A DNA stretch of 64,000 bases from Pseudomonas sp. ADAK18 (GTDB taxonomy: Bacteria > Pseudomonadota > Gammaproteobacteria > Pseudomonadales > Pseudomonadaceae): positions 3,389,001-3,453,000 of the forward strand of contig NZ_CP052859.1 of NCBI RefSeq assembly GCF_012935695.1, read 5' to 3'. Of this stretch, positions 1-64,000 are shown in pieces. How positions within the stretch are numbered: the stretch's first letter is position 1; the number at the start of each line of letters is the position of its first letter. The notes beneath the pieces are model-generated. The model ran no database searches, was not told the origin of the DNA, and saw only the letters and a list, made by a program, of their open reading frames with translations. A program made the translations under genes and the position numbers.

Positions 1-2
1 CC

Positions 3-1265
3 CAGTCGTACTACGCCGCATCTGCGAATGCGGTTCCGCCCCGCCCTGTGCTGCAAGGTGAAGTCGAAACCGATGTGTGCGTGATTGGTGCCGGCTATAC
101 CGGCCTTTCCAGCGCCCTGTTCCTGCTGGAAAACGGGTTTCGCGTGACCGTGCTGGAAGCCGCCAAGGTGGGTTTTGGCGCCTCGGGCCGCAATGGCGGC
201 CAGATCGTCAACAGCTACAGCCGCGATATCGATGTGATCGAGCGCAGCGTCGGCCCCCAGCAAGCGCAGCTGCTGGGACAGATGGCCTTTGAAGGCGGCA
301 GGATCATTCGTGAGCGGGTGGCCAAGTACCAGATCCAATGCGACCTGAAAGACGGCGGTGTCTTCGCAGCACTCAATAGCAAGCACATGGGCCACCTGGA
401 GTCTCAAAAGCGCCTGTGGGAGCGCTACGGCCACACCCAACTGGAACTGATGGACGAGCGACGTATTCGCGAAGTGGTTGCCTGCGACAACTACGTGGGC
501 GGAATGCTGGACATGAGTGGCGGGCACATTCATCCACTCAACCTGGCACTGGGTGAAGCCGCTGCGGTGGAATCCCTCGGCGGCACGATCTACGAGCAGT
601 CAGCCGCCATACGGATTGAACGCGGCGCCAATCCGGTGGTGCACACAGCACAAGGCAAAGTCAGGGCCAAGTTCATTATTGTGGCCGGCAACGCCTACCT
701 GGGAAATCTCGTACCGGAGTTGGCCGCCAAGTCGATGCCCTGTGGCACGCAAGTCATCACCACCGCGCCATTGGGTGATGAACTGGCCAAGACCCTGTTG
801 CCCCAGGATTACTGCGTCGAAGACTGCAACTACCTGCTGGACTACTACCGCCTTACCAGCGACAAGCGTCTGATTTTCGGCGGCGGCGTGGTATACGGCG
901 CACGGGACCCTGCCAACATTGAGGCGATCATTCGCCCGAAAATGCTCAAGGCCTTCCCGCAACTCAAAGACGTGAAGATTGATTACGCCTGGACCGGCAA
1001 TTTCCTGCTGACCCTGTCACGCCTGCCGCAAGTGGGCCGACTGGGCGACAACATCTATTACTCCCAGGGTTGCAGCGGCCATGGCGTAACCTACACCCAT
1101 CTGGCGGGCAAGGTGCTGGCCGAGGCCCTCAGAGGCCAGGCCGAGCGTTTTGATGCGTTTGCCGACCTGCCACACTACCCGTTCCCTGGCGGGCAAATGC
1201 TGCGCACGCCATTCGCGGCATTGGGCGCCTGGTACTACGGATTGCGCGACAAGCTCGGATTTTGA
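3..1265 (+). CDS. FAD-dependent amine oxidoreductase (gamma-glutamylputrescine oxidase-like), 5' partial
   Basis: The open frame runs in from the left edge: the codons from position 3 read as the usual N-terminal stretch of this family (SYYAASAN...RP), so the real start lies outside the window and the GTG at 48 is internal. The Rossmann motif VIGAGYTGLSSA (about nt 84-120) and the ASGRNGGQ flavin loop place it in the DAO/glycine oxidase family. The sequence resembles PuuB, which oxidises gamma-glutamylputrescine in polyamine breakdown. The C-terminal part has the family motif GCSGHGVTYTHLAGK. Substrate is inferred from family resemblance; the upstream neighbours that would settle it are not visible. 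It converges on the xdhC-like gene with about 30 bases between the stops. Confidence 0.8.
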   Translation, partial: QSYYAASANAVPPRPVLQGEVETDVCVIGAGYTGLSSALFLLENGFRVTVLEAAKVGFGASGRNGGQIVNSYSRDIDVIERSVGPQQAQLLGQMAFEGGRIIRERVAKYQIQCDLKDGGVFAALNSKHMGHLESQKRLWERYGHTQLELMDERRIREVVACDNYVGGMLDMSGGHIHPLNLALGEAAAVESLGGTIYEQSAAIRIERGANPVVHTAQGKVRAKFIIVAGNAYLGNLVPELAAKSMPCGTQVITTAPLGDELAKTLLPQDYCVEDCNYLLDYYRLTSDKRLIFGGGVVYGARDPANIEAIIRPKMLKAFPQLKDVKIDYAWTGNFLLTLSRLPQVGRLGDNIYYSQGCSGHGVTYTHLAGKVLAEALRGQAERFDAFADLPHYPFPGGQMLRTPFAALGAWYYGLRDKLGF

Positions 1266-1295
1266 CCGAGCTCTAAACCCGGACAAGAAGCGGCG

Positions 1296-2267
1296 TCAGA
1301 GTTGGTCGCGTGCGATGCCGCTGCGAATCCGCAAGATATCCGCCAGTACGGCAAGGGCGATTTCCGCCGGCGTCTTGCTGCCCAGGTTCAGACCAATTGG
1401 CGCGTGGATCCGCGCCAATTGCGCCTCACTCAAGCCACCGGTCCTGCGCAACCGCTCAAAGCGCTTTTGCGATGTCTGCATTGACCCCATCACACCGATG
1501 TAAAACGCTTCGGTGCGCACCGCTTCCATCATCGCCAGATCGTCGATGCGCGGATCGTGAGTGAGCGCCACCACCGCCGTATCACGGTGACAGCCACCGC
1601 CTTCGATAAACACCGACGGCAACTGACGGCGAATCTCCACGTTGTTCAGCACCACACCTTCCAGCACCTCATCGCGGGGATCGCAAAGTATCACCTCGAA
1701 ACCCAAGCCTACGGCAAACTCCGCACAGGCTTGGGCAACGCTGGAGTATCCGGCCAACAGCAGACGCTGAGCCGCCCCGACCCGAACGCGCACCCGATCG
1801 ATCTCACGCTCGATACGCACGCCCTGCTCCGCATCAGCGAACAGGCTGCGCGCACCGCTGGCCAAATCAATCTCGCGAATCAACCGGCGCTGCCCCAGCA
1901 ACGCGGACTCAAGCTCCCGCAGGTGTGCCTGCACCGCGCAATCAGCCTCCAGCCTCTCCACGAGCACATCAAGTATGCCGCCGCAGGGCAAACTCCCCCT
2001 GGAACGCGGGTCATCGCCCTCGCCATAGCGAACCACGTTGACCGCCTCCGGAAACGCGCCCTCAGCGACTCGCGCCAGAAAGTCTTCCTCGACACAGCCA
2101 CCGGACAGCGAACCAATCCACTGCCCTTCAGCGTTCACCGCCAACAGCGAACCCGGCGCGCGAGGCGCCGAGCCGTAGGTCGCAAGCACGGTACACAGCC
2201 AAACACACTGCCCGGCCATCGACCACTCCAGTGCCCGCCGCATCACTTGCAGATCGAGATGCTGCAT
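1296..2267 (-). CDS. XdhC family molybdenum cofactor insertion/maturation protein
   Basis: The 323-residue protein matches the XdhC/CoxI family: an N-terminal domain with GSAPRAPGSLLAV and GSLSGGCVEE, and a C-terminal Rossmann-like domain ending in the typical GLNLGSKTPAEIALA. XdhC proteins bind Mo-molybdopterin, help sulfurate it, and deliver it to xanthine dehydrogenase-type enzymes in the cytoplasm before export. The ATG at 2267 is preferred over an upstream in-frame start because the family begins here. That leaves a single base between this start codon and the stop of the cytochrome gene (2269). It is the last gene of the four-gene Mo-hydroxylase operon, so its client is very probably the large subunit at 4039-6870. 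Confidence 0.88.
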   Translation of the reverse strand: MQHLDLQVMRRALEWSMAGQCVWLCTVLATYGSAPRAPGSLLAVNAEGQWIGSLSGGCVEEDFLARVAEGAFPEAVNVVRYGEGDDPRSRGSLPCGGILDVLVERLEADCAVQAHLRELESALLGQRRLIREIDLASGARSLFADAEQGVRIEREIDRVRVRVGAAQRLLLAGYSSVAQACAEFAVGLGFEVILCDPRDEVLEGVVLNNVEIRRQLPSVFIEGGGCHRDTAVVALTHDPRIDDLAMMEAVRTEAFYIGVMGSMQTSQKRFERLRRTGGLSEAQLARIHAPIGLNLGSKTPAEIALAVLADILRIRSGIARDQL

Positions 2268-2268
2268 A

Positions 2269-3504
2269 TCAGTGCGCCTTATGCTCGACCGGCGGCGCGT
2301 CAGCTTGCAGCTTTTGCACATCGCTGACTGTCAGCTCCGCCGACTGCCCACCCCAACCTTGCCGCAGGTAGTTGAGCAGGTCCGTCAGTTGCTCAGGGCT
2401 GAGTTTTTCCGCAAACCCCGGCATCGGCTGCATGCGCTCGAACCCGACAAAGGCCTGTTCGCCGATCCCATCCTCAATCACTCGCAACAGATTTCGCGGA
2501 TCTTCCAGGCGCAACGTGGTGTTACCGCGCATGGCCACCGCGATGTGCGGCTTACCCTCGCCGCCCGGTGCGTGGCAACCGGCACAGACGTTCAGGTAAT
2601 CCTGACGACCGCGCTGGGCGCTGGCGCCCATCTTGTCCAGCGGCACTTCGGCCAGCACCTTCGCCGCCGGTGGTTGATCACCGAGCAGGAACGTCGCCAT
2701 AGCAGCCAGGTCCGGGTCATTGAGGCCTTGGGTGCTGTTATGGAACACCGGGAACATCTCGTTGAACATCGTGCCCTGGGCGCTCATGCCGTGCTTGAGG
2801 AACGAACTCAAGTCCTGATGATTCCAGCCGCGAGCCGCCAGGTCATTGGCCAGCAAACTCGGCGCCAGGTAGCCGTTGAGCAGGCCGCCCGTCAGGCGCT
2901 TGTCTTGCTGCATCGCGCCGGGCAAGCCGCGCGGGGTGTGGCATTCGCCGCAGTGGCCGAGCACTTCGACCATGTACTGGCCGCGCGTGAAGGCTTCACT
3001 TTTGCCCTCGGTGGGCGCCAGTTTCACGTCCTTGCCGTAGAGCATGTTCCAACCCATCAAGCCCAGGCGCACGTTGAACGGAAAGCTCAGGCTGGTGACA
3101 GGTGCCGCGCGCTCGATGGGCGCGACGGTTTTCAGGTACGCGTGAATCGCGTCCGAGTCCTCACGAGGCATCAGGTGATACGAGGTGTAGGGCATCGCCG
3201 GGTACAGGTTCGCGCCATCCCGACGCTTGCCTTCGGTGAGTGCAGCGAAGAATTCGTCATCGTTGTACAAACCAATCCCGTGTTCTTTACTCGGGGTGAT
3301 ATTGGTGCCGTAGATCGTGCCGAACGGCGAAACAATCGGCAGGCCACCCGCATACGGCGCGCCACCCGGTGCGGTGTGGCAAGCCATGCAGTCGGCAGCC
3401 CGAGCGAGGTATTCGCCACGCTTGACCTGATCATCCGCGTGAGCCAGCAACACCGGCGCAGCCAAGCCAACCGCCAACGCCAGGCAAGAAAGTAGATGCT
3501 TCAT
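2269..3504 (-). CDS. Tri-haem cytochrome c subunit of a periplasmic Mo-hydroxylase/dehydrogenase
   Basis: A 411-residue protein with an N-terminal Sec signal peptide (MKHLLSCLALAVGLAAPVLLAHA) and three CXXCH haem sites: CMACH near residue 40, CGECH near 187 and CAGCH near 310. This is the layout of the cytochrome subunits that accept electrons from alcohol dehydrogenases and from IorAB/aldehyde oxidase-type molybdenum enzymes and pass them to the respiratory chain. It starts 2 bases after the stop of the 2Fe-2S subunit gene, so translation is likely coupled. The complex is expected to act in the periplasm. The substrate of the whole enzyme cannot be read from this subunit. Confidence 0.88.
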   Translation of the reverse strand: MKHLLSCLALAVGLAAPVLLAHADDQVKRGEYLARAADCMACHTAPGGAPYAGGLPIVSPFGTIYGTNITPSKEHGIGLYNDDEFFAALTEGKRRDGANLYPAMPYTSYHLMPREDSDAIHAYLKTVAPIERAAPVTSLSFPFNVRLGLMGWNMLYGKDVKLAPTEGKSEAFTRGQYMVEVLGHCGECHTPRGLPGAMQQDKRLTGGLLNGYLAPSLLANDLAARGWNHQDLSSFLKHGMSAQGTMFNEMFPVFHNSTQGLNDPDLAAMATFLLGDQPPAAKVLAEVPLDKMGASAQRGRQDYLNVCAGCHAPGGEGKPHIAVAMRGNTTLRLEDPRNLLRVIEDGIGEQAFVGFERMQPMPGFAEKLSPEQLTDLLNYLRQGWGGQSAELTVSDVQKLQADAPPVEHKAH

Positions 3505-3506
3505 GC

Positions 3507-4046
3507 TTAACCCTCCTTGACCAGGCCGAGATCGGTCAGCACGTTGCGGGTCGCGCTGTAGTAACGCACGTACCCGGTGCAGCGGCAGATGTGGTGACCG
3601 AGGCTGTCCTCGATGACTTTTTCCAGCTGACTTTTAACGATGGGCTGGCGCTGAAGTTTTTCCACCAACACCGTCGCGGCGTTGACGAAACCTGGCGCGC
3701 AGTAGCTGCACTGGAACGCAAACTCATCGACGAAACGCTGCTGGATCGGGTTCAGTTCGGTGACCTTGCCCTGCTCATCGCGGGTCGCGTGGCCTTCGAT
3801 GGTCCGTACTTTCTTGCCCTCGAAGTAATGCGCGCCAGTGATACAGGTGCGCACTTCCTCGCTGGTGCCATCCGGGTTATCGACGATCACCACACAGGCG
3901 TGGCAGATGCCTTGGCCACAGCCCAAACGCGAGCCGGTCAGGTTTTTGTATTCGTGCAGGTAGTCGATCATCGGCAGGTCATCAGGGATGTCCACCGGGC
4001 CGACGGATTGACCGTTGAGGGTCAGTTGAAACGGGCGGTTAGCCAT
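3507..4046 (-). CDS. 2Fe-2S subunit of molybdenum hydroxylase (IorA/aldehyde oxidase small-subunit type)
   Basis: The protein has both expected iron-sulfur clusters: a plant-ferredoxin-type cluster with CGQGICHAC plus a later Cys (TCI), and the four-helix cluster with CSYCAPGF and CRCTGY. The start at 4046 (MANRPFQLTLNG) fits the family; upstream in-frame codons would add a tail that lies inside the Mo-subunit gene. The start overlaps the stop of the large-subunit gene by 8 bases. No signal peptide is present, so it must be exported by riding on the Tat-bearing large subunit. It relays electrons from the Mo site to the tri-haem cytochrome. The protein ends ...LGLVKEG at 179 residues, somewhat longer than many IorA proteins. 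Confidence 0.9.
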   Translation of the reverse strand: MANRPFQLTLNGQSVGPVDIPDDLPMIDYLHEYKNLTGSRLGCGQGICHACVVIVDNPDGTSEEVRTCITGAHYFEGKKVRTIEGHATRDEQGKVTELNPIQQRFVDEFAFQCSYCAPGFVNAATVLVEKLQRQPIVKSQLEKVIEDSLGHHICRCTGYVRYYSATRNVLTDLGLVKEG

Positions 4047-6870
4047 TGAGGGCCTCCTTGATGCGCGCAGAAGTGATAGGCAGGTCGCGAACACGCTTGC
4101 CGATGGCGTGGGCCACGGCGTTACCGATGGCGCCGACGATCGGGATCATCACCACTTCGGCAATGCCCTTGGACGGGTCACTCGGCGACAGCGGCGGCAG
4201 GATCTCAGCCGTCTGATTCCAGACCGCAACGTGCCGGGCCATCGGCAAGCGGTAACGGTTGAAGTTCCAGTCACCCTCCCCCGGCCCGCCTTCGTACAGC
4301 GGCATCTCTTCCATCAACGCATGGCCGATGCCCATGGCGATCCCGCCTTCGAGCTGACCCTTGACCAACTCTTCCACCAGCACCCGACCGCACTCGACCC
4401 ACGAGTGATGGTTGAGCACTTGCACTTCGGCCGAGCCCTTGTTCACTTTCAATTCCACCAGCGTCGCGACCGGGCTGTAGTAAGTCACCGCCGCGTTGTT
4501 CAACTGGGTATCCGGGTAGCGGACGTTCTGACGGTCCAGCAGATGGAAACCGGCGCTGGTCATCTGCGCCTTTTTCGCATTCGGCGCACCATCGCCGTAC
4601 TTCACTGCCAAGCCATCCAGCGGCAGACGTTCGCGCACGCCGTCGATGCTGAAGTCGGCCTCCGCCCAGCTCCAGCGGTTGAAGCCATGCACGGTTGCGC
4701 CGGTCACCAGGCCTTTTTCGTGGGCGTGTTTCGCCAGTTGCTCAAAGCTCAGCGGCTGCATGCCGTTGGCGGTGAGTTTGCCGTCGACCCAATGCGCATC
4801 TTCGCGGCGCACCACATAAGGATTGGCCTGGCCGCCGTAAGGACCTTGGCCCCAGATCTGCAGTGCCGACGGCCACAAGCCGTGATTGAACAGCACACGC
4901 GCCGCTTCACGGGTGGCGTGACTGAAGTAATAAGCGGAGTTGGTCGCCGACGAGGCCGACGCCAGTTTGCCGACCCAGCGAGGATTACGCAGAAAGCCGT
5001 CTTGTTCAGCCTGACTCATGATGTACGGGTTGCCGCCAGTGATCAGTTGCAACTCTTTCCATTCGGTTTCGCCGGTCTTCACTTCAGTCGCCGGGATGCC
5101 GATGAAATCAGCCACCACCAAAGCTTGCGAGGTGGACATGCCAGTGCCGATTTCGATGCCGATATGGCGCAGGGTCACGTGCCCTTCAGCGGTGAATTCG
5201 ATGCTGGCCATCGGCGCTTCGGAACCGGTACCGAAGTCTTTCTGACAAATGGCAAAGCCGACGCCGTACCAGTTGTCCGGGTCTGCGGCTTCGCGCTGCT
5301 GCTTGATCGCCTCGCGGTTCTTCCAGACTTCGTGGACGGCGGCCTTGTCGAGAATCTCATGCAGGCGCAACGCACCCGCCGGAATAGCGCCTTGGGTGTT
5401 TTTCGTCCCCGAGACCATGGCGTTTTTCTTGCGCAGGTCGATCGCATCGATACCCAGGCGAGCGGCAATTTCGTCGACCATCATCTCGGTGGACGCCATG
5501 CTTTGCAGGGTGCCATAACCGCGCATAGACCCGGCTTCAACGCCGCGAGAATAGTAGGCCGTGACCTGCAAATCGTTCTGCGGCATGTAATAGATCGACT
5601 GCGCCGCCGTAGCGCCAACCGCCGCCACCGAAGGGCTGTAGTTGATCCGTCCGCCGCCGTCGGCACTCATCTCGGCGCGGAAAATCTTGAAGCTGTGATC
5701 GGTCTTGTCCACCGCCAATTGGTAGCGAATGTCGAACGAGTGGCGCTTGATACCACTCTGGAATTGCTCGTAGCGATCATTGGCCAAGCGTACCGGCACA
5801 CCGGCACCGTACAACGCGGCCAGGGCGGCGTAGTAGACGAAGATGTTGTGGTCTTTGGAGCCATAGCCGACGGTGTAGCCCGGGTGCATGTTCAGATTGG
5901 CCAGGCCGAAACGCGACGGCGCGATCATCTTCGCGGTTTCGGTGGCGGCCTCCAGCGGGCACTGGGTGGCGACGACAAAGTGCAGGGTCTTGGTTGCCGG
6001 GTCGTACCAACCGTTGCCGTTATCCGGCTCCATGGCGGCCGGTTCAATCGACGGGGTTTTGTAGCGTTCGTCGAACACCAGCCAATTGTCTGGGGGCGAG
6101 TCGATTTGCTGCTTCATGCGGTCTGCGTAGAACAATCCGCGCTCGGTCAGGTTGCCGTGCAGGTTGGGCTGGGAATTCCACACCGGGCGACGGTTGCGCA
6201 GCATCGGGAACAGGATCGAATCCTTGAGGCTCGCAAACTCATCCTCGTCCGCCGAGGTCGCACCGCCGACGCGCACGTAGCGGAAACTGCCATAGGGATC
6301 AGCTTCGTAGAACGGCACCTGGGCGCCGTAACGAATCGCCTTGTCATTGAATTTGAGCTTGGCCTTGGCCTGGCGAAAACGCTCGAAGTCGTTCCAGATC
6401 AAAATCGCCACCGGGTGCCCGATGAACATCGGCACCTTGCCTTCCGGCAGTAGCGGGTCAGGCGCGTGCTCCTCCGGGAAGACGATGCCGTCCTTGTCCA
6501 GGTCGGCGGCGGTGACGATGCGGTCAGGCTGCAAGTCGGCGCCGAGCCACGACAGGTCGTAGCCTGCGTAGATGCGATCGGCTTTGGTGATTTTCAGCAG
6601 CATGGCGTGGCCCTGCTGCTGGGGCCAGTCCGGCATGTCCTTGGAACGGATGTCGCGGGCAAAGACTTTGCTGCCGCAAACCTTGGACAAAGCATCGTTG
6701 CGCATACGCGCCTTGCCGTTGTTGCCGAGCCATTGCTCGGACGGCACGGTGACGCTGTTTTCCATCAAGGCCGCCAGCGCTTGGCTGCTGAGCGGAGTGA
6801 GCGTCACGCTCACTCCCGCCACTACGCCGCCCTGGAGGAACGAACGTCGGGATATATCACGGTTGGACAT
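4039..6870 (-). CDS. Molybdopterin-binding catalytic subunit, xanthine dehydrogenase/aldehyde oxidase family (IorB type), Tat-exported
   Basis: A 943-residue protein that begins with a twin-arginine signal (RRSFLQGG, residues 9-16, then a hydrophobic stretch), so the folded holoenzyme goes to the periplasm. The body matches the xanthine dehydrogenase Mo-binding subunit in the duplicated form of isoquinoline 1-oxidoreductase beta subunits. Visible motifs include GSMRGYGTLQSMASTEMM and, near the C-terminus, GIAEVVMIPIVGAIGNA, where the Glu lines up with the catalytic Glu of the GVGE motif of the family. It is the first gene of the operon Mo subunit-2Fe-2S-cytochrome-XdhC. Likely oxidises an aldehyde or N-heterocycle; the real substrate is unknown. 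Confidence 0.88.
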   Translation of the reverse strand: MSNRDISRRSFLQGGVVAGVSVTLTPLSSQALAALMENSVTVPSEQWLGNNGKARMRNDALSKVCGSKVFARDIRSKDMPDWPQQQGHAMLLKITKADRIYAGYDLSWLGADLQPDRIVTAADLDKDGIVFPEEHAPDPLLPEGKVPMFIGHPVAILIWNDFERFRQAKAKLKFNDKAIRYGAQVPFYEADPYGSFRYVRVGGATSADEDEFASLKDSILFPMLRNRRPVWNSQPNLHGNLTERGLFYADRMKQQIDSPPDNWLVFDERYKTPSIEPAAMEPDNGNGWYDPATKTLHFVVATQCPLEAATETAKMIAPSRFGLANLNMHPGYTVGYGSKDHNIFVYYAALAALYGAGVPVRLANDRYEQFQSGIKRHSFDIRYQLAVDKTDHSFKIFRAEMSADGGGRINYSPSVAAVGATAAQSIYYMPQNDLQVTAYYSRGVEAGSMRGYGTLQSMASTEMMVDEIAARLGIDAIDLRKKNAMVSGTKNTQGAIPAGALRLHEILDKAAVHEVWKNREAIKQQREAADPDNWYGVGFAICQKDFGTGSEAPMASIEFTAEGHVTLRHIGIEIGTGMSTSQALVVADFIGIPATEVKTGETEWKELQLITGGNPYIMSQAEQDGFLRNPRWVGKLASASSATNSAYYFSHATREAARVLFNHGLWPSALQIWGQGPYGGQANPYVVRREDAHWVDGKLTANGMQPLSFEQLAKHAHEKGLVTGATVHGFNRWSWAEADFSIDGVRERLPLDGLAVKYGDGAPNAKKAQMTSAGFHLLDRQNVRYPDTQLNNAAVTYYSPVATLVELKVNKGSAEVQVLNHHSWVECGRVLVEELVKGQLEGGIAMGIGHALMEEMPLYEGGPGEGDWNFNRYRLPMARHVAVWNQTAEILPPLSPSDPSKGIAEVVMIPIVGAIGNAVAHAIGKRVRDLPITSARIKEALNG

Positions 6871-7180
6871 GGATCATCCTCCGGACGGTTATGAGTCCGC
6901 CCTTGTGGTTATGTTTTTAATATTTTCGGGTCTTGCAGAGGCTTTTTTTGGGAGAGGCAAGGAGGCGACAGCCAAAAGCTGACCAAGAGGTTAATTTTAT
7001 AGGTTTCTGTCAGCGTACGAAACCACTTGTTACAAAACCTCCCAGCCACACATAAACCAACGGATACGACCCGACAGCCGCTGATAGACCGCACGTGGAG
7101 AGCCTGATTAGAAATTGAGCGTAGTCGACAGCAGCCAGACAGGCCGCATGGAAAGGAGAGAAACACCAAATCGCAGACAC
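6871..7180. other. Intergenic stretch without a convincing gene
   Basis: About 310 bases between the Mo-hydroxylase start and the tRNA terminator. I see no ORF with a ribosome binding site and family-like composition. It must contain the promoter of the Mo-hydroxylase operon (minus strand) but I cannot pick a convincing -35/-10 pair. Short frames that cross it include bases of the terminator and of the tRNA spacer and look spurious. Confidence 0.5.
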
Positions 7181-7207
7181 AAAAAACCCCGGTCTTTCGA
7201 CCAGGGT
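7181..7207 (-). terminator. Rho-independent terminator of the tRNA-Val/tRNA-Asp transcript
   Basis: Read on the minus strand, ACCCTGGTC and GACCGGGGT form a GC-rich stem around a GAAA loop and are followed by a run of six T. It lies 75 bases downstream of the last tRNA-Asp. Confidence 0.85.
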
Positions 7208-7281
7208 CTTTGCTATCGATCCAATCAAGCCAGTGGCTTTCCTTGGCGTCTCAGGGCCTTCAGTGGACCCTGGAACAGATA

Positions 7282-7358
7282 TGGCGCAGCGGACGGGACT
7301 CGAACCCGCGACCCCCGGCGTGACAGGCCGGTATTCTAACCGACTGAACTACCGCTGC
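7282..7358 (-). tRNA. tRNA-Asp (GTC), copy 2
   Basis: 77 bases with encoded CCA (7282-7284). The acceptor stem GCAGCGG/CCGCTGC pairs perfectly and the anticodon loop CTGTCAC carries GTC. Identical to the copy at 7489-7565, 207 bases upstream in the same transcript. Confidence 0.97.
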
Positions 7359-7488
7359 GTATCGCTCAGACTTGCGTCTGCTTGAACCTTCAGGACTTGC
7401 TGAAGTGTCACCTTCAACCGCCTTCAAACATCTGACTGATCAACCTTGGTTGCTCAATCTCAAATCTGACACATCAGACTTGGAAATA

Positions 7489-7565
7489 TGGCGCAGCGGA
7501 CGGGACTCGAACCCGCGACCCCCGGCGTGACAGGCCGGTATTCTAACCGACTGAACTACCGCTGC
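7489..7565 (-). tRNA. tRNA-Asp (GTC), copy 1
   Basis: Same 77-base sequence as the copy at 7282-7358, including the encoded CCA. Second gene of the Val-Asp-Asp transcript. Confidence 0.97.
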
Positions 7566-7620
7566 GCGTCGGTGCAACCTTTAACGTTGCGTCTTGCCCT
7601 AAGGCAAAACTCTCAAGAAG

Positions 7621-7696
7621 TGGTGGGTGATGACGGGATCGAACCGCCGACCCTCTGCTTGTAAGGCAGATGCTCTCCCAGCTGAGCTAATCACCC
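7621..7696 (-). tRNA. tRNA-Val (TAC)
   Basis: 76 bases with encoded CCA; acceptor stem GGGTGAT/ATCACCC, anticodon loop CTTACAA with anticodon TAC. First gene of the Val-Asp-Asp transcript. Confidence 0.97.
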
Positions 7697-7717
7697 TTTG
7701 CTTCGTTGAGGCCGCGA

Positions 7718-7746
7718 AATTTACGCAGATGGCGGACCTAAGTCAA
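7718..7746 (-). promoter_or_regulatory. Sigma70 promoter of the tRNA-Val/Asp operon
   Basis: On the minus strand TTGACT (7741-7746) and TAAATT (7718-7723) are separated by exactly 17 bases and lie 22 bases upstream of the mature tRNA-Val 5' end. Confidence 0.75.
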
Positions 7747-7803
7747 TAGCCCGCTTGAAGTTTTTCTGAAAAAGACAAAATAGCGTCAAGAACGTCGCCG
7801 CCC

Positions 7804-8583
7804 TTACTCGCTGTAAATCATCTTCTTGCTCATCCCGCCGTCCACCACAAACTCCTGCCCCGTGACAAACCCGGCATTGCGCGACAACAACCACGCCACC
7901 ATCGCCGCCACGTCCTCCACGGTCCCTACCCTGCCCGCCGGGTGCTGAGCATGATCGGCGTCCGTCAGCGGCTCGGCACGACGTGCAGCAGGGTCACGGG
8001 CATCGATCCAGCCAGGGCTGACGGCATTGACCCGCACCTCTGGCCCCAGACTGATGGCCAGCGCGTGAGTCAGGGCCAATAAACCGCCCTTGCTCGCCGC
8101 GTAGGCTTCGGTGTCCGGCTCCGACTGGCGGGCCCGGGTCGATGCCAGATTGACGATGGCACCGCCATGGGCCCGCAGGTACGGCGCACAATGCTTGGCC
8201 AGCAACATCGGCCCACTGAGATTGACCGCCATGACCCGGTTCCAGTACGCAAGGTCCAAGCTTTCCAGGGTAATGTTGCGCGGATCCGCCACCGCCGCAT
8301 TGCACACCAATGCATCCAGGCGCCCGAACTGGCCGAGCACTTCGGCAACCCCGAGGGCCACCTGCTGCTCATCGGCCACGTCCATGGTGATAAACCAGGC
8401 GCTCTCCCCCAGCACCTTGGAGACCTTGGAGCCGCGCTCGCGATCCAGGTCCGCCAGCACCACCTGCCAGCCTTCACTGACCAGCCAGGCCGCGATACCC
8501 AGGCCGATGCCCCGCGCTGCGCCAGTCACCAGCGCAACCCGACCGTTACTTGCCCCTGCCGCTTCCATGGACCACTCGATCAC
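7804..8583 (-). CDS. SDR family NAD(P)-dependent oxidoreductase
   Basis: A 259-residue short-chain dehydrogenase with the nucleotide-binding motif TGAARGIG, the structural NAA, the catalytic YAASK, and a C-terminal end typical of classical SDRs ([12 protein letters not shown]). The start is a GTG at 8583 whose last two bases are the first two of the metZ stop (GTGA overlap), which suggests translational coupling; an ATG five codons later (8568) is the alternative. It follows metZ, as in other pseudomonads, but no role in methionine synthesis is known to me. Substrate unknown. Confidence 0.85.
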
Positions 8584-9791
8584 AAGGCTGCCAACCCGCG
8601 GGCCAGGTCTGCCTGCAAGTCAGCCACATCTTCCAGACCGACCGCGATACGAATCAGGCTGTCACGAATGCCCGCAGCTTCCCGCTCCTGCGGCGCCAGG
8701 CGCCCATGGGAGGTGGTGCTTGGGTGGGTGATGGTGGTTTTGCTGTCCCCCAGGTTGGCGGTAATGGAAATCAACCGGGTCGCATCGATAAAGCGCCAGG
8801 CGCCCTCTTTGCCGCCCTTGACCTCGAAACTCACCACCGCGCCAAAACCACGTTGCTGGCGCTGGGCCAACTCATGTTGCGGGTGGCTCTTGAGACCAGC
8901 GTAATGGACCTTCTCGATACCCTCCTGCTGCTCCAGCCATTCGGCCAGCGCCTGGGCGTTGGCACAATGGGCCTTCATCCGCAGGCTGAGGGTTTCCAGG
9001 CCCTTGAGGAAGATCCAGGCATTGAACGGGCTGAGGGTTGGGCCAGCGGTGCGCAAGAAGCCCACCACTTCCTTCATCTGCTCGCTTGCCCCCGCAACCA
9101 CACCGCCCATGCAACGGCCTTGGCCGTCGATGAACTTGGTGGCCGAGTGCACGACGATGTCTGCACCCAGTTTCAGCGGCTGCTGCAGGGCCGGGGTGCA
9201 GAAGCAGTTGTCCACCACCAGCATCGCGCCTTTGGCATGGGCCACTTCGGCCAACGCGGCGATGTCCACCAATTCAGCCAGCGGGTTGGACGGCGACTCG
9301 ACAAACAGCAGCTTGGTATTAGCCTTGATCGCCGCGTCCCAGCCGGCCAGCTCAGCCAGTGGCACGTAGTCCACTTCAATACCAAAACGCTTGAAGTACT
9401 TCTCGAACAGGCTGATGGTCGAGCCAAACACGCTACGGGACACCAACACGTGGTCGCCAGCACTGCACAGGCTCATCACCACCGCAAGGATGGCAGCCAT
9501 GCCCGTTGCAGTAGCAACGGCTTGCTCTGCCCCCTCAAGCGCCGCGATACGCTCTTCGAACGCCCGCACAGTGGGGTTGGTGTAGCGTGAATAGACGTTG
9601 CCCGGTACTTCACCGGCAAAGCGCGCCGCAGCATCGGCTGCGGTACGGAAAACATAGCTGGAAGTGAAGAACATCGGATCACCGTGTTCGCCTTCCGGTG
9701 TGCGGTGCTGGCCAGCGCGCACAGCCAGGGTATCGAAAGCTACGCCATCGAGGTCGCTGTCCAACCGACCGGCATCCCATTCCTGACTCAT
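8580..9791 (-). CDS. metZ: O-succinylhomoserine sulfhydrylase
   Basis: A PLP enzyme of the Cys/Met metabolism family, 403 residues from the ATG at 9791, the usual MetZ length. It makes homocysteine directly from O-succinylhomoserine and sulfide in the cytoplasm. The PLP lysine is K219 in HSATKF, and SRYTNPT (residues 68-74) is the conserved substrate/PLP-binding stretch. Five codons upstream of the chosen start are open but not family-like. It sits downstream of purF with a terminator between them, so it probably has its own promoter, and overlaps the SDR gene by 4 bases. Confidence 0.93.
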
Positions 9792-9828
9792 GCTGCCACT
9801 CCTCAACTCAATGCTTTATCAAAGATAC

Positions 9829-9852
9829 AAAACCGGCCCCTCAGGGCCGGTA
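9829..9852 (-). terminator. Terminator downstream of purF
   Basis: Minus strand: ACCGGCCCTGAGGGGCCGGTTTTG, a stem of eight GC-rich pairs followed by T residues. It lies just after the purF stop at 9858. Confidence 0.75.
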
Positions 9853-9857
9853 TTTAC

Positions 9858-11363
9858 TCAGTTGTTATACAGATCGATGATCGCGCTGACCGCCTGGGTC
9901 TTGATCTTCGAGGAGTCGTTACGTGCCTGCTCGATCTTATTCAGGTAGGCCTCGTCGACATCCCCGGTCACGTACTTGCCGTCGAATACGGCGCAGTCGA
10001 ACTGTTCGATCTTGATCTTGCCGCCGCCGACCGCTTCGATCAAGTCCGGCAGGTCCTGATAGATCAGCCAATCGGCGCCGATCAGGTCCGCAACGTCCTG
10101 GGTAGAACGATTGTGGGCGATCAGTTCGTGAGCGCTCGGCATGTCGATGCCGTAGACGTTCGGGTAACGCACCGCCGGCGCAGCGGAGCAGAAGTACACA
10201 TTCTTCGCCCCCGCTTCACGGGCCATCTGGATGATTTGCTTGCAAGTGGTGCCACGCACGATGGAATCATCCACCAGCATTACGTTCTTGCCGCGAAACT
10301 CCAGCTCGATGGCGTTGAGCTTCTGACGTACCGACTTCTTGCGGGCCGCCTGGCCCGGCATGATGAAGGTGCGGCCGATGTAACGGTTCTTGACGAAACC
10401 TTCGCGGAACTTGACGCCCAAATGGTTGGCCAATTCCAGGGCTGCGGTGCGGCTGGTATCCGGAATCGGGATGACCACGTCGATATCGTGCTCAGGACGC
10501 TCGCGCAGGATCTTCTCGGCCAGCTTCTCGCCCATGCGCAGGCGCGCCTTGTACACCGAAACGCCGTCGATGATCGAATCCGGACGCGCCAGGTAGACGT
10601 GCTCGAAGATGCACGGGGTGAGTGTCGGGTTAAGGGCACACTGACGGGTGTGCAGCTTGCCGTCTTCAGTGATGTACACCGCTTCGCCCGGCGCCAGGTC
10701 ACGGATCAGGGTGAAGCCCAGTACGTCCAGGGACACGCTTTCGGAGGCGATCATGTATTCAACGCCTTCGTCGGTGTGACGCTGGCCGAAAACGATCGGA
10801 CGAATACCATGTGGGTCGCGGAAGCCGACGATACCGTAGCCGGTGATCATCGCCACAACGGCATAACCACCGACGCAACGGTTATGAACGTCAGTGACCG
10901 CGGCGAACACGTCTTCTTCAGTAGGCTGCAGCTTGCCGCGCTGGGCCAGCTCGTGAGCGAACACGTTCAGCAGGACTTCGGAGTCCGAGTTGGTGTTGAC
11001 GTGGCGCAGGTCAGATTCGTAGATCTCCTTGGCCAATTGTTCAACATTGGTCAGGTTACCGTTATGCGCCAGGGTGATGCCGTAAGGCGAGTTGACGTAA
11101 AACGGCTGAGCTTCGGCCGAGGTCGAGCTGCCTGCCGTCGGGTAGCGTACATGGCCAATGCCCATGTGGCCGACCAGGCGCTGCATGTGACGCTGATGGA
11201 ACACGTCACGTACCAGGCCATTGTCCTTGCGCAGGAATAACCGGCCGTCGTGGCTGGTCACAATACCGGCAGCATCCTGGCCGCGGTGCTGGAGCACGGT
11301 TAGCGCGTCATACAGCGCCTGATTGACGTTCGACTTACCGACGATACCGACGATGCCACACAT
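9858..11363 (-). CDS. purF: Amidophosphoribosyltransferase
   Basis: First committed step of purine synthesis: glutamine plus PRPP gives 5-phosphoribosylamine. The ATG at 11363 places the catalytic Cys directly after Met (MCGIVGIVG), as required for this Ntn glutamine amidotransferase; three upstream codons would bury it. The PRPP-binding loop [13 protein letters not shown] is present in the phosphoribosyltransferase half. 501 residues, normal length. It follows cvpA by about 40 bases, the classic cvpA-purF pairing. Confidence 0.97.
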
Positions 11364-11404
11364 GCGACGCAACCCCTACTTAATGAATCTTGACTGAACA
11401 CAAC

Positions 11405-11962
11405 TTACTGCGGCGTTTTGGCCGGCAAGAGATGTTCCTTGAACGGAAGATCAGCGGGTACGCTGATTCCGCTGGCCAGCCACTGACTGCTCCACCCCAA
11501 TATGAGGTTCTTGGACCAGTCTGCAACCAATAGAAATTTTGGCACGAGACTCGACTCCTGCCACCACGAATCCTGCTGTACCGGCCCCAGGCTCAATAGC
11601 CCGACCGCCACGACCACCAGCAACGCACCCCGTGCGGCACCGAAGGCCATGCCGAGAAATCGATCGGTCCCGGAGAGGCCGGTGACGCGTATCAATTCGC
11701 CGATAAGATAATTGACCATTGCTCCCACCAGCAGCGTGGCGATGAACATGATGGCGCAGCCCGCGATGACACGAGCCGAAGGTGTTTCGATGTACCCGGC
11801 GAGGTAAACAGCCAATGAACCACCGAACATCCAGGCTACAACCCCTGCGACGATCCAAGTCAGCAACGATAGAGCTTCTTTAACGAAGCCGCGGCTTAGA
11901 CTGATCAAAGCGGAGATGGCGACGATTGCAACGATCGCCCAGTCAACCCAGGTAAATGGCAC
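11405..11962 (-). CDS. cvpA: CvpA family inner-membrane protein
   Basis: 185 residues with four hydrophobic segments, starting MPFTWVDWAIVAIVAISALISL. CvpA is linked to colicin V production and membrane homeostasis in other bacteria; its molecular activity is not settled. The position directly upstream of purF matches the conserved arrangement. Confidence 0.93.
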   Translation of the reverse strand: MPFTWVDWAIVAIVAISALISLSRGFVKEALSLLTWIVAGVVAWMFGGSLAVYLAGYIETPSARVIAGCAIMFIATLLVGAMVNYLIGELIRVTGLSGTDRFLGMAFGAARGALLVVVAVGLLSLGPVQQDSWWQESSLVPKFLLVADWSKNLILGWSSQWLASGISVPADLPFKEHLLPAKTPQ

Positions 11963-12070
11963 AGTGCAGCCTACAGACGGATAAGGCGGCGCATTTTAGC
12001 AGAGCGCTGGGCTATCGGTAAGCTGTGATTAGCAGTGCATTTGAAATCAATGGGATAGCAGAAAAGAATA

Positions 12071-12100
12071 AGGCGGGAAGGTTACCCTTCCCGCCTCGTT
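12071..12100 (-). terminator. Terminator hairpin after the SPOR-domain gene
   Basis: AGGCGGGAAGG and CCTTCCCGCCT form a perfect 11-pair stem with a GTAA loop, starting two bases after the SPOR gene stop (12102). On the minus strand it is followed by TATTCTTTTC, only moderately T-rich. Confidence 0.7.
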
Positions 12101-12101
12101 T

Positions 12102-12761
12102 TCAACCCTTCTCCGGCTGGAACCGCACTACAAACCCCTTGAGGTTCTGCTGGCGACCCAGCAGGTCCCGCAAGCGGTCAGCCTCGGCCCGCTCGATCAG
12201 CGGCCCGACAAATACCCGGTTCTTGCCATCGGCACTACGGATATAGGCGTTGTAACCCTGACTGCGCAGGGTCTTCTGCAGGCTTTCGGCGCTTTCACGA
12301 TTAGCCAAGCTGGCAAGCTGGACCGACCAACTGATCGGCAAACCATTGGGATCAATACGACTCTGCCCGACATCCGGCTTGCCAGGTGCCGCCGGCTGCG
12401 GAACCACTGGCTTGGGCGCAGGCGCCGGCACAGCAGGTTTGACCACAACGGCAGGGGCCGCTGGAGCCGGCTTCACCACAGGAGCGCTCGGCTGCACCGG
12501 CATTGACGGTGCTTGCTGCTCGGCCAGCTCTTCGTCAGTAGGCACCGGTTCCTGAGGCAGTGCTTGCGGCTCAGGAACTACCACGGGCTCAACCTGAACC
12601 TGAGGCACCACAGGTGCTTGAGGTGCAGCCGGCGCCTCGACGACCACCTGACGCTGCTCGTCCTGCCGGGAAAACAGCATGGGCAGGAAAATCACGGCCA
12701 GTGCCACCAGAACCAGGGCTCCGACCATTCGCTGCTTGTACGCGCTATCCAGTAATGCCAT
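12102..12761 (-). CDS. SPOR domain-containing inner-membrane protein (DedD-like)
   Basis: 219 residues: a short cytoplasmic N-terminus, one membrane helix (about residues 13-31, MVGALVLVALAVIFLPMLF), a long Pro/Ala/Val-rich periplasmic linker, and a C-terminal SPOR domain over the last 75 or so residues (ISWSVQLASLANRESAE). SPOR domains bind denuded septal peptidoglycan, so a role in cell division is likely. The ATG at 12761 lies 17 bases inside the end of folC, which argues for coupled translation. The Pro/Ala linker gives low-complexity DNA. Confidence 0.9.
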   Translation of the reverse strand: MALLDSAYKQRMVGALVLVALAVIFLPMLFSRQDEQRQVVVEAPAAPQAPVVPQVQVEPVVVPEPQALPQEPVPTDEELAEQQAPSMPVQPSAPVVKPAPAAPAVVVKPAVPAPAPKPVVPQPAAPGKPDVGQSRIDPNGLPISWSVQLASLANRESAESLQKTLRSQGYNAYIRSADGKNRVFVGPLIERAEADRLRDLLGRQQNLKGFVVRFQPEKG

Positions 12762-14052
12762 GTGCAGCTTCCTCCGTGGAGCGCCGGGCCAACCATTCAA
12801 GCGCCTCGGCAACACAATAAAATGATCCGAACAACAGAATCTCATCCTCGGGCGTCGCCACCGCGCACTGAGCCTCCAGCGCTTCGGTCACGCTTGCATA
12901 GGACGCCACCTGGGCACCAAGGTTCTGCAATGCAGCCTGCAACTCGGACGCCGGTCGACTGCGAGGCGTATCCAGCGGTGCAACGGCCCAAGCCTGAACA
13001 TTGCCCAGCAACGGCGCAACAACACCTTCCAGGTCCTTATCGGACAACAGCCCGAACACCGCCAGGCGACGACCGACAGGCGGTGTACGCAACAGGCGCT
13101 GGGCCAGATATTCAGCCGCATGAGGATTATGCCCCACATCCAGCATCAGGTTCAGGCGCTTGCCATTCCACTGGAACGCACGCCGATCCAGACGCCCAAC
13201 CACACGGGTACCTTGCAAGGTAGCGGCAATCTGCTCGGCATTCCAGGGCAAATCCAGCAACAGGTAGGCTTGCAGCGCGAGCGCGGCGTTTTCCATCGGC
13301 AGGTTGAGCAGCGGCAAGTCGCGCAGTTCAACCGTCTGACCACGAGCGTCAAGCCCGCGCCATTGCCAATGCTGGTCACCCATCTCGAGATTGAAATCAC
13401 GACCACGCAGGAAGAATGGACAGTCCAGCTCCAACACCTTATCCAGCAAGGTATGCGGCGGGTCGAGGTCGCCGCACAGCGCAGGTTTGCCCTGACGGAA
13501 GATCCCGGCCTTTTCATAAGCCACGGACTCACGTGTATCGCCAAGATAGTCCACGTGATCGACACCAATGCTGGTGACCAGCGCCAGGTCGGCATCCACC
13601 ACATTGACCGTATCCAGACGCCCACCGAGACCGACTTCGAGCACCACCACGTCCAACTGCGCACGCTCGAACAGCCAGAGCGCCGCCAACGTGCCCATTT
13701 CAAAGTAGGTCAGGGAGATCTCGCCACGCCCGGCATCGAGCGCGGCGAAGGCTTCGCAGAGCTGCTCATCAGTGGCTTCGTCACCATTGAGTTGCACACG
13801 CTCGTTGTAGCGCAGCAAATGCGGCGAATTGTAGACGCCGACTTTCAATCCCTGGGCTTGCAGCAAGGCCGCGACAAAAGCGCAGGTAGAACCCTTGCCG
13901 TTGGTACCTGTGACCGTGATCACCTGCGGCGCTGGCCTGCCCAACCCAAGGCGGGTCGCTACCTGTTGCGAGCGCTCCAGGCCCATGTCGATGGCGGACG
14001 GATGCAACTGCTCAAGGTAGGCGAGCCATTCGCCCAGGGTACGTTGGGTCAT
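12745..14052 (-). CDS. folC: Bifunctional tetrahydrofolate synthase/dihydrofolate synthase
   Basis: Adds glutamate to dihydropteroate and to tetrahydrofolate, with ATP, in the cytoplasm. 435 residues, a normal FolC length. The Mur-ligase P-loop TGTNGKGST is at residues 48-56, and the family segments [11 protein letters not shown] and DVGHNPHAA follow in order. Its start overlaps the accD stop by 4 bases (14049-14052), and its end overlaps the SPOR gene start, giving the conserved accD-folC-SPOR-cvpA block. Confidence 0.96.
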
Positions 14053-14969
14053 AGGTTTGCAGGCACCGGAGGCACGACAATCAGCTCGACAGGAGCAGGC
14101 ACGTATTCAGGCGTCGGCAGACCCATCATTTGCGCCAGCAGGTTACCCAGGCGTGGACGCAATTCGGAACGGGCGATGATCATGTCGATCGCGCCATGCT
14201 CCAGGAGGAATTCGCTGCGCTGGAAACCTTCCGGCAGTTTTTCGCGAACGGTTTGCTCGATCACGCGCGGGCCAGCGAAGCCGATCAGAGCCTTGGGCTC
14301 ACCGACAATCACGTCGCCCAGCATCGCCAGGCTGGCGGAAACGCCGCCGTAGACCGGGTCAGTCAGCACGGAGATGAACGGGATGCCTTCTTCACGCAGA
14401 CGCGCCAATACCGCCGAGGTCTTGGCCATTTGCATCAGGGAGATCAGGGCTTCCTGCATCCGCGCACCGCCGGAAGCGGCGAAGCAGATCATCGGGCAGC
14501 GGTTTTCCAGAGCGTAGTTGGCAGCGCGTACGAAGCGCTCACCAACGATGGCGCCCATGGAACCGCCCATGAAGGAAAACTCGAACGCAGAAACCACGAC
14601 CGGCATGCCCAGCAGCTTGCCGCTGATGGAAATCAGTGCGTCCTTCTCACCGGTCTGCTTCTGCGCAGCGGTCAGGCGGTCCTTGTACTTCTTGCCGTCG
14701 CGGAACTTCAAGCGGTCGACCGGCTCCAGGTCGGCACCCAATTCGGCACGGCCATCGGCATCGAGGAAGATATCAATGCGGGCGCGGGCGCCAATACGCA
14801 TGTGGTGATTGCACTTGGGGCAAACGTCCAGGGTCTTTTCCAGCTCCGGACGGTACAGCACCGCGTCGCAAGACGGGCACTTGTGCCAAAGACCTTCAGG
14901 GACCGAGCTTTTCTTCACCTCGGAACGCATGATCGAGGGGATCAGTTTGTCTACTAACCAGTTGCTCAT
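14049..14969 (-). CDS. accD: Acetyl-CoA carboxylase carboxyltransferase subunit beta
   Basis: Beta part of the carboxyltransferase that makes malonyl-CoA. The ATG at 14969 ([14 protein letters not shown]) gives 306 residues, normal for AccD. The N-terminal zinc ribbon has Cys at residues 31, 34, 50 and 53 (CPSC...CPKC), and the crotonase-like core shows [13 protein letters not shown] and the acyl-CoA loop [11 protein letters not shown]. Confidence 0.96.
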
Positions 14970-15213
14970 GCTTTCTTTCTCCAGTACCGGTGGCTTGAAC
15001 ACAGCCCCGCGTATGCCCTTGAGCTAAATTCATATGTAGCGATGACAGATCCAGGACGGGGTCAGACGTTCGACCGGCCATTTCCTGCATCTGTCCTCAG
15101 CCTTCCAGACAACCTGCCAGCGCAGCGTTGCCACTTCATTTCCAGGCCGCCCACAGGCGGCGCCGAGCTGTTTTACACAGTGGTAGTTATGGACGGCGGC
15201 AGATTGCCCGCCG

Positions 15214-15846
15214 TCACATCGTGCCACTGCTGTTGCGAACCGCCTGCATGAATGCACGAATCTTCGCGTGATCCTTGATGCCCTTGCTCTGCTCTACCCC
15301 ACCACTGACGTCCACGGCATACGGCCTGACGCGGGCAATCGCCTGCGCGACGTTATCAGGAGACAGCCCGCCGGCAAGGATGATCGGCTTGCTCAACCCT
15401 TCGGGAATCAACGACCAGTCGAACGCCTCGCCCGTACCGCCGGGAACCCCTTCCACATAGGTATCCAGCAGAATCCCGCTGGCCCCGGCGAATGCCGCGC
15501 AACCGGCCGCAATATCATCACCTGCCTTGACCCGCAGCGCCTTGATGTAAGGACGGTGATAGCCCTCACAATCGTCCGGCGTCTCGTCACCATGGAACTG
15601 CAGCATATCCAACTGCACCGCATCGAGGGTTTCATTGAGTTCGCAGCGACTGGCGTTGACGAACAGCCCCACGGTGGTCACAAATGGCGGCAAGGCGGCA
15701 ATGATCGCCCGCGCCTGCTGCACACTCACCGCCCGTGGGCTTTTGGCGTAAAACACAAAACCGATCGCATCCGCCCCCGCCTCGACCGCCGCCAACGCGT
15801 CTTCTATGCGGGTAATCCCACAAATCTTGCTGCGAACGGCTGGCAT
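15214..15846 (-). CDS. trpF: Phosphoribosylanthranilate isomerase
   Basis: Third enzymatic step of tryptophan synthesis, a TIM barrel of 210 residues. KICGIT at residues 7-12 supplies the catalytic Cys9, and the family end motif [14 protein letters not shown] is intact. A GACGGCGG/CCGCCGTC hairpin (15192-15215) spans its stop codon but lacks a T-run, so I do not call a terminator. The 244 bases between trpF and accD hold no gene that I can see. Confidence 0.96.
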
Positions 15847-15909
15847 ATCGTTGGAACCTCAGGGGTTATCCGAGAAAGTCCCGGATGGTAACAAATGCTT
15901 TTCCGGGCG

Positions 15910-16734
15910 TCAGCCGCCAAGTTCGCTGAAACCTGTGAGGAAGTGCGGCCCGATGAAGCGTTCCGGCAACTCGAACTCGTCCCGGTACTCTACATCCACC
16001 AGGTACAGACCGAACGGATGCGCGGTCACTCCGCCGGTGCGACGTACCCGGCTCTCCAGCACTTCCTTGGCCCACTCCACCGGGCGCTCGCCGGTACCAA
16101 TGGTCATCAGCACGCCGGCGATATTGCGCACCATGTGGTGCAGGAACGCCCCGGCGCGAATATCGAGGACGATCATCTTGCCGTGACGGGTCACGCGCAG
16201 GTGGTGGACTTCCTTGATCGGCGACTTGGCCTGGCATTGGCCGGCTCGAAACGCGCTGAAATCATGGACCCCCACCAAATGCTGAGCCGCTTGCGCCATG
16301 CGCTCGGCGTCCAGCGGACGGTGATTCCAGGTGATTTCTTCATTCAGGTGCGCCGGGCGAATCTGATCGTTGTAGATCACATAGCGGTAGCGCCGGGCAA
16401 TGGCCTTGAACCGCGCGTGAAAGTCCGCAGGCATGACCTTGGCCCAACTGACGCTGACGTCGTGGGGCAAATTGATATTGGCGCCCATCACCCAGGCCTT
16501 CATCGAGCGCTCGGCCTGGGTATCGAAGTGCACCACTTGCCCACAAGCATGCACACCGGCATCGGTACGCCCGGCACACATCAGCGAAACCGGCGAGTCG
16601 GCGACTTTCGACAGGGCCTTCTCGAGGGTTTCCTGCACCGTCGGCACGCCAGACGCCTGGCGCTGCCAGCCGCGATAGCGCGAGCCTTTGTATTCCACGC
16701 CCAGCGCGATTCTGAAAAAGCCTGCGGCCGCCAT
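15910..16734 (-). CDS. truA: tRNA pseudouridine(38-40) synthase
   Basis: Makes pseudouridine at positions 38-40 of many tRNAs. The catalytic Asp sits in AGRTDAGVHA (D58 from the chosen start), and YRYVIYND and the C-terminal GAFLHHMVRNI are conserved. Starting at the ATG 16734 gives 274 residues. A TTG at 16791 would add 19 residues and cannot be excluded, because neither start has a strong ribosome binding site. Confidence 0.94.
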   Translation of the reverse strand: MAAAGFFRIALGVEYKGSRYRGWQRQASGVPTVQETLEKALSKVADSPVSLMCAGRTDAGVHACGQVVHFDTQAERSMKAWVMGANINLPHDVSVSWAKVMPADFHARFKAIARRYRYVIYNDQIRPAHLNEEITWNHRPLDAERMAQAAQHLVGVHDFSAFRAGQCQAKSPIKEVHHLRVTRHGKMIVLDIRAGAFLHHMVRNIAGVLMTIGTGERPVEWAKEVLESRVRRTGGVTAHPFGLYLVDVEYRDEFELPERFIGPHFLTGFSELGG

Positions 16735-16859
16735 TTCGGCGGCCGCGTTATCTATATTTGCCAAGAGCTGAGAGCCTGATGAGTTGCGCAAAGGCGGCCA
16801 TTATAAGGCGACGGGAGCTGGATGCCATGTGCGGGCTACTTTTCTTCGCCCCCAGAAAG

Positions 16860-16892
16860 CAAAACGGCAGCCCGAAGGCCGCCGTTTTTAGT
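16860..16892 (-). terminator. Terminator downstream of fimV
   Basis: AAAACGGC and GCCGTTTT flank a GC-rich loop; the minus-strand copy ends GCCGTTTTGC. It lies 14 bases after the fimV stop. Confidence 0.7.
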
Positions 16893-16905
16893 GCAAGTGA
16901 TCCTA

Positions 16906-19446
16906 TCAAGCCAACCGGCTGAGCATTTCCTTGGCTTCACTCTTTTGACCGGCATCCCCCTCGCTGAGCACCTCTCCCAGGATATCCCGGGCGCCATCAG
17001 CGTCACCCATATCGATATAGGCCTGAGCCAGATCCAGCTTGGTGGCCACTTCGTCGGTGCCGGAGAGGAAATCGAAATCCGGCTCATCATGACCCACCGC
17101 CGCGTCTTCAGCCGTGAAGGTCGGCTCGATCGGTGGATGCTCAAGGCTCTGGGACAGACGACCCAACTCGGCGTTGACGTCATCAAGCTCCGAGGAGAAC
17201 GCGTTCGGCTTGGGCGCCTCGGACACGTCCGGCTCGTCGGCCAGGGACAGATCGAAATCTTCCGGCAAGTCCAAGTCATCCAGCGCGGCAGGCGTCAGGG
17301 TTGGCGGCTCGACCGGCGGCAGGTCCTTCATTTGCTCTTCAAGGCCCGACATGAAGTCGTCATCGGCCTGAGAAGACGGAGGATCAAGCTGCAGGTCCAG
17401 GTCGAAATCCGACAAGTCGCCCTGGCTGGTCTTGGGCTCGGTCTGTCGCTGCAAGACCGACTCAAAACTCAGGTCATCCGACGCCGGGTTAACAACCGCT
17501 GGAGAGGCGGCCTCAAGATCGTCCAGGCTGAGGTCGAAATCCGTGTCAAAGGCGTCCGCATCAGGTGCTGCGGCGGGTGGAGCAGGTTCGTCCTTAAGCA
17601 GGTCCTTGACGTATTGCGCATCCAGCGCCGCCGCCGCGACGGCAGCGCTAACTCCGGCAGCCAGTACGGCCATGGTCGGGAAACGGCCTTTCAGTTGCTC
17701 GACCTGTGCGTGATTTTCACCATTGGCGACCAGTTGCCGCTCCTGGGTGACGAACCCGTCCTTGTCACCCTGCTGGCCATAGACTTCCATCAATTTGAGC
17801 CGCAGGTCGCTGCGCGTGGGCTCTTGTTTGATGGCTTCTTCCAGGACTTCAGCGGCCTGATTCAAATGACCACGATCAATATGGGACTGGGCTTGCGCCA
17901 TGGCATCGGCCGGACGCTCGGCGGCGACCGGCGCCACTGGTTCGATCACTGGAGCAATGACCGGCGCCACGACTGGAGCTGGAGCTGGAGCTGGAGCCAG
18001 CTTGACGTTAGGCGGCGGGACTTCAAGGCCTTCGAAACTATCGGACGGCAAATCATGCTCAGCGCTCGGGGAGAACGCCGGCTCTTCGGCCAGCGCTCGC
18101 GCCATGCGCAGGTGCTTTTCCTGCTCCAGGCGGGCGTTGCGATGACGGGCCCACAACAGCAGGAGCAACAGCACCAGCAAACCGGCCGCACCACCGACCA
18201 CGCCCAGCACGATGGGGTTGGTCAGCAGGTCATTGAACTTGCCTTCGGCAGTCGGGGCCGTGTCAGTCTTGGGAGGTTCGGCTGGCGCAGCGGCTGGCGT
18301 TGCCTCGGCCGCAGGAGCGGCGCCCGGCGTTGCCGGTTGTGCAGCCAATTCAGCAGGCATCGTGGCAACAGGTTGCGCCGTGACACCACCTTCACCTTGC
18401 AACTTGGCCAGTTGATTGTTCTTGAGCTCGATCAGCCGCTGCAGCTTGTCCAACTGACTTTGCAGGTCAGCCATGCGGCTCTTCAGTTCTTCATTCTCGC
18501 GGCGGGTCGAATCCAGGCTTTCCTGGGTCACCGCCAGCTTGTTGTTCAAGGCCTTGCCGTCACCGGCAGCACCTTTCACCCCGGCCTTGGCGGCTTCGGC
18601 CGACACCAGGCTCAAGTTGTCCTGGGTACGGGTCTGGGACGGTGCATTACCTACCTGAGTGCGTTTGGTGGCATCCAGTTGCGATTTCCCCGCAACCGGG
18701 TTGCCGCTGCGGCGCCCCTGGCGCCAGGCGGTATTCTGCGCGGTCACTTCGGCAATCGCCTGGGATTGCGGCAGGCTGGTGCTCTGTACCGAGTCCGGCA
18801 GACGCAAGACCTGGCCGGTCTTCAGTCGGTTGATATTACCGTCGATAAACGCATCCGGGTTCAGCGCCTGGATGGCCAGCATGGTTTGCTGGACCGATGC
18901 GCCATTACGGTTTTTTGCGGCGATTTCCCACAAAGTGTCGTGGGACGTCGTAGTGTGTTCGGCGGACTTGCTGACTGCGGGGGCGGAAGCCGCAGGCGCA
19001 CTCAGTCGCGGTGCAGGAGCATCCGGTGCCGAGGGGGTTTGCTCAAACTTGGCCGGATCAAGCAACACGCTGTAGTCGCGCATCAACCGACCATTAGGCC
19101 ATTGCACCTGCAGTAGGAAGCGTACGTAGGAATCAGGCAACGGCTTGCTGGAGGTAACACGCACCATGCTGCGACCGTTGGGATTGAGCACCGGGGTAAA
19201 GGTCAGGTCATCGAGAAAAGCCTGACGATCAACGCCGGCATCCACAAAGGCCTGGGAGGAAGCTAGGCTGGGAACGATCTCGGAAGCGCTCAGGCCCCCG
19301 ACATCCAGCAACTCGATCTCCACCGACAGCGGCTGGTTCAGCTTCGACTTGAGGGTCATCTCCCCAAGTTGCAGCGCTTGCGCCATACCGGAGGACAGCG
19401 CCGAGGCGGCCGCTATTGCTAACACCAGTTTGCGAACTTGAACCAT
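16906..19446 (-). CDS. fimV: FimV/HubP family polar landmark protein
   Basis: FimV organises the cell pole for type IV pilus assembly and cyclic-AMP signalling in Pseudomonas. From the ATG at 19446 the protein has 846 residues: a signal peptide (MVQVRKLVLAIAAASALSSG), a FimV N-terminal domain, a LysM peptidoglycan-binding domain at about 160-215 (HDTLWEIAAKNRNG), a coiled coil (about 310-350), a membrane helix at about 410-432 (LGVVGGAAGLLVLLLLLLW), and a long acidic cytoplasmic tail with TPR-like repeats. It ends in the FimV C-terminal motif (AYIDMGDADGARDILGEVL). In-frame codons upstream of 19446 precede the signal peptide and are rejected. Confidence 0.94.
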   Translation of the reverse strand: MVQVRKLVLAIAAASALSSGMAQALQLGEMTLKSKLNQPLSVEIELLDVGGLSASEIVPSLASSQAFVDAGVDRQAFLDDLTFTPVLNPNGRSMVRVTSSKPLPDSYVRFLLQVQWPNGRLMRDYSVLLDPAKFEQTPSAPDAPAPRLSAPAASAPAVSKSAEHTTTSHDTLWEIAAKNRNGASVQQTMLAIQALNPDAFIDGNINRLKTGQVLRLPDSVQSTSLPQSQAIAEVTAQNTAWRQGRRSGNPVAGKSQLDATKRTQVGNAPSQTRTQDNLSLVSAEAAKAGVKGAAGDGKALNNKLAVTQESLDSTRRENEELKSRMADLQSQLDKLQRLIELKNNQLAKLQGEGGVTAQPVATMPAELAAQPATPGAAPAAEATPAAAPAEPPKTDTAPTAEGKFNDLLTNPIVLGVVGGAAGLLVLLLLLLWARHRNARLEQEKHLRMARALAEEPAFSPSAEHDLPSDSFEGLEVPPPNVKLAPAPAPAPVVAPVIAPVIEPVAPVAAERPADAMAQAQSHIDRGHLNQAAEVLEEAIKQEPTRSDLRLKLMEVYGQQGDKDGFVTQERQLVANGENHAQVEQLKGRFPTMAVLAAGVSAAVAAAALDAQYVKDLLKDEPAPPAAAPDADAFDTDFDLSLDDLEAASPAVVNPASDDLSFESVLQRQTEPKTSQGDLSDFDLDLQLDPPSSQADDDFMSGLEEQMKDLPPVEPPTLTPAALDDLDLPEDFDLSLADEPDVSEAPKPNAFSSELDDVNAELGRLSQSLEHPPIEPTFTAEDAAVGHDEPDFDFLSGTDEVATKLDLAQAYIDMGDADGARDILGEVLSEGDAGQKSEAKEMLSRLA

Positions 19447-19608
19447 AGCCTCATCCTTAGTTTGAACACTCCCCGCCCGGCGAGAAGGTTGGATACCGCT
19501 GCCATAAGGCATGGCACGCCGATCGATCACCGGCGCGCAATTTTTTCTGCACAGGGCCAAGCATAGCGCCTGGCTAGAATCAATCTACAAATTGACGCCA
19601 AGTATCTT

Positions 19609-20619
19609 TTACACAAGGTCTTTTATCAACAACTGCGCCAGTTGCACGGCGTTGAGCGCGGCACCTTTGCGTACGTTATCTGACGCCAGCCACAGATTTA
19701 GTTCCGCAGGATCATCAACACCTGCACGAACCCGCCCCACATAAACCACGTCCTGGCCGACGGCATCGCCCACGGCGGTAGGGTAATCACCCGCCTCCAC
19801 CAGCTCGACACCTGGAGCCGCCTCCAACGCCTGATTGACCGCCTCCAGATTGACCGCAGCGCCCAGTTGCAACGACACACTCAAGCTATCGCCAAAAAAC
19901 ACCGGGGCTTGAACGCAGGTGACGGAAATTTTCAGTAAAGGCATATCCAGGACCGCGCGCAACTCGTGCACCAGGCGTTTTTCCAGGGCGGTATGCCCCT
20001 GAGCGTCCGGGGTGCCGACCTGAGCCAACAGGTTGAACGCCATCTGCCGATCAAAGAATTTTGGCTCCAGCGGGCGCACATTCAGCAGCTCAGCAGTTTG
20101 CCGGGCCAGCTCGCTCACTGCCTCGCGCCCCTGGGCCGAAACGGCCAGGTTGGCGGTAACGCTGACACGCTGGATATCCAACAAGCCGCGCAACGGTGCC
20201 AGCACCACCGCCAAGGCAGTGGCCGATGGGCTTGGACTGCTCAGTTGAAACGGCTTCTTCAGGGTGCTCAAGACATGAGCATTGGCCTCCGGCACTACCT
20301 GTGGCGCCTGATCGGCCGGCAACGCGCCAGACAGGTCGATCACCCCACAGCCGGCAGCGGTAGCCCGCGGGGCGAAGCTCAAGGTAACGGCCGGGCCGGC
20401 AGCGAAGAACACCAGTTGCACCTTGCTGAAGTCAAACTCGTCGACTTCCCGCACCCGTACATTCTTGCCGCGAAACGGCACTGAATGCCCGGCCGACTCA
20501 CTGCTGGCCAACAAGTGAAGCGTGCCTACCGGGAACTCCAGCTCTTCGAGCACCTGCACCAAGGTTTCGCCCACCGTGCCGGTGGCGCCGATTACGGCAA
20601 TATCAAAGGTCTGGGTCAT
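19609..20619 (-). CDS. Aspartate-semialdehyde dehydrogenase paralogue lacking the catalytic cysteine (Usg-like)
   Basis: 336 residues with the ASADH fold signature GATGTVGETLVQVLEE at the N-terminus. Real ASADH enzymes need the Cys of an N-C-T/S motif; at that place this protein has SSPSPSATA (around S130), so it should not be an active dehydrogenase. The genuine enzyme is encoded nearby (22226-23338, Cys135 intact). Such inactive paralogues next to asd or truA are known in gamma-proteobacteria (Usg). Role unknown. In other pseudomonads it follows asd directly; here an insertion sequence separates the two. Confidence 0.85.
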   Translation of the reverse strand: MTQTFDIAVIGATGTVGETLVQVLEELEFPVGTLHLLASSESAGHSVPFRGKNVRVREVDEFDFSKVQLVFFAAGPAVTLSFAPRATAAGCGVIDLSGALPADQAPQVVPEANAHVLSTLKKPFQLSSPSPSATALAVVLAPLRGLLDIQRVSVTANLAVSAQGREAVSELARQTAELLNVRPLEPKFFDRQMAFNLLAQVGTPDAQGHTALEKRLVHELRAVLDMPLLKISVTCVQAPVFFGDSLSVSLQLGAAVNLEAVNQALEAAPGVELVEAGDYPTAVGDAVGQDVVYVGRVRAGVDDPAELNLWLASDNVRKGAALNAVQLAQLLIKDLV

Positions 20620-20711
20620 GGGGGATACCTCGGGTGATACGGGGGGAGCGGCACTTTACCGGGTGGCTGGAGGTGAGGCAATTGGCCTGGGGTGTCGGGC
20701 GCGGCTGATGA

Positions 20712-20803
20712 CCTCATCGCGGGCAAGCCCGGCTCCCACATTGACCGAGTTGTACTTGAAGAAATGCCATCAACTGTGGGAGCCGGGCTTGCCCGCGATG
20801 AGG
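20712..20803. repeat. REP pair (inverted, BIME-like)
   Basis: CCTCATCGCGGGCAAGCCCG at 20712 onward and its reverse complement ending at 20803 flank a 35-base middle. The core GCGGGCAAGCCCGGCTCCCAC is the usual Pseudomonas REP sequence. The IS110-type element begins about 22 bases to the right. Confidence 0.9.
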
Positions 20804-20948
20804 CCCGAAAGACCAATAAAAATCTATGGTCACCCCCATTTTTGCAATACTGATTAACGGGTGGTGTGGTTGGCTTGCTTAAATCTATCCGGCGTCTGTT
20901 TGGGGCATGCCCCAGCGCCACGATGAGAGTCGCGCCTGACGATCCTTA

Positions 20949-20984
20949 AAAACCCGTCGGCTTCTGAAGCCGATTTTTATGTCA
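20949..20984. terminator. Hairpin with flanking A/T runs inside the IS non-coding end
   Basis: TCGGCTTC and GAAGCCGA (roughly 20960-20976) form a stem with a very short loop, preceded by AAAAA and followed by TTTTT, so it could act as a terminator in both directions. It may also be part of the presumed bridge RNA. Exact role is not decidable from one copy. Confidence 0.55.
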
Positions 20985-21078
20985 GGATCTTCGCCAGGCC
21001 GGTGTGCCGTTCACATCATCTGTTGTTCAGCTATCGCAAAACCTGAAGGTGAATCGTGGTACTGCAACAACCGCGGGG

Positions 21079-22104
21079 TCAGGCGTTCAAGGCGTCTGGC
21101 CCTGCTTCATATTGCGTATGGTGAGCGGCTATCGCCCAAGCGATACGCGCCAGTTTGTTAGCCAGGGCACAGGCCACGACATTCGAATGTCGTCGACTTA
21201 GCAATGAGCGCACCCAATCGGCCAAGGCGCCTTTTTGGTGCTCCAGATTTTGCATATAGACCCTGGAACACTGCACCAACAGTTGTCGCAGGTGCTTGTC
21301 ACCACGCTTGCTGATTCCCAGCAAGTTGGCCTTGCCACCGGTGCTGTACTGTCTGGGCACCAAGCCCACTGAGGCGGCAAAGTCCCGACTGCATCGGTAC
21401 TGCTTGCCGTCGCCCATTTCTACAGCCAGCAGGCTGGCGGTGATCGGGCCGACACATGGAAGACTCAGCAAACGACTGCCCAGATCATCGTCGGCCAGTT
21501 GGCCCGCCAGCTCTTTGTCCAAGACCTTGATTTGCTCATCCAGGTAGGCAAAGTGGTCGTGCAGGCGTTGCAACAATATCGTCAGACGAACGGGTAATTC
21601 ATGCTCGGCCAAGGCGCTCGCCAGACGCTTCATGATGGCCAACCCTTTGGGCAGACTGATCCCAAACTCCAGCAGGAAACCGTGCATCTGATTAGCCGTT
21701 TTGGTGCGGTCATGCACCAGCGATTCGCGCATCCGGTGTAGCACGGACAGGGTTTGCTGGGATTCGGTTTTAGGCGTGACGAAGCGCATAGATGGGCGCG
21801 AAGCGGCTTCGCAGATTGCCTCAGCGTCGACAAAGTCGTTTTTATTGCCCTTGACGAAGGGCTTAACGAACTGCGGAGAAATCAGCTTGGCCGTGTGCCC
21901 CATTGCCGCCAACTGACGAGCAACATAGTGCGACCCCGCACAGGCCTCCATCACCACGATACAGCTCGGCGAGTTGCCGAAAAACTGCATCATTTGCGTC
22001 CGTGAGCATTTTTTGCGAAACACCTCACAGCCCGACTTATCCTGGCCGTGCAGGTGGAAAGTATGTTTGCCGAGATCGATACCGATCAGTGCTGACTCGC
22101 TCAT
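21079..22104 (-). CDS. IS110/IS1111 family transposase (DEDD recombinase)
   Basis: 341 residues from the ATG at 22104. The N-terminal RuvC-like DEDD domain shows the first Asp in GIDLGKH, the Glu in VVMEACAGSHY, and the paired Asp in KNDFVDAEA. The C-terminal Transposase_20 domain has LPCVGPITASLLA and GLVPRQYSTGGK followed by ISKRGDKHLRQLL, which includes the conserved serine region. The reading frame is uninterrupted, so the element may be active. Sixteen upstream codons are open but precede the family start. Confidence 0.93.
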   Translation of the reverse strand: MSESALIGIDLGKHTFHLHGQDKSGCEVFRKKCSRTQMMQFFGNSPSCIVVMEACAGSHYVARQLAAMGHTAKLISPQFVKPFVKGNKNDFVDAEAICEAASRPSMRFVTPKTESQQTLSVLHRMRESLVHDRTKTANQMHGFLLEFGISLPKGLAIMKRLASALAEHELPVRLTILLQRLHDHFAYLDEQIKVLDKELAGQLADDDLGSRLLSLPCVGPITASLLAVEMGDGKQYRCSRDFAASVGLVPRQYSTGGKANLLGISKRGDKHLRQLLVQCSRVYMQNLEHQKGALADWVRSLLSRRHSNVVACALANKLARIAWAIAAHHTQYEAGPDALNA

Positions 22105-22225
22105 GATGATGGCCTCCGAAAACAAAACACCCCGTGAAAGCGTAGCCCTCACAGGGTGTTGGGGGTGACCATCTCATTAACCCGCGCCTGTCACCAGAAC
22201 GCGGGTTTCTCATTACAAGCAGCGA

Positions 22226-23338
22226 TTAACGCTCCAGCAAAATCCGCAGCATGCGGCGCAACGGCTCAGCCGCACCCCACAACAACTGATCGCCAACCGT
22301 GAACGCGCCCAGGTACTGGGTACCCATGTTCAGCTTGCGCAGACGGCCAACGGGCACATTCAGGGTGCCGGTGACCTTGGTCGGGCTCAGCTCCTGCATG
22401 CTGATGTCGCGGTTGTTCGGCACCAGCTTGACCCATGGGTTGTGCTGGCTGATCAGCCCTTCGATATCGGCAATCGGCACGTCTTTGTTGAGCTTGATGG
22501 TCAGCGCCTGGCTGTGGCAACGCATGGCGCCGATGCGCACGCAGATGCCGTCCACCGGGATCGGGCTCTTGAAGCGACCGAGGATCTTGTTGGTCTCGGC
22601 CTGGGCCTTCCACTCTTCACGGCTCTGGCCGTTCGGCAGCTCTTTGTCGATCCATGGGATCAGGCTACCGGCCAATGGCACACCGAAGTTCTCGGTCGGG
22701 TAGGCCTCGCTGCGCATGGCTTCGGCAACCCGGCGGTCGATGTCGAGGATCGCGCTGGCCGGGTCGGCCAGTTGATCGGCGACAGCGGCGTGGGTGGCGC
22801 CCATCTGCTTGATCAGTTCACGCATGTTCTGCGCGCCGGCACCGGAGGCCGCCTGATACGTCATGGCGCTCATCCACTCCACCAAGCCCGCTTCGAACAG
22901 ACCACCCAGGCCCATCAGCATCAGGCTGACGGTGCAGTTGCCACCGATGTAGTTCTTGGTCCCGGCGTCGAGCTGCTGGTCGATGACCTTGCGGTTCACC
23001 GGGTCGAGGACGATGACCGCGTCATCCTGCATGCGCAGGCTGGAAGCGGCATCGATCCAGTAACCCTGCCAACCGGCTTCGCGCAGCTTGGGGAAGACTT
23101 CGCTGGTGTAGTCGCCACCCTGGCAGGTCAGGATCACGTCGAGGGTTTTCAGTTCTTCAATGCTGTAGGCGTCTTTGAGCGGAGCAATATCCTTGCCCAC
23201 AGACGGCCCTTGGCCACCCACATTCGAAGTGGTGAAAAACACCGGCTCAATAAGATCGAAATCCTGCTCTTCCAGCATCCGCTGCATGAGCACGGAACCG
23301 ACCATACCGCGCCAACCGATCAGACCTACACGTTTCAT
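22226..23338 (-). CDS. asd: Aspartate-semialdehyde dehydrogenase
   Basis: Reduces aspartyl phosphate to aspartate semialdehyde for lysine, threonine, methionine and diaminopimelate synthesis; normally essential. 370 residues, N-terminal [17 protein letters not shown] for NADP binding, catalytic Cys135 in [10 protein letters not shown] hairpin (AACCCGCG/CGCGGGTT, about 22177-22206) lies just after the stop and may act as terminator. Confidence 0.97.
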
Positions 23339-23402
23339 CGCAACTACACCTTGTTAAAAAGTGGGCCGCCTTGCAGCAACAACTGCAAGCGGGCCCGAGA
23401 GA

Positions 23403-24485
23403 TTACAGATTCCGCAACGCGGCGACTACTGCGTCGCCCATTTCTTGCGTGCCAACCTTGGTGCAACCCTGCGACCAGATGTCGCCGGTGCGCAGGCCCT
23501 GGTCGAGGACCCGGCTCACCGCCTTCTCGATCGCGTCCGCCGCGTCGGTCAGGTTGAAGCTGTAACGCAACATCATCGACACCGACAAAATGGTCGCCAG
23601 CGGGTTGGCAATGCCCTGCCCCGCGATGTCCGGCGCCGAACCGTGGCATGGCTCGTACATGCCTTTGTTGTTGGCATCCAGGGACGCCGACGGCAGCATG
23701 CCGATGGAGCCGGTGAGCATCGACGCCTGGTCGGACAGGATGTCGCCGAACAGGTTGTCAGTGACGATCACGTCGAACTGCTTCGGTGCACGCACCAGTT
23801 GCATGGCAGCGTTGTCGACGTACATGTGGCTCAGCTCGACGTCCGGGTAGTCCTGGGCCACTTGTTCGACGATTTCACGCCACAATTGGCTGGAAGCCAG
23901 CACGTTGGCCTTGTCTACCGAGCAGACCTTCTTGCCACGCACACGGGCCATGTCAAAACCGACACGGGCGATACGGCGGATTTCGCTCTCGCTGTACGGC
24001 AGAGTGTCGTAGGCCTGACGCTCACCATTCTCCAACTCGCGCACGCCACGTGGCGAGCCGAAGTAGATACCGCCGGTCAGTTCACGGACGATCAGGATGT
24101 CCAGGCCCGCCACGATTTCCGGCTTGAGGCTGGAAGCATCGGCCAGTTGCGGGTACAAGATCGCCGGGCGCAGGTTGCCGAACAGGCCCAGTTGCGCACG
24201 AATTTTCAGCAGGCCGCGCTCAGGGCGGATGTCACGTTCGATCTTGTCCCACTTCGGGCCACCTACGGCGCCCAGCAGCACGGCGTCGGCAGCGCGGGCG
24301 CGGTCCAGGGTTTCGTCAGCCAGGGGCACGCCGTGCTTATCGATGGCGGCACCACCGATCACGTCGTGGCTCAATTCGAAGCCCAGGCTGTACTTGTCGT
24401 TGGCCAACTCCAGGACCTTGACCGCTTCGGCCATGATTTCCGGACCAATGCCGTCGCCTGGAAGAATCAGAATCTGCTTGCTCAT
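23403..24485 (-). CDS. leuB: 3-isopropylmalate dehydrogenase
   Basis: Third step of leucine synthesis, oxidative decarboxylation of 3-isopropylmalate with NAD. 360 residues beginning [17 protein letters not shown], with the metal-binding region [15 protein letters not shown] and the NAD region [15 protein letters not shown]. Part of the leuC-leuD-methyltransferase-leuB block. Confidence 0.97.
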
Positions 24486-24537
24486 GCTTTCCTCATTTCA
24501 TCGGGCGACCCGCCCGCAGGCAGGTCGGGAAAAATTA

Positions 24538-25302
24538 TTAGCGCTCGGCCCACACCACCAGCACGTCGGTGCTGAAGGTGCCGTCGGCTTGAATCTCGAA
24601 ATAATCGCGGACTTCCTGCCCCATCGCCTGCTGCAACTCCAGGATCGCCGCGCGTAATACTTGCGGGGTGCGCATGCGCTCAACCCACGAGGTGTATTCC
24701 AGGCGCAGACGCTGGCGGCTGCTGTTGCGCACATGCAGACCGGCTTCGCTGATCTGGCGCATCCACTCGCCGGCGGAATAATCACGCACATGGCTGGTGT
24801 CGCGCAGCACTTCGACGGTTTGCAGGTAAGTGTCCAACAGCGGGCTGCCGGGTGACAAGACGTCCACAAAAGCCGCCACACCACCGGGCTTGAGCACTCG
24901 GCGCACTTCCCGCAGCGCCAGGCCGAGGTCACTCCAGTGGTGGGCCGAATAACGACTGAACACGAAGTCGAACTCGCCATCGGCGAACGGCAGGCGCTCG
25001 GCGGCGCCCAGCACCGTGCTGACGTTGTTCAGGCCACGATCTACTGCGGCGGCGGCCACGACATCCAGCATCTGCTGCGACAGGTCGTAGGCCACCACTT
25101 CTTTCACCAGCGGCGCGACGTGGAAACTGACATGACCGGCACCGCACCCCAAATCCAGCAGTCGTGCAGCGCCCTGCCCGGCCAGTTCGGCCTGTAGCAG
25201 CGCAAATTCGGTGCCTTGAGCGTGGACAGCGCTGCTCAGGTAGGCCGAGGCCTGTTCGCCGAATTGTTTTTGCACAACTTGGGTGTGGGCGGTGCTGGTC
25301 AT
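24538..25302 (-). CDS. Class I SAM-dependent methyltransferase
   Basis: 254 residues from the ATG at 25302 (MTSTAHTQVVQKQFGEQA). The SAM-binding motif I is LLDLGCGAGHVSFHV, and the later motifs AERLPFADGEFDFVFSRYSAHHW and VLKPGG are typical of Methyltransf_11 proteins. The same kind of gene sits between leuD and leuB in other pseudomonads, but its substrate is unknown and no leucine pathway step needs it. Codons upstream of 25302 run into the REP element and are excluded. Confidence 0.88.
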   Translation of the reverse strand: MTSTAHTQVVQKQFGEQASAYLSSAVHAQGTEFALLQAELAGQGAARLLDLGCGAGHVSFHVAPLVKEVVAYDLSQQMLDVVAAAAVDRGLNNVSTVLGAAERLPFADGEFDFVFSRYSAHHWSDLGLALREVRRVLKPGGVAAFVDVLSPGSPLLDTYLQTVEVLRDTSHVRDYSAGEWMRQISEAGLHVRNSSRQRLRLEYTSWVERMRTPQVLRAAILELQQAMGQEVRDYFEIQADGTFSTDVLVVWAER

Positions 25303-25338
25303 AAGTGTTCCCTCAATGGGCCTTGTGGTGTTTGTTCT

Positions 25339-25414
25339 GGCCTCATCGCGGGCAAGCCCGGCTCCCACAGGGGAACGCATTCCAAATGTGGGAGCTGGCT
25401 TGCCTGCGATGACG
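25339..25414. repeat. REP pair between leuD and the methyltransferase gene
   Basis: Two inverted REP copies: GCGGGCAAGCCCGGCTCCCAC (25349-25369) and a slightly diverged copy GTGGGAGCTGGCTTGCCTGC (25388 onward). They form a BIME-like hairpin pair inside the leu operon. Confidence 0.85.
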
Positions 25415-25434
25415 GCGGTCCGGTCTACATCAAA

Positions 25435-26079
25435 TCAAGCATCGCGAAACAACCACGGCTGGCTCGCCCGGTGCTTGGTTTCAAACGCGGCAATCGCGTC
25501 GCCGTCCTGCAAGGTCAGGCCGATATCGTCCAGGCCGTTGATCAGGCAATGTTTGCGGAACGCATCCACTTCAAAGTGATACACCTTGCCATCCGGCCGG
25601 GTCACGGTCTGCGCGGCGAGGTCGACGGTCAGCTCGTAGCCCGGGTTGGCTTCTACTTGCTGGAACAGTTCATCGACTTCGGCATCGCTCAAGATGATCG
25701 GCAGCAAGCCGTTCTTGAAGCTGTTGTTGAAGAAGATATCCGCGTAGCTCGGCGCGATGATGCTGCGAAAGCCATATTCTTCCAGGGCCCACGGCGCGTG
25801 CTCACGGCTGGAGCCGCAGCCGAAGTTTTCCCGGGCCAGCAACACGCTGGCGCCTTGGTAACGTTCTGCGTTGAGCACGAAATCCTTGTTCAGCGGGCGC
25901 TTGGAGTTGTCCTGGTAGGCATAGCCCACGTCCAGGTAGCGCCACTCGTCGAACAGGTTCGGGCCAAAGCCGGTGCGCTTGATCGACTTGAGGAACTGCT
26001 TGGGAATGATCTGATCGGTGTCGACGTTGGCACGGTCCAACGGCGCGACCAAACCGGTGTGTTGGGTAAAAGCTCTCAT
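25435..26079 (-). CDS. leuD: 3-isopropylmalate dehydratase small subunit
   Basis: Swivel domain subunit of isopropylmalate isomerase. 214 residues, start [22 protein letters not shown]..., with the conserved [16 protein letters not shown] loop. Starts 10 bases after leuC ends. Confidence 0.97.
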
Positions 26080-26089
26080 CGGGTATTCC

Positions 26090-27508
26090 TCAGATCAATT
26101 CGCGAACGTCGATGAAACGACCGTTGACGGCTGCCGCTGCGGCCATGGCCGGGCTCACCAGGTGAGTACGGCCACCGGCGCCCTGACGCCCTTCGAAGTT
26201 ACGGTTGGAGGTAGACGCGCAGTGCTCGCCCGACTCCAAACGGTCCGGGTTCATCGCCAGGCACATGGAGCAGCCAGGCTCACGCCATTCAAAACCGGCC
26301 TCGAGGAAGATCTTGTCCAGGCCTTCGGCCTCGGCTTGGGCTTTGACCAGGCCCGAACCTGGCACCACGATCGCTTGCTTGATGGTCGACGCCACCTTGC
26401 GGCCCTTGGCGATCACCGCCGCAGCGCGCAGGTCTTCGATCCGCGAGTTGGTGCAGGAGCCGATGAATACGCGATCCAACTGAATGTCGGTGATCGCCTG
26501 GTTGGCTTTCAAACCCATGTACTTCAAGGCGCGCTCGATGGAACCGCGCTTGACCAGGTCGGTTTCCTTGGCCGGGTCCGGCACGTTCTGATCAACGGCG
26601 AGGACCATTTCCGGCGACGTGCCCCAACTGACCTGTGGCTTGATCTGGGTGGCGTCGAGCTTGACCACGGTGTCGAACACCGCGTTGGCATCGGACACCA
26701 GGTCTTTCCAAGCTTCGACCGCAGCGTCCCAATCGGCACCGGTTGGCGCGAACGGGCGGCCCTTGACGTAGGCAATGGTCTTTTCGTCCGCGGCTACCAT
26801 GCCCACACGGGCACCAGCTTCGATGGACATGTTGCAGATGGTCATGCGGCCTTCGATGGACAGATCACGAATCGCGCTGCCGGCGAATTCGATGGCGTGG
26901 CCGTTACCGCCGGCGGTGCCGATCTTGCCGATCACGGCGAGGACGATGTCCTTGGCTGTCACACCGAAAGGCAACTCGCCTTCGACCGACACCAACATAT
27001 TCTTCATTTTCTTGGCCACCAGGCACTGGGTGGCGAACACATGCTCCACCTCAGAAGTACCAATGCCGTGAGCCAGGGCGCCGAAAGCTCCGTGGGTCGA
27101 GGTGTGGGAGTCGCCGCAAACCACGGTCATGCCGGGCAAGGTCGCACCCTGCTCCGGGCCGATCACGTGGACGATGCCCTGACGCACGTCGTTCATCTTG
27201 AATTCGGTGATGCCATATTCGTCGCAGTAGTCGTCGAGGGTCTGCACCTGAAGGCGCGATACCGTGTCGACAATGGCCTCGATGCCACCCTTGCGCTCAG
27301 GGGTGGTCGGCACGTTGTGGTCGGGCGTGGCAATGATCGAGTCGACGCGCCAAGGCTTGCGCCCGGCCAGTCGCAGGCCTTCGAACGCTTGGGGCGAGGT
27401 CACTTCATGGATGATGTGACGGTCGATATAGATCAGCGACGACCCATCATCGCGCCGTTTCACTTCATGGGAATCCCAAAGCTTGTCGTAGAGCGTTTTG
27501 CCGGCCAT
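26090..27508 (-). CDS. leuC: 3-isopropylmalate dehydratase large subunit
   Basis: Aconitase-family subunit with the 4Fe-4S cysteines in GSCTNSR and in GCSMC. 472 residues from the ATG at 27508. With LeuD it converts 2-isopropylmalate to 3-isopropylmalate. First gene of the leu block, divergent from a LysR-type regulator 147 bases away, which is the likely place of its promoter and control. Confidence 0.97.
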
Positions 27509-27654
27509 CAGTCGGTCCTCATCAGCGTCTTTCTATGCCCTGGGCCTTGAACGATTCAATAACCCCTTGGCTTGTGAGGCTGATGCTATGGGGTTACATT
27601 AAATAACTCAAATTCATATTTTTCATGCTTTGGATAACTTAACGGAATACCACC

Positions 27655-28545
27655 ATGGACCTGGCCAATCTCAACGCCTTTATTGCCATCGCCGAGACCG
27701 GGAGCTTCTCCGGGGCTGGCGAACGGCTACACCTGACGCAACCCGCCATCAGCAAGCGCATTGCCGGGCTGGAGCAACAATTGAAGGTGCGGCTGTTCGA
27801 CCGCCTGGGCCGTGAAGTGGGCCTGACCGAAGCTGGACGTGCCCTGCTGCCACGGGCCTATCAGATTCTCAACGTACTGGACGACACCCGCCGTGCCTTG
27901 ACCAACCTCACGGGCGAAGTCAGCGGGCGCCTGACACTGGCCACCAGCCATCACATCGGCCTGCACCGCCTGCCGCCGGTGCTGCGCACCTTCACGCGGG
28001 AGTACCCGAACGTCGCCCTGGACATTCAGTTTCTCGATTCAGAAGTGGCCTACGAAGAAATCCTCCATGGCCGCGCCGAAGTAGCGGTCATTACCCTGGC
28101 GCCGGAGCCCCACACGCTCGTTCGAGCAACGCCTGTGTGGGACGACCCGCTGGATTTCGTGGTGGCGCCGGAACATAGCCTGATCAACAACGGCACGGTC
28201 AACCTGGCCGATATCGCCCAGCATCCGGCGGTGTTTCCAGGTGGCAACACCTTTACCCACCATATTGTGCAGCGCCTGTTCGAGGCCCAAGGCCTGACGC
28301 CCAATATCGCCATGAGTACCAACTACCTGGAAACCATCAAGATGATGGTCTCCATCGGCCTGGCCTGGAGCGTGCTGCCGCGCACCATGCTCGACGATCA
28401 AGTGGCACGCATTGCTTTACCGGGCATACAGCTCAGTCGCCAGCTAGGCTATATCGTGCACACCGAACGGACGCTGTCGAACGCTGCGCGGGCTTTCATG
28501 AGCCTATTGGATGCACAGGTCGATCCGGCAGGGGTGCCGGCCTGA
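27655..28545 (+). CDS. LysR family transcriptional regulator, divergent from leuC
   Basis: 296 residues: an N-terminal winged helix-turn-helix (residues 1-60, AETGSFSGAGERLHLTQPAISKRIAGLE) and a C-terminal PBP-like effector domain. LysR regulators usually act on the divergent neighbour, so control of leuCD-leuB is the simplest guess. The effector could be a leucine pathway intermediate; neither is shown by the sequence. The intergenic bases 27590-27650 are AT-rich with partly palindromic stretches, but I cannot name a definite T-N11-A box. Confidence 0.9.
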   Translation: MDLANLNAFIAIAETGSFSGAGERLHLTQPAISKRIAGLEQQLKVRLFDRLGREVGLTEAGRALLPRAYQILNVLDDTRRALTNLTGEVSGRLTLATSHHIGLHRLPPVLRTFTREYPNVALDIQFLDSEVAYEEILHGRAEVAVITLAPEPHTLVRATPVWDDPLDFVVAPEHSLINNGTVNLADIAQHPAVFPGGNTFTHHIVQRLFEAQGLTPNIAMSTNYLETIKMMVSIGLAWSVLPRTMLDDQVARIALPGIQLSRQLGYIVHTERTLSNAARAFMSLLDAQVDPAGVPA

Positions 28546-28608
28546 AGCCGTGCGGCCACAAAGCCTGAAAACCGCGCCGAACGCCCATTGAGCCAAGGCC
28601 CTTTGACA

Positions 28609-31600
28609 ATGCGCAACCCCGCTGACCACACCCCACCGCTGCCTCGCATTCATGCGCTCGACCCGCAGGAGGCGGAGCAGAGCTGGGAAAGTGCCCCACA
28701 ATTATTGGCCGCACTCAATGCCGCACGCCTGGGCGCCTGGTCCTGGGAAATCGACAGCGGGCGAATCAGTTGGTCACGAGGCACACAGGCACTGTTCGGT
28801 TTCGACCCCAAGCAACCGCTACCCAAGGACCTGGAATACCTCGACCTGCTGGCGGTCGAGGACCGCGCCAAGGTGGTCCGGGCCTTTCATGCGGTGCTGG
28901 CGGGTGAGCCCTTCGCACAGGCGATGCACCATCGCATTCAATGGCCCGATGGCAGCCTGCACTGGCTGGAAATCAACGGCAGCCTATTACCGGACAAGAC
29001 CGGCCGCCGACGGATGATCGGGGTGATCCGCGAGATCACCCACCAGCGCGAACGGGAACAGGCCCTCAGCCACTCCGAAAAGCGCTTCGCCACGCTGTTT
29101 CACCTGTGTCCGAACATGGTGCTGCTGACCCGCCAGGCTGATGGCCAGATCAGCGAAGCCAACCAGTATTTCGAAAGCCTGTTCGGCTGGCCGGTGGCCG
29201 ATGCCATCGGCCGTAGCACCCTGGACCTGGGCCTGTGGGTACACCCGGAACAACGCGCCTTGCTGGTCAAGGCCACCCAGCGCAAGGGCGAGCCCATCAG
29301 CATGGAGGTGCAGTTCCGCGCCAGCAACGGGCAGATTCACGACGGCACCCTCAGTGCGCAAAAAGTCGAGATGGACGGCGAGGCCTACCTGATCAGCACG
29401 TTCCTCGACACCACGGAACGCAAGAACGCCGAACAAGCCCTCAAAGACAGCCAGGAGCGCCTGGACCTGGCGCTCGACTCGGCGCAACTGGGCACCTGGG
29501 ACTGGCACATCCCCACCGGCTTGCTTTATGGCTCGGCACGGGCCGCCCAATTGCACGGGCTGGAACCTCAACCGTTTCACGAGTCCTTCGACGCCTTTTT
29601 TGAAGGCATGCCCCATCAAGAGCGTGAAAGCATGCGCCATGCCTATCGCACGCTGCGAGAGGGTCCGGCGGGTAACTATCAGCTGACGTATCGAGTGCAA
29701 CTGGAGGATGGCAGCTCCCGCTACCTGGAAAGCCGCGCCCGCCTCTATCGCGATGAGCAAGGTGCACCGCTGCGCATGGCTGGCACCTTGCTCGACATCA
29801 CCGACCAGGTGGAGCGCGAACAACGCCTGAGCGCGTCCGAGGAAAAATTTGCCAGCCTGTTCCAGGCCAGCCCCGATCCAATCTGCGTGACGCGCCTGGA
29901 AACCGGCCAGTTCATCGAGATCAACCCAGCCTTCACTCTGACCTTCGGCTGGACCGCCGCCGAGGTCATCAACAGTAACGCGGAACAACTCGGCCTGTGG
30001 AATGAGTCCAGCCAGCGCCTGCAACGCATCGAGCAGGTTATCCGCGACCAGGCGCTGAACAATGTGGCGATCATTGTCCATCACAAGAATGGCCAAAACC
30101 TGACCTGTGTGATTTCCAGCCGCCTGATCAAGGTGGGTGAGCACCCCTGTATCGTCACCACCTTGCGCGATATCACTCAACAGCAGCGCTCGGAAGCAGC
30201 ACTCAAGGCCAGCGAAGAGAAGTTCGCCAAGGCCTTCCATTCCAGCCCTGACGCGGTGTCCATCACCGAACGCGATACCGGGCGCTACCTGGAGGTCAAC
30301 GACGGCTTCTGCCGCTTGACCGGCTATCGCGCACAAGAAGCCATTGGCCTGACGCTGTACCAGATTGGCATCTGGGCCGACGAGAACCAGCGTGCGGCGC
30401 TGCTGGCTGAATTGCAGATCAAGGGCCGCATTCATCATGTGGAAATGCTCTGGCACAACAAGCGTGGGGAGGTAATGGCGGTCGAGGTGTCAGTCGAGCC
30501 GATCACCCTTAATGAAACCGCGTGCCTGCTGCTGACTGCCCGGGATGTCAGCCTGTTGAAAAACGCCCAGGCGCAGATACGCCACCTGGCCTATCACGAC
30601 CCACTGACCAACCTGCCCAACCGCGCGTTGCTGATGGACCGCCTGAGCCAACAGATCGCCCTGCTCAAGCGCCATAACCTGCGGGGCGCCCTGCTGTTTC
30701 TCGACCTGGATCACTTCAAGCACATCAACGATTCCCTGGGCCACCCGGTGGGCGACACGGTGCTGAAAATCGTCACCGCGCGCCTGGAAGCCAGTGTGCG
30801 CATGGAAGACACCGTGGCGCGCCTGGGAGGCGATGAGTTTGTGGTACTGCTCAGTGGCCTGGAAGGTTCGCGGGCGGAGGTCAGCAACCAGGTTCAGACG
30901 CTGGCCGACACCCTGCGCGAATTGCTGTCGGAGCCGATGTTCCTTGATGGCCACCGCTTGCAGGTCACACCGAGCATTGGTGTGGCGCTGATTCCCGATC
31001 ACGGCTCGACACCGACTGACTTGCTCAAGCGCGCCGACATCGCCCTGTACCGCGCCAAAGACTCCGGACGCAACACCACCCAGATGTTCCATAACAGCAT
31101 GCAGAAAACCGCCAGTGAACGACTGCGCATGGAGACTGACCTGCGCCTGGCCTTGTCACGCGGCGAATTCAGCGTGCATTACCAACCGCAAGTGGACGCC
31201 CGAGGCAATCGCATCGTCGGCGCCGAGGCCCTGGTGCGCTGGCAGCATCCGCAACTGGGCGCGCAATCGCCAGCCGAATTTATCAAGGTCCTGGAGGACA
31301 GCGGGCTGATTCTGGAAGTGGGCACCTGGATTCTCGACGAGGCGTGCGGAGCGTTCGCGCAACTGATTGCCGAAGGTTTGGTGGACCCGCTGAATTTCAG
31401 CCTTTGCGTCAATATCAGCCCCCGACAGTTTCGCCAGAATGATTTTGTCGAACGGGTGGAACGCAGCCTGCGGCGGTTCCAATTGCCATTCACGCTGCTG
31501 AAACTGGAAATCACCGAAGGCATCGTGATCCAGAACCTGGACGAAACCATCAGCAAGATGCGTCGCCTGAAAAAACTCGGTGTGAGTTTTGCGATGGACG

Positions 31601-31887
31601 ACTTTGGTACGGGTTACTCGTCACTCACCTACCTCAAGCGGCTGCCGGTGGATGCGCTGAAGATTGACCAGTCGTTTGTGCGCGATGCGACACATGATCC
31701 TAACGATGCCGAGATCATTCGGGCGATTGTGGCGATGGCTCGAAGCTTGAACCTTGAGGTAATTGCCGAGGGGGTGGAAACGCCTGAGCAGCTAGCGTTC
31801 CTGCAAGGGTTGGGCTGCCATTTGTATCAAGGGTATTTGCACAGCAGGCCGCTGCCAATGGAGGGGTTCAAGCAGCTATTGGAATGA
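28609..31887 (+). CDS. Five-PAS GGDEF-EAL cyclic-di-GMP protein
   Basis: 1092 residues without a predicted membrane segment. Five PAS/PAC units in a row (about 30-150, 155-275, 280-405, 407-525, 530-650), then GGDEF (660-825) and EAL (840-1085). The cyclase signature is intact (RLGGDEF near 737) and the product-inhibition I-site RMED sits the expected five residues before it. The EAL motif is intact (EALVRW near 873), as is the DDFGTGYSSL metal loop near 995. Both activities, or a GTP-stimulated phosphodiesterase, are possible. The ATG at 28609 is chosen over a TTG seven codons earlier. Confidence 0.92.
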   Translation: MRNPADHTPPLPRIHALDPQEAEQSWESAPQLLAALNAARLGAWSWEIDSGRISWSRGTQALFGFDPKQPLPKDLEYLDLLAVEDRAKVVRAFHAVLAGEPFAQAMHHRIQWPDGSLHWLEINGSLLPDKTGRRRMIGVIREITHQREREQALSHSEKRFATLFHLCPNMVLLTRQADGQISEANQYFESLFGWPVADAIGRSTLDLGLWVHPEQRALLVKATQRKGEPISMEVQFRASNGQIHDGTLSAQKVEMDGEAYLISTFLDTTERKNAEQALKDSQERLDLALDSAQLGTWDWHIPTGLLYGSARAAQLHGLEPQPFHESFDAFFEGMPHQERESMRHAYRTLREGPAGNYQLTYRVQLEDGSSRYLESRARLYRDEQGAPLRMAGTLLDITDQVEREQRLSASEEKFASLFQASPDPICVTRLETGQFIEINPAFTLTFGWTAAEVINSNAEQLGLWNESSQRLQRIEQVIRDQALNNVAIIVHHKNGQNLTCVISSRLIKVGEHPCIVTTLRDITQQQRSEAALKASEEKFAKAFHSSPDAVSITERDTGRYLEVNDGFCRLTGYRAQEAIGLTLYQIGIWADENQRAALLAELQIKGRIHHVEMLWHNKRGEVMAVEVSVEPITLNETACLLLTARDVSLLKNAQAQIRHLAYHDPLTNLPNRALLMDRLSQQIALLKRHNLRGALLFLDLDHFKHINDSLGHPVGDTVLKIVTARLEASVRMEDTVARLGGDEFVVLLSGLEGSRAEVSNQVQTLADTLRELLSEPMFLDGHRLQVTPSIGVALIPDHGSTPTDLLKRADIALYRAKDSGRNTTQMFHNSMQKTASERLRMETDLRLALSRGEFSVHYQPQVDARGNRIVGAEALVRWQHPQLGAQSPAEFIKVLEDSGLILEVGTWILDEACGAFAQLIAEGLVDPLNFSLCVNISPRQFRQNDFVERVERSLRRFQLPFTLLKLEITEGIVIQNLDETISKMRRLKKLGVSFAMDDFGTGYSSLTYLKRLPVDALKIDQSFVRDATHDPNDAEIIRAIVAMARSLNLEVIAEGVETPEQLAFLQGLGCHLYQGYLHSRPLPMEGFKQLLE

Positions 31888-31902
31888 GCCTGGTAATTAA
31901 GC

Positions 31903-31927
31903 AGTCACCCTGCCAGGCAGAGTGACT
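31903..31927. terminator. Hairpin after the GGDEF-EAL gene
   Basis: AGTCACCCTGCC and GGCAGAGTGACT pair almost perfectly around a single A, 16 bases after the stop. No T-run follows, so termination is only presumed. Confidence 0.5.
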
Positions 31928-32046
31928 GTGAACGCGCGCATTCGATTGCGCTTGGCCGTCGATGTAGACCCGCAATTCCATTTGGTAATAACCCTAGCTC
32001 CTGTTTCTACGATTAGCCTGAACATCTTCTCAAAAGAGAATCCATG

Positions 32047-32385
32047 CTAGGACTTTACAAACCAGTCCTTAAACAAATTCAACCCCATCACAAACTTCTT
32101 AATGCTGCTTGCAACATAAGACAACGCGTCAATCGCCTGCCCAATAAACTTTCCAAGCTCTGCCATAATTCCGGTTGGCTCCGCTGGCACCGACACAGGT
32201 GTTGCGGGTATTGGTACTGATGCCGGTGGTGCTATCACGAAGTGAGCAGGAAAACTAGCAGAGGCTTTATCCACCTCATGTCTAAAGCTGGATTTTTTTT
32301 CCGCGCAGCAATCCTCCCTCATTTTTTGTTCACTGTATTTTTCAACACCCGCAAAAAAACCACTCGACCGATAAGAATCTATCAA
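32047..32385 (-). CDS. Small hypothetical protein with Pro-rich linker and C-terminal hydrophobic helix
   Basis: 112 residues, no family recognised. The start is a TTG at 32385 with a good ribosome binding site (GGGAGA, six bases before it). Layout: a polar N-terminal half with a CC pair (residues 26-27), a Pro/Val/Ala linker (about 52-70), and an amphipathic or membrane-active segment (IGQAIDALSYVASSIKKFV, then LNLFKDWF) to the C-terminus. The same order of helix type and Pro-rich linker, in a different arrangement, is found in the 311-residue protein encoded just upstream. The DNA is clearly more AT-rich than the neighbouring core genes, which suggests transfer. May be a secreted partner or a partial paralogue. 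Confidence 0.6.
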   Translation of the reverse strand: MIDSYRSSGFFAGVEKYSEQKMREDCCAEKKSSFRHEVDKASASFPAHFVIAPPASVPIPATPVSVPAEPTGIMAELGKFIGQAIDALSYVASSIKKFVMGLNLFKDWFVKS

Positions 32386-32564
32386 GATAAATCTCCCAAC
32401 TAGCTATTATTCAGAATGAAAGCTGCATATTAACTATGCGACTCAGGCTTATCAGGTAATCACCAACCAAACCACACACGAAACATCAAATCATATCAAC
32501 AAGGCAGAGATACCCCTCTAACAAAATCCTACGAAAGTCTCTGATCTATTCGACAACGGTCACT

Positions 32565-33500
32565 TTAAAAAAGGCCCGTTATTGTGTGAGGCTGATACGG
32601 CTTGCGACCTCGCTTGCCATAGTCTTCTTCAACCCCTTCAATTACCGCCACCGAGTGCCCACGCCGCTCTACCGTACCAATCATGCCATTGAGCAGATCC
32701 GACAAGGGAACGGGTTTGATATGATTCTTCAACCCCAGTCGCAGCAAGCCTTCGCGGGAGTATTCACCATCATTCAGGGTCTTTATCGCCTGATTGAAGC
32801 TGCGCGCCGCGGTTCTATCGTTATTCTCCATCTGCGCTCGCTTGGCGCTTGCTGCAAACAGAAAGTGGGCATCCTTGAGCATTTCCTGATCTCGCCCCAT
32901 GAATTGCGACCCTCTGATTGCCACTTGCAATTCTGCATCGCTGAATTTAACTTCAACCCCATCCCTCATTACCACTTCATACCCGCCACCTGTTGTCTTT
33001 ACCTCTTTAAATATATCTGAGGGTTTCTGACCAAATTTCATCATGGCTGCCTTGATTGCAGACACAGTGACACAGTTGCCATCGGGCCCTTGCCTGAAGC
33101 CACCCCATATATCATTTGGTTTCTTACCGGGGGTACGCCCAGGAGAAATTGGAGATGGACCAATAGGGGATGGGCGGACAGGAAACGGCGTAACAGTTGC
33201 GGGAGCAACAGGGGTAGGTGCAGCTGGAACGACAGGTTTCGCAGGTGGCGAGAAGAAAGTTCGAAAAAGATTTATCGCCATACTGACCATACTAAAGATG
33301 GCTTGAAGAGCCTCAGCCATTTCTTTCAAGCTATTATGGGTAGTGGCACTCCCGGACGTGCCAACAGAGGCCCCGCTATAAGCTATTTTCGGCCCTGCTT
33401 GTAATTTTTTAGTTTGCGTAGAAGCGGCCGCCCTCTCAACTCCTTCATTTCGACACATCCCACTCATAACAGCATCGCTTAACACACTTGAAACATGCAT
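32565..33500 (-). CDS. Putative secreted papain-like cysteine protease or effector
   Basis: 311 residues from the ATG at 33500, which has a clear ribosome binding site (CAGGAGAAG); the in-frame TTG further upstream does not. Layout: a Ser/Thr/Ala-rich N-terminus (1-55), a hydrophobic amphipathic segment (about 60-84, FSMVSMAINLFRTFF), a Pro-rich linker (85-125), and a globular C-terminal domain. In the latter, DGNCVTVSAIKAAM (Cys143) and RRGHSVAVIEG (His282) followed by EEDYG resemble the Cys and His regions of papain-fold proteases. This is inferred from motif spacing only. No Sec signal; a type III or type VI effector is possible. No chaperone or secretion gene lies nearby. AT-rich compared with the flanks. 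Confidence 0.65.
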   Translation of the reverse strand: MHVSSVLSDAVMSGMCRNEGVERAAASTQTKKLQAGPKIAYSGASVGTSGSATTHNSLKEMAEALQAIFSMVSMAINLFRTFFSPPAKPVVPAAPTPVAPATVTPFPVRPSPIGPSPISPGRTPGKKPNDIWGGFRQGPDGNCVTVSAIKAAMMKFGQKPSDIFKEVKTTGGGYEVVMRDGVEVKFSDAELQVAIRGSQFMGRDQEMLKDAHFLFAASAKRAQMENNDRTAARSFNQAIKTLNDGEYSREGLLRLGLKNHIKPVPLSDLLNGMIGTVERRGHSVAVIEGVEEDYGKRGRKPYQPHTITGLF

Positions 33501-34038
33501 AAACTTCTCCTGAACGATCGATTTAAAAACATTAAGCAACTTAAAAACAATAAAGCACTGATTAGAAATCAGGCGCCATCTACTTGTACTTAATGCTCTT
33601 CGTCAGTGGCCAGTCGGGTCAGCAGGTTCCAGCAACACAAGTAACCACAAGCTGCGAAATCTCAAAAATGACGATATCGCCATAGGTTTAATCTGGTGCC
33701 ATGTGAGATTTTTCCGATCAATTCAACGCGCACAAACAACCGAAAACCCGCGCCCTTGCACGCCTGCATCACACCGAGAGGGCATGAACGGAGCCAGATC
33801 ACCTGACGAAAACCGTATTGGCCTCTTGTCATTTCTTGCCGTACTTGATCAAGCAGAAACGCACCTTTCAGGCCTACCAACGCCTAAAAGACGCGCACAA
33901 AAAAGGGCGCCAATGGCGCCCTTCCTGACTGCTTGAACGTGATGCGTGATGACTCAATGTTGCAAAGCCGACTCTCGTAGCACTCCCCTCTAGCTAAGAA
34001 CCGCTGATTGCAGATCAAGGGGTTTTTTCAGAAACACT
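33501..34038. other. Gene-poor stretch with dusC terminator
   Basis: About 540 bases. The right part holds the terminator of dusC (33897-33924). A minus-strand frame of 72 codons (33662-33880) has no clear start signal and no family I recognise; I treat it as chance or a remnant. Otherwise nothing visible. Confidence 0.5.
33897..33924 (-). terminator. Rho-independent terminator of dusC
   Basis: Minus strand: AAGGGCGCC, loop ATT, GGCGCCCTT, followed by a run of T. Perfect nine-pair stem. Confidence 0.85.
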
Positions 34039-34998
34039 TCACGCTGCTTCGGGGTGAGCCATACCGAGCAATCGGCTGACCTGCTGCAGATCAGTTTCCC
34101 GGCGCAGGGCGGTAAACAGCTCCACCGCTTGGGGGTAGTTGCGCGTCAACATCGCGAGCCACTGCTTTAAACGGCCCGGGGCCTGGCGCTCCGTCAACTG
34201 CGCGACCGATTGCGTCCAGAATTCCTGAAGCATCGGCTGCATCTGCGCCCAGGTCATCTCCACCACTTCTTCGCCGGCACGCGCCGCCGCAATCTGCCGG
34301 GCCAGGTCGGGGCGAGCCACCAGGCCGCGACCGAGCATGATGTCTTCGACACCGCTGATTTCCCGACAACGCCGCCAATCCTCGACGCTCCAGATATCAC
34401 CGTTGGCGAACACCGGCACCTTGACCACGTCCTGCACCCGTGGGATCCACTCCCAGTGGGCCGGTGGCTTGTAACCGTCGGCCTTGGTCCGTGCATGAAC
34501 GACGATATGAGCCGCTCCACCTTCGGCCAGTGCCGTGGCGCAGACCAGCGCACCGTCCGGGCTGTCGAAGCCCAGGCGCATCTTGGCAGTGACTGGGATA
34601 TGCGCCGGCACCGCACGGCGCACGTGTTCGACGATCTGGTTGAGCAGCTCCGGCTCCTTGAGCAGCACCGCACCGCCTCGGGATTTATTGACGGTCTTGG
34701 CCGGGCAGCCGAAGTTCAGGTCGATGACCTCGCTGCCCAACTCGCAGGCCAGCGCGGCGTTTTCCGCCAGGCACACCGGGTCGGAGCCCAGCAATTGCAC
34801 ACGCAAGGGCACGCCAGCAGCGGTTTTGGCACCGTGCAGCAATTCCGGAGCGAGCTTGTGGAAGTAAGCAGGCGTCAGCAGGCGGTCGTTGACCCGGATG
34901 AACTCGGTCACGCACCAATCAATACCGCCCACCTGGGTCAGCACGTCCCGCAGGATGTTGTCGACCAACCCCTCCATGGGCGCCAAAGCAATTTGCAT
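34039..34998 (-). CDS. dusC: tRNA-dihydrouridine(16) synthase
   Basis: Flavoenzyme that reduces U16 in the D-loop of tRNAs. 319 residues from the ATG at 34998 ([14 protein letters not shown]). The Dus signature with the catalytic Cys is present ([22 protein letters not shown]) and the FMN-phosphate region follows ([21 protein letters not shown]). The sequence is closer to DusC than to DusA/B (ITEFIRV-type N-terminal motif). Confidence 0.93.
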
Positions 34999-35065
34999 GG
35001 AAAACACTCAACAAAAAACGTGGCGCAGTTTACTGGGTTTCCCACAACAACCGTTAACCCCTGCG

Positions 35066-35497
35066 TCAGATAGGCAACGCCGGGCCATAGCCGTCGATAA
35101 ACTCCGCCGGCATGCGCTTGGGCTTGCCGCTGGACAGCTCGATGCAGACAAAGGTGGTGTGTGCCCGCAGCAAGGTAGCACCGTCGCTGGGGCGGACCAG
35201 TTGAAAGCGTCGGGTCATTTTCAGGCGCTGATCCCAGTCGACAATCCAGGTCGCCAGTTGCAGTTCGTCGCCCTCATAACCCGCCGCCAGGTAGTCGATC
35301 TCATGGCGCACCACGGCCATGGCGCGATCCAGGCGTCGGTATTCGGTCAGGTCCAACCCCAGACGCTGGGAGTGACGCCAGGCGCAGCGCTCCAGCCAGG
35401 AAACATACACCGCGTTGTTGGCGTGACCCAGGCCGTCAATATCCTCGGGCGCTACCTGCAGATCGATGATAAACGGCGATGCCAAATCCCAGCCCAT
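35066..35497 (-). CDS. Acyl-CoA thioesterase, 4HBT hotdog family
   Basis: 143 residues with the YbgC/4-hydroxybenzoyl-CoA thioesterase pattern: the catalytic Asp lies in PEDIDGLGHANNAVYVSWLE (D20 or D22 region), followed by the typical VRHEIDYLAAG strand. It hydrolyses some acyl-CoA in the cytoplasm; the chain preference cannot be read. Normal length for the family. Confidence 0.88.
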   Translation of the reverse strand: MGWDLASPFIIDLQVAPEDIDGLGHANNAVYVSWLERCAWRHSQRLGLDLTEYRRLDRAMAVVRHEIDYLAAGYEGDELQLATWIVDWDQRLKMTRRFQLVRPSDGATLLRAHTTFVCIELSSGKPKRMPAEFIDGYGPALPI

Positions 35498-35546
35498 GCT
35501 TTGCTCCCGGTCGATTAATGTCGGCGGCAGCAGTGTAACCCAAGGC

Positions 35547-36383
35547 TCAGGCGGTTTGCCGCTCCGGCAGGCGAGAACCGGCCAGCAACGCCAGCACGCC
35601 TTCGATGACTCGCGGATCGGCCAATACCTTCTGGTGGCCGCCCTGCTCCAGGCGCATCAGGCGGCTGTCAAACCACGCTTCATGGATCATCTGGGAGGCT
35701 TTGACCGGAACAAACGTGTCGTCTTCGGCGTGCACGATCAGGCCCGGCATGTTCATTTGGTAATGGGCTACATCCAGATGCTTGAGCGGCATACCCAAGG
35801 TGAACTCGACTTGCTGGATAAACGCCGAACGTGCGCGAGCCGGCAAGCCGACCACACCGGCAAACCCACGCAACACATCGAGAAAACGCGACGGCGCAGC
35901 AATGCTCACCAGCGCCTCGGTGCGCAACCCCAATTGGACAGCCAGCATCGCGCTGGCGCCGCCCATGGAGTGACCGACAACGGCATGTAATGGCGGCAAC
36001 TCGGCAGCGGCTTCCAACATGGCTCGGGCAAACAGCAGCACATGCGCCTCACGCCCGGGCGAGCGACCATGCGCCGGACCTTCCAAGGCAATCACTGAGT
36101 AACCGGCGTCCACCAGCGCGGTGATCAGGCTGGCAAACTGCGTCGGGCGCCCTTCCCAGCCGTGCATCAACAACACTGCCGGCCCTTGGCCCCAGCGCAG
36201 CGCCGACAAACCGAAACGCAAGGTCATGCGCTCCGATTGCGCCAACAGCGGCAGCTCCCAATCACGGGGAGGATGGTTACGAGGCGTCATAAACGCCCGG
36301 CGCATCTTGCTGGCCACCGTTTGGGGCGCCAGGCGACCCAAGGTGCCATTGACTCCACGAACCCATTTAAGCGCGCTCATCAC
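35547..36383 (-). CDS. Alpha/beta hydrolase
   Basis: 278 residues with the complete fold signature: oxyanion region LLMHGWEGRPTQ, nucleophile elbow GHSMGG, acid in HAEDDTFVP and the catalytic His in GGHQKV. No signal peptide. It is encoded next to and downstream of a TetR regulator (25 bases), so the two are probably co-transcribed. Substrate unknown; the family includes esterases and lipases. Confidence 0.88.
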   Translation of the reverse strand: MMSALKWVRGVNGTLGRLAPQTVASKMRRAFMTPRNHPPRDWELPLLAQSERMTLRFGLSALRWGQGPAVLLMHGWEGRPTQFASLITALVDAGYSVIALEGPAHGRSPGREAHVLLFARAMLEAAAELPPLHAVVGHSMGGASAMLAVQLGLRTEALVSIAAPSRFLDVLRGFAGVVGLPARARSAFIQQVEFTLGMPLKHLDVAHYQMNMPGLIVHAEDDTFVPVKASQMIHEAWFDSRLMRLEQGGHQKVLADPRVIEGVLALLAGSRLPERQTA

Positions 36384-36408
36384 TCACTCCCAAGGCCCAA
36401 GGCCGTCC

Positions 36409-36948
36409 TCAGCGCACGGCCGACTTGGCCGCGCGCAACATGCGATCTGACAACTCTCCAGGCCCGAGGGCGCGGGCCAACGCCAAGCCACCGACCATCA
36501 ACGCCATGTCAGCCAGGGCTTTGTCGGTGTCTTCAGGACTGGCGGCCAACTGGGCCGCCATCAGTTCAACGTGCTCGTTGAGCACCCGCCGAAAGTCGTC
36601 CGGCAAGCGGCCCATCTCCCCCACCGTGGCGGGAATCGGGCAGGCTTGGGCGGTGGAATCACGGTGCTTGCGTGACAGGTAGAACGCCGCCACCAGGGCG
36701 CGTCGCTCTTCTCCTGTCAGCTCGGCGTCCATGTCGTCGACGGAAGCACGACGCTGGGCCAGCAATTGATTGAAGGCCTCCAGCATCAACGCATCCTTGC
36801 TTTCGAAATGGGCATAGAAACCGCCCACGGTCAGCCCCGCCGCACCCATTACTTCGCCCACGCTGGGCTCGGCCGGGCCACGCTGGACCAGCGCAGCACT
36901 GGCGGCCTGAAGAATGCGTTCACGGGTTTGCGCTTTTTTATCGTTCAT
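36409..36948 (-). CDS. TetR/AcrR family transcriptional regulator
   Basis: 179 residues. The N-terminal helix-turn-helix reads SVGEVMGAAGLTVGGFYAHF, typical of TetR proteins, and the C-terminal ligand domain is all-alpha. A perfect inverted repeat lies 26 bases upstream of its start (36974-36996) and is the likely autoregulatory operator. The hydrolase gene just downstream is the probable target. Confidence 0.9.
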   Translation of the reverse strand: MNDKKAQTRERILQAASAALVQRGPAEPSVGEVMGAAGLTVGGFYAHFESKDALMLEAFNQLLAQRRASVDDMDAELTGEERRALVAAFYLSRKHRDSTAQACPIPATVGEMGRLPDDFRRVLNEHVELMAAQLAASPEDTDKALADMALMVGGLALARALGPGELSDRMLRAAKSAVR

Positions 36949-36973
36949 CGCTGCCTCCGAATATTACGAATGA

Positions 36974-36996
36974 AATATTATTCTCATCATAATATT
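36974..36996. promoter_or_regulatory. Candidate TetR operator
   Basis: AATATTAT, seven bases, ATAATATT: a perfect 8-base inverted repeat in an AT-rich promoter region just before the tetR start. Confidence 0.55.
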
Positions 36997-37073
36997 TAGC
37001 AAGTCATTGAGGTGACCATTGGTCAGAAGAAGTATCAAGGAGAGAGGAAATTGGCAAACGCTAGACAAACAAA

Positions 37074-37104
37074 AGGGCCATTCAATAATTGAATGACCCT
37101 TAAA
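37074..37104 (-). terminator. Terminator of the tRNA-Glu/Ala operon
   Basis: Minus strand: AAGGGTCATTCAA, loop TTA, TTGAATGGCCCTTTTG; a 13-base stem with one mismatch and a short T-run, 22 bases after the last tRNA. Confidence 0.8.
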
Positions 37105-37126
37105 AATCCCGCAGAGCGGGTAATCG

Positions 37127-37202
37127 TGGCGTCCCCTAGGGGACTCGAACCCCTGTTACCGCCGTGAAAGGGCGGTGTCCTAGGCCACTAGACGAAGGGG
37201 AC
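37127..37202 (-). tRNA. tRNA-Glu (TTC), copy 2
   Basis: 76 bases with encoded CCA, acceptor stem GTCCCCT/AGGGGAC, anticodon loop CTTTCAC with TTC. Identical to copy 1 at 37407-37482. Confidence 0.97.
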
Positions 37203-37280
37203 ACAAACCTTCTGTACAACGTGATCAAACTGAGTCTGATCAGTTCAAGGACGGTGTGGCCAGACCTTGAACGTGTAAAT

Positions 37281-37356
<76 letters not shown>

Positions 37357-37406
37357 GGATTTTTCGCCTCGCGGCGCAGCAGACCTTTCGAGCTGCTTGT
37401 TGAAAC

Positions 37407-37482
37407 TGGCGTCCCCTAGGGGACTCGAACCCCTGTTACCGCCGTGAAAGGGCGGTGTCCTAGGCCACTAGACGAAGGGGAC
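37407..37482 (-). tRNA. tRNA-Glu (TTC), copy 1
   Basis: Same sequence as the copy at 37127-37202. The order on the transcript is Ala-Glu-Ala-Glu. Confidence 0.97.
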
Positions 37483-37561
37483 ACAAACCTTCTATACAAC
37501 ATGATCAGGCTGAGTCTGATCGAATTCAAGGACGGTGTGGCCAGACCTTGAACGTGTAAAT

Positions 37562-37637
<76 letters not shown>

Positions 37638-37658
37638 TCGTCGGTGAGGACGGGGCGA

Positions 37659-37687
37659 ATCTTAAGGGCGTATTGGAAAGCTGTCAA
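37659..37687 (-). promoter_or_regulatory. Sigma70 promoter of the tRNA-Ala/Glu operon
   Basis: Minus strand TTGACA (37682-37687), 17-base spacer, TAAGAT (37659-37664), followed by a GC-rich discriminator (TCGCCCCGTCC) as is usual for stringently controlled stable RNA promoters. Confidence 0.85.
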
Positions 37688-37743
37688 ATTTTTTTTCAAC
37701 AATTTCCAAAATTTTTTGCCGACATAACAATCACTTACCGACT

Positions 37744-37765
37744 AAACCCCGGAAAACCGGGGTTT
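37744..37765 (-). terminator. Terminator hairpin of gltX
   Basis: AAACCCCGG, loop of four, CCGGGGTTT: a perfect 9-pair stem 20 bases after the gltX stop. Its T-run is weak on the minus strand. Confidence 0.7.
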
Positions 37766-37784
37766 AATCGTTACAACCGCTTAC

Positions 37785-39266
37785 TTAGGCGATAGCGCCC
37801 AGCAGCTTTTCCCATTCCTTGTTTTCTTTCTTCGACACACCACCAAGCAAATCAAGGGCTTGGCGCAGGCGGAAACGGGTCAGGTCCGGACCCAGAATTT
37901 CCATCGCATCGAGCACCGATACCGAACTGGCTTGCCCGGTGATCGCGGCAAACATCAGTGGCATGGCATCGCGCAGTTTCAGTTCGAGGGATTCGACCAC
38001 CGCCTGGATGGTCGCTGTAATCGCATCCTTCTCCCACTGACGCAGGCTTTCCAGCTTCCACAGGATCAACTGCATCAACTGACGAACCTGATCACCCGAG
38101 AGCTTTTTGGATTCGAACAGCTTGGCATCCGGGTTCACGCCACCGGCAAAGAAGAACCCGGCCAACGGTGCGATCTGGCTGAAGGTTTCCACCCTGCCCT
38201 GCACGTGCGGTGCGATCTTCATCATGTACTCGGGGTTCAACGCCCATTGCTGCACACGGCTGGCGAACTCTTCCACCGGCAAGTCACGCAACCACTGGCC
38301 ATTGAGCCAGGACAGTTTCTCGACGTCGAAGATCGGCCCGCCCAGGGAGACACGGGACAGGTCGAAGTTATCAACCATTTCCTGCAGCGAGAACTTCTCG
38401 CGCTCGTCCGGCATCGACCAGCCCATGCGGCCCAGGTAGTTGAGCATCGCTTCCGGCATGAAACCCATGCGCTCGTAGAAGGTTACCGAGGTCGGGTTCT
38501 TGCGCTTGGACAGCTTGCTCTTGTCCGGGTTACGCAGCAGCGGCATGTAGCACAACTGCGGCTGTTCCCAGCCAAAGTATTCGTAAAGCAGGATCAGTTT
38601 CGGTGCCGATGGCAGCCACTCTTCGCCACGCAGTACGTGGGTGATGCCCATCAGGTGGTCGTCGACCACGTTGGCCAGGAAGTACGTCGGCAGGCCGTCG
38701 GTCTTCATCAGCACTTGCATGTCCATACGATCCCACGGGATCTCGACATCGCCACGCAGCATGTCCGGCACCACGCAGACGCCTTCGCTCGGCACCTTCA
38801 TGCGGATCACGTGGGGCTCGCCAGCGGCCAGGCGGCTGGCTACTTCTTCCTTGGACAGCAGCAGTGCACGGCCGTCGTAGCGCGGGGTTTCGCCCCGGGC
38901 CATTTGCTCGGCGCGCATCTGGTCCAGTTCTTCGGCGGTGCAGAAGCACGGGAAGGCATGACCCATGTCGACCAACTGCTGGGTGTACTTTTTGTAGATC
39001 TCGCTGCGCTCACTCTGCCGGTACGGGCCATGCGGGCCGCCGACGTCCGGGCCTTCAGCCCAGGTGATACCCAACCAGCGCAAGGCATCGAAAATCTGCT
39101 GTTCGGACTCGCGAGTCGAACGCAGTTGATCGGTGTCTTCAATCCGCAGGATGAATTCACCGCCATGCTGCTTGGCAAAGCAGTAGTTGAACAAAGCGAT
39201 GTAGGCAGTGCCAACGTGGGGATCCCCAGTGGGCGATGGCGCGATGCGCGTGCGGACGGTGGTCAT
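37785..39266 (-). CDS. gltX: Glutamate--tRNA ligase
   Basis: Class I aminoacyl-tRNA synthetase that charges tRNA-Glu. From the ATG at 39266 ([16 protein letters not shown]) it has 493 residues, the usual Pseudomonas length. The HIGH-type motif is PHVGT (residues 16-20) and the KMSKS-type motif is KLSKR. The 37 open codons upstream are not family-like. It lies directly upstream of the operon encoding its own tRNA substrate. Confidence 0.96.
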
Positions 39267-39462
39267 GGCGGGTCTCGAATGGGCAATAAAACTGAAATTG
39301 AAACAAGGGGCGAATGGTAACAGCCCCAGGCACTCGGGCTCCAGCGTACGAAGGCTAACAAAGGGCATATAGGCCAAGCTTCGGTCTAAAGTTCAGGCAT
39401 AGCTATTTGCCAGAACCTTGACTGGCTATATTCCATTACCTTTTGTTACCGACATCGCCCTC

Positions 39463-40509
39463 ATGCCCGCCCCACTGAAACGCCGCCTGTTTATCTTCCT
39501 GTTTATCGTGGTCCTGATCGCCGCGGGCTTCTTCGCCCAGTGGTTCTTCAAGGGCCGCTTTTATGAAAGCACCGACAACGCTTACGTCCAGGGCGAGATC
39601 ACCCGCGTGTCCAGCCAGCTCGGCGCGCGGATCGTCAACGTCCTGGTAGGTGATAACGAGCACGTGGAGAAAGGCCAACTGCTGGTCAAGCTCGAAGGTG
39701 ATGACTTCCATCTGGCCGTCGACCGTGCCAACGCCGCCCTCGCCACCCGCGAAGCCGAACGCTTGCAGGCCATGAGCAAACTGACTCAGCAAGGCAGCCT
39801 GATCGCCGCCGGAGAGGCTCAGGTGTCGTCCAGCCAGGCCAGCCTCGGCCGTGCACAGATCGACCTGTCTCGTGCCCAAACCCTGCGCAAGCCCGGCTAT
39901 GTCTCGGAAGAACGGGTCACCACCCTTTCCGCCGATAACCATATCGCCCGCTCCCAGGTGGCCAAGGCCCAGGCCGACTTGCAGGGCCAGCGCCAGCAGG
40001 TCAACGCCTTGAACGCCGAGATCAAACGCCTCGACGCACAGATCGCCAACGCCCGCGCCGACCTGGCCCAGGCCGAACTGAACCTGACCCGCAGCGAAAT
40101 CCATGCGCCCATCAGTGGCCTGATTGGCCAACGTGCCGCGCGCAATGGCCAATACGTGCAAGCCGGAGCCTATCTGTTGTCGATCGTTCCGGACCAGGAC
40201 ATCTGGATCCAGGCCAACTTCAAGGAAACCCAAATCGGCCACATGCAGGCCGGGCAAAAGGCCGAATTGACCTTCGACGCCTACGGCGACACACCGATCG
40301 AGGCGCGGATCGACAGCCTGTTTGCTGCGTCCGGCGCACAGTTCAGCCTGTTGCCGCCAGACAATGCCACCGGCAACTTCACCAAAGTCGTACAACGGAT
40401 TCCGGTGAAACTGACCTTCGCCGCCGATAACCCCCTGCACGGTAAAATTCGCCCCGGCATGTCGGTGACCGTCAAAGTGAACATCAAAGACCCAAACGAT
40501 GGCCGGTGA
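39463..40509 (+). CDS. HlyD/EmrA family membrane fusion protein
   Basis: 348 residues from the ATG at 39463. One N-terminal membrane helix (about 8-28), then the biotinyl-lipoyl-like half motif (STDNAYVQGEITRVSSQLGARI), a long coiled-coil hairpin rich in Ala/Gln/Leu (about 75-205), and the second lipoyl half and beta-barrel (APISGLIGQRAARNGQYV). The periplasmic adaptor of a tripartite drug efflux pump with the MFS protein encoded next; the genes overlap by 11 bases. No outer-membrane channel gene is adjacent, so it probably uses a TolC-like protein from elsewhere. Confidence 0.92.
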   Translation: MPAPLKRRLFIFLFIVVLIAAGFFAQWFFKGRFYESTDNAYVQGEITRVSSQLGARIVNVLVGDNEHVEKGQLLVKLEGDDFHLAVDRANAALATREAERLQAMSKLTQQGSLIAAGEAQVSSSQASLGRAQIDLSRAQTLRKPGYVSEERVTTLSADNHIARSQVAKAQADLQGQRQQVNALNAEIKRLDAQIANARADLAQAELNLTRSEIHAPISGLIGQRAARNGQYVQAGAYLLSIVPDQDIWIQANFKETQIGHMQAGQKAELTFDAYGDTPIEARIDSLFAASGAQFSLLPPDNATGNFTKVVQRIPVKLTFAADNPLHGKIRPGMSVTVKVNIKDPNDGR

Positions 40510-42049
40510 TCAACTGCTGCGCCCTGTCGGCGAACCGACCCGGCGCGACTGGATCGCGGTGATGAGCGTGATGCTCGGCGCCTTCATGGCAGTGCTCGAT
40601 ATCCAGATCACCAACTCGTCCCTCAAGGACATCCAGGGCGCGCTGTCGGCCACCCTGGAAGAAGGCTCGTGGATTTCCACCTCGTACCTGGTGGCGGAAA
40701 TCATCATGATCCCCCTCACCGCGTGGCTGGTGCAGTTGTTGTCGGCACGACGGCTGGCGGTGTGGGTGTCGGCGGGGTTCCTGGTCGCATCACTGATGTG
40801 CTCCATGGCCTGGAGCCTGGAAAGCATGATCGTGTTCCGCGCTCTGCAGGGGTTTACCGGCGGTGCACTGATCCCCCTCGCCTTCACCCTGACCCTGATC
40901 AAACTGCCGGAACACCACCGTGCCAAAGGCATGGCGATGTTCGCCATGACGGCCACTTTCGCGCCCTCCATCGGCCCGACCATCGGCGGCTGGCTCACTG
41001 AAAACTGGGGCTGGGAATACATCTTCTACATCAACATACCACCCGGCCTGCTCATGATCGCAGGGCTGCTGTATGGCCTGGAGAAAAAGGACTCCCACTG
41101 GGAGCTGCTGAAAAGCACCGACTACCTCGGCATCGTCACCATGGCCGTGGGCCTTGGGTGTTTGCAGGTGTTTCTTGAGGAAGGCCATCGCAAAGACTGG
41201 CTGGAGTCGAGCCTGATTGTCAGCTTGGGCACCGTCGCCCTGTTGAGCCTGATCACCTTTGTGATCGTGCAGATGTCCAAGCCCAACCCGCTGATCAATC
41301 TGCGCATCCTCGCCAATCGTAACTTTGGCCTGTCGAGCATCTCCAGCCTGGGGATGGGTGTTGGGCTGTATGGCTCGATTTATTTACTGCCGCTGTACCT
41401 GGCACAGATCCAGAACTACAACGCCCTGCAAATCGGCGAAGTGATCATGTGGATGGGCGTTCCGCAGTTGTTCCTGATTCCGCTGGTGCCCAAACTGATG
41501 AAGTACGTATCGCCAAAATGGCTGTGCACATTGGGTTTCGGGTTGTTCGGCCTGGCGAGCTTTTCCTCGGGGGTGCTCAACCCGGACTTTGCTGGCAGCC
41601 AGTTCAACCAGATCCAGATCATCCGCGCCCTGGGGCAGCCGTTGATCATGGTGACGATCTCGCTGATTGCCACCGCGTACATCCTGCCGCAGGACGCCGG
41701 GTCGGCTTCAAGCCTGTTCAACATCCTGCGCAACTTGGGTGGCGCGATCGGGATTGCGCTGCTGGCGACCTTGCTGGATGCGCGGACCAAGACCTACTTT
41801 GACTACCTGCGCGAGGCGATCGTACCGAGCAATCCGCAGGTGGCGGAGCGAATGGCGATGTTGACCGAGAAGTTTGGCAATGAGACGGCCGCGCTGGGCA
41901 AGCTGAGTGAGATTGCGCATCAGCAGGCGCAGATCATGGCCTACAACGATGCGTTTCACTTTGTGGGGTTGGCGCTGGGGGTCAGTATGGTGGCGATCTT
42001 GTTGACCAAGGCGTTGCCAGCGGGGCTTAAGGCTGGGGAGACGCATTAG
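40499..42049 (+). CDS. DHA2 family MFS efflux transporter (EmrB-like)
   Basis: 516 residues with 14 hydrophobic segments, the DHA2/EmrB layout. Motif D1-like AVLDIQITNSSLKDIQGALSA after helix 1 and motif C-like GPTIGGWLTENWGWEYIFYIN are visible. Exports drugs or other hydrophobic compounds with the adaptor encoded upstream. The 3' end of the gene has been duplicated downstream (42114-42250). Confidence 0.92.
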   Translation: MAGDQLLRPVGEPTRRDWIAVMSVMLGAFMAVLDIQITNSSLKDIQGALSATLEEGSWISTSYLVAEIIMIPLTAWLVQLLSARRLAVWVSAGFLVASLMCSMAWSLESMIVFRALQGFTGGALIPLAFTLTLIKLPEHHRAKGMAMFAMTATFAPSIGPTIGGWLTENWGWEYIFYINIPPGLLMIAGLLYGLEKKDSHWELLKSTDYLGIVTMAVGLGCLQVFLEEGHRKDWLESSLIVSLGTVALLSLITFVIVQMSKPNPLINLRILANRNFGLSSISSLGMGVGLYGSIYLLPLYLAQIQNYNALQIGEVIMWMGVPQLFLIPLVPKLMKYVSPKWLCTLGFGLFGLASFSSGVLNPDFAGSQFNQIQIIRALGQPLIMVTISLIATAYILPQDAGSASSLFNILRNLGGAIGIALLATLLDARTKTYFDYLREAIVPSNPQVAERMAMLTEKFGNETAALGKLSEIAHQQAQIMAYNDAFHFVGLALGVSMVAILLTKALPAGLKAGETH

Positions 42050-42057
42050 ACCGAGGT

Positions 42058-42113
42058 GCCGCCATCGCGGGCAAGCCCGGCTCCCACAGGGGAATGCATT
42101 CCAATGTGGGAGT
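42058..42113. repeat. REP pair
   Basis: GCGGGCAAGCCCGGCTCCCAC followed after a 17-base middle by GTGGGAG, just after the efflux gene stop. Confidence 0.8.
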
Positions 42114-42250
42114 TCAGTGAGATTGTGCATCAGCAGGCGATGCGCTTCATTTTGTGGGATTGGCGTTGGGGATCAGTAGAGTGGCGATTTTGTTGGCCAA
42201 GGCGTTGCCGGCGGGGCTTAAGGCTGGGGAGGCACATTAGGCCGAGGTGC
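42114..42250 (+). pseudogene. Degenerate duplicate of the 3' end of the efflux transporter gene
   Basis: These bases repeat 41905-42058 (end of the DHA2 gene plus its first downstream bases) with roughly 10 percent differences and a 19-base deletion near 42141 that shifts the frame. The duplicated unit also includes the following REP, so the order is gene end-REP-gene end-REP. It cannot be translated as the transporter end. Confidence 0.85.
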
Positions 42251-42251
42251 G

Positions 42252-42343
42252 GCTATTCGCGAGCAAGCCCGCTCCCACCTTTGACCGAGTTGTTCAGACG
42301 AACGCGATCAAAATGTGGGAGCGGGCTTGCTCACGAAGAGGCC
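42252..42343. repeat. REP pair, second type
   Basis: GCGAGCAAGCCCGCTCCCAC and its inverted copy GTGGGAGCGGGCTTGCTC flank a 37-base middle. The core differs from the first REP type by C/A and G changes (GCGAGC instead of GCGGGC). Confidence 0.85.
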
Positions 42344-42360
42344 CCAACAGTCACTGCAAA

Positions 42361-44376
<2,016 letters not shown>

Positions 44377-44720
44377 AACGTACCTCTGAAGTCACCCCAG
44401 GCCAGTAAAAACCGGTGGGGACGAAAAAGACCGCGACCCGCGACTTCTCAGTGCAGGTTGCAGGAAAAAACCATGATAGCTGTAGAAGTGGTGGCGAATG
44501 TGACGGGTTTCAAGGCAAACGTCTTACATGCCATGGGGCATCAATGTTGCAATAAGACTAACGGTCGAGAAATAAACCGAAAAACTTGGCCGAAAAGCCA
44601 TTTCGGCTGTCGCCGCGAGCGGTGATGGCCTCTATACTAGCTCCCCGTTTGTGCATCGCTCTAGTGCATTCGGCTGGAGCGCGACACGTCCCTCCTTTCC
44701 CCACTCAGAGCCGCCGCAAA
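44377..44720. other. Divergent intergenic region uvrB / aminotransferase
   Basis: 344 bases that must contain both promoters. A TATACT at 44633-44638 is a fair -10 for the aminotransferase, but I see no good -35 with it. GCCGAAA, loop AGCCA, TTTCGGC (44589-44607) forms a perfect seven-pair hairpin of unknown role just upstream. No gene seen. Confidence 0.5.
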
Positions 44721-45917
44721 ATGAGCCTGTTCTCCGCTGTCGAAATGGCACCACGCGATCCAATCCTGGGCCTCAACGAAGCATTCAACGCCGATACCCG
44801 GACCACCAAGGTGAACCTTGGCGTGGGCGTTTACTGCAACGAGGAGGGGAAAATTCCACTCTTGCGTGCCGTTGCCGAAGCGGAAGCCATTCGCGTGGCG
44901 CAACACGCCGCCCGTGGCTACTTGCCGATCGACGGTATCGTTGCCTACGACCAGGCTGTGCAAAAGCTGCTGTTTGGCAATGACTCACCGCTGATCAGCT
45001 CCGGCCGTGTCATCACCGCTCAAGCCGTCGGCGGTACCGGCGCACTGAAAATCGGTGCCGACTTCCTCAAGCAACTGCTGCCTGACGCCGTCGTCGCCAT
45101 CAGCGACCCAAGCTGGGAAAACCACCGCGCACTGTTCGAAGCGGCCGGTTTCCCGGTGCAGAACTATCGCTACTACGACGCCGCCACCCACGACGTAAAC
45201 CGTGCCGGCCTGCTGGAAGACCTCAACGCCCTGCCGCCACAGTCCATCGTTGTGCTGCACGCCTGCTGCCACAACCCGACCGGCGTCGACCTGAGCCCGG
45301 CTGACTGGAAACAAGTGCTGGACGTGGTCAAGGCGAAAAACCTCGTGCCGTTCCTCGACATGGCCTACCAGGGCTTTGGCGACGGAATCGACGAAGACGC
45401 CGCTGCGGTGCGCCTGTTCGCCGAATCGGGCCTGACCTTCTTTGTGTCCAGCTCGTTCTCCAAGTCGTTCTCGCTGTACGGCGAGCGCGTCGGCGCACTG
45501 TCCATCGTCACCGACTCCAAAGAAGAAAGCGCGCGCATCCTGTCCCAGGTCAAACGCGTGATCCGCACCAACTACTCCAACCCGCCGACCCACGGCGCGG
45601 CGATTGTGGCTGCGGTATTGAACAACCCTGAGCTGCGCGCCCAGTGGGAAGCCGAACTGGCCGAAATGCGCCTGCGCATTCGCGGCATGCGCGAGCAGAT
45701 GGTGGCCGAACTGGCCAAGGCAGCTCCGGGCCACGACTTCAGCTTCGTCGGCCGCCAGCGTGGGATGTTCTCCTACTCCGGCCTGACCGTTGAACAAGTC
45801 ACCCGCCTGCGCAGCGAGTTTGGCATCTACGCCCTCGACACCGGCCGCATCTGCGTGGCCGCGTTGAACCAGGCGAACATCGGTGCCGTGACCAAGGCTA
45901 TCGTTCAGGTGCTGTAA
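44721..45917 (+). CDS. Aromatic/aspartate amino acid aminotransferase (class I)
   Basis: 398 residues from the ATG at 44721 (MSLFSAVEMAPRDPILGLNEAF), the normal length for AspC/TyrB proteins. PLP lysine in SSSFSKSFSLYGERVGAL; substrate-binding HACCHNPTGVDLS and C-terminal Arg region (DTGRICVAALN) intact. Moves amino groups between glutamate and aromatic amino acids or aspartate. The upstream 45 codons of open frame are not family-like. Same neighbour of uvrB as in other pseudomonads. Confidence 0.93.
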   Translation: MSLFSAVEMAPRDPILGLNEAFNADTRTTKVNLGVGVYCNEEGKIPLLRAVAEAEAIRVAQHAARGYLPIDGIVAYDQAVQKLLFGNDSPLISSGRVITAQAVGGTGALKIGADFLKQLLPDAVVAISDPSWENHRALFEAAGFPVQNYRYYDAATHDVNRAGLLEDLNALPPQSIVVLHACCHNPTGVDLSPADWKQVLDVVKAKNLVPFLDMAYQGFGDGIDEDAAAVRLFAESGLTFFVSSSFSKSFSLYGERVGALSIVTDSKEESARILSQVKRVIRTNYSNPPTHGAAIVAAVLNNPELRAQWEAELAEMRLRIRGMREQMVAELAKAAPGHDFSFVGRQRGMFSYSGLTVEQVTRLRSEFGIYALDTGRICVAALNQANIGAVTKAIVQVL

Positions 45918-45931
45918 GCCTGAGCGTGCAG

Positions 45932-45965
45932 CAAAAAGGGGGAAGCCAGTGGCTTCCCCTTTTCG
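45932..45965 (+). terminator. Rho-independent terminator of the aminotransferase gene
   Basis: AAAAAGGGGGAAGCC, short AGT loop, GGCTTCCCCTTTT: strong stem with flanking A and T runs, 15 bases after the stop. Confidence 0.88.
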
Positions 45966-45996
45966 TTGCGCCAACACTAAGCGTTTGATGAGCTTT

Positions 45997-46130
45997 TGTG
46001 GCGAGGGGGCTTGTCCCCCGTTGGGCTGCGCAGCGGCCCTAAAACCTGCCACCATGAACTTTCTGAATAAACGCGGTGCCTGAATTAGGGCTGCTTCGCA
46101 GCCCAACGGGGGACAAGCCCCCTCGCCACA
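45997..46130. repeat. 134-base inverted repeat element
   Basis: TGTGGCGAGGGGGCTTGTCC at 45997 and its reverse complement ending at 46130; the arms of about 47 bases (through GGGCTGC..GCAGCCC) flank a short unique middle. Looks like a dispersed palindromic repeat, distinct from the REP families elsewhere in the window. Confidence 0.85.
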
Positions 46131-46215
46131 GGTAAGTAAGCACCTGAAAAACTCCCTGCTTTCACGCGCTACCCCTAGACTAGTAGCAAGACTACCCCTT
46201 TGCTGTGAGAACCCC

Positions 46216-46425
46216 ATGAGAAACGACGACCTGGACCTGCGTGCCGACCGCGACGAACTGGACCACTTCACCCCTCGCGCCCCTCAAGCCAAACGCCAGA
46301 AAAGCCTGGTGCTGCAAGTCGCCCTCGGCGTCTTCCTCGGCGGCTTGGCGTTGTGGCTGGTACAACTCGGCGCCGGCGCCCTGATCGCCAAGCTGGCCAT
46401 GGGCACCCTGCAGTTCGGCGGCTGA
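46216..46425 (+). CDS. Small membrane protein, hypothetical
   Basis: 69 residues: a charged N-terminus (MRNDDLDLRADRDELDHF) and one or two hydrophobic stretches at about 31-62 (LVLQVALGVFLGGLALWLVQL...). No family name known to me, but the composition is that of a real small inner-membrane protein, and the start has a GAGAACCCC stretch in front of the ATG. Followed closely by another small gene on the same strand. Confidence 0.65.
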   Translation: MRNDDLDLRADRDELDHFTPRAPQAKRQKSLVLQVALGVFLGGLALWLVQLGAGALIAKLAMGTLQFGG

Positions 46426-46477
46426 CCAATCAATTTAAACTGATACTATTCAAACAGTTACCCGCTGAGCAAACACC

Positions 46478-46639
46478 ATGAACCGCCGTAAAAAAATCAA
46501 GCAGCTCTTAAAGGCCCACGCCAAAAAAGCCAGCGCCAAATTGGCACCCGCCAGCAAAGATAAATACATCAGCAAAGCTGACCGACTGAAGCTGGAAGCT
46601 GAACCCACTCAGGACGAAAGCACTTCCTCCGAGCGCTGA
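46478..46639 (+). CDS. DUF2986 small basic protein
   Basis: 53 residues, MNRRKKIKQLLKAHAKKASA at the start and KYISKADRLK in the middle, the pattern of DUF2986 proteins widespread in gamma-proteobacteria. Very basic N-terminal half, acidic end. Function unknown; nucleic-acid binding would fit the charge. Its last 31 bases overlap the end of the esterase gene on the other strand. It is too short for usual ORF cut-offs. Confidence 0.75.
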   Translation: MNRRKKIKQLLKAHAKKASAKLAPASKDKYISKADRLKLEAEPTQDESTSSER

Positions 46640-47613
46640 CCCACCTTCCGCGCCTCGATACGAGCCGTGATCCACTCACGGCTGTAAGCAAGCACGCTGC
46701 TGGCCATCGCAGTCGGAAAATGAATAAACCCGTGGGCCGCAGACGGCAACAGGAACACCTCAACCGCTGCTGACTTCACCCACCGCTCAGCCAAATCAAG
46801 CGTGTCGTCCCTCAGCGGGTCCAACTCACCGACAAACATCAGCGCAGGCGGTAAACCGGCAAAGTCGCCATACAGCGGTGACAACGGCGGCTGCCGGCGT
46901 TCCTCGTCGCTCAGGCCCGGCGTGAGCAGTCGCAACGCCTCAACTATCCCGGGCCCATCCAACAGCAGCGTTTCAGGGCCCGCCGCGCGCACGCTCGGCG
47001 TACCCGTCAAATCGTAAACGCCGTAATACAACAGCGCCCCGCTCACCCGCTCAAGCAACGCGGGCCATTGCTTCAACGCCAGCAACGTGGCCGCACCAAG
47101 ATGCGCCCCGGCCGATTCACCCACGACAATCACCGGCAAACCGGCAAACTCCTGACAGTCGTCACCCAGCAGCCAGCGGGCGGCCACCAGACAGTCCTCC
47201 ATCAGGCCTTCAACCGGCGTGCTGACCGCAAGCCGATAATCCACCGAGACCACCGCCACGTCGCACGCCTTTACCATGGCCGCGTTAAGGTCGTCATCCA
47301 TCTGCGCATTACCGATCACCCACCCACCGCCGTGGATATCCAACACCACGCCTTTGGCTTTGCCTTTCGGCCGGATGATGCGCACAGGCACAGAAAGGCC
47401 GCCCACACTCACCCACCGGCTTTGCGCCTCTAGCCCGTGCTTGAGCAACTTGCCCGCGCCGGCCATTTGACTGGCGCGCAACAGCGCCTGGATCACACGG
47501 GGCGTGAAGCGATTACGGATTCGAAAGCGCGGCAACCAGGCGAGCTTCTGGTTGAAACGCTGCATTTGCGCCAACTCACGCTCGCTGGCAGGCCAGAGCT
47601 TGTGGGTTCCCAA
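46609..47613 (-). CDS. Alpha/beta hydrolase fold-3 esterase (hormone-sensitive lipase family)
   Basis: HSL-type esterase: oxyanion motif DIHGGGWVIG, nucleophile GESAGAHLG, acid region ELDPLRDD and His in AAHGFIHFP. I place the start at the TTG 47613 (334 residues) because AAGGAG lies seven bases in front of it; an ATG at 47682 would add 23 residues without such a site. No signal peptide. Substrate is probably a short acyl ester. Convergent overlap with the DUF2986 gene. Confidence 0.85.
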   Translation of the reverse strand: MGTHKLWPASERELAQMQRFNQKLAWLPRFRIRNRFTPRVIQALLRASQMAGAGKLLKHGLEAQSRWVSVGGLSVPVRIIRPKGKAKGVVLDIHGGGWVIGNAQMDDDLNAAMVKACDVAVVSVDYRLAVSTPVEGLMEDCLVAARWLLGDDCQEFAGLPVIVVGESAGAHLGAATLLALKQWPALLERVSGALLYYGVYDLTGTPSVRAAGPETLLLDGPGIVEALRLLTPGLSDEERRQPPLSPLYGDFAGLPPALMFVGELDPLRDDTLDLAERWVKSAAVEVFLLPSAAHGFIHFPTAMASSVLAYSREWITARIEARKVGQRSEEVLSS

Positions 47614-47883
47614 TTCGAAACTCCTTCTTGGCGGTGGTTGCGCAGGGTAGATACATTCAACGTGGCCGCAACACTGAGCCATACCGGCTCGCGGAGATCA
47701 ACCCTTCCAGCCTGTCGACGGTCCCTAACTTCGGTGGGTAGTTGCTTCGCCTGGGTAAAAAGTCAGGCGTTTTGAAAGACAGTAGCACCTTGCTCCATTG
47801 CCTACGCTTGCGTCAGAATCCGCCGGCTTGTGCGCTTGGGTAGGGGTCTCTAAGGTTGCTCGGTCGCTGAAAACTCAGTGATC

Positions 47884-48084
47884 GGGTTTAGTAGCCCTGG
47901 CTTGAATACTTAAGTGCATGAACTTCATCTTCCAGACGTCCTGTCTGTGCTTGATGGTGGCTGTGCGTAGGGCGCTTTCGAGCGCGCCGGTTTTAAGTAT
48001 TCACCGGTCTACTAACCTGCGCACAGCTGCCACCCTTTCGTTTAGTAGCGATGAGGTGGTGGCCCGCTCAGGAATACTTATATG
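47884..48084 (+). promoter_or_regulatory. Structured leader with mutually exclusive pairings, upstream of the DUF6124 gene
   Basis: Three blocks interact. The 5' block has TTTAGTAG (47887-47894) and TGAATACTTAA (47903-47913). The middle block has TTAAGTATTCA (47993-48003), CCGG, and CTACTAACC (48009-48017), and is complementary to the 5' block over nearly its whole length. A 3' block repeats TTTAGTAG (48041-48048) and GAATACTTA (48072-48080), the latter covering the ribosome binding site spacer and touching the ATG at 48082. So the middle block can pair with either side. A UUCG hairpin (GCGCT/AGCGC, 47972-47985) sits in the loop. GGTGG+CTGTGCGTAGG (47956-47971) can pair with 48016-48034, giving a pseudoknot. 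Role inferred as a translational switch. Confidence 0.7.
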
Positions 48085-48414
48085 TTCAAAGTCACGCCAA
48101 ACCCTCCAAACACCCCGGATCTGAAACTCCACCAGGCTGCCCAACGCGCCATTAATCACTACCTCAATCCCGGCACTGATGCCGAGACCGCCCCAAAGAC
48201 CGCCGCCCTTTTTAGCGTCGCCGCCGGCGCCAGCAACGAAACCCTGATCGCCAACAGCTACGAAACCACCTCCTCTATCAGCGCCCTGCTGCTCGACCTG
48301 TCCGACGAACTGACCGGCAAAGACCGCGACGTCGCGCTGGCCATTCACCAACTGAGTGAGTTGAGCGTATTGCTGATCGGCAAACTGATGGACCGCGAAA
48401 CACCGTGTAGCTAA
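48082..48414 (+). CDS. DUF6124 (DUF3077-like) family protein
   Basis: 110 residues starting MFKVTPNPPNTPDLKLHQAAQ, the recognisable opening of a protein family very common in Pseudomonas, often in many copies per genome. The N-terminal half carries a conserved AAQRAINHYLNP helix, the C-terminal half predicts a helical bundle (SYETTSSISALLLDLSDEL). No signal peptide, no known function. The ribosome binding site AGGA is 8 bases before the ATG and lies inside the switch-like leader. Pseudomonas-wide occurrence is from memory of the family. Confidence 0.85.
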   Translation: MFKVTPNPPNTPDLKLHQAAQRAINHYLNPGTDAETAPKTAALFSVAAGASNETLIANSYETTSSISALLLDLSDELTGKDRDVALAIHQLSELSVLLIGKLMDRETPCS

Positions 48415-48436
48415 AGCCCAACGCGGTCCTGCGGGA

Positions 48437-48670
48437 CTAGCCCTTCAACTCACCCAACCGATGACTCGCCGCGTCGTCGTAAGCCACATACAACGACTCG
48501 GCGATTTGGCTTTTGATGGCCTTAGCGCTTTCCAGGCCCAACACAAAACCCTCGGCTTTGCCGCCTGCGCGGTTCAGGTCTTCTTTCGTGTCAGCACCGG
48601 TGATGGCGTCGAGGAGCTTGATGGCGTGCGGGCCTACGCCTTTGGGGAGGCTGATTTGGTCGATGCTCAT
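48437..48670 (-). CDS. Small hypothetical protein, conserved in Pseudomonas
   Basis: 77 residues from the ATG at 48670 (MSIDQISLPKGVGPHAIKLLD), with AAGG ten bases upstream. An in-frame ATG 53 codons earlier is rejected because that part has poor composition. Soluble, helical, no known domain. Convergent with the DUF6124 gene, 22 bases apart. Confidence 0.65.
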   Translation of the reverse strand: MSIDQISLPKGVGPHAIKLLDAITGADTKEDLNRAGGKAEGFVLGLESAKAIKSQIAESLYVAYDDAASHRLGELKG

Positions 48671-48835
48671 GTGCGATACCTTGGGGAATTGAAGTCGGTA
48701 GCGCGTGAAACCACTGCCGGGGTGGCATGGTAGACCAGCGTGGGGATTAAAGGGGTGGTTTTGGCCAAAAGCAGTCATTCCGATGCGTCTAAGAACTAGG
48801 GGCGATTCAGTGCCTTTGCAGAGAAGCATCGCTTC

Positions 48836-50134
48836 CTAGCCCAAGTTCAGCCGCTTGCGTGTCTCGTCGCTCATGAAGATATCGTAGATATGGCGATACT
48901 CGCGGGCCTGGGTCTCAATAGCAGTTACCTTGTGATACCGAATTGAGTCGTGCACAACAATTACCTTGGTAGGTGGCTTAAACGGATTGTCCAATTCGAC
49001 CTCGACCACAACGGGAGGCTTTTCGTCGCCAAGTCTTTCAGCATTGGCCTCCGGCGGCGGTACATAGGCAAGGCGGCTTGCCTCGGGGAACAAGACTACG
49101 TTGGTACCCGTCTCGCCCGTCTGCACGGATGGGAAGACCAGACCGTCGACCTGCTTGCCAAAGCGCAGCCGTAAGTACTCGAACACCACCTGGGTCGAAA
49201 GATAGCTCAGCTCATCATTACGAGCCTTTGGCCTGGACATCTTTTTGACAAGTGAGCCCAAGAATACCTTGCGGTGTAGTGCATCACGAAACCCCACGTC
49301 CAGAAGCGACAGATCCGGGGGTTCAACCTGGTCTAGGGCCGTGAGGTCAAGGAGCTTCAGTTCGGCGACTGGAGTCAGCGCTGCGCTCACCACGTGATCC
49401 CCGGTGATGGAGCGGATTTCGCTCAGACAGGTCTCTCGCTCCAGCGCGCAATACAGAGCGGAGATTCCGTTCGGCGTCATCCTTTGACTGCTTGCCATGA
49501 ACCTCGGAGTTGGGCCGAATTGACCAGCGGGATCATTGATTATTTTCTCTGCTTCGCTGAAGCCTTTAGCAAGACGCGCACGGTACATCAAGTCGCCATT
49601 TACTATGGTCCGGATGGCTTCAGGCTTAAGTCCTTCGTCATCGGCGACCAACATAGAGAAAACCGAGTCGAGAAATTTTCCGGCATTCGCGTTGAAGAAA
49701 CGGTGCGTGTACAGCACACCCTCAACGAACTGGTCCCAAAAACCTTCGTAGGAGTTCACCTCCATCGCGTCATCTTCGCCATAAAAGTGCGTAGTGTCGC
49801 CGACATCATCTAGATTGAATTCGGAGGGAACGCCGCTACGCAAATCGTCGAAATATGATTCATTTCCGAGATCCAACCATTCCGAGAGAACAATGTCTAT
49901 TTCTGCAATGGGGAACAGTTCAACCCTGGCCCCATACATCATGCTGAGCTCGTATTCCGAGAGATCCTCCTTACGGGCAATATTCTCGCTAACCCGGGCA
50001 TAGACGTATTCAAATAGAACATGGGCCTCAATAGCCGTCCCACGGCGCTGGCAATATTTGCATTCAGCTTCCTGACTGTGCGCATCGAACAGCTTCTTGA
50101 GAGTTTCCGGAGTGACACATTCAATACAAATCAT
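48836..50134 (-). CDS. RES domain protein with HEPN/RES N-terminal zinc-binding domain
   Basis: 432 residues from the ATG at 50134, which has AGGA/GAAG in front. N-terminal region carries two CXXC pairs (C3, C6, C25, C28), then a helical HEPN/RES-NTD1-like domain (about 35-165). The C-terminal half shows the three residues that name RES domains: Arg in LMYRARL (near 185), Glu in ALYCALERETCLSEIR (near 235), and Ser in SYLSTQVVFEY (near 315). RES toxins of Xre-Res toxin-antitoxin modules degrade NAD+. No Xre antitoxin gene is adjacent, so regulation must differ. Divergent from the HEPN gene at 50292. Confidence 0.8.
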   Translation of the reverse strand: MICIECVTPETLKKLFDAHSQEAECKYCQRRGTAIEAHVLFEYVYARVSENIARKEDLSEYELSMMYGARVELFPIAEIDIVLSEWLDLGNESYFDDLRSGVPSEFNLDDVGDTTHFYGEDDAMEVNSYEGFWDQFVEGVLYTHRFFNANAGKFLDSVFSMLVADDEGLKPEAIRTIVNGDLMYRARLAKGFSEAEKIINDPAGQFGPTPRFMASSQRMTPNGISALYCALERETCLSEIRSITGDHVVSAALTPVAELKLLDLTALDQVEPPDLSLLDVGFRDALHRKVFLGSLVKKMSRPKARNDELSYLSTQVVFEYLRLRFGKQVDGLVFPSVQTGETGTNVVLFPEASRLAYVPPPEANAERLGDEKPPVVVEVELDNPFKPPTKVIVVHDSIRYHKVTAIETQAREYRHIYDIFMSDETRKRLNLG

Positions 50135-50291
50135 CGCTTCTTCCTGAAGGTTCTTTTTCCCATGCATGCCTGGAGACATTTACTTAGCAAAGCTCGCAGC
50201 GCTGGTATAACCGCAAAAGCGGCAGCTGATTGCTAAGGTAACCTCCTTCAGGGATCATTTAAACTGACATGCCAAGGAGGCCGAGCCACTC

Positions 50292-51626
50292 ATGTCCACA
50301 GATAAATCTCTTGTTGCTGCCCTTCAAGCGCTATGGGACATCCCGCCACCCGGCCCACAGAACCTCTGGAGCAGCCGGGAGTTCGTCGCTCTGAAGGAAT
50401 TGCTCACCAAGCGTTACCGCAGCGGAAAATCCACCTTCGGGCTGGAGGCCTCCATCGGCAATGCGCTTAGGTCTCTGGGTCTACCATGCAGCACCCCGCA
50501 TCTGCTCCACCAGCCCAGGCCCGACATGGACAAGGTGGCCGCCGCGTTGGCTCACCAGTTTCAACGGACCACCACTAGGCGGCGATACCTATGCCCGCTT
50601 GATATGGCCGATGAGCTCCCGTCCTTTAAGTTTGGCAATGCCCGGATAGGTCGATTCGCAGCTGCCGAACTTGAGATTTTGTTCAATGCGCCCCGCTTAG
50701 AGCGCTGTTATCCCGGTATACGGCTGGATACTCAGCGCCTGTCCCAGTTTCATTGGATGGTCGTAGAGGAAGACATCTCGGTTCAAGGCGAATCGGGCAA
50801 TCGCCAGTTCTCCTGGCTGGACGTCCCCTTCGGAAAGGATCTGGGCGAGATTGTTCCCCACAGTGGGCGCTTCCCCGCGGCGGTAGAGCGCGCGCTGTTC
50901 TTCTTGCTGCTGGCGCCATGGGAAGGCTGGGCCGAGATGACCGAGGTGGACTGGCGGGGTTTCCGGCTGCCTTGGGTATACACCCTCGACAATGACCTGT
51001 GTGCGTTCCCACCTCCGCCGCCGCTCCCAGAGCAGCTGTCGTGGGAGCCATACGCTCATCAAGTGGACCACGACGAGTGGGAAGAATCCGAACGCCCGCT
51101 GTGGCTGCGAACCTGGGCAACCGCCGAGGATGTGCGGCAGGCGCTGGAAGCTAGGTGGGCGCTGCTGCAAGCAGCGCGTACCCAGGCGTCGGAACTGTTC
51201 TCAACTCCGGTGGAGCACTTCCTGGTCCGTGCATTCCTTTCCTATGGCATCGATGAAGTGATGGCTCACCTCATCATGATTGAGGCCGCGTTTGGAGCTG
51301 AGGCAGACCACAGGCGCAAGCTACGACTGGCAGGCGATAATCACGACGAATCGGCGACACGCAGGGTTGCGGCAAGACTGAGCGCCGCCATAGTCGAGCC
51401 GGGCGCAGCGAAGGAGTATCTGGACCTTTACGACATGCGATGCACCTACGTTCACGGGCGCCCTGAAGGTCGTGTCATCTCCAGCCAACAGCGGGTCTTG
51501 GCACGTCGCCTTGCACGCGAAGCGGCAAACTCCTTGGTTGGCCTAGCGCAAGCACAACAGTCCCGCGAAATCGTCCTGCTCGACTTGCTCAATCGCGGCG
51601 TGGCGAACCTCCCTCCCAAGCCGTGA
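50292..51626 (+). CDS. Apea-like HEPN domain protein
   Basis: 444 residues. The C-terminal part matches the Apea-like HEPN pattern: an amphipathic helix pair ending in YDMRCTYVHGRP with R383-x4-H388, the RNase-type RX4-6H motif. The N-terminal 280 residues have no domain I can name; they contain a Trp-rich middle (LLLAPWEGWAEMTEVDWRGF). ApeA-type HEPN proteins act as abortive phage defence nucleases in other bacteria, so a defence role is possible but not shown. AAGGAGG lies 11 bases before the ATG. Head-to-head with the RES gene, 157 bases between. Confidence 0.75.
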   Translation: MSTDKSLVAALQALWDIPPPGPQNLWSSREFVALKELLTKRYRSGKSTFGLEASIGNALRSLGLPCSTPHLLHQPRPDMDKVAAALAHQFQRTTTRRRYLCPLDMADELPSFKFGNARIGRFAAAELEILFNAPRLERCYPGIRLDTQRLSQFHWMVVEEDISVQGESGNRQFSWLDVPFGKDLGEIVPHSGRFPAAVERALFFLLLAPWEGWAEMTEVDWRGFRLPWVYTLDNDLCAFPPPPPLPEQLSWEPYAHQVDHDEWEESERPLWLRTWATAEDVRQALEARWALLQAARTQASELFSTPVEHFLVRAFLSYGIDEVMAHLIMIEAAFGAEADHRRKLRLAGDNHDESATRRVAARLSAAIVEPGAAKEYLDLYDMRCTYVHGRPEGRVISSQQRVLARRLAREAANSLVGLAQAQQSREIVLLDLLNRGVANLPPKP

Positions 51627-52116
51627 CCATGCGGCTATGTCACAGGACTGCTATGCACATGGCGGCATGGGGAAAAGAGCTTGGGGGAGAAAGGGTCAAG
51701 GGAAGGCGTTTAAGGGGAACAGGCCTTGCCCTACCCGAAAAAGCTACTGGCTCACCTTCAGGTCCTAACACCGGCCTCCAGATACGGGAAAAGGGTGAAA
51801 AAGCCAGCCTTCTCCTCGCCGTCATCCAGCTCGGCGTCAGCTGTAGTGCTCAAAAACAACCCCAGTAGTTATCCAAGGGAGCTCCGGCCTAAATCCAAGA
51901 GCAGTGTGATGCCGGGCACTTCAAGGGCAGCGACCGAGCACACTGCAATGATCACCACGGATGGACGCAAAGCTGACAGATCGGTATTGATCTCTCTGTC
52001 ATTGTTTCGCGTGGTCCGCCGCTAACTCAGTCGCAGCCTCATGAAGGTAGGGGGTGTGTTGCGAATGTCCGCGTTGGGTCGATTGCTGTCTGTGGCGAAG
52101 GGCTGCAATCGACCCA
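51627..52116. other. Non-coding stretch with a palindromic repeat arm
   Basis: About 490 bases. Frames inside it (such as 51623-51868) lack start signals and family resemblance. Near 52062-52116 lies one arm of a palindrome (GAATGTCCGC, then GGGTCGATTGC ... GCAATCGACCC) whose other arm is displaced by the insertion at 52117-52271. Confidence 0.5.
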
Positions 52117-52271
52117 GGCTGTGTGAAAACGCAGACATCGCTTTGAAGTCTACGTCGCTATGTAAAATCTGCCAGCGCTTGCTTAGTCAGCAGACCTAAA
52201 ATTTTCATAGGCGCGCGATTTCCGTTCCGGTACTGACCGTCAAACCTGCTCTAACACGTTCTCACACAGCC
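52117..52271. mobile_element. MITE-like element or IS remnant with 15-base terminal inverted repeats
   Basis: GGCTGTGTGAAAACG at 52117-52131 and CGTTCTCACACAGCC at 52257-52271 match as inverted repeats at 14 of 15 positions. The 125 bases between them code for nothing visible. Such termini are known from full-size IS elements of pseudomonads (the family is not certain). It interrupts a palindromic repeat, which continues as GGCCCAAAGCCGACATTC on the right. Confidence 0.65.
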
Positions 52272-52385
52272 CGAGGCCCAAAGCCGACATTCAACAAACC
52301 TAACGCCCCTTAGGCGAAGTTGTGCCTGAGGGGATGAAGAAATTAGCGGCTAAAGTGAACTAGCTCTCACAATTTTGTGAATTTG

Positions 52386-52910
52386 CTACGCATACATTGC
52401 GCGTATCTCTTCATAGAGAGTTTTGCGCTTCGCAAGAATGTTGGCTCTATAAGCTTCCAAGTCCTCCTCTTTAAGGTTTGTGTTTCCATGCCAAGCAATT
52501 CGCCTAAAGTCTTTAATGTACTCGCCGTACTCACGTAAAAGCTCTTGGGCTTTAGTCGAGCCAAAAAGTATTAATTTCCCTTCTGCACTTGCAAGCTGGC
52601 TAAATTTATCAAACAGATCTGTTTCGGATTTTTTTATTCTAACTGGCAAGTCTTCGGGTGGCTTTTTATCACGTTTTGAGTAACGGACGTGCTCGACCAT
52701 ATAAGCCCAGTATGTAAGGACTGCAGAGGAGAAATCCTCTGTTTGGGCTGCCACCTCCTCAATTAGCTCTCGCTGTCTTTTTAGTTTGGTCTTTGAAATC
52801 TCATTATCATGTTGGAGTCGGGTAACCCAATAAGTTGAAATTCCGGAAATTAAGGCTCCAAGACCGATTTTCACTATTGTGTCTATAATGCTAAAAAAAC
52901 TCATGTCCAT
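52386..52910 (-). CDS. Membrane-anchored coiled-coil protein, hypothetical
   Basis: 174 residues: one N-terminal membrane helix (about 7-28, IIDTIVKIGLGALISGISTYWV) then a cytoplasmic helical domain rich in Lys/Glu. No family recognised. AT-rich codon use compared with flanking core genes. It is on the same strand as, and downstream of, the DUF4365 gene with 86 bases between; they may form a two-gene unit. An inverted repeat (CCCCTTAGGC/GCCTGAGGGG, 52306-52333) downstream could be its terminator. Confidence 0.65.
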   Translation of the reverse strand: MDMSFFSIIDTIVKIGLGALISGISTYWVTRLQHDNEISKTKLKRQRELIEEVAAQTEDFSSAVLTYWAYMVEHVRYSKRDKKPPEDLPVRIKKSETDLFDKFSQLASAEGKLILFGSTKAQELLREYGEYIKDFRRIAWHGNTNLKEEDLEAYRANILAKRKTLYEEIRAMYA

Positions 52911-52996
52911 ATTGAATCTCGTGGCAGGAAATGTCAGCGCGATCTCTGACGGGAGATTAGATAGTTAAAAATAAAATCTTTTAATACGAGGCTTAT

Positions 52997-53992
52997 TTAG
53001 CTCTCAAAAGCATCCTGAAACCTTCGAATTCGTGGGAAGCGCCGAAAATATGACGCCGGTACCATCTCAAAGAAAGCTTCTTGAGCAACGTGTAGACTGC
53101 CTTCATCTTGCATTTGTCCATCTGCGACGAGGCGGGTTTCCTCTTGATGGATCAGACGAACTAGGGCACGGCCTCTCGAGCTGAGCGGCGCAACAAAGTG
53201 CGGGTGCATATCACGATCTACCCAGTCGATGAGACAGTCTGAGAGGTCGATGTGAGCTAATCCTTGTGCGACAAGGAATTTTACGAACCCAAATGCAAAT
53301 TGGTGCTCCTGGTGCCCCATGCCCATTCCATGTGGGGAGTTTGCTGCCTCAAGATTGTATTCTACTGAGTTGACAACCATATCCATGCCGTAGTAGATGC
53401 TGCGACATATATTGGTTAGCCCATGAACAAATAAGTCAAAATAGCTTAAAGGGAATGTCCCCTCATTGGATTTAGTAGCTATTAAGCATCGAAGAATTTC
53501 CGGTATTTCCGAGATGAAGGGTTGGTCTAGAACGCCGGCATTTTCAAATATTGCAATAGCATCTGTTTCTTCTAGATGATTTGACGACAGCACTTCTATA
53601 AAAGCACTTTCTTCACGTGTACTTCTAAGTGCTTGCCGTGCATCAGCCCAATAGCTTTTATTGGTATCCGGATCATGCAGAACAAGCAAGACAGGAAGTG
53701 AAAATGACTCCCAATAGTTTCTATGCTTGCGTTCAGGGTAAAATTTCCATCCCTGCAAAGTCGGATTTTTGAAATAAGACGGACCAGATTTTACTTGCAC
53801 CGCCACTATCCGGCCTGTAGCAAATCCCTCAGCGTTTACGAATTCGATATTTCCATCAATTCCCACATCCCCTGTACCCGTTTCGCGCCAAATCTGATTT
53901 CTTCGAGCTGCATAAAGCTGGACAGCGGCAATACCTAAACGCTCTTGTGTGTACGTTGTGCCTGCTTTCGGCAAATCCATTGCAAGTCCCAT
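52997..53992 (-). CDS. DUF4365 domain protein (PD-(D/E)XK nuclease-like)
   Basis: 331 residues. The N-terminal 150 residues match DUF4365: GTGDVGIDGNIEF (D46, E50) and GRIVAVQVKSG (Q66, K68) form the D...QxK core of restriction-endonuclease-like folds. The C-terminal half (about 170-331) is helical and unknown to me. DUF4365 proteins occur in defence-rich regions. A second ATG four codons inside (53980) with GGGA in front may be the real start. Codon use is AT-rich, as in the neighbouring gene, which suggests joint acquisition. Confidence 0.75.
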   Translation of the reverse strand: MGLAMDLPKAGTTYTQERLGIAAVQLYAARRNQIWRETGTGDVGIDGNIEFVNAEGFATGRIVAVQVKSGPSYFKNPTLQGWKFYPERKHRNYWESFSLPVLLVLHDPDTNKSYWADARQALRSTREESAFIEVLSSNHLEETDAIAIFENAGVLDQPFISEIPEILRCLIATKSNEGTFPLSYFDLFVHGLTNICRSIYYGMDMVVNSVEYNLEAANSPHGMGMGHQEHQFAFGFVKFLVAQGLAHIDLSDCLIDWVDRDMHPHFVAPLSSRGRALVRLIHQEETRLVADGQMQDEGSLHVAQEAFFEMVPASYFRRFPRIRRFQDAFES

Positions 53993-54063
53993 ATCTAATA
54001 TTCGCCCGAATGGAGGCGATACGGTGCTGAAAATAGCAAAAAACTGTTGCGGCGTCGCCGTCC

Positions 54064-54112
54064 GCTTTTGGCCGAAATCGGTCTGTCACGAACGACCGTT
54101 TTCGGCCAAAAG
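54064..54112. repeat. Inverted repeat with GGCCGAAA arms
   Basis: CTTTTGGCCGAAATCGGTC and GACCGTTTTCGGCCAAAAG flank 10 bases. No T-run, so a dispersed palindrome rather than a clear terminator. Confidence 0.7.
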
Positions 54113-54129
54113 AGAACGGCTCCATTTTC

Positions 54130-54157
54130 AATCAAATAAAACCGCTCCCCTTTTGGC
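54130..54157. repeat. Cassette-flanking repeat, copy a
   Basis: Contains AATCAAATAAAACCG followed by CTCCCCTTTT, i.e. the reverse complement of the core found in copies b and c (GACGGnTTTATTTGATT). Confidence 0.7.
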
Positions 54158-54172
54158 TTTTTTGCTCAACGG

Positions 54173-54538
54173 CTACGCGACAAGCTCAACGTAGCTAGAC
54201 TCCCCACCTCCAGTCGCACCCGACAACCACCCCCATACAAAAGTCAGCGTGGTCCGCCCTGCCTGATCAACGCCTACTGTGCCACGAGACCATCCGGCAA
54301 GAATCTCACCCTCCGTCGTTAAGCACTGATAAAGAAGCTCAATGGTATTGGGGCCTGTCACGCGCCCGACTTGATTACCCATGCGAATCCGGCCGCCTTG
54401 GTAAGTGCTCGAGATGGCATTTTCCTCGACATGGTAATGAAACACCGTGCCTGCGCCTGATAGCCCCTGGGCGTTGCCTGCGACGATGAATCGGCGATTG
54501 TTCAAACGCTCGCTGATTTGAGAAAAGCTGACTTCCAT
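54173..54538 (-). CDS. Small beta-rich hypothetical protein
   Basis: 121 residues with alternating short strands and many Gly/Thr (FIVAGNAQGLSGAGTVFHYH, GGRIRMGNQVGRVTG, FVWGWLSGATGGGESSYVELV). Homologues are often labelled N-acetylglutamate synthase, but no GNAT motif is visible and I do not adopt that name. The fold looks lipocalin-like or beta-barrel; no signal peptide. Bracketed by palindromic repeats a and b. Confidence 0.7.
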   Translation of the reverse strand: MEVSFSQISERLNNRRFIVAGNAQGLSGAGTVFHYHVEENAISSTYQGGRIRMGNQVGRVTGPNTIELLYQCLTTEGEILAGWSRGTVGVDQAGRTTLTFVWGWLSGATGGGESSYVELVA

Positions 54539-54580
54539 AAATGTCGCGTCCTGTAGTCGAGATATTCCATCCCTGCCTTC

Positions 54581-54623
54581 AAAAATGGGACGGTTTTATT
54601 TGATTAGAAATAGCCCCCTTTTT
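54581..54623. repeat. Cassette-flanking repeat, copy b
   Basis: AAAAATGGGACGGTTTTATTTGATT with the inverted end AGCCCCCTTTTT. Lies between the 121-residue gene and the ASCH gene. Confidence 0.75.
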
Positions 54624-54691
54624 GTCAGATAGAAAATCAGCCATCCCAAGCATTCATATACTAAAGATAGTTGGCTAAGGAGCCTTATCTT

Positions 54692-55102
54692 TTACAATAC
54701 TTCCACCAACTCAAATTCTTCTGCCATAAGTTCCATAGTTTCGTCGAACGAGCCCTCTCTTTGGAAAAAATCTTTATGGCCCTGCATCCAGTACCTGAGA
54801 CTGAGATCCCCTTCGCCTTCCTTCCTTGCAAGATCTTGATCTACGTCGCAGTAACGGACTATACGCATCGAAATAACTCTAATTACACATACAGGTTCGC
54901 CCTTGCTATTGAGGATGATACTATAATCGCCAATAGTTGATGATTCATCTTCATGCTTGAATGACGAGAGTGAGCCACATGTGGCTGTTTTTATTCCTTT
55001 AACAACAAGCTCAGCCAACTCATCTGCCATTTCTGGAGTATCTCCAAATTTCCATGCAATGGCTCCGGGGTACCTAACCTTTAAATCATCAATTATGCTC
55101 AT
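54692..55102 (-). CDS. ASCH domain protein
   Basis: 136 residues. The ASCH pattern is clear: AWKFGDTPEMADELAELVVKGIKTATCGSL near the N-terminus (the GKKTAT-type motif of RNA-binding beta-barrels) and SLRYWMQGHKDFF near the C-terminus. ASCH proteins bind RNA or modified nucleosides; some are ribonucleases or amidohydrolases of acetylcytidine (YqfB). AT-rich codon use. Bracketed by repeats b and c, on the same strand as the preceding cassette gene. Confidence 0.82.
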   Translation of the reverse strand: MSIIDDLKVRYPGAIAWKFGDTPEMADELAELVVKGIKTATCGSLSSFKHEDESSTIGDYSIILNSKGEPVCVIRVISMRIVRYCDVDQDLARKEGEGDLSLRYWMQGHKDFFQREGSFDETMELMAEEFELVEVL

Positions 55103-55156
55103 AACTAAATCCCTTTAAATCATGTTGTTGCCTATAGGAATAGCCCCATTAAATAG

Positions 55157-55210
55157 CAAAAAGGGGACGGATTTATTTGATTAAAAACAGATCCGTCACC
55201 TTTTGTCCCC
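55157..55210. repeat. Cassette-flanking repeat, copy c
   Basis: AAAAAGGGGACGGATTTATT, then TGATTAAAAACAG, then ATCCGTCACCTTTTGTCCCC: an imperfect palindrome with GACGGAT/ATCCGTC arms. Same core as copies a and b. Confidence 0.8.
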
Positions 55211-55244
55211 TGGGCGTCGCAGGCCGGTTCGAGCAGCGCCACCG

Positions 55245-56159
55245 CTATTTAAAAGTGCCAGCCTTCACGCTACGCATGCGTTCGATGAATGCATCGTTCT
55301 CCGGCCTGCTCCACCCCGGGTGGGCTGCTTTAGCGGCGTCATACCATTCCTGCGGCCGCGTAATAGCCGCTTTTTTCATCTGATCCCATGTTGGCGGCAA
55401 ACTTGCCGTTTTCATGCACTCGGTCAGCGGACTCGTCTGCACCCCGCGTGGCAAGCCGAGTCCTTCGAGCGAGTTCAGCCGTTTCAGGGAATCGCCGTCA
55501 GCCTCATCCGCGCCGTGGCGGAATTGATAGTTCGTTGGCGCCAGTACCTGATACCAACCGATACGGGCGTTTTGCTTGTCCAGCGGTGCGACAAGCAGGG
55601 TTAACTTGAACTCCTCAACCGGCCCATCATGGGTCCTGGTCTTGTCGTTAACACCTGGGCCAGTCCAGGGGAAATACCCGTCCGCGTCGTAACCGAGTTG
55701 CTGCACGCCGACATACACCTGGCCCTTGCGGAGTACAACGAACTTAATCCAGACCCTGTCCGGGAGCTCGCGCACTTCACGCACGAAGGTGCGACCTCCG
55801 TCGGTGGAAAAGATGAGCTTCTCCGTTGCACCCGCCGTCATCGCGAAAATCACATCCGGGTCGTCGCTGGAAAATTGTATGTCTGGAACACTGCCTTCGC
55901 CCACATAGGAATCAATACCGTGGGCCGGGTCGACGTAGCGAACGATACCGTTGCAGCTGGCGTTCAACTCGGCCGTAAACCACGTTTGCGCAGTCCACTG
56001 CCAGGCCTTTTGTGGCGGCGCATATAAAGCCAGTGCGCCCGAGAATTCGCGAATTTCCGGCGTTTGCCTAGTGGGCGACGGGATGGGGGGATGGATCCCG
56101 CATGCCGAGAGCACGCTGGTCAGCGCCAGCATGGCGCAGGAAAGACGTTTGAATTGCAT
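55245..56159 (-). CDS. Lipoprotein resembling T6SS immunity protein Tli3
   Basis: 304 residues with a lipoprotein signal peptide and lipobox LSAC (lipidated Cys20), so anchored in a membrane facing the periplasm. A beta-rich middle (FSSDDPDVIFAMTAGATEKL, FSTDGGRTF) is followed by the YDADGYFPWTGPGVNDKTRT stretch, which I recall from Tli3-like T6SS immunity proteins that neutralise a periplasmic phospholipase. No effector, VgrG or Hcp gene is visible, so it would be an orphan immunity gene. The family assignment is from memory and moderate. Confidence 0.6.
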   Translation of the reverse strand: MQFKRLSCAMLALTSVLSACGIHPPIPSPTRQTPEIREFSGALALYAPPQKAWQWTAQTWFTAELNASCNGIVRYVDPAHGIDSYVGEGSVPDIQFSSDDPDVIFAMTAGATEKLIFSTDGGRTFVREVRELPDRVWIKFVVLRKGQVYVGVQQLGYDADGYFPWTGPGVNDKTRTHDGPVEEFKLTLLVAPLDKQNARIGWYQVLAPTNYQFRHGADEADGDSLKRLNSLEGLGLPRGVQTSPLTECMKTASLPPTWDQMKKAAITRPQEWYDAAKAAHPGWSRPENDAFIERMRSVKAGTFK

Positions 56160-56497
56160 CAGAAGGCTCCATTTGCAGTGACGGTCATCAGCGCCGTCGC
56201 GCGGTCATTGCCGGCTGCACCGACGACGGGGGCAACCTGCGTGAGCATAGTGAACGAGGGCGAAGATAAGCACCTTATTTATTGCGCCATTCAGAGTGTC
56301 CGTATTGATGCAGGCACGATTTTTCGTTAGTCAGAACGCCCCACTCCGCAATCACCCCCGCCCAACCTGGCCCAGATCCTGCCTATATCAACCCCATCCA
56401 GTCGGTACTGACTACGCGGACGACACTTTTGAACCCTGCCGCCTCAGTCACTCCCCCGATAATCGAATGCTTACTGACAAAAACGCCGAGGCCCACC

Positions 56498-57835
56498 ATG
56501 ACGAGCCCATCCACCGAACAGGTAAGCCCTCAAACCCTGCGAAAGGTGATCATCGCCGCCGGCATCGGCAATTTCGTCGAGTGGTTCGACTTCGCCGTCT
56601 ATGGCTTTCTCGCCACCACCATCGCCCAACAATTCTTCCCCAGCAGCGATGCCAGTGCCGCATTGCTCAAGACCTTCGCCGTGTTCGCTGTCGCCTTTGC
56701 GTTCCGCCCTCTGGGTGGGATTTTCTTCGGCATGCTGGGCGACAGGATCGGGCGCAAGCGCACCCTGGCGATGACAATTTTGCTGATGGCCGGTGCAACC
56801 ACCTTGATCGGTCTCCTGCCCTCCTACGCCGCCATCGGTGTCGCGGCGCCGATTCTGTTGTCGCTGATCCGCTGCGCCCAGGGTTTTTCCGCCGGGGGTG
56901 AATACGCCGGGGCCTGTGCTTACTTGATGGAGCATGCGCCGAGTGATAAACGCGCCTGGTATGGCAGCTTCGTCCCGGTGTCGACGTTTTCCGCCTTCGC
57001 CGCCGCAGCGGTGGTGGCCTATGCACTTGAAGCGTCGTTATCCGCCGAGGCGATGGGCAGTTGGGGTTGGCGCCTGCCGTTTCTGATTGCCGCGCCGTTG
57101 GGGCTGGTGGGGCTGTATCTGCGCTGGAAGCTGGATGAGACGCCGGCCTTCCAGGCGGTGAAGCAGGAACATGCCGTCGCTCATTCGCCCCTCAAGGAAA
57201 CCTTGCGCAACCATGGTGCGGCGATCTGCTGCCTGGGCGCTTTTGTGTCACTTACGGCGCTGTCGTTTTATATGTTCACCACTTACTTTGCGACGTACCT
57301 GCAAGTCGCGGGTGGGCTGAGTCGTGCGGCGGCGTTGTTGGTGTCGCTGATTGCGTTGATTTTCGCGGCGGCGATTTGCCCGCTGGCGGGGTTGTATTCG
57401 GACCGGTTCGGGCGTCGGGTCACAGTGATGACGGCCTGTGTGTTGTTGATGGTGGTGGTGTACCCGTCGTTCCTGATGGCGAGTTCGGGGTCGTTCGCGG
57501 CGTCTATTGTCGGCGTGATGTTGCTGGCGGTGGGTGCGGTGTTGTGTGGGGTGGTCACAGCGGCCTTGCTGTCGGAGACCTTTCCGACCCGCACGCGGTA
57601 CACCGCGTCGGCGATTACTTACAACATGGCCTACACGCTCTTCGGTGGTACCGCGCCGCTGGTGGCGACGTGGTTGATCAGCACCACTGGCAGCAACTTG
57701 TCGCCGGCGTTTTATTTGATCGCGGTGGCGTTGCTGGCGTTGGCGGGTGGGTTGGCGTTGCCGGAGACGTCGAGGATTTCCCTGCATGAGGTGGGTGCGG
57801 AGGAAAAAGGCGCAGCGCCGTTGCTCTCGCGTTAA
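56498..57835 (+). CDS. MHS family MFS transporter (metabolite:H+ symporter)
   Basis: 445 residues from the ATG at 56498 with 12 hydrophobic segments. The opening AAGIGNFVEWFDFAVYGFLAT and the loop motif GMLGDRIGRKRTLAM are hallmarks of the MHS branch (ProP, KgtP, ShiA and relatives), which take up organic acids or betaines with protons. The substrate cannot be deduced. Probably co-transcribed with the racemase-type gene that starts 37 bases downstream. Confidence 0.92.
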   Translation: MTSPSTEQVSPQTLRKVIIAAGIGNFVEWFDFAVYGFLATTIAQQFFPSSDASAALLKTFAVFAVAFAFRPLGGIFFGMLGDRIGRKRTLAMTILLMAGATTLIGLLPSYAAIGVAAPILLSLIRCAQGFSAGGEYAGACAYLMEHAPSDKRAWYGSFVPVSTFSAFAAAAVVAYALEASLSAEAMGSWGWRLPFLIAAPLGLVGLYLRWKLDETPAFQAVKQEHAVAHSPLKETLRNHGAAICCLGAFVSLTALSFYMFTTYFATYLQVAGGLSRAAALLVSLIALIFAAAICPLAGLYSDRFGRRVTVMTACVLLMVVVYPSFLMASSGSFAASIVGVMLLAVGAVLCGVVTAALLSETFPTRTRYTASAITYNMAYTLFGGTAPLVATWLISTTGSNLSPAFYLIAVALLALAGGLALPETSRISLHEVGAEEKGAAPLLSR

Positions 57836-57872
57836 AGTCGGCGGGTGTTCAAAAACGCCGAGAACCTGAGCC

Positions 57873-58544
57873 ATGCGGATTACCTGCCTTCATACCGCCC
57901 ACAGCAACATTGCGGTGTTTGACGCTGCCGCAAGAACGCTGGGTATTGGCCCGGATGTATTGCACCACGAAGTCCGGGCCGACCTGCTGGCAGCGGCTGA
58001 ACACGCCGGCAAGTTGACTACGGATATAGCCCATGAAGCGCGCTTGGCGCTGGTTTCACTGGCCCAGCACTGCGACGCCGTTGTGCTCACGTGTTCGACC
58101 CTCGGCCCGGCGGTTGAACACATCAGCACGCACGCCCAAGTACCGATTTTGAGAGCGGATGAAGCCCTGGCATTGGCGGCTGTTCACGTCGGCGGGAAGA
58201 TTGTGGTGCTGTGCGCGGTCGAAACCACCCTCGCCCCAACCTCCCGTCTGTTTTCCCAGGCTACACAGCACACCAAGGCATCGGTCGAGGTGCAGTGGGT
58301 TCCGGGAGCATGGGCGATGTTCAAGGCGGGAGACATCGACGGCTATCTGGCGACCATCGCGCAGGCTGCTGACCGTGCCTATGTGAATGGCGCCTCTATC
58401 GTGGCGCTGGGGCAAGCGTCCATGAGCGGCGCGGCTTCGCTCGTGACGACGGGCCCTGCCCCGCTGACCAGTGCATCGACGGGCCTGCGGGCTGCGCTGG
58501 ACGCGGTATTGAATCGCGCCAAACGTGGGTATGATCCGAGATAA
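57873..58544 (+). CDS. Aspartate/glutamate racemase family protein
   Basis: 223 residues. The first catalytic Cys is present in VVLTCSTLGPAVEH (C74). Where many members have a second Cys, this protein reads IVALGQASMSGAA, so true racemase activity is doubtful; some relatives with one Cys act as isomerases or decarboxylases. Downstream of an organic-acid-type transporter, which hints at catabolism of a chiral acid. Inference only. Confidence 0.8.
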   Translation: MRITCLHTAHSNIAVFDAAARTLGIGPDVLHHEVRADLLAAAEHAGKLTTDIAHEARLALVSLAQHCDAVVLTCSTLGPAVEHISTHAQVPILRADEALALAAVHVGGKIVVLCAVETTLAPTSRLFSQATQHTKASVEVQWVPGAWAMFKAGDIDGYLATIAQAADRAYVNGASIVALGQASMSGAASLVTTGPAPLTSASTGLRAALDAVLNRAKRGYDPR

Positions 58545-58565
58545 CCCCTGATTGGACCCACGCTC

Positions 58566-59018
58566 ATGCCCGCGTCCCAAACCCGCCCCTCCCCCGCGCC
58601 ACTCCTCAACCCCGGCGAAACCGTGGTGTTGTTCGATGGTGTGTGCAAGCTGTGCAATGGCTGGGCGCGGTTCCTGATTCGCCATGATGAGCAACGGCGC
58701 GTGCGGTTGGCGGCGGTACAGTCGCCGGAAGGTCAGGCGCTGCTGGCCTGGGCAGGGTTGCCGTTGGATCAGTTCGAGACCCTGGCGGTGATTCGCGACC
58801 CGCATTATTGGGTACGTTCGGATGCGGTTTTCGAAATCATTGCCCAACTGCCTGCCGGTTGGCGTCCATTGCTGCTGTTGCGTGGCGTCCCGCGGGTGCT
58901 TCGGGATTGGGCTTACGATCGCATTGCGCGCAATCGCTATCGGCTCTTTGGGAAGTACGACACCTGTCTGTTACCGAACCCCGACCATGAACAACGCTTT
59001 TTGAAGGAGCCGCTATGA
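58566..59018 (+). CDS. DCC family (DUF393) thiol-disulfide oxidoreductase-like protein
   Basis: 150 residues. The name-giving motif DGVCKLCNGW lies near residue 25-34, followed by the conserved RFLIRHD and the C-terminal YRLFGKYDTCLLP. Thioredoxin-like fold, CXXC redox pair, cytoplasmic. Partner unknown. Starts 21 bases after the racemase-type gene. Confidence 0.9.
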   Translation: MPASQTRPSPAPLLNPGETVVLFDGVCKLCNGWARFLIRHDEQRRVRLAAVQSPEGQALLAWAGLPLDQFETLAVIRDPHYWVRSDAVFEIIAQLPAGWRPLLLLRGVPRVLRDWAYDRIARNRYRLFGKYDTCLLPNPDHEQRFLKEPL

Positions 59019-59042
59019 ACGCCTTGGTGCGCATCAACTGAA

Positions 59043-59078
59043 TGACTGATCGTTCCCACACGTGGGAACGATCAGTCA
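59043..59078. terminator. Bidirectional terminator palindrome
   Basis: TGACTGATCGTTCCCA and TGGGAACGATCAGTCA pair perfectly over 16 bases around CACG. It separates the DCC gene from the convergent MetAP-like gene, and the stop codon of the latter (59072-59074) lies inside it. Confidence 0.8.
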
Positions 59079-59938
59079 AGCAACCGGCTGAGCAACCGGT
59101 GCCCGTCCGCCGTCACCACTACCATTGCTGACAGCATCACACCGTCTGCACCGTCCTGTGTGAGCAAGCTCCAGAAATCAGGTGGCTGGTATCTAACCCC
59201 ATAGGTGCCGGCCTTTGCGATGACATATACGTTCAGTACCTGCCCAGGCAGCATCAGGGTGTCATCGTCATCGCTGCCTCTATAACCAAGCACCTGAGGC
59301 TTCTGAATCCGCGCCTGTCCCATGGCATAACCCGAAAACTCACGCACCGCGACCGACCGGTTGGCATCCAACACCTGTTGAATCGCCTCGCCGACCTTGA
59401 ACAGCCGCTCACCACCTCGCACTTGGGCGATGCCACTCTGCAGCGCACTGCGCGCCGTGGCTAGCAACTGACGCTGTTGCGGGGTGGCATTGGGCGTCGC
59501 GAATGTCCAGACCTGGGCGACATGGGCCTGGGCCGATGCGGCCACCAGTTCCACTTTAACCAAGGCAGCCTCAGGGAAAGGGGCGTCGGTGGGCGGTGCG
59601 GCGCTCACCTGGTTATTCACCGAAACCGGCACTGCCGCCGGGTAGCCTTTATAGCCCATCATCATCGGCAGCCAGCCGTGCTGCTCATATTGCGCGAGCA
59701 GATAGGCCTGAATCGCCGTGCCGCTACCACCCTTGCGGACCATCGGTTTGACCTTGAGCAACAGATCGCTGGCCAAGGGCGCGAGCCGCGTTTCTTCTGT
59801 GAGAATAGTTTCGCTATCCAACTGCGCGATGCTTGCCGCGCGGGCTCTGATAGCATCGCTGTAGGCGTCGAGCGACAGTTCGCTGGCGTTCGTACTCATG
59901 CAAAACAGCAATGGTAGTAGTCCCAGTCTTTTCAACAT
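59072..59938 (-). CDS. Secreted methionine aminopeptidase-like protein without metal ligands
   Basis: 288 residues from the ATG at 59938, which opens a signal peptide (MLKRLGLLPLLFCMSTNA). The rest aligns along its whole length with type I MetAP: GYKGYPAAVPVSVNNQV for GYHGYPKSVCISINEVV, VAVREFSGYAMGQ for SVVREYCGHGIGR, and QKPQVLGYR for EEPQVLHY. All five metal ligands are changed: the first Asp is Glu (KVELV), the second Asp is lost, the His of CGHG is Tyr (SGYA), and both Glu are absent. His79 is also lost (NNQVSAAP). So it is an exported pseudo-peptidase, perhaps a binding protein. In-frame codons upstream of 59938 precede the signal peptide. Confidence 0.8.
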   Translation of the reverse strand: MLKRLGLLPLLFCMSTNASELSLDAYSDAIRARAASIAQLDSETILTEETRLAPLASDLLLKVKPMVRKGGSGTAIQAYLLAQYEQHGWLPMMMGYKGYPAAVPVSVNNQVSAAPPTDAPFPEAALVKVELVAASAQAHVAQVWTFATPNATPQQRQLLATARSALQSGIAQVRGGERLFKVGEAIQQVLDANRSVAVREFSGYAMGQARIQKPQVLGYRGSDDDDTLMLPGQVLNVYVIAKAGTYGVRYQPPDFWSLLTQDGADGVMLSAMVVVTADGHRLLSRLLD

Positions 59939-60168
59939 GACCTTCCTTGGGCGTCCATTATCGGGCTCGGCGTCTTGCGCCGGGGGACTCATTCTAATGC
60001 CAGTCAGCCCAGTAATCTCTTCCGGCACAGCGCTTCGTGAGTGGGTGCGTTTGTGCTAGCTTCCACGGCCGCAATAAACGCAGTGAAATACTGAACGAAA
60101 CCTAGCACTGCCACGCGTACAGTAAATGGAATTTTCTGATGGCTATAGTGCAACCACCGGAGCCCGCA

Positions 60169-60540
60169 ATGCCCTCTACCAAACGCGACAGCGCACGTAT
60201 CGAACGTCGTCTGGTCGCGACCCTGACCGAAGCCTGTGAAACCGCCAAAGCTGAAATCCTCGGATTTGACTGGCTGACGCACGAAGTCGACTACACAGCC
60301 TTCCCCCAAAGCCTGCGAGTGATCTGGGTATTTGATACCCGATCAAACAAGGAGCAAGCCCTGGCAAAGGGAGAAGGCCAACGAATGCGTGAACTGACGG
60401 GCGCGGCACTCAGGGATGCCGATGTGGATCTGCCGTCATTGGAGCGCTGCGTACGGTTCGACTCCGAGGAGGAATGCCGCATTCAGCAGGCCGGAGATTG
60501 GCGTCTGCGCCTGGCCAAGTTGCATGCGGTAAAGGGGTAA
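60169..60540 (+). CDS. Conserved hypothetical protein
   Basis: 123 residues from the ATG at 60169, chosen because GGAG lies nine bases in front of it; an ATG at 60139 would add 10 residues. MPSTKRDSARIERRLVATLT at the start and EVDYTAFPQSLRVIWVFDT in the middle suggest a small alpha/beta domain. Soluble, no known family name. Probably co-transcribed with the DUF1289 gene that starts 4 bases after its stop. Confidence 0.72.
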   Translation: MPSTKRDSARIERRLVATLTEACETAKAEILGFDWLTHEVDYTAFPQSLRVIWVFDTRSNKEQALAKGEGQRMRELTGAALRDADVDLPSLERCVRFDSEEECRIQQAGDWRLRLAKLHAVKG

Positions 60541-60544
60541 GGTC

Positions 60545-60724
60545 TTGGCTAAAGATATCGAGAATCCATGTGTCTCAATCTGTCAGCTCAGTGGCGATCT
60601 ATGCGTCAGCTGTGGTCGGAGCAAGGAGGACATTCGCAAGTGGAAGCGGATGAAGCGCCCCGAGAAGATGGCCGCCGTGCAGAGAGCATCTGTGCGGTTG
60701 AAGGCGTTGAAAAAAGGCAAGTGA
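60545..60724 (+). CDS. DUF1289 domain protein
   Basis: 59 residues with the DUF1289 cysteine pattern PCVSICQLSGDLCVSCGRS and the following RKWKRMKRPEK. The start is a TTG at 60545 with AAGGGG upstream; no ATG is available in frame. The four Cys probably bind a metal. Function unknown. Too short for common ORF cut-offs. Confidence 0.8.
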   Translation: MAKDIENPCVSICQLSGDLCVSCGRSKEDIRKWKRMKRPEKMAAVQRASVRLKALKKGK

Positions 60725-61108
60725 CGGTGACTCGTCAAGGATTGCATAGGTATCTACCCATCTTTTAAATCCTGCGAAACCTGTTTTGAATCCTGCGAAA
60801 ACCTGTAGCCGCTGCCGAGGCACGAGGCTGCGATGCGGGCCGCAGGACCGCCTTGGGGCCGCTTCGGTCGAGCGCGACCCCGGTCCCATCGCAGCCTCGT
60901 GCCTCGGTAGCGGCTACAGGGTTTCGGGGGGGCAAGAAATGTGCAGGTGCACTTTGTCACGCCCTGAATTGATATGATTATTTTCAGATGTGTTGCATAT
61001 TGAATTTTATTATGTCATTTATTGCTCCGCCGATCACAGGACCGATCCACCGCGCCACCCCGGATGGCGGGCACCCGCTTTCCCAAATGCCCCCAAGGAG
61101 TCAACAAT
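60725..61108. other. Intergenic region with a long inverted repeat and the ABC transporter promoter
   Basis: 384 bases. Holds the palindrome at 60802-60920 and, near 60960-61020, an AT-rich stretch likely to carry the promoter of the ABC transporter operon. The frames inside come from the palindrome. Confidence 0.5.
60802..60920. repeat. Long inverted repeat, about 36-base arms
   Basis: CCTGTAGCCGCTGCCGAGGC and its reverse complement ending at 60920, continuing inward through CACGAGGCTGCGATG. One mismatch in the outer 20 bases (GCTGCCG versus CGGTAGC). Probably a dispersed palindromic repeat. Confidence 0.85.
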
Positions 61109-61885
61109 TTGAACAAGACAGAACTTCTAGGCGCTCTGGTGCTGTGCGCTTTCAGCTTCCTGGCACATGCCGACGAAGACAGCCTGCGTATCGGTATCGA
61201 AGCCGCCTACCCGCCCTTCTCCTTCAAGACACCCGAGGGCAACGTCAGCGGGTTCGATTACGACATCGGCAACGCCCTGTGCGAAGAAATGAAGGTCAAA
61301 TGCGAGTGGGTCATCCAGGAGTTCGACGGCATGATCCCGTCGCTCAAAGTGCGCAAGATCGATGCCGTGCTGTCGTCCATGTCCATCACCGAAGACCGGA
61401 TGAAGTCCGTGGACTTCAGCAAAAAGTACTACCACACACCGGGCAAGTTCGCGATGAAGGCCGGCAGCGTGATCAATGACCCGTTGGTGGACCTCAAGGG
61501 TAAGAAAGTCGGCGTGCAACGCTCCTCGACTTACGATCGTTTTGCCACCGAACAACTGGAAAATGCCGGCGTTGTCGTGGTGCGCTACGGCTCACAAAAT
61601 GAAGCCTTCCTGGACCTTGCCTCGGGTCGTCTGGACGCTACCCTCGCCGACATCGTCAACACCGATGAGAGCTTCATCAAAACACCGGCTGGCCAGGGCT
61701 TCGCACTGACAGGGCCCGACATCAACGACCCGAAGTATTTTGGCCGCGGCGCCGGGATCGCCGTGCGTAAAGGCGACACTGCCAACGTTGCGCGCCTGAA
61801 TGCCGCGATTGATGCCATTCGCGCCAATGGCAAGTACCAGCAAGTGATGGCCAAGTACTTCGCGTTCGATATCTACGGCGAGTAA
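61109..61885 (+). CDS. ABC transporter substrate-binding protein, basic amino acid type (HisJ/ArgT)
   Basis: 258 residues from a TTG at 61109 with AAGGAG eight bases upstream; this start leads directly into a Sec signal peptide (NKTELLGALVLCAFSFLAHA). The signature of family 3 binding proteins follows: RIGIEAAYPPFSFKTPEGN and GFDYDIGNALCEEM, with the middle VGVQRSSTYDRF. Binds lysine/arginine/ornithine/histidine-type amino acids in the periplasm. First gene of the transporter operon. Confidence 0.92.
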   Translation: MNKTELLGALVLCAFSFLAHADEDSLRIGIEAAYPPFSFKTPEGNVSGFDYDIGNALCEEMKVKCEWVIQEFDGMIPSLKVRKIDAVLSSMSITEDRMKSVDFSKKYYHTPGKFAMKAGSVINDPLVDLKGKKVGVQRSSTYDRFATEQLENAGVVVVRYGSQNEAFLDLASGRLDATLADIVNTDESFIKTPAGQGFALTGPDINDPKYFGRGAGIAVRKGDTANVARLNAAIDAIRANGKYQQVMAKYFAFDIYGE

Positions 61886-61976
61886 GCCTTACCTTTAGCC
61901 CCGGCGCCGGCCCATTGCGGGCGTCTGTTGGGGCTTGTCTTGCGCGCCTCGCGGCGCTCGCTTGAGGAACTTCATC

Positions 61977-62666
61977 ATGCTCCACGGCTACGGATCGAGC
62001 ATTCTCGATGGCGCCTGGCTGACCATAAACCTGGCCTTGACGTCCATGTCCCTGGCAATTGCCCTGGGGCTGATCGGCGCGGCACTCAGGTTGTCACCCC
62101 TCAAATGGCTGGCCCTGCTCGGGGAAAGTTACACCACCCTGATTCGCGGCATTCCAGACTTGGTGCTGATCCTGCTGATTTTCTACGGTGGCCAGGATCT
62201 GGTGAACCGCATTGCCCTGGCGCTCGGTTACACCCACTACATCGATATCAACCCCTTTATCGCCGGCGTCTGCACCATGGGCTTCATTTTTGGCGCCTAC
62301 CTCTCGGAAACTTTTCGTGGCGCCTTCATGGCCATCCCCAAAGGTCAGGCCGAGGCCGGCGTGGCCTATGGCATGAGCGGTGTGCAGGTGTTCTGGCGAA
62401 TTCTGGTGCCACAGATGATTCGTTTCGCCATTCCCGGGTTCACCAACAATTGGTTGGTACTGACCAAGTCCACCGCGCTGATCTCGGTGATCGGCTTGCA
62501 AGACATGATGTTCAAAGCCAAGAACGCAGCGGATGCCACACACGAGCCCTTTACGTTTTTCCTCGCGGTGGCGGCGCTGTACCTGATGCTCACCAGCCTG
62601 TCCTTGCTGGTGCTGCGCTATCTGGAAAAACACTATTCGGTCGGCATCAAAGCCGCCGAATTGTGA
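61977..62666 (+). CDS. ABC transporter permease, HisQ/ArtQ type
   Basis: 229 residues from the ATG at 61977 (MLHGYGSSILDGAWLTINLA) with GAGGAA in front. Five or so membrane helices and the EAA loop (GQAEAGVAYGMSGVQVFWRI). One half of the membrane channel for basic amino acids. Confidence 0.93.
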   Translation: MLHGYGSSILDGAWLTINLALTSMSLAIALGLIGAALRLSPLKWLALLGESYTTLIRGIPDLVLILLIFYGGQDLVNRIALALGYTHYIDINPFIAGVCTMGFIFGAYLSETFRGAFMAIPKGQAEAGVAYGMSGVQVFWRILVPQMIRFAIPGFTNNWLVLTKSTALISVIGLQDMMFKAKNAADATHEPFTFFLAVAALYLMLTSLSLLVLRYLEKHYSVGIKAAEL

Positions 62667-62678
62667 GGGGAGCCACCC

Positions 62679-63377
62679 ATGATTCTCGACTACAACCTGA
62701 TCTGGGAAAACCTGCCGCTGTACTTCAATGGCGCCCTGTTGACCCTCAAAGTCCTGCTGATTTCCCTGGCCCTGGGTTTGGTATTGGCCATTCCACTGGC
62801 GCTGATGCGAGTGTCGCGATCGCCGTTGATCAACTTCCCGGCCTGGCTCTATACCTACGTGATTCGCGGCACGCCGATGCTGGTGCAATTGTTCCTGATC
62901 TATTACGGCCTGGCGCAGTTCGAAGCCGTGCGCCAAAGCGTGCTGTGGCCTTACCTCTCCAGCGCCACCTTTTGCGCCTGCCTGGCCTTTGCGATCAACA
63001 CCAGCGCCTATAGCGCAGAGCTGCTGGCCGGCAGTTTGAAATCCACCCCCCATGGCGAGATCGAAGCCGCCAAGGCCATGGGTATGTCGCGCCTGACCCT
63101 GTATCGCCGCATTCTCCTGCCGTCGGCCTTGCGCCGGGCACTGCCGCAGTACAGCAACGAAGTGCTGATGATGCTGCAAACCACCAGCCTGGCTTCCATC
63201 GTCACGCTCGTCGACATCACCGGGGCCGCGCGTACTGTCAGCTCACGGTTCTACCTACCGTTCGAGGCGTTTATCACCGCCGCGCTCATCTACCTCGTCC
63301 TGACCTTCATGCTCGTGCGCCTGTTCAAGTTGGCCGAGCGCCGTTGGCTGGCGTATCTGGCACCACGCAAGTACTAA
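62679..63377 (+). CDS. ABC transporter permease, HisM type
   Basis: 232 residues; membrane helices and the EAA loop EIEAAKAMGMSRLTLYRRILLP. Partner of the preceding permease, 12 bases downstream. The ATPase gene is not seen up to the window edge; it may follow the next gene. Confidence 0.93.
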   Translation: MILDYNLIWENLPLYFNGALLTLKVLLISLALGLVLAIPLALMRVSRSPLINFPAWLYTYVIRGTPMLVQLFLIYYGLAQFEAVRQSVLWPYLSSATFCACLAFAINTSAYSAELLAGSLKSTPHGEIEAAKAMGMSRLTLYRRILLPSALRRALPQYSNEVLMMLQTTSLASIVTLVDITGAARTVSSRFYLPFEAFITAALIYLVLTFMLVRLFKLAERRWLAYLAPRKY

Positions 63378-63386
63378 GGAGCTGCT

Positions 63387-64000
63387 ATGGAGCATATTCA
63401 ACACCGCTTGCCGTGGAGTGCATCGGGCACCGAACGAACGCTGACACTGTTTCGTTTTGGCAGTGGCGCACGCAAAGCGTACATCCAGGCGTCCTTGCAT
63501 GCCGACGAGTTGCCGGGGATGCGCGTCGCCGTCGAGCTCAAGCGCCGTCTTCTGGAACTGGAAACACAAGGCCGCCTGACCGGGGTGATCGAGTTGGTGC
63601 CCCTGGCCAATCCGATCGGTATCGCCCAGATGTTCCAGGCCACCCATCAGGGGCGCTTTGAGTTCTCCAGCGGCAAGAACTTCAATCGTGACTTTCCGGA
63701 GTTGGTCGATACCGTTGCACCGCTGCTGGAAGGCCAATTGGGAGCCGATGCCGACGCCAACGTGGCACTGATCCGCCGTGCCATGGGCGATGCCCTCGCC
63801 GCCATGCCGGCACCGACCTCGGAACTCGACGGCCTGCGCCGCTTGTTGCTGCAGCATGCCTGCGATGCCGATGTGGTGCTGGACCTGCACTGCGATTTCG
63901 AGTCGGTCATGTTGTTGTATGCAATGCCGCAGCACTGGCCACGCTTGCAGTCACTGGCCGCACGCCTCGGCGCCGAGGTCACGTTATTGGCCGAAGCGGC
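63387..64000 (+). CDS. Succinylglutamate desuccinylase/aspartoacylase family protein, 3' partial
   Basis: The frame opens at the ATG 63387 with AAGGAG in front and runs out of the window; 204 codons are visible. LHADELPGMRVAVELKRRLLELE carries the His and Glu zinc ligands, and VVLDLHCDFE the second His, the M14-type core of the AstE/AspA family. Encoded next to a basic amino acid transporter, it probably deacylates or hydrolyses an amino acid derivative. Substrate unknown. Confidence 0.85.
   Translation, partial: MEHIQHRLPWSASGTERTLTLFRFGSGARKAYIQASLHADELPGMRVAVELKRRLLELETQGRLTGVIELVPLANPIGIAQMFQATHQGRFEFSSGKNFNRDFPELVDTVAPLLEGQLGADADANVALIRRAMGDALAAMPAPTSELDGLRRLLLQHACDADVVLDLHCDFESVMLLYAMPQHWPRLQSLAARLGAEVTLLAEA

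Follow-up and report, generated by a model that had tools for sequence, protein, structure and literature searches.

The leader of a small DUF6124 gene of Pseudomonas sp. ADAK18 contains a C4 antisense RNA (Rfam family RF01695) between two sets of complementary target blocks, and we hold it very probable that the whole is an antisense-RNA cassette, in which C4 would be cut from the leader, pair with the downstream targets a2 and b2 and block translation of DUF6124. C4, the RNA controlling the immunity operon of phages P1 and P7, has so far been seen as a phage lysis-lysogeny regulator and, in Acinetobacter, as a set of sRNAs lacking known targets; in Pseudomonas it constitutes a family of chromosomal antisense-RNA genes that reaches 47 copies in a single genome. 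Every one of the copies studied precedes its own candidate target gene, most often a member of the uncharacterised DUF6124 family, which in this way gains a testable regulatory logic, and the tens of natural RNA-target pairs per genome offer material for studying how antisense specificity evolves and how it is kept distinct once genes have been duplicated. The leader found in the window (the whole stretch of 64,000 nucleotides analysed here) seems to be new in scale and target rather than in kind. C4 was listed for Proteobacteria and phages by Weinberg et al. 2010 (PMC2864571, in the text available), and because PMC5320573 reports, in its accessible part, that the same study predicted C4 in Pseudomonadales, no novelty is claimed for C4 in Pseudomonas as such. 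A link to DUF6124, the copy numbers and the copy-specific codes were not found described in the accessible portions of the C4 literature, including PMC2864571, PMC8198154, PMC5320573, PMC12197685 and PMC8546580. In the literature searched, DUF6124 was not found mentioned and DUF3077 was mentioned in one paper.

A C4 leader and its target blocks

All parts of the cassette lie on the forward strand, and its approximate extent (47784..48400) is given by the part that can still be aligned in loci of other species with unmatched flanks: in a blastn comparison of window 44000-52000 with 21 loci from named genomes, the match was confined to about 47784-48400 in L222, L224-L226 and L228-L235. A predicted sigma-70-type promoter (TTGTGC - 17 nt - TAAGGT, 47828..47856) would start transcription at about 47862, i.e., ahead of the first block, where the sequence-only reading had needed it to be. 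A first leader hairpin (47862..47883, stem 47862-47869/47876-47883, as read from the letters) is followed by the a1 target (TTTAGTAG, 47887..47894) in the loop of a second small hairpin (47884-47897), and by the b1 target (47903..47914), which includes TGAATACTTAA at 47903-47913. The C4 RNA itself (47950..48037) is made up of the stems P1 (47955-47971/48016-48032), P2 (47972-47985, with a TTCG loop at 47977-47980) and P3 (47986-47990/48004-48008); RNA pairing and the Rfam fold place one antisense segment, b', in the P3 loop (47991..48003) and the other, a', in the linker from P3 to P1 (48009..48015), so that the complementary middle block lies within 47991-48016. Downstream, TTTAGTAG recurs as the a2 target (48041..48048), flanked by UCG (48038-48040) and CGA (48049-48051), and GAATACTTA forms the b2 target (48072..48080), which overlaps the Shine-Dalgarno AGGA (48070-48073) and ends one base before the ATG (48082) of the presumed regulated gene, DUF6124 (48082..48414, 110 amino acids; PF19619, 79.3 bits, cut-off 27).

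RNAduplex pairs 47992-48003 with 47903-47914 (12 bp, -11.5 kcal/mol), 47994-48002 with 48072-48080 (9 bp, -9.8 kcal/mol) and 48009-48015 with seven bases in a1 and in a2 (-6.5 kcal/mol each). The summed pairing energies of -18.0 upstream and -16.3 downstream, against dinucleotide-shuffle means of -8.5 and -8.5, were matched by 0, 2 and 0 of 2000 shuffles (upstream, downstream and both), the fold energy of the leader lies 4.7 sd below that of its own shuffles, and C4 alone adopts the three-stem fold of the family (-45.6 kcal/mol), with a' unpaired and b' unpaired except for the closing pair. The sequence-only reading had described three matching blocks beyond chance, a middle block complementary to two target copies, one of them at the ribosome binding site, and a UUCG tetraloop hairpin, and all of these were recovered. 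Its pseudoknot between 47956-47971 and 48016-48034, with a 3-base bulge, was rejected: the pairing is C4's own nested P1 stem, a bulge-free 17-bp helix (47955-47971/48016-48032) that encloses the TTCG hairpin and the block-bearing hairpin.

The window C4 aligns over its full length to RF01695 (79.1 bits against a gathering score of 45, positions 1-87 of 87), and the features of the family are found together, i.e., covariance score, P1/P2/P3 fold, complementarity of a'/b' to a2/b2 and b2 at the ribosome binding site. Conversely, a covariance model built from the 19 copies of the window's genome detects the P1 C4 (53.0 bits, E 1.2e-10). The 5' element (47850-47903), which includes the first hairpin, aligns end to end with c4-a1b1 (RF03163, positions 1-53 of 53, E 6.2e-10) at 44.6 bits, just under the gathering score of 46.7, and the a1/b1 complementarity is nonetheless present. 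The leader is also not a member of isrK (RF01394), given a weak match of 22.4 bits and a gathering score of 50 far above it. The proposed structured regulatory leader is widespread, C4 occurring in 138 of 149 sampled Pseudomonas genomes, and, being RF01695, it is not an undescribed class. The covariation that had been suggested as a check upstream of homologous DUF6124 genes was likewise found, pairing being kept by covariation: the 27 pairs of the C4 fold covary over the 19 copies of the genome (0/500 shuffles on all five measures), with 98.0% of alignment cells paired and 10 pairs with double-sided change.

The cassette shares with the c4-icd-ant module of P1 and P7 (immI operon) the three-stem fold, the a'/b' segments, the order a1-b1-C4-a2-b2-gene, a b2 adjoining the gene start and a sigma-70-type promoter just upstream; the annotated P1 record has a1 at 48255-48261, b1 at 48269-48276, c4 at 48343-48419, a2 at 48423-48429 and b2 at 48452-48459, the latter ending 10 nt ahead of icd (from 48470). 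Unlike the phage system, it is chromosomal, present in many copies per genome and known here from sequence, and behind its C4 stands a single small DUF6124 gene in place of icd-ant; among the seven neighbouring frames scanned at the window locus, no antirepressor gene of the immI type was found. Related, too, are the Group 1 C4-like sRNAs of Acinetobacter baumannii, also multi-copy in one genome, with a variable a' region and reported, in the part of PMC5320573 available, to be expressed and apparently processed. Their bacterial targets are conjectural there, whereas here a gene with matching a2/b2 lies directly downstream of each copy studied.

The same layout recurs in other loci. Of the 80 named loci (the best 80 of at least 463 relatives), 78 have a full C4 ahead of DUF6124, and the strict promoter keeps its position with respect to the first hairpin in 169/206 distinct loci, against 0.24 expected from shuffles (the loose form in 201/211 loci). 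With the start codon called in 206/212 loci, the 3' end of b2 falls between 3 nt inside and 20 nt before the ATG in 197/206. An automatic search placed a1 ahead of b1 in 174/206 loci, and the mean b1 run is 7.9, against 6.7 with a random other copy; the a1/b1 side is less well defined, and upstream pairing is weaker evidence than downstream pairing.

Copies and their pairing codes

In the window's genome 19 C4 matches were counted, every one above threshold, along with 14 DUF6124 genes. By position, 13 of the 19 C4s precede a DUF6124 gene, and for the remaining gene (L028) the stretch that was fetched contains no C4. Of the other six C4s, one is followed by a short frame and then a DUF3077 gene (L003), three by small frames that reach the cut-off of no Pfam family (L002, L004, L011), one by a 25-aa frame starting like DUF6124 (L005) and one by a gene over the NnrU cut-off (L015). 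DUF3077 and DUF6124 are related, the L001 protein passing both Pfam cut-offs. In L015 (C4 at C1:2084855-2084941) target blocks are present on both sides of C4 and an NnrU-like membrane protein gene takes the place of the DUF gene, as though the old leader had acquired a gene unrelated to it. In L003 and L004 the stop of the short frame behind C4 and the start of a second gene (in L003, DUF3077) overlap, an arrangement that recalls P1 icd-ant and makes translational coupling possible; two loci of another genome (L182, L183 of G062) also start with short frames.

The letters of the P3 loop and the linker vary between copies, yet remain complementary to the targets within each copy. Cognate pairing was compared with non-cognate pairing in four sets: the 19 own copies, 37 of the 47 C4 matches of genome G062, the named loci (52 distinct of 78) and viral loci (43 distinct of 78, from the best 80 of 109), copies with identical a and b being collapsed. 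Two named loci were dropped (L266, with its C4 cut by the contig end at 27 bits, and L278, with an interrupted leader and its sole C4 match about 1.4 kb upstream), as were two viral ones (L113, where the contig begins at the gene, and L158, where C4 directly precedes another frame of the family), while L290 and L258, whose P3 stem is not cleanly delimited, were used as they are. Cognate pairing was stronger for a, b and a+b, upstream and downstream, in all four sets (24 tests, each 0/5000 permutations), with downstream a+b energies of -21.2 vs -13.4 (own), -21.7 vs -13.3 (G062), -21.1 vs -13.7 (named) and -22.1 vs -13.6 (viral). The cognate downstream target ranks first for 16/19 own, 32/37 G062, 29/52 named and 32/43 viral C4s; upstream, for only 14/19, 13/37, 18/52 and 14/43, respectively. 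In 23 of 342 non-cognate pairs of the own set and 66 of 1332 of G062 the energy comes within 1 kcal/mol of the target's cognate pairing, or exceeds it, and some copies pair weakly with their own targets, most of all L014 (b runs of 6 and 5; downstream loop rank 15 of 19). The codes are mostly copy-specific, not fully private by energy.

Codes also differ between close relatives. Among related loci, one b code is shared by the window, L218, L220 and L221, and L216, L217 and L219 have others; in these three, b1, b' and b2 have changed together relative to the window and a is unchanged. L216, from P. spelaei, has a different b code at 97% protein identity to the window protein and a dS of 0.16. 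Where two G062 proteins are at least 70% identical (40 pairs), average identity is 56% in the b loops and 80% in the remaining C4, and the mean cross energy of these pairs (-13.2, against a mean cognate energy of -20.7) equals nearly that of all non-cognate G062 pairs (-13.3). Three loci of one genome (L180, L189, L215) even encode identical proteins behind three different RNA codes, although the L180 C4 could still reach the L215 target by energy (-20.0 vs -20.5 for the cognate). Recombination between leader and coding sequence could be a source of such pairs with the same protein and different codes. We tentatively put forward, as a possibility short of an even chance, that the cassettes make up, on the chromosome, a set of antisense 'heteroimmunity groups', whose copies multiply within and between Pseudomonas genomes while selection drives new codes that residents do not silence, so that the RNA lock would diversify faster than the protein it guards; an incoming cassette would then be expressed only in cells without its code, as in P1/P7 immunity.

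How the cassette may work

In the mechanism that we favour, a single transcript from near 47862 would carry a1/b1, C4, a2/b2 and the DUF6124 coding sequence, and the three-stem fold of C4 would expose the P3 loop (b') and the linker (a'). C4 would be excised from the transcript by analogy with P1, where RNase P makes the cut: in P1/P7 the product is a free RNA of about 77 nt that acts in trans (PMC5320573 and PMC8546580, in the parts available). Free C4 would then pair with a2/b2 on further transcripts of the same cassette and cover the Shine-Dalgarno, keeping translation repressed by default, and DUF6124 would be made only when C4 runs short. Of the functions that the sequence-only reading had offered, that of an sRNA target comes nearest to the P1 precedent of a processed, trans-acting antisense RNA, and riboswitch and thermosensor found no support, no such family being among the 8 Rfam matches in the window.

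It counts against the antisense reading that pairing in cis would leave an identical signature in the sequence. One predicted transcript carries both target pairs, whose strengths in the window copy are alike (-18.0 and -16.3), and a switch can be imagined in which the C4 loop pairs within that transcript with either a1/b1 (gene on) or a2/b2 (gene off), perhaps sensing a ligand, temperature or translation and without any free antisense RNA. Such a switch is improbable in our judgement: the studied members of the family are described as processed (PMC5320573, available part) and trans-acting (PMC8546580, likewise), and the variable stretches of the 19-copy alignment are the loop, the linker and P2, with no other conserved core resembling a ligand pocket noticed. 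Pairing of C4 with a1/b1 might also decide on early termination between b1 and C4, by which C4 would control its own supply. A terminator-like hairpin was found there in 9/19 own copies and in 24 of 206 loci (205 of Pseudomonas type and P1), where base shuffling gives 5.25 (sd 2.1); by the rule used it is absent from the window copy and from 182/206 loci, P1 included, which makes such attenuation unlikely here. As a general device between b1 and C4, an attenuator was rejected on the same count of 24/206.

Two further readings were considered. DUF6124 might harm growth, with C4 as the antitoxin RNA of a module like type I toxin-antitoxin systems, and the cassette likely does have the antisense half of that definition; the large number of copies in a genome and their mostly private antisense codes fit this, as does icd, the first C4-controlled gene in P1, which inhibits cell division (PMC8198154, part available). 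The window protein, however, has no match in NCBIfam, PHROGs or PADLOC, and we regard a toxin as conceivable and rather doubtful; its one match among solved structures has an E of 0.77. That the locus is a decayed remnant of prophage immunity without present function is very improbable, even though C4 is phage-associated and precedes Bro-N antirepressor-type genes in some loci of other genera, and 109 DUF6124 relatives lie on IMG/VR contigs. Against decay stand a dN/dS of 0.10-0.23 (window versus 11 related copies), by which the coding sequence is under purifying selection, the kept promoter, the kept pairing, the joint code changes and the tens of copies in some genomes.

Spread, origin and genomic setting

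The 138 C4-positive genomes of the 149 sampled in Pseudomonas (137 over cut-off) include all 118 with DUF6124 (117 over cut-off), none of which is among the 11 C4-negative ones (Fisher p 6e-9); this survey scored up to 27 C4 and 38 DUF6124 candidates per genome, with stricter filters in the C4 search. Where more candidates were scored, in five other Pseudomonas genomes, 35, 36, 42, 43 and 47 C4 matches were counted. On many chromosomes of the genus the number of such cassettes thus lies between a handful and several dozen, most having a pairing code of their own. At the level of the order, C4 was found in 29/194 genomes; of these, 26 lie outside the genus and have 1-6 matches each, except one with 14. 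DUF6124 was found in 2/194, both Pseudomonas; among the genomes searched, DUF6124 was found only in this genus. Of the relatives in genome contigs, at least 463 in number, the best 80 are all from Pseudomonas records, and the closest among the matches listed, from P. spelaei, is 98% identical over the matched protein. In one named locus (L278, P. mediterranea) the DUF6124 copy keeps a2 and b2 and is separated by unrelated-looking sequence from the C4 about 1.4 kb upstream, probably a natural disruption of the leader.

A tblastn search with the window DUF6124 (E 0.01) gave no match among 50,697 records of phages and 72,556 of plasmids, and the gene was rejected as a phage gene for want of a match in the phage records searched. 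A single phage record (EU982300) is matched, at its edge, by two relatives that come from viral contigs and have no PHROGs match; the L003 DUF3077 protein matches phrog_36471, of unknown function. Among the few contigs looked at, L110 carries the cassette amid frames matching tail and tape-measure PHROGs, where it can look like cargo. In nine viral contigs (L112, L115, L130, L131, L133, L135, L136, L137, L138) the C4 of the cassette is preceded, usually at a distance of about 0.5 kb, by another C4 match of greater divergence (46-58 bits).

Of ten C4 loci taken from other genera, all but L312, L314, L315 and L317 were scanned for the protein behind C4. In L308, L310 and L313 this protein exceeds the Pfam cut-off of Bro-N, an antirepressor-type domain, and in L309 it lies just under it; no match was obtained for the frames tried in L311 and L316. 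In G062, 28/37 C4s precede frames beginning like DUF6124 (by our own reading) and one (L179) a Bro-N gene. Since Bro-N genes stand behind C4 both in other genera and in L179, the DUF6124 cassettes likely derive from phage-type immunity modules. As to the locus itself, the hydrolase gene neighbouring the window cassette has a match (68-79% identical) in 12 other genomes among the 57 searched, own included, and C4 was absent from the fetched flanks, up to 1.5 kb, in 12/12. This comparison of putative orthologues suggests that the position of the window cassette is not ancestral; mobility is not proven thereby.

Close to the cassette, on the reverse strand, a 90-aa neighbour without Pfam family (48437-48709) resembles a frame at 7103-7360 of viral contig L170, and the RES-domain protein encoded at 48836-50179, with a HEPN/RES N-terminal domain just under its Pfam cut-off, is possibly of toxin type. 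Farther away, also on the reverse strand, clusters of four and three tRNA genes lie at 37130-37637 and 7285-7696, and among the four, two equal pairs of scores alternate, as would be expected had one pair been duplicated.
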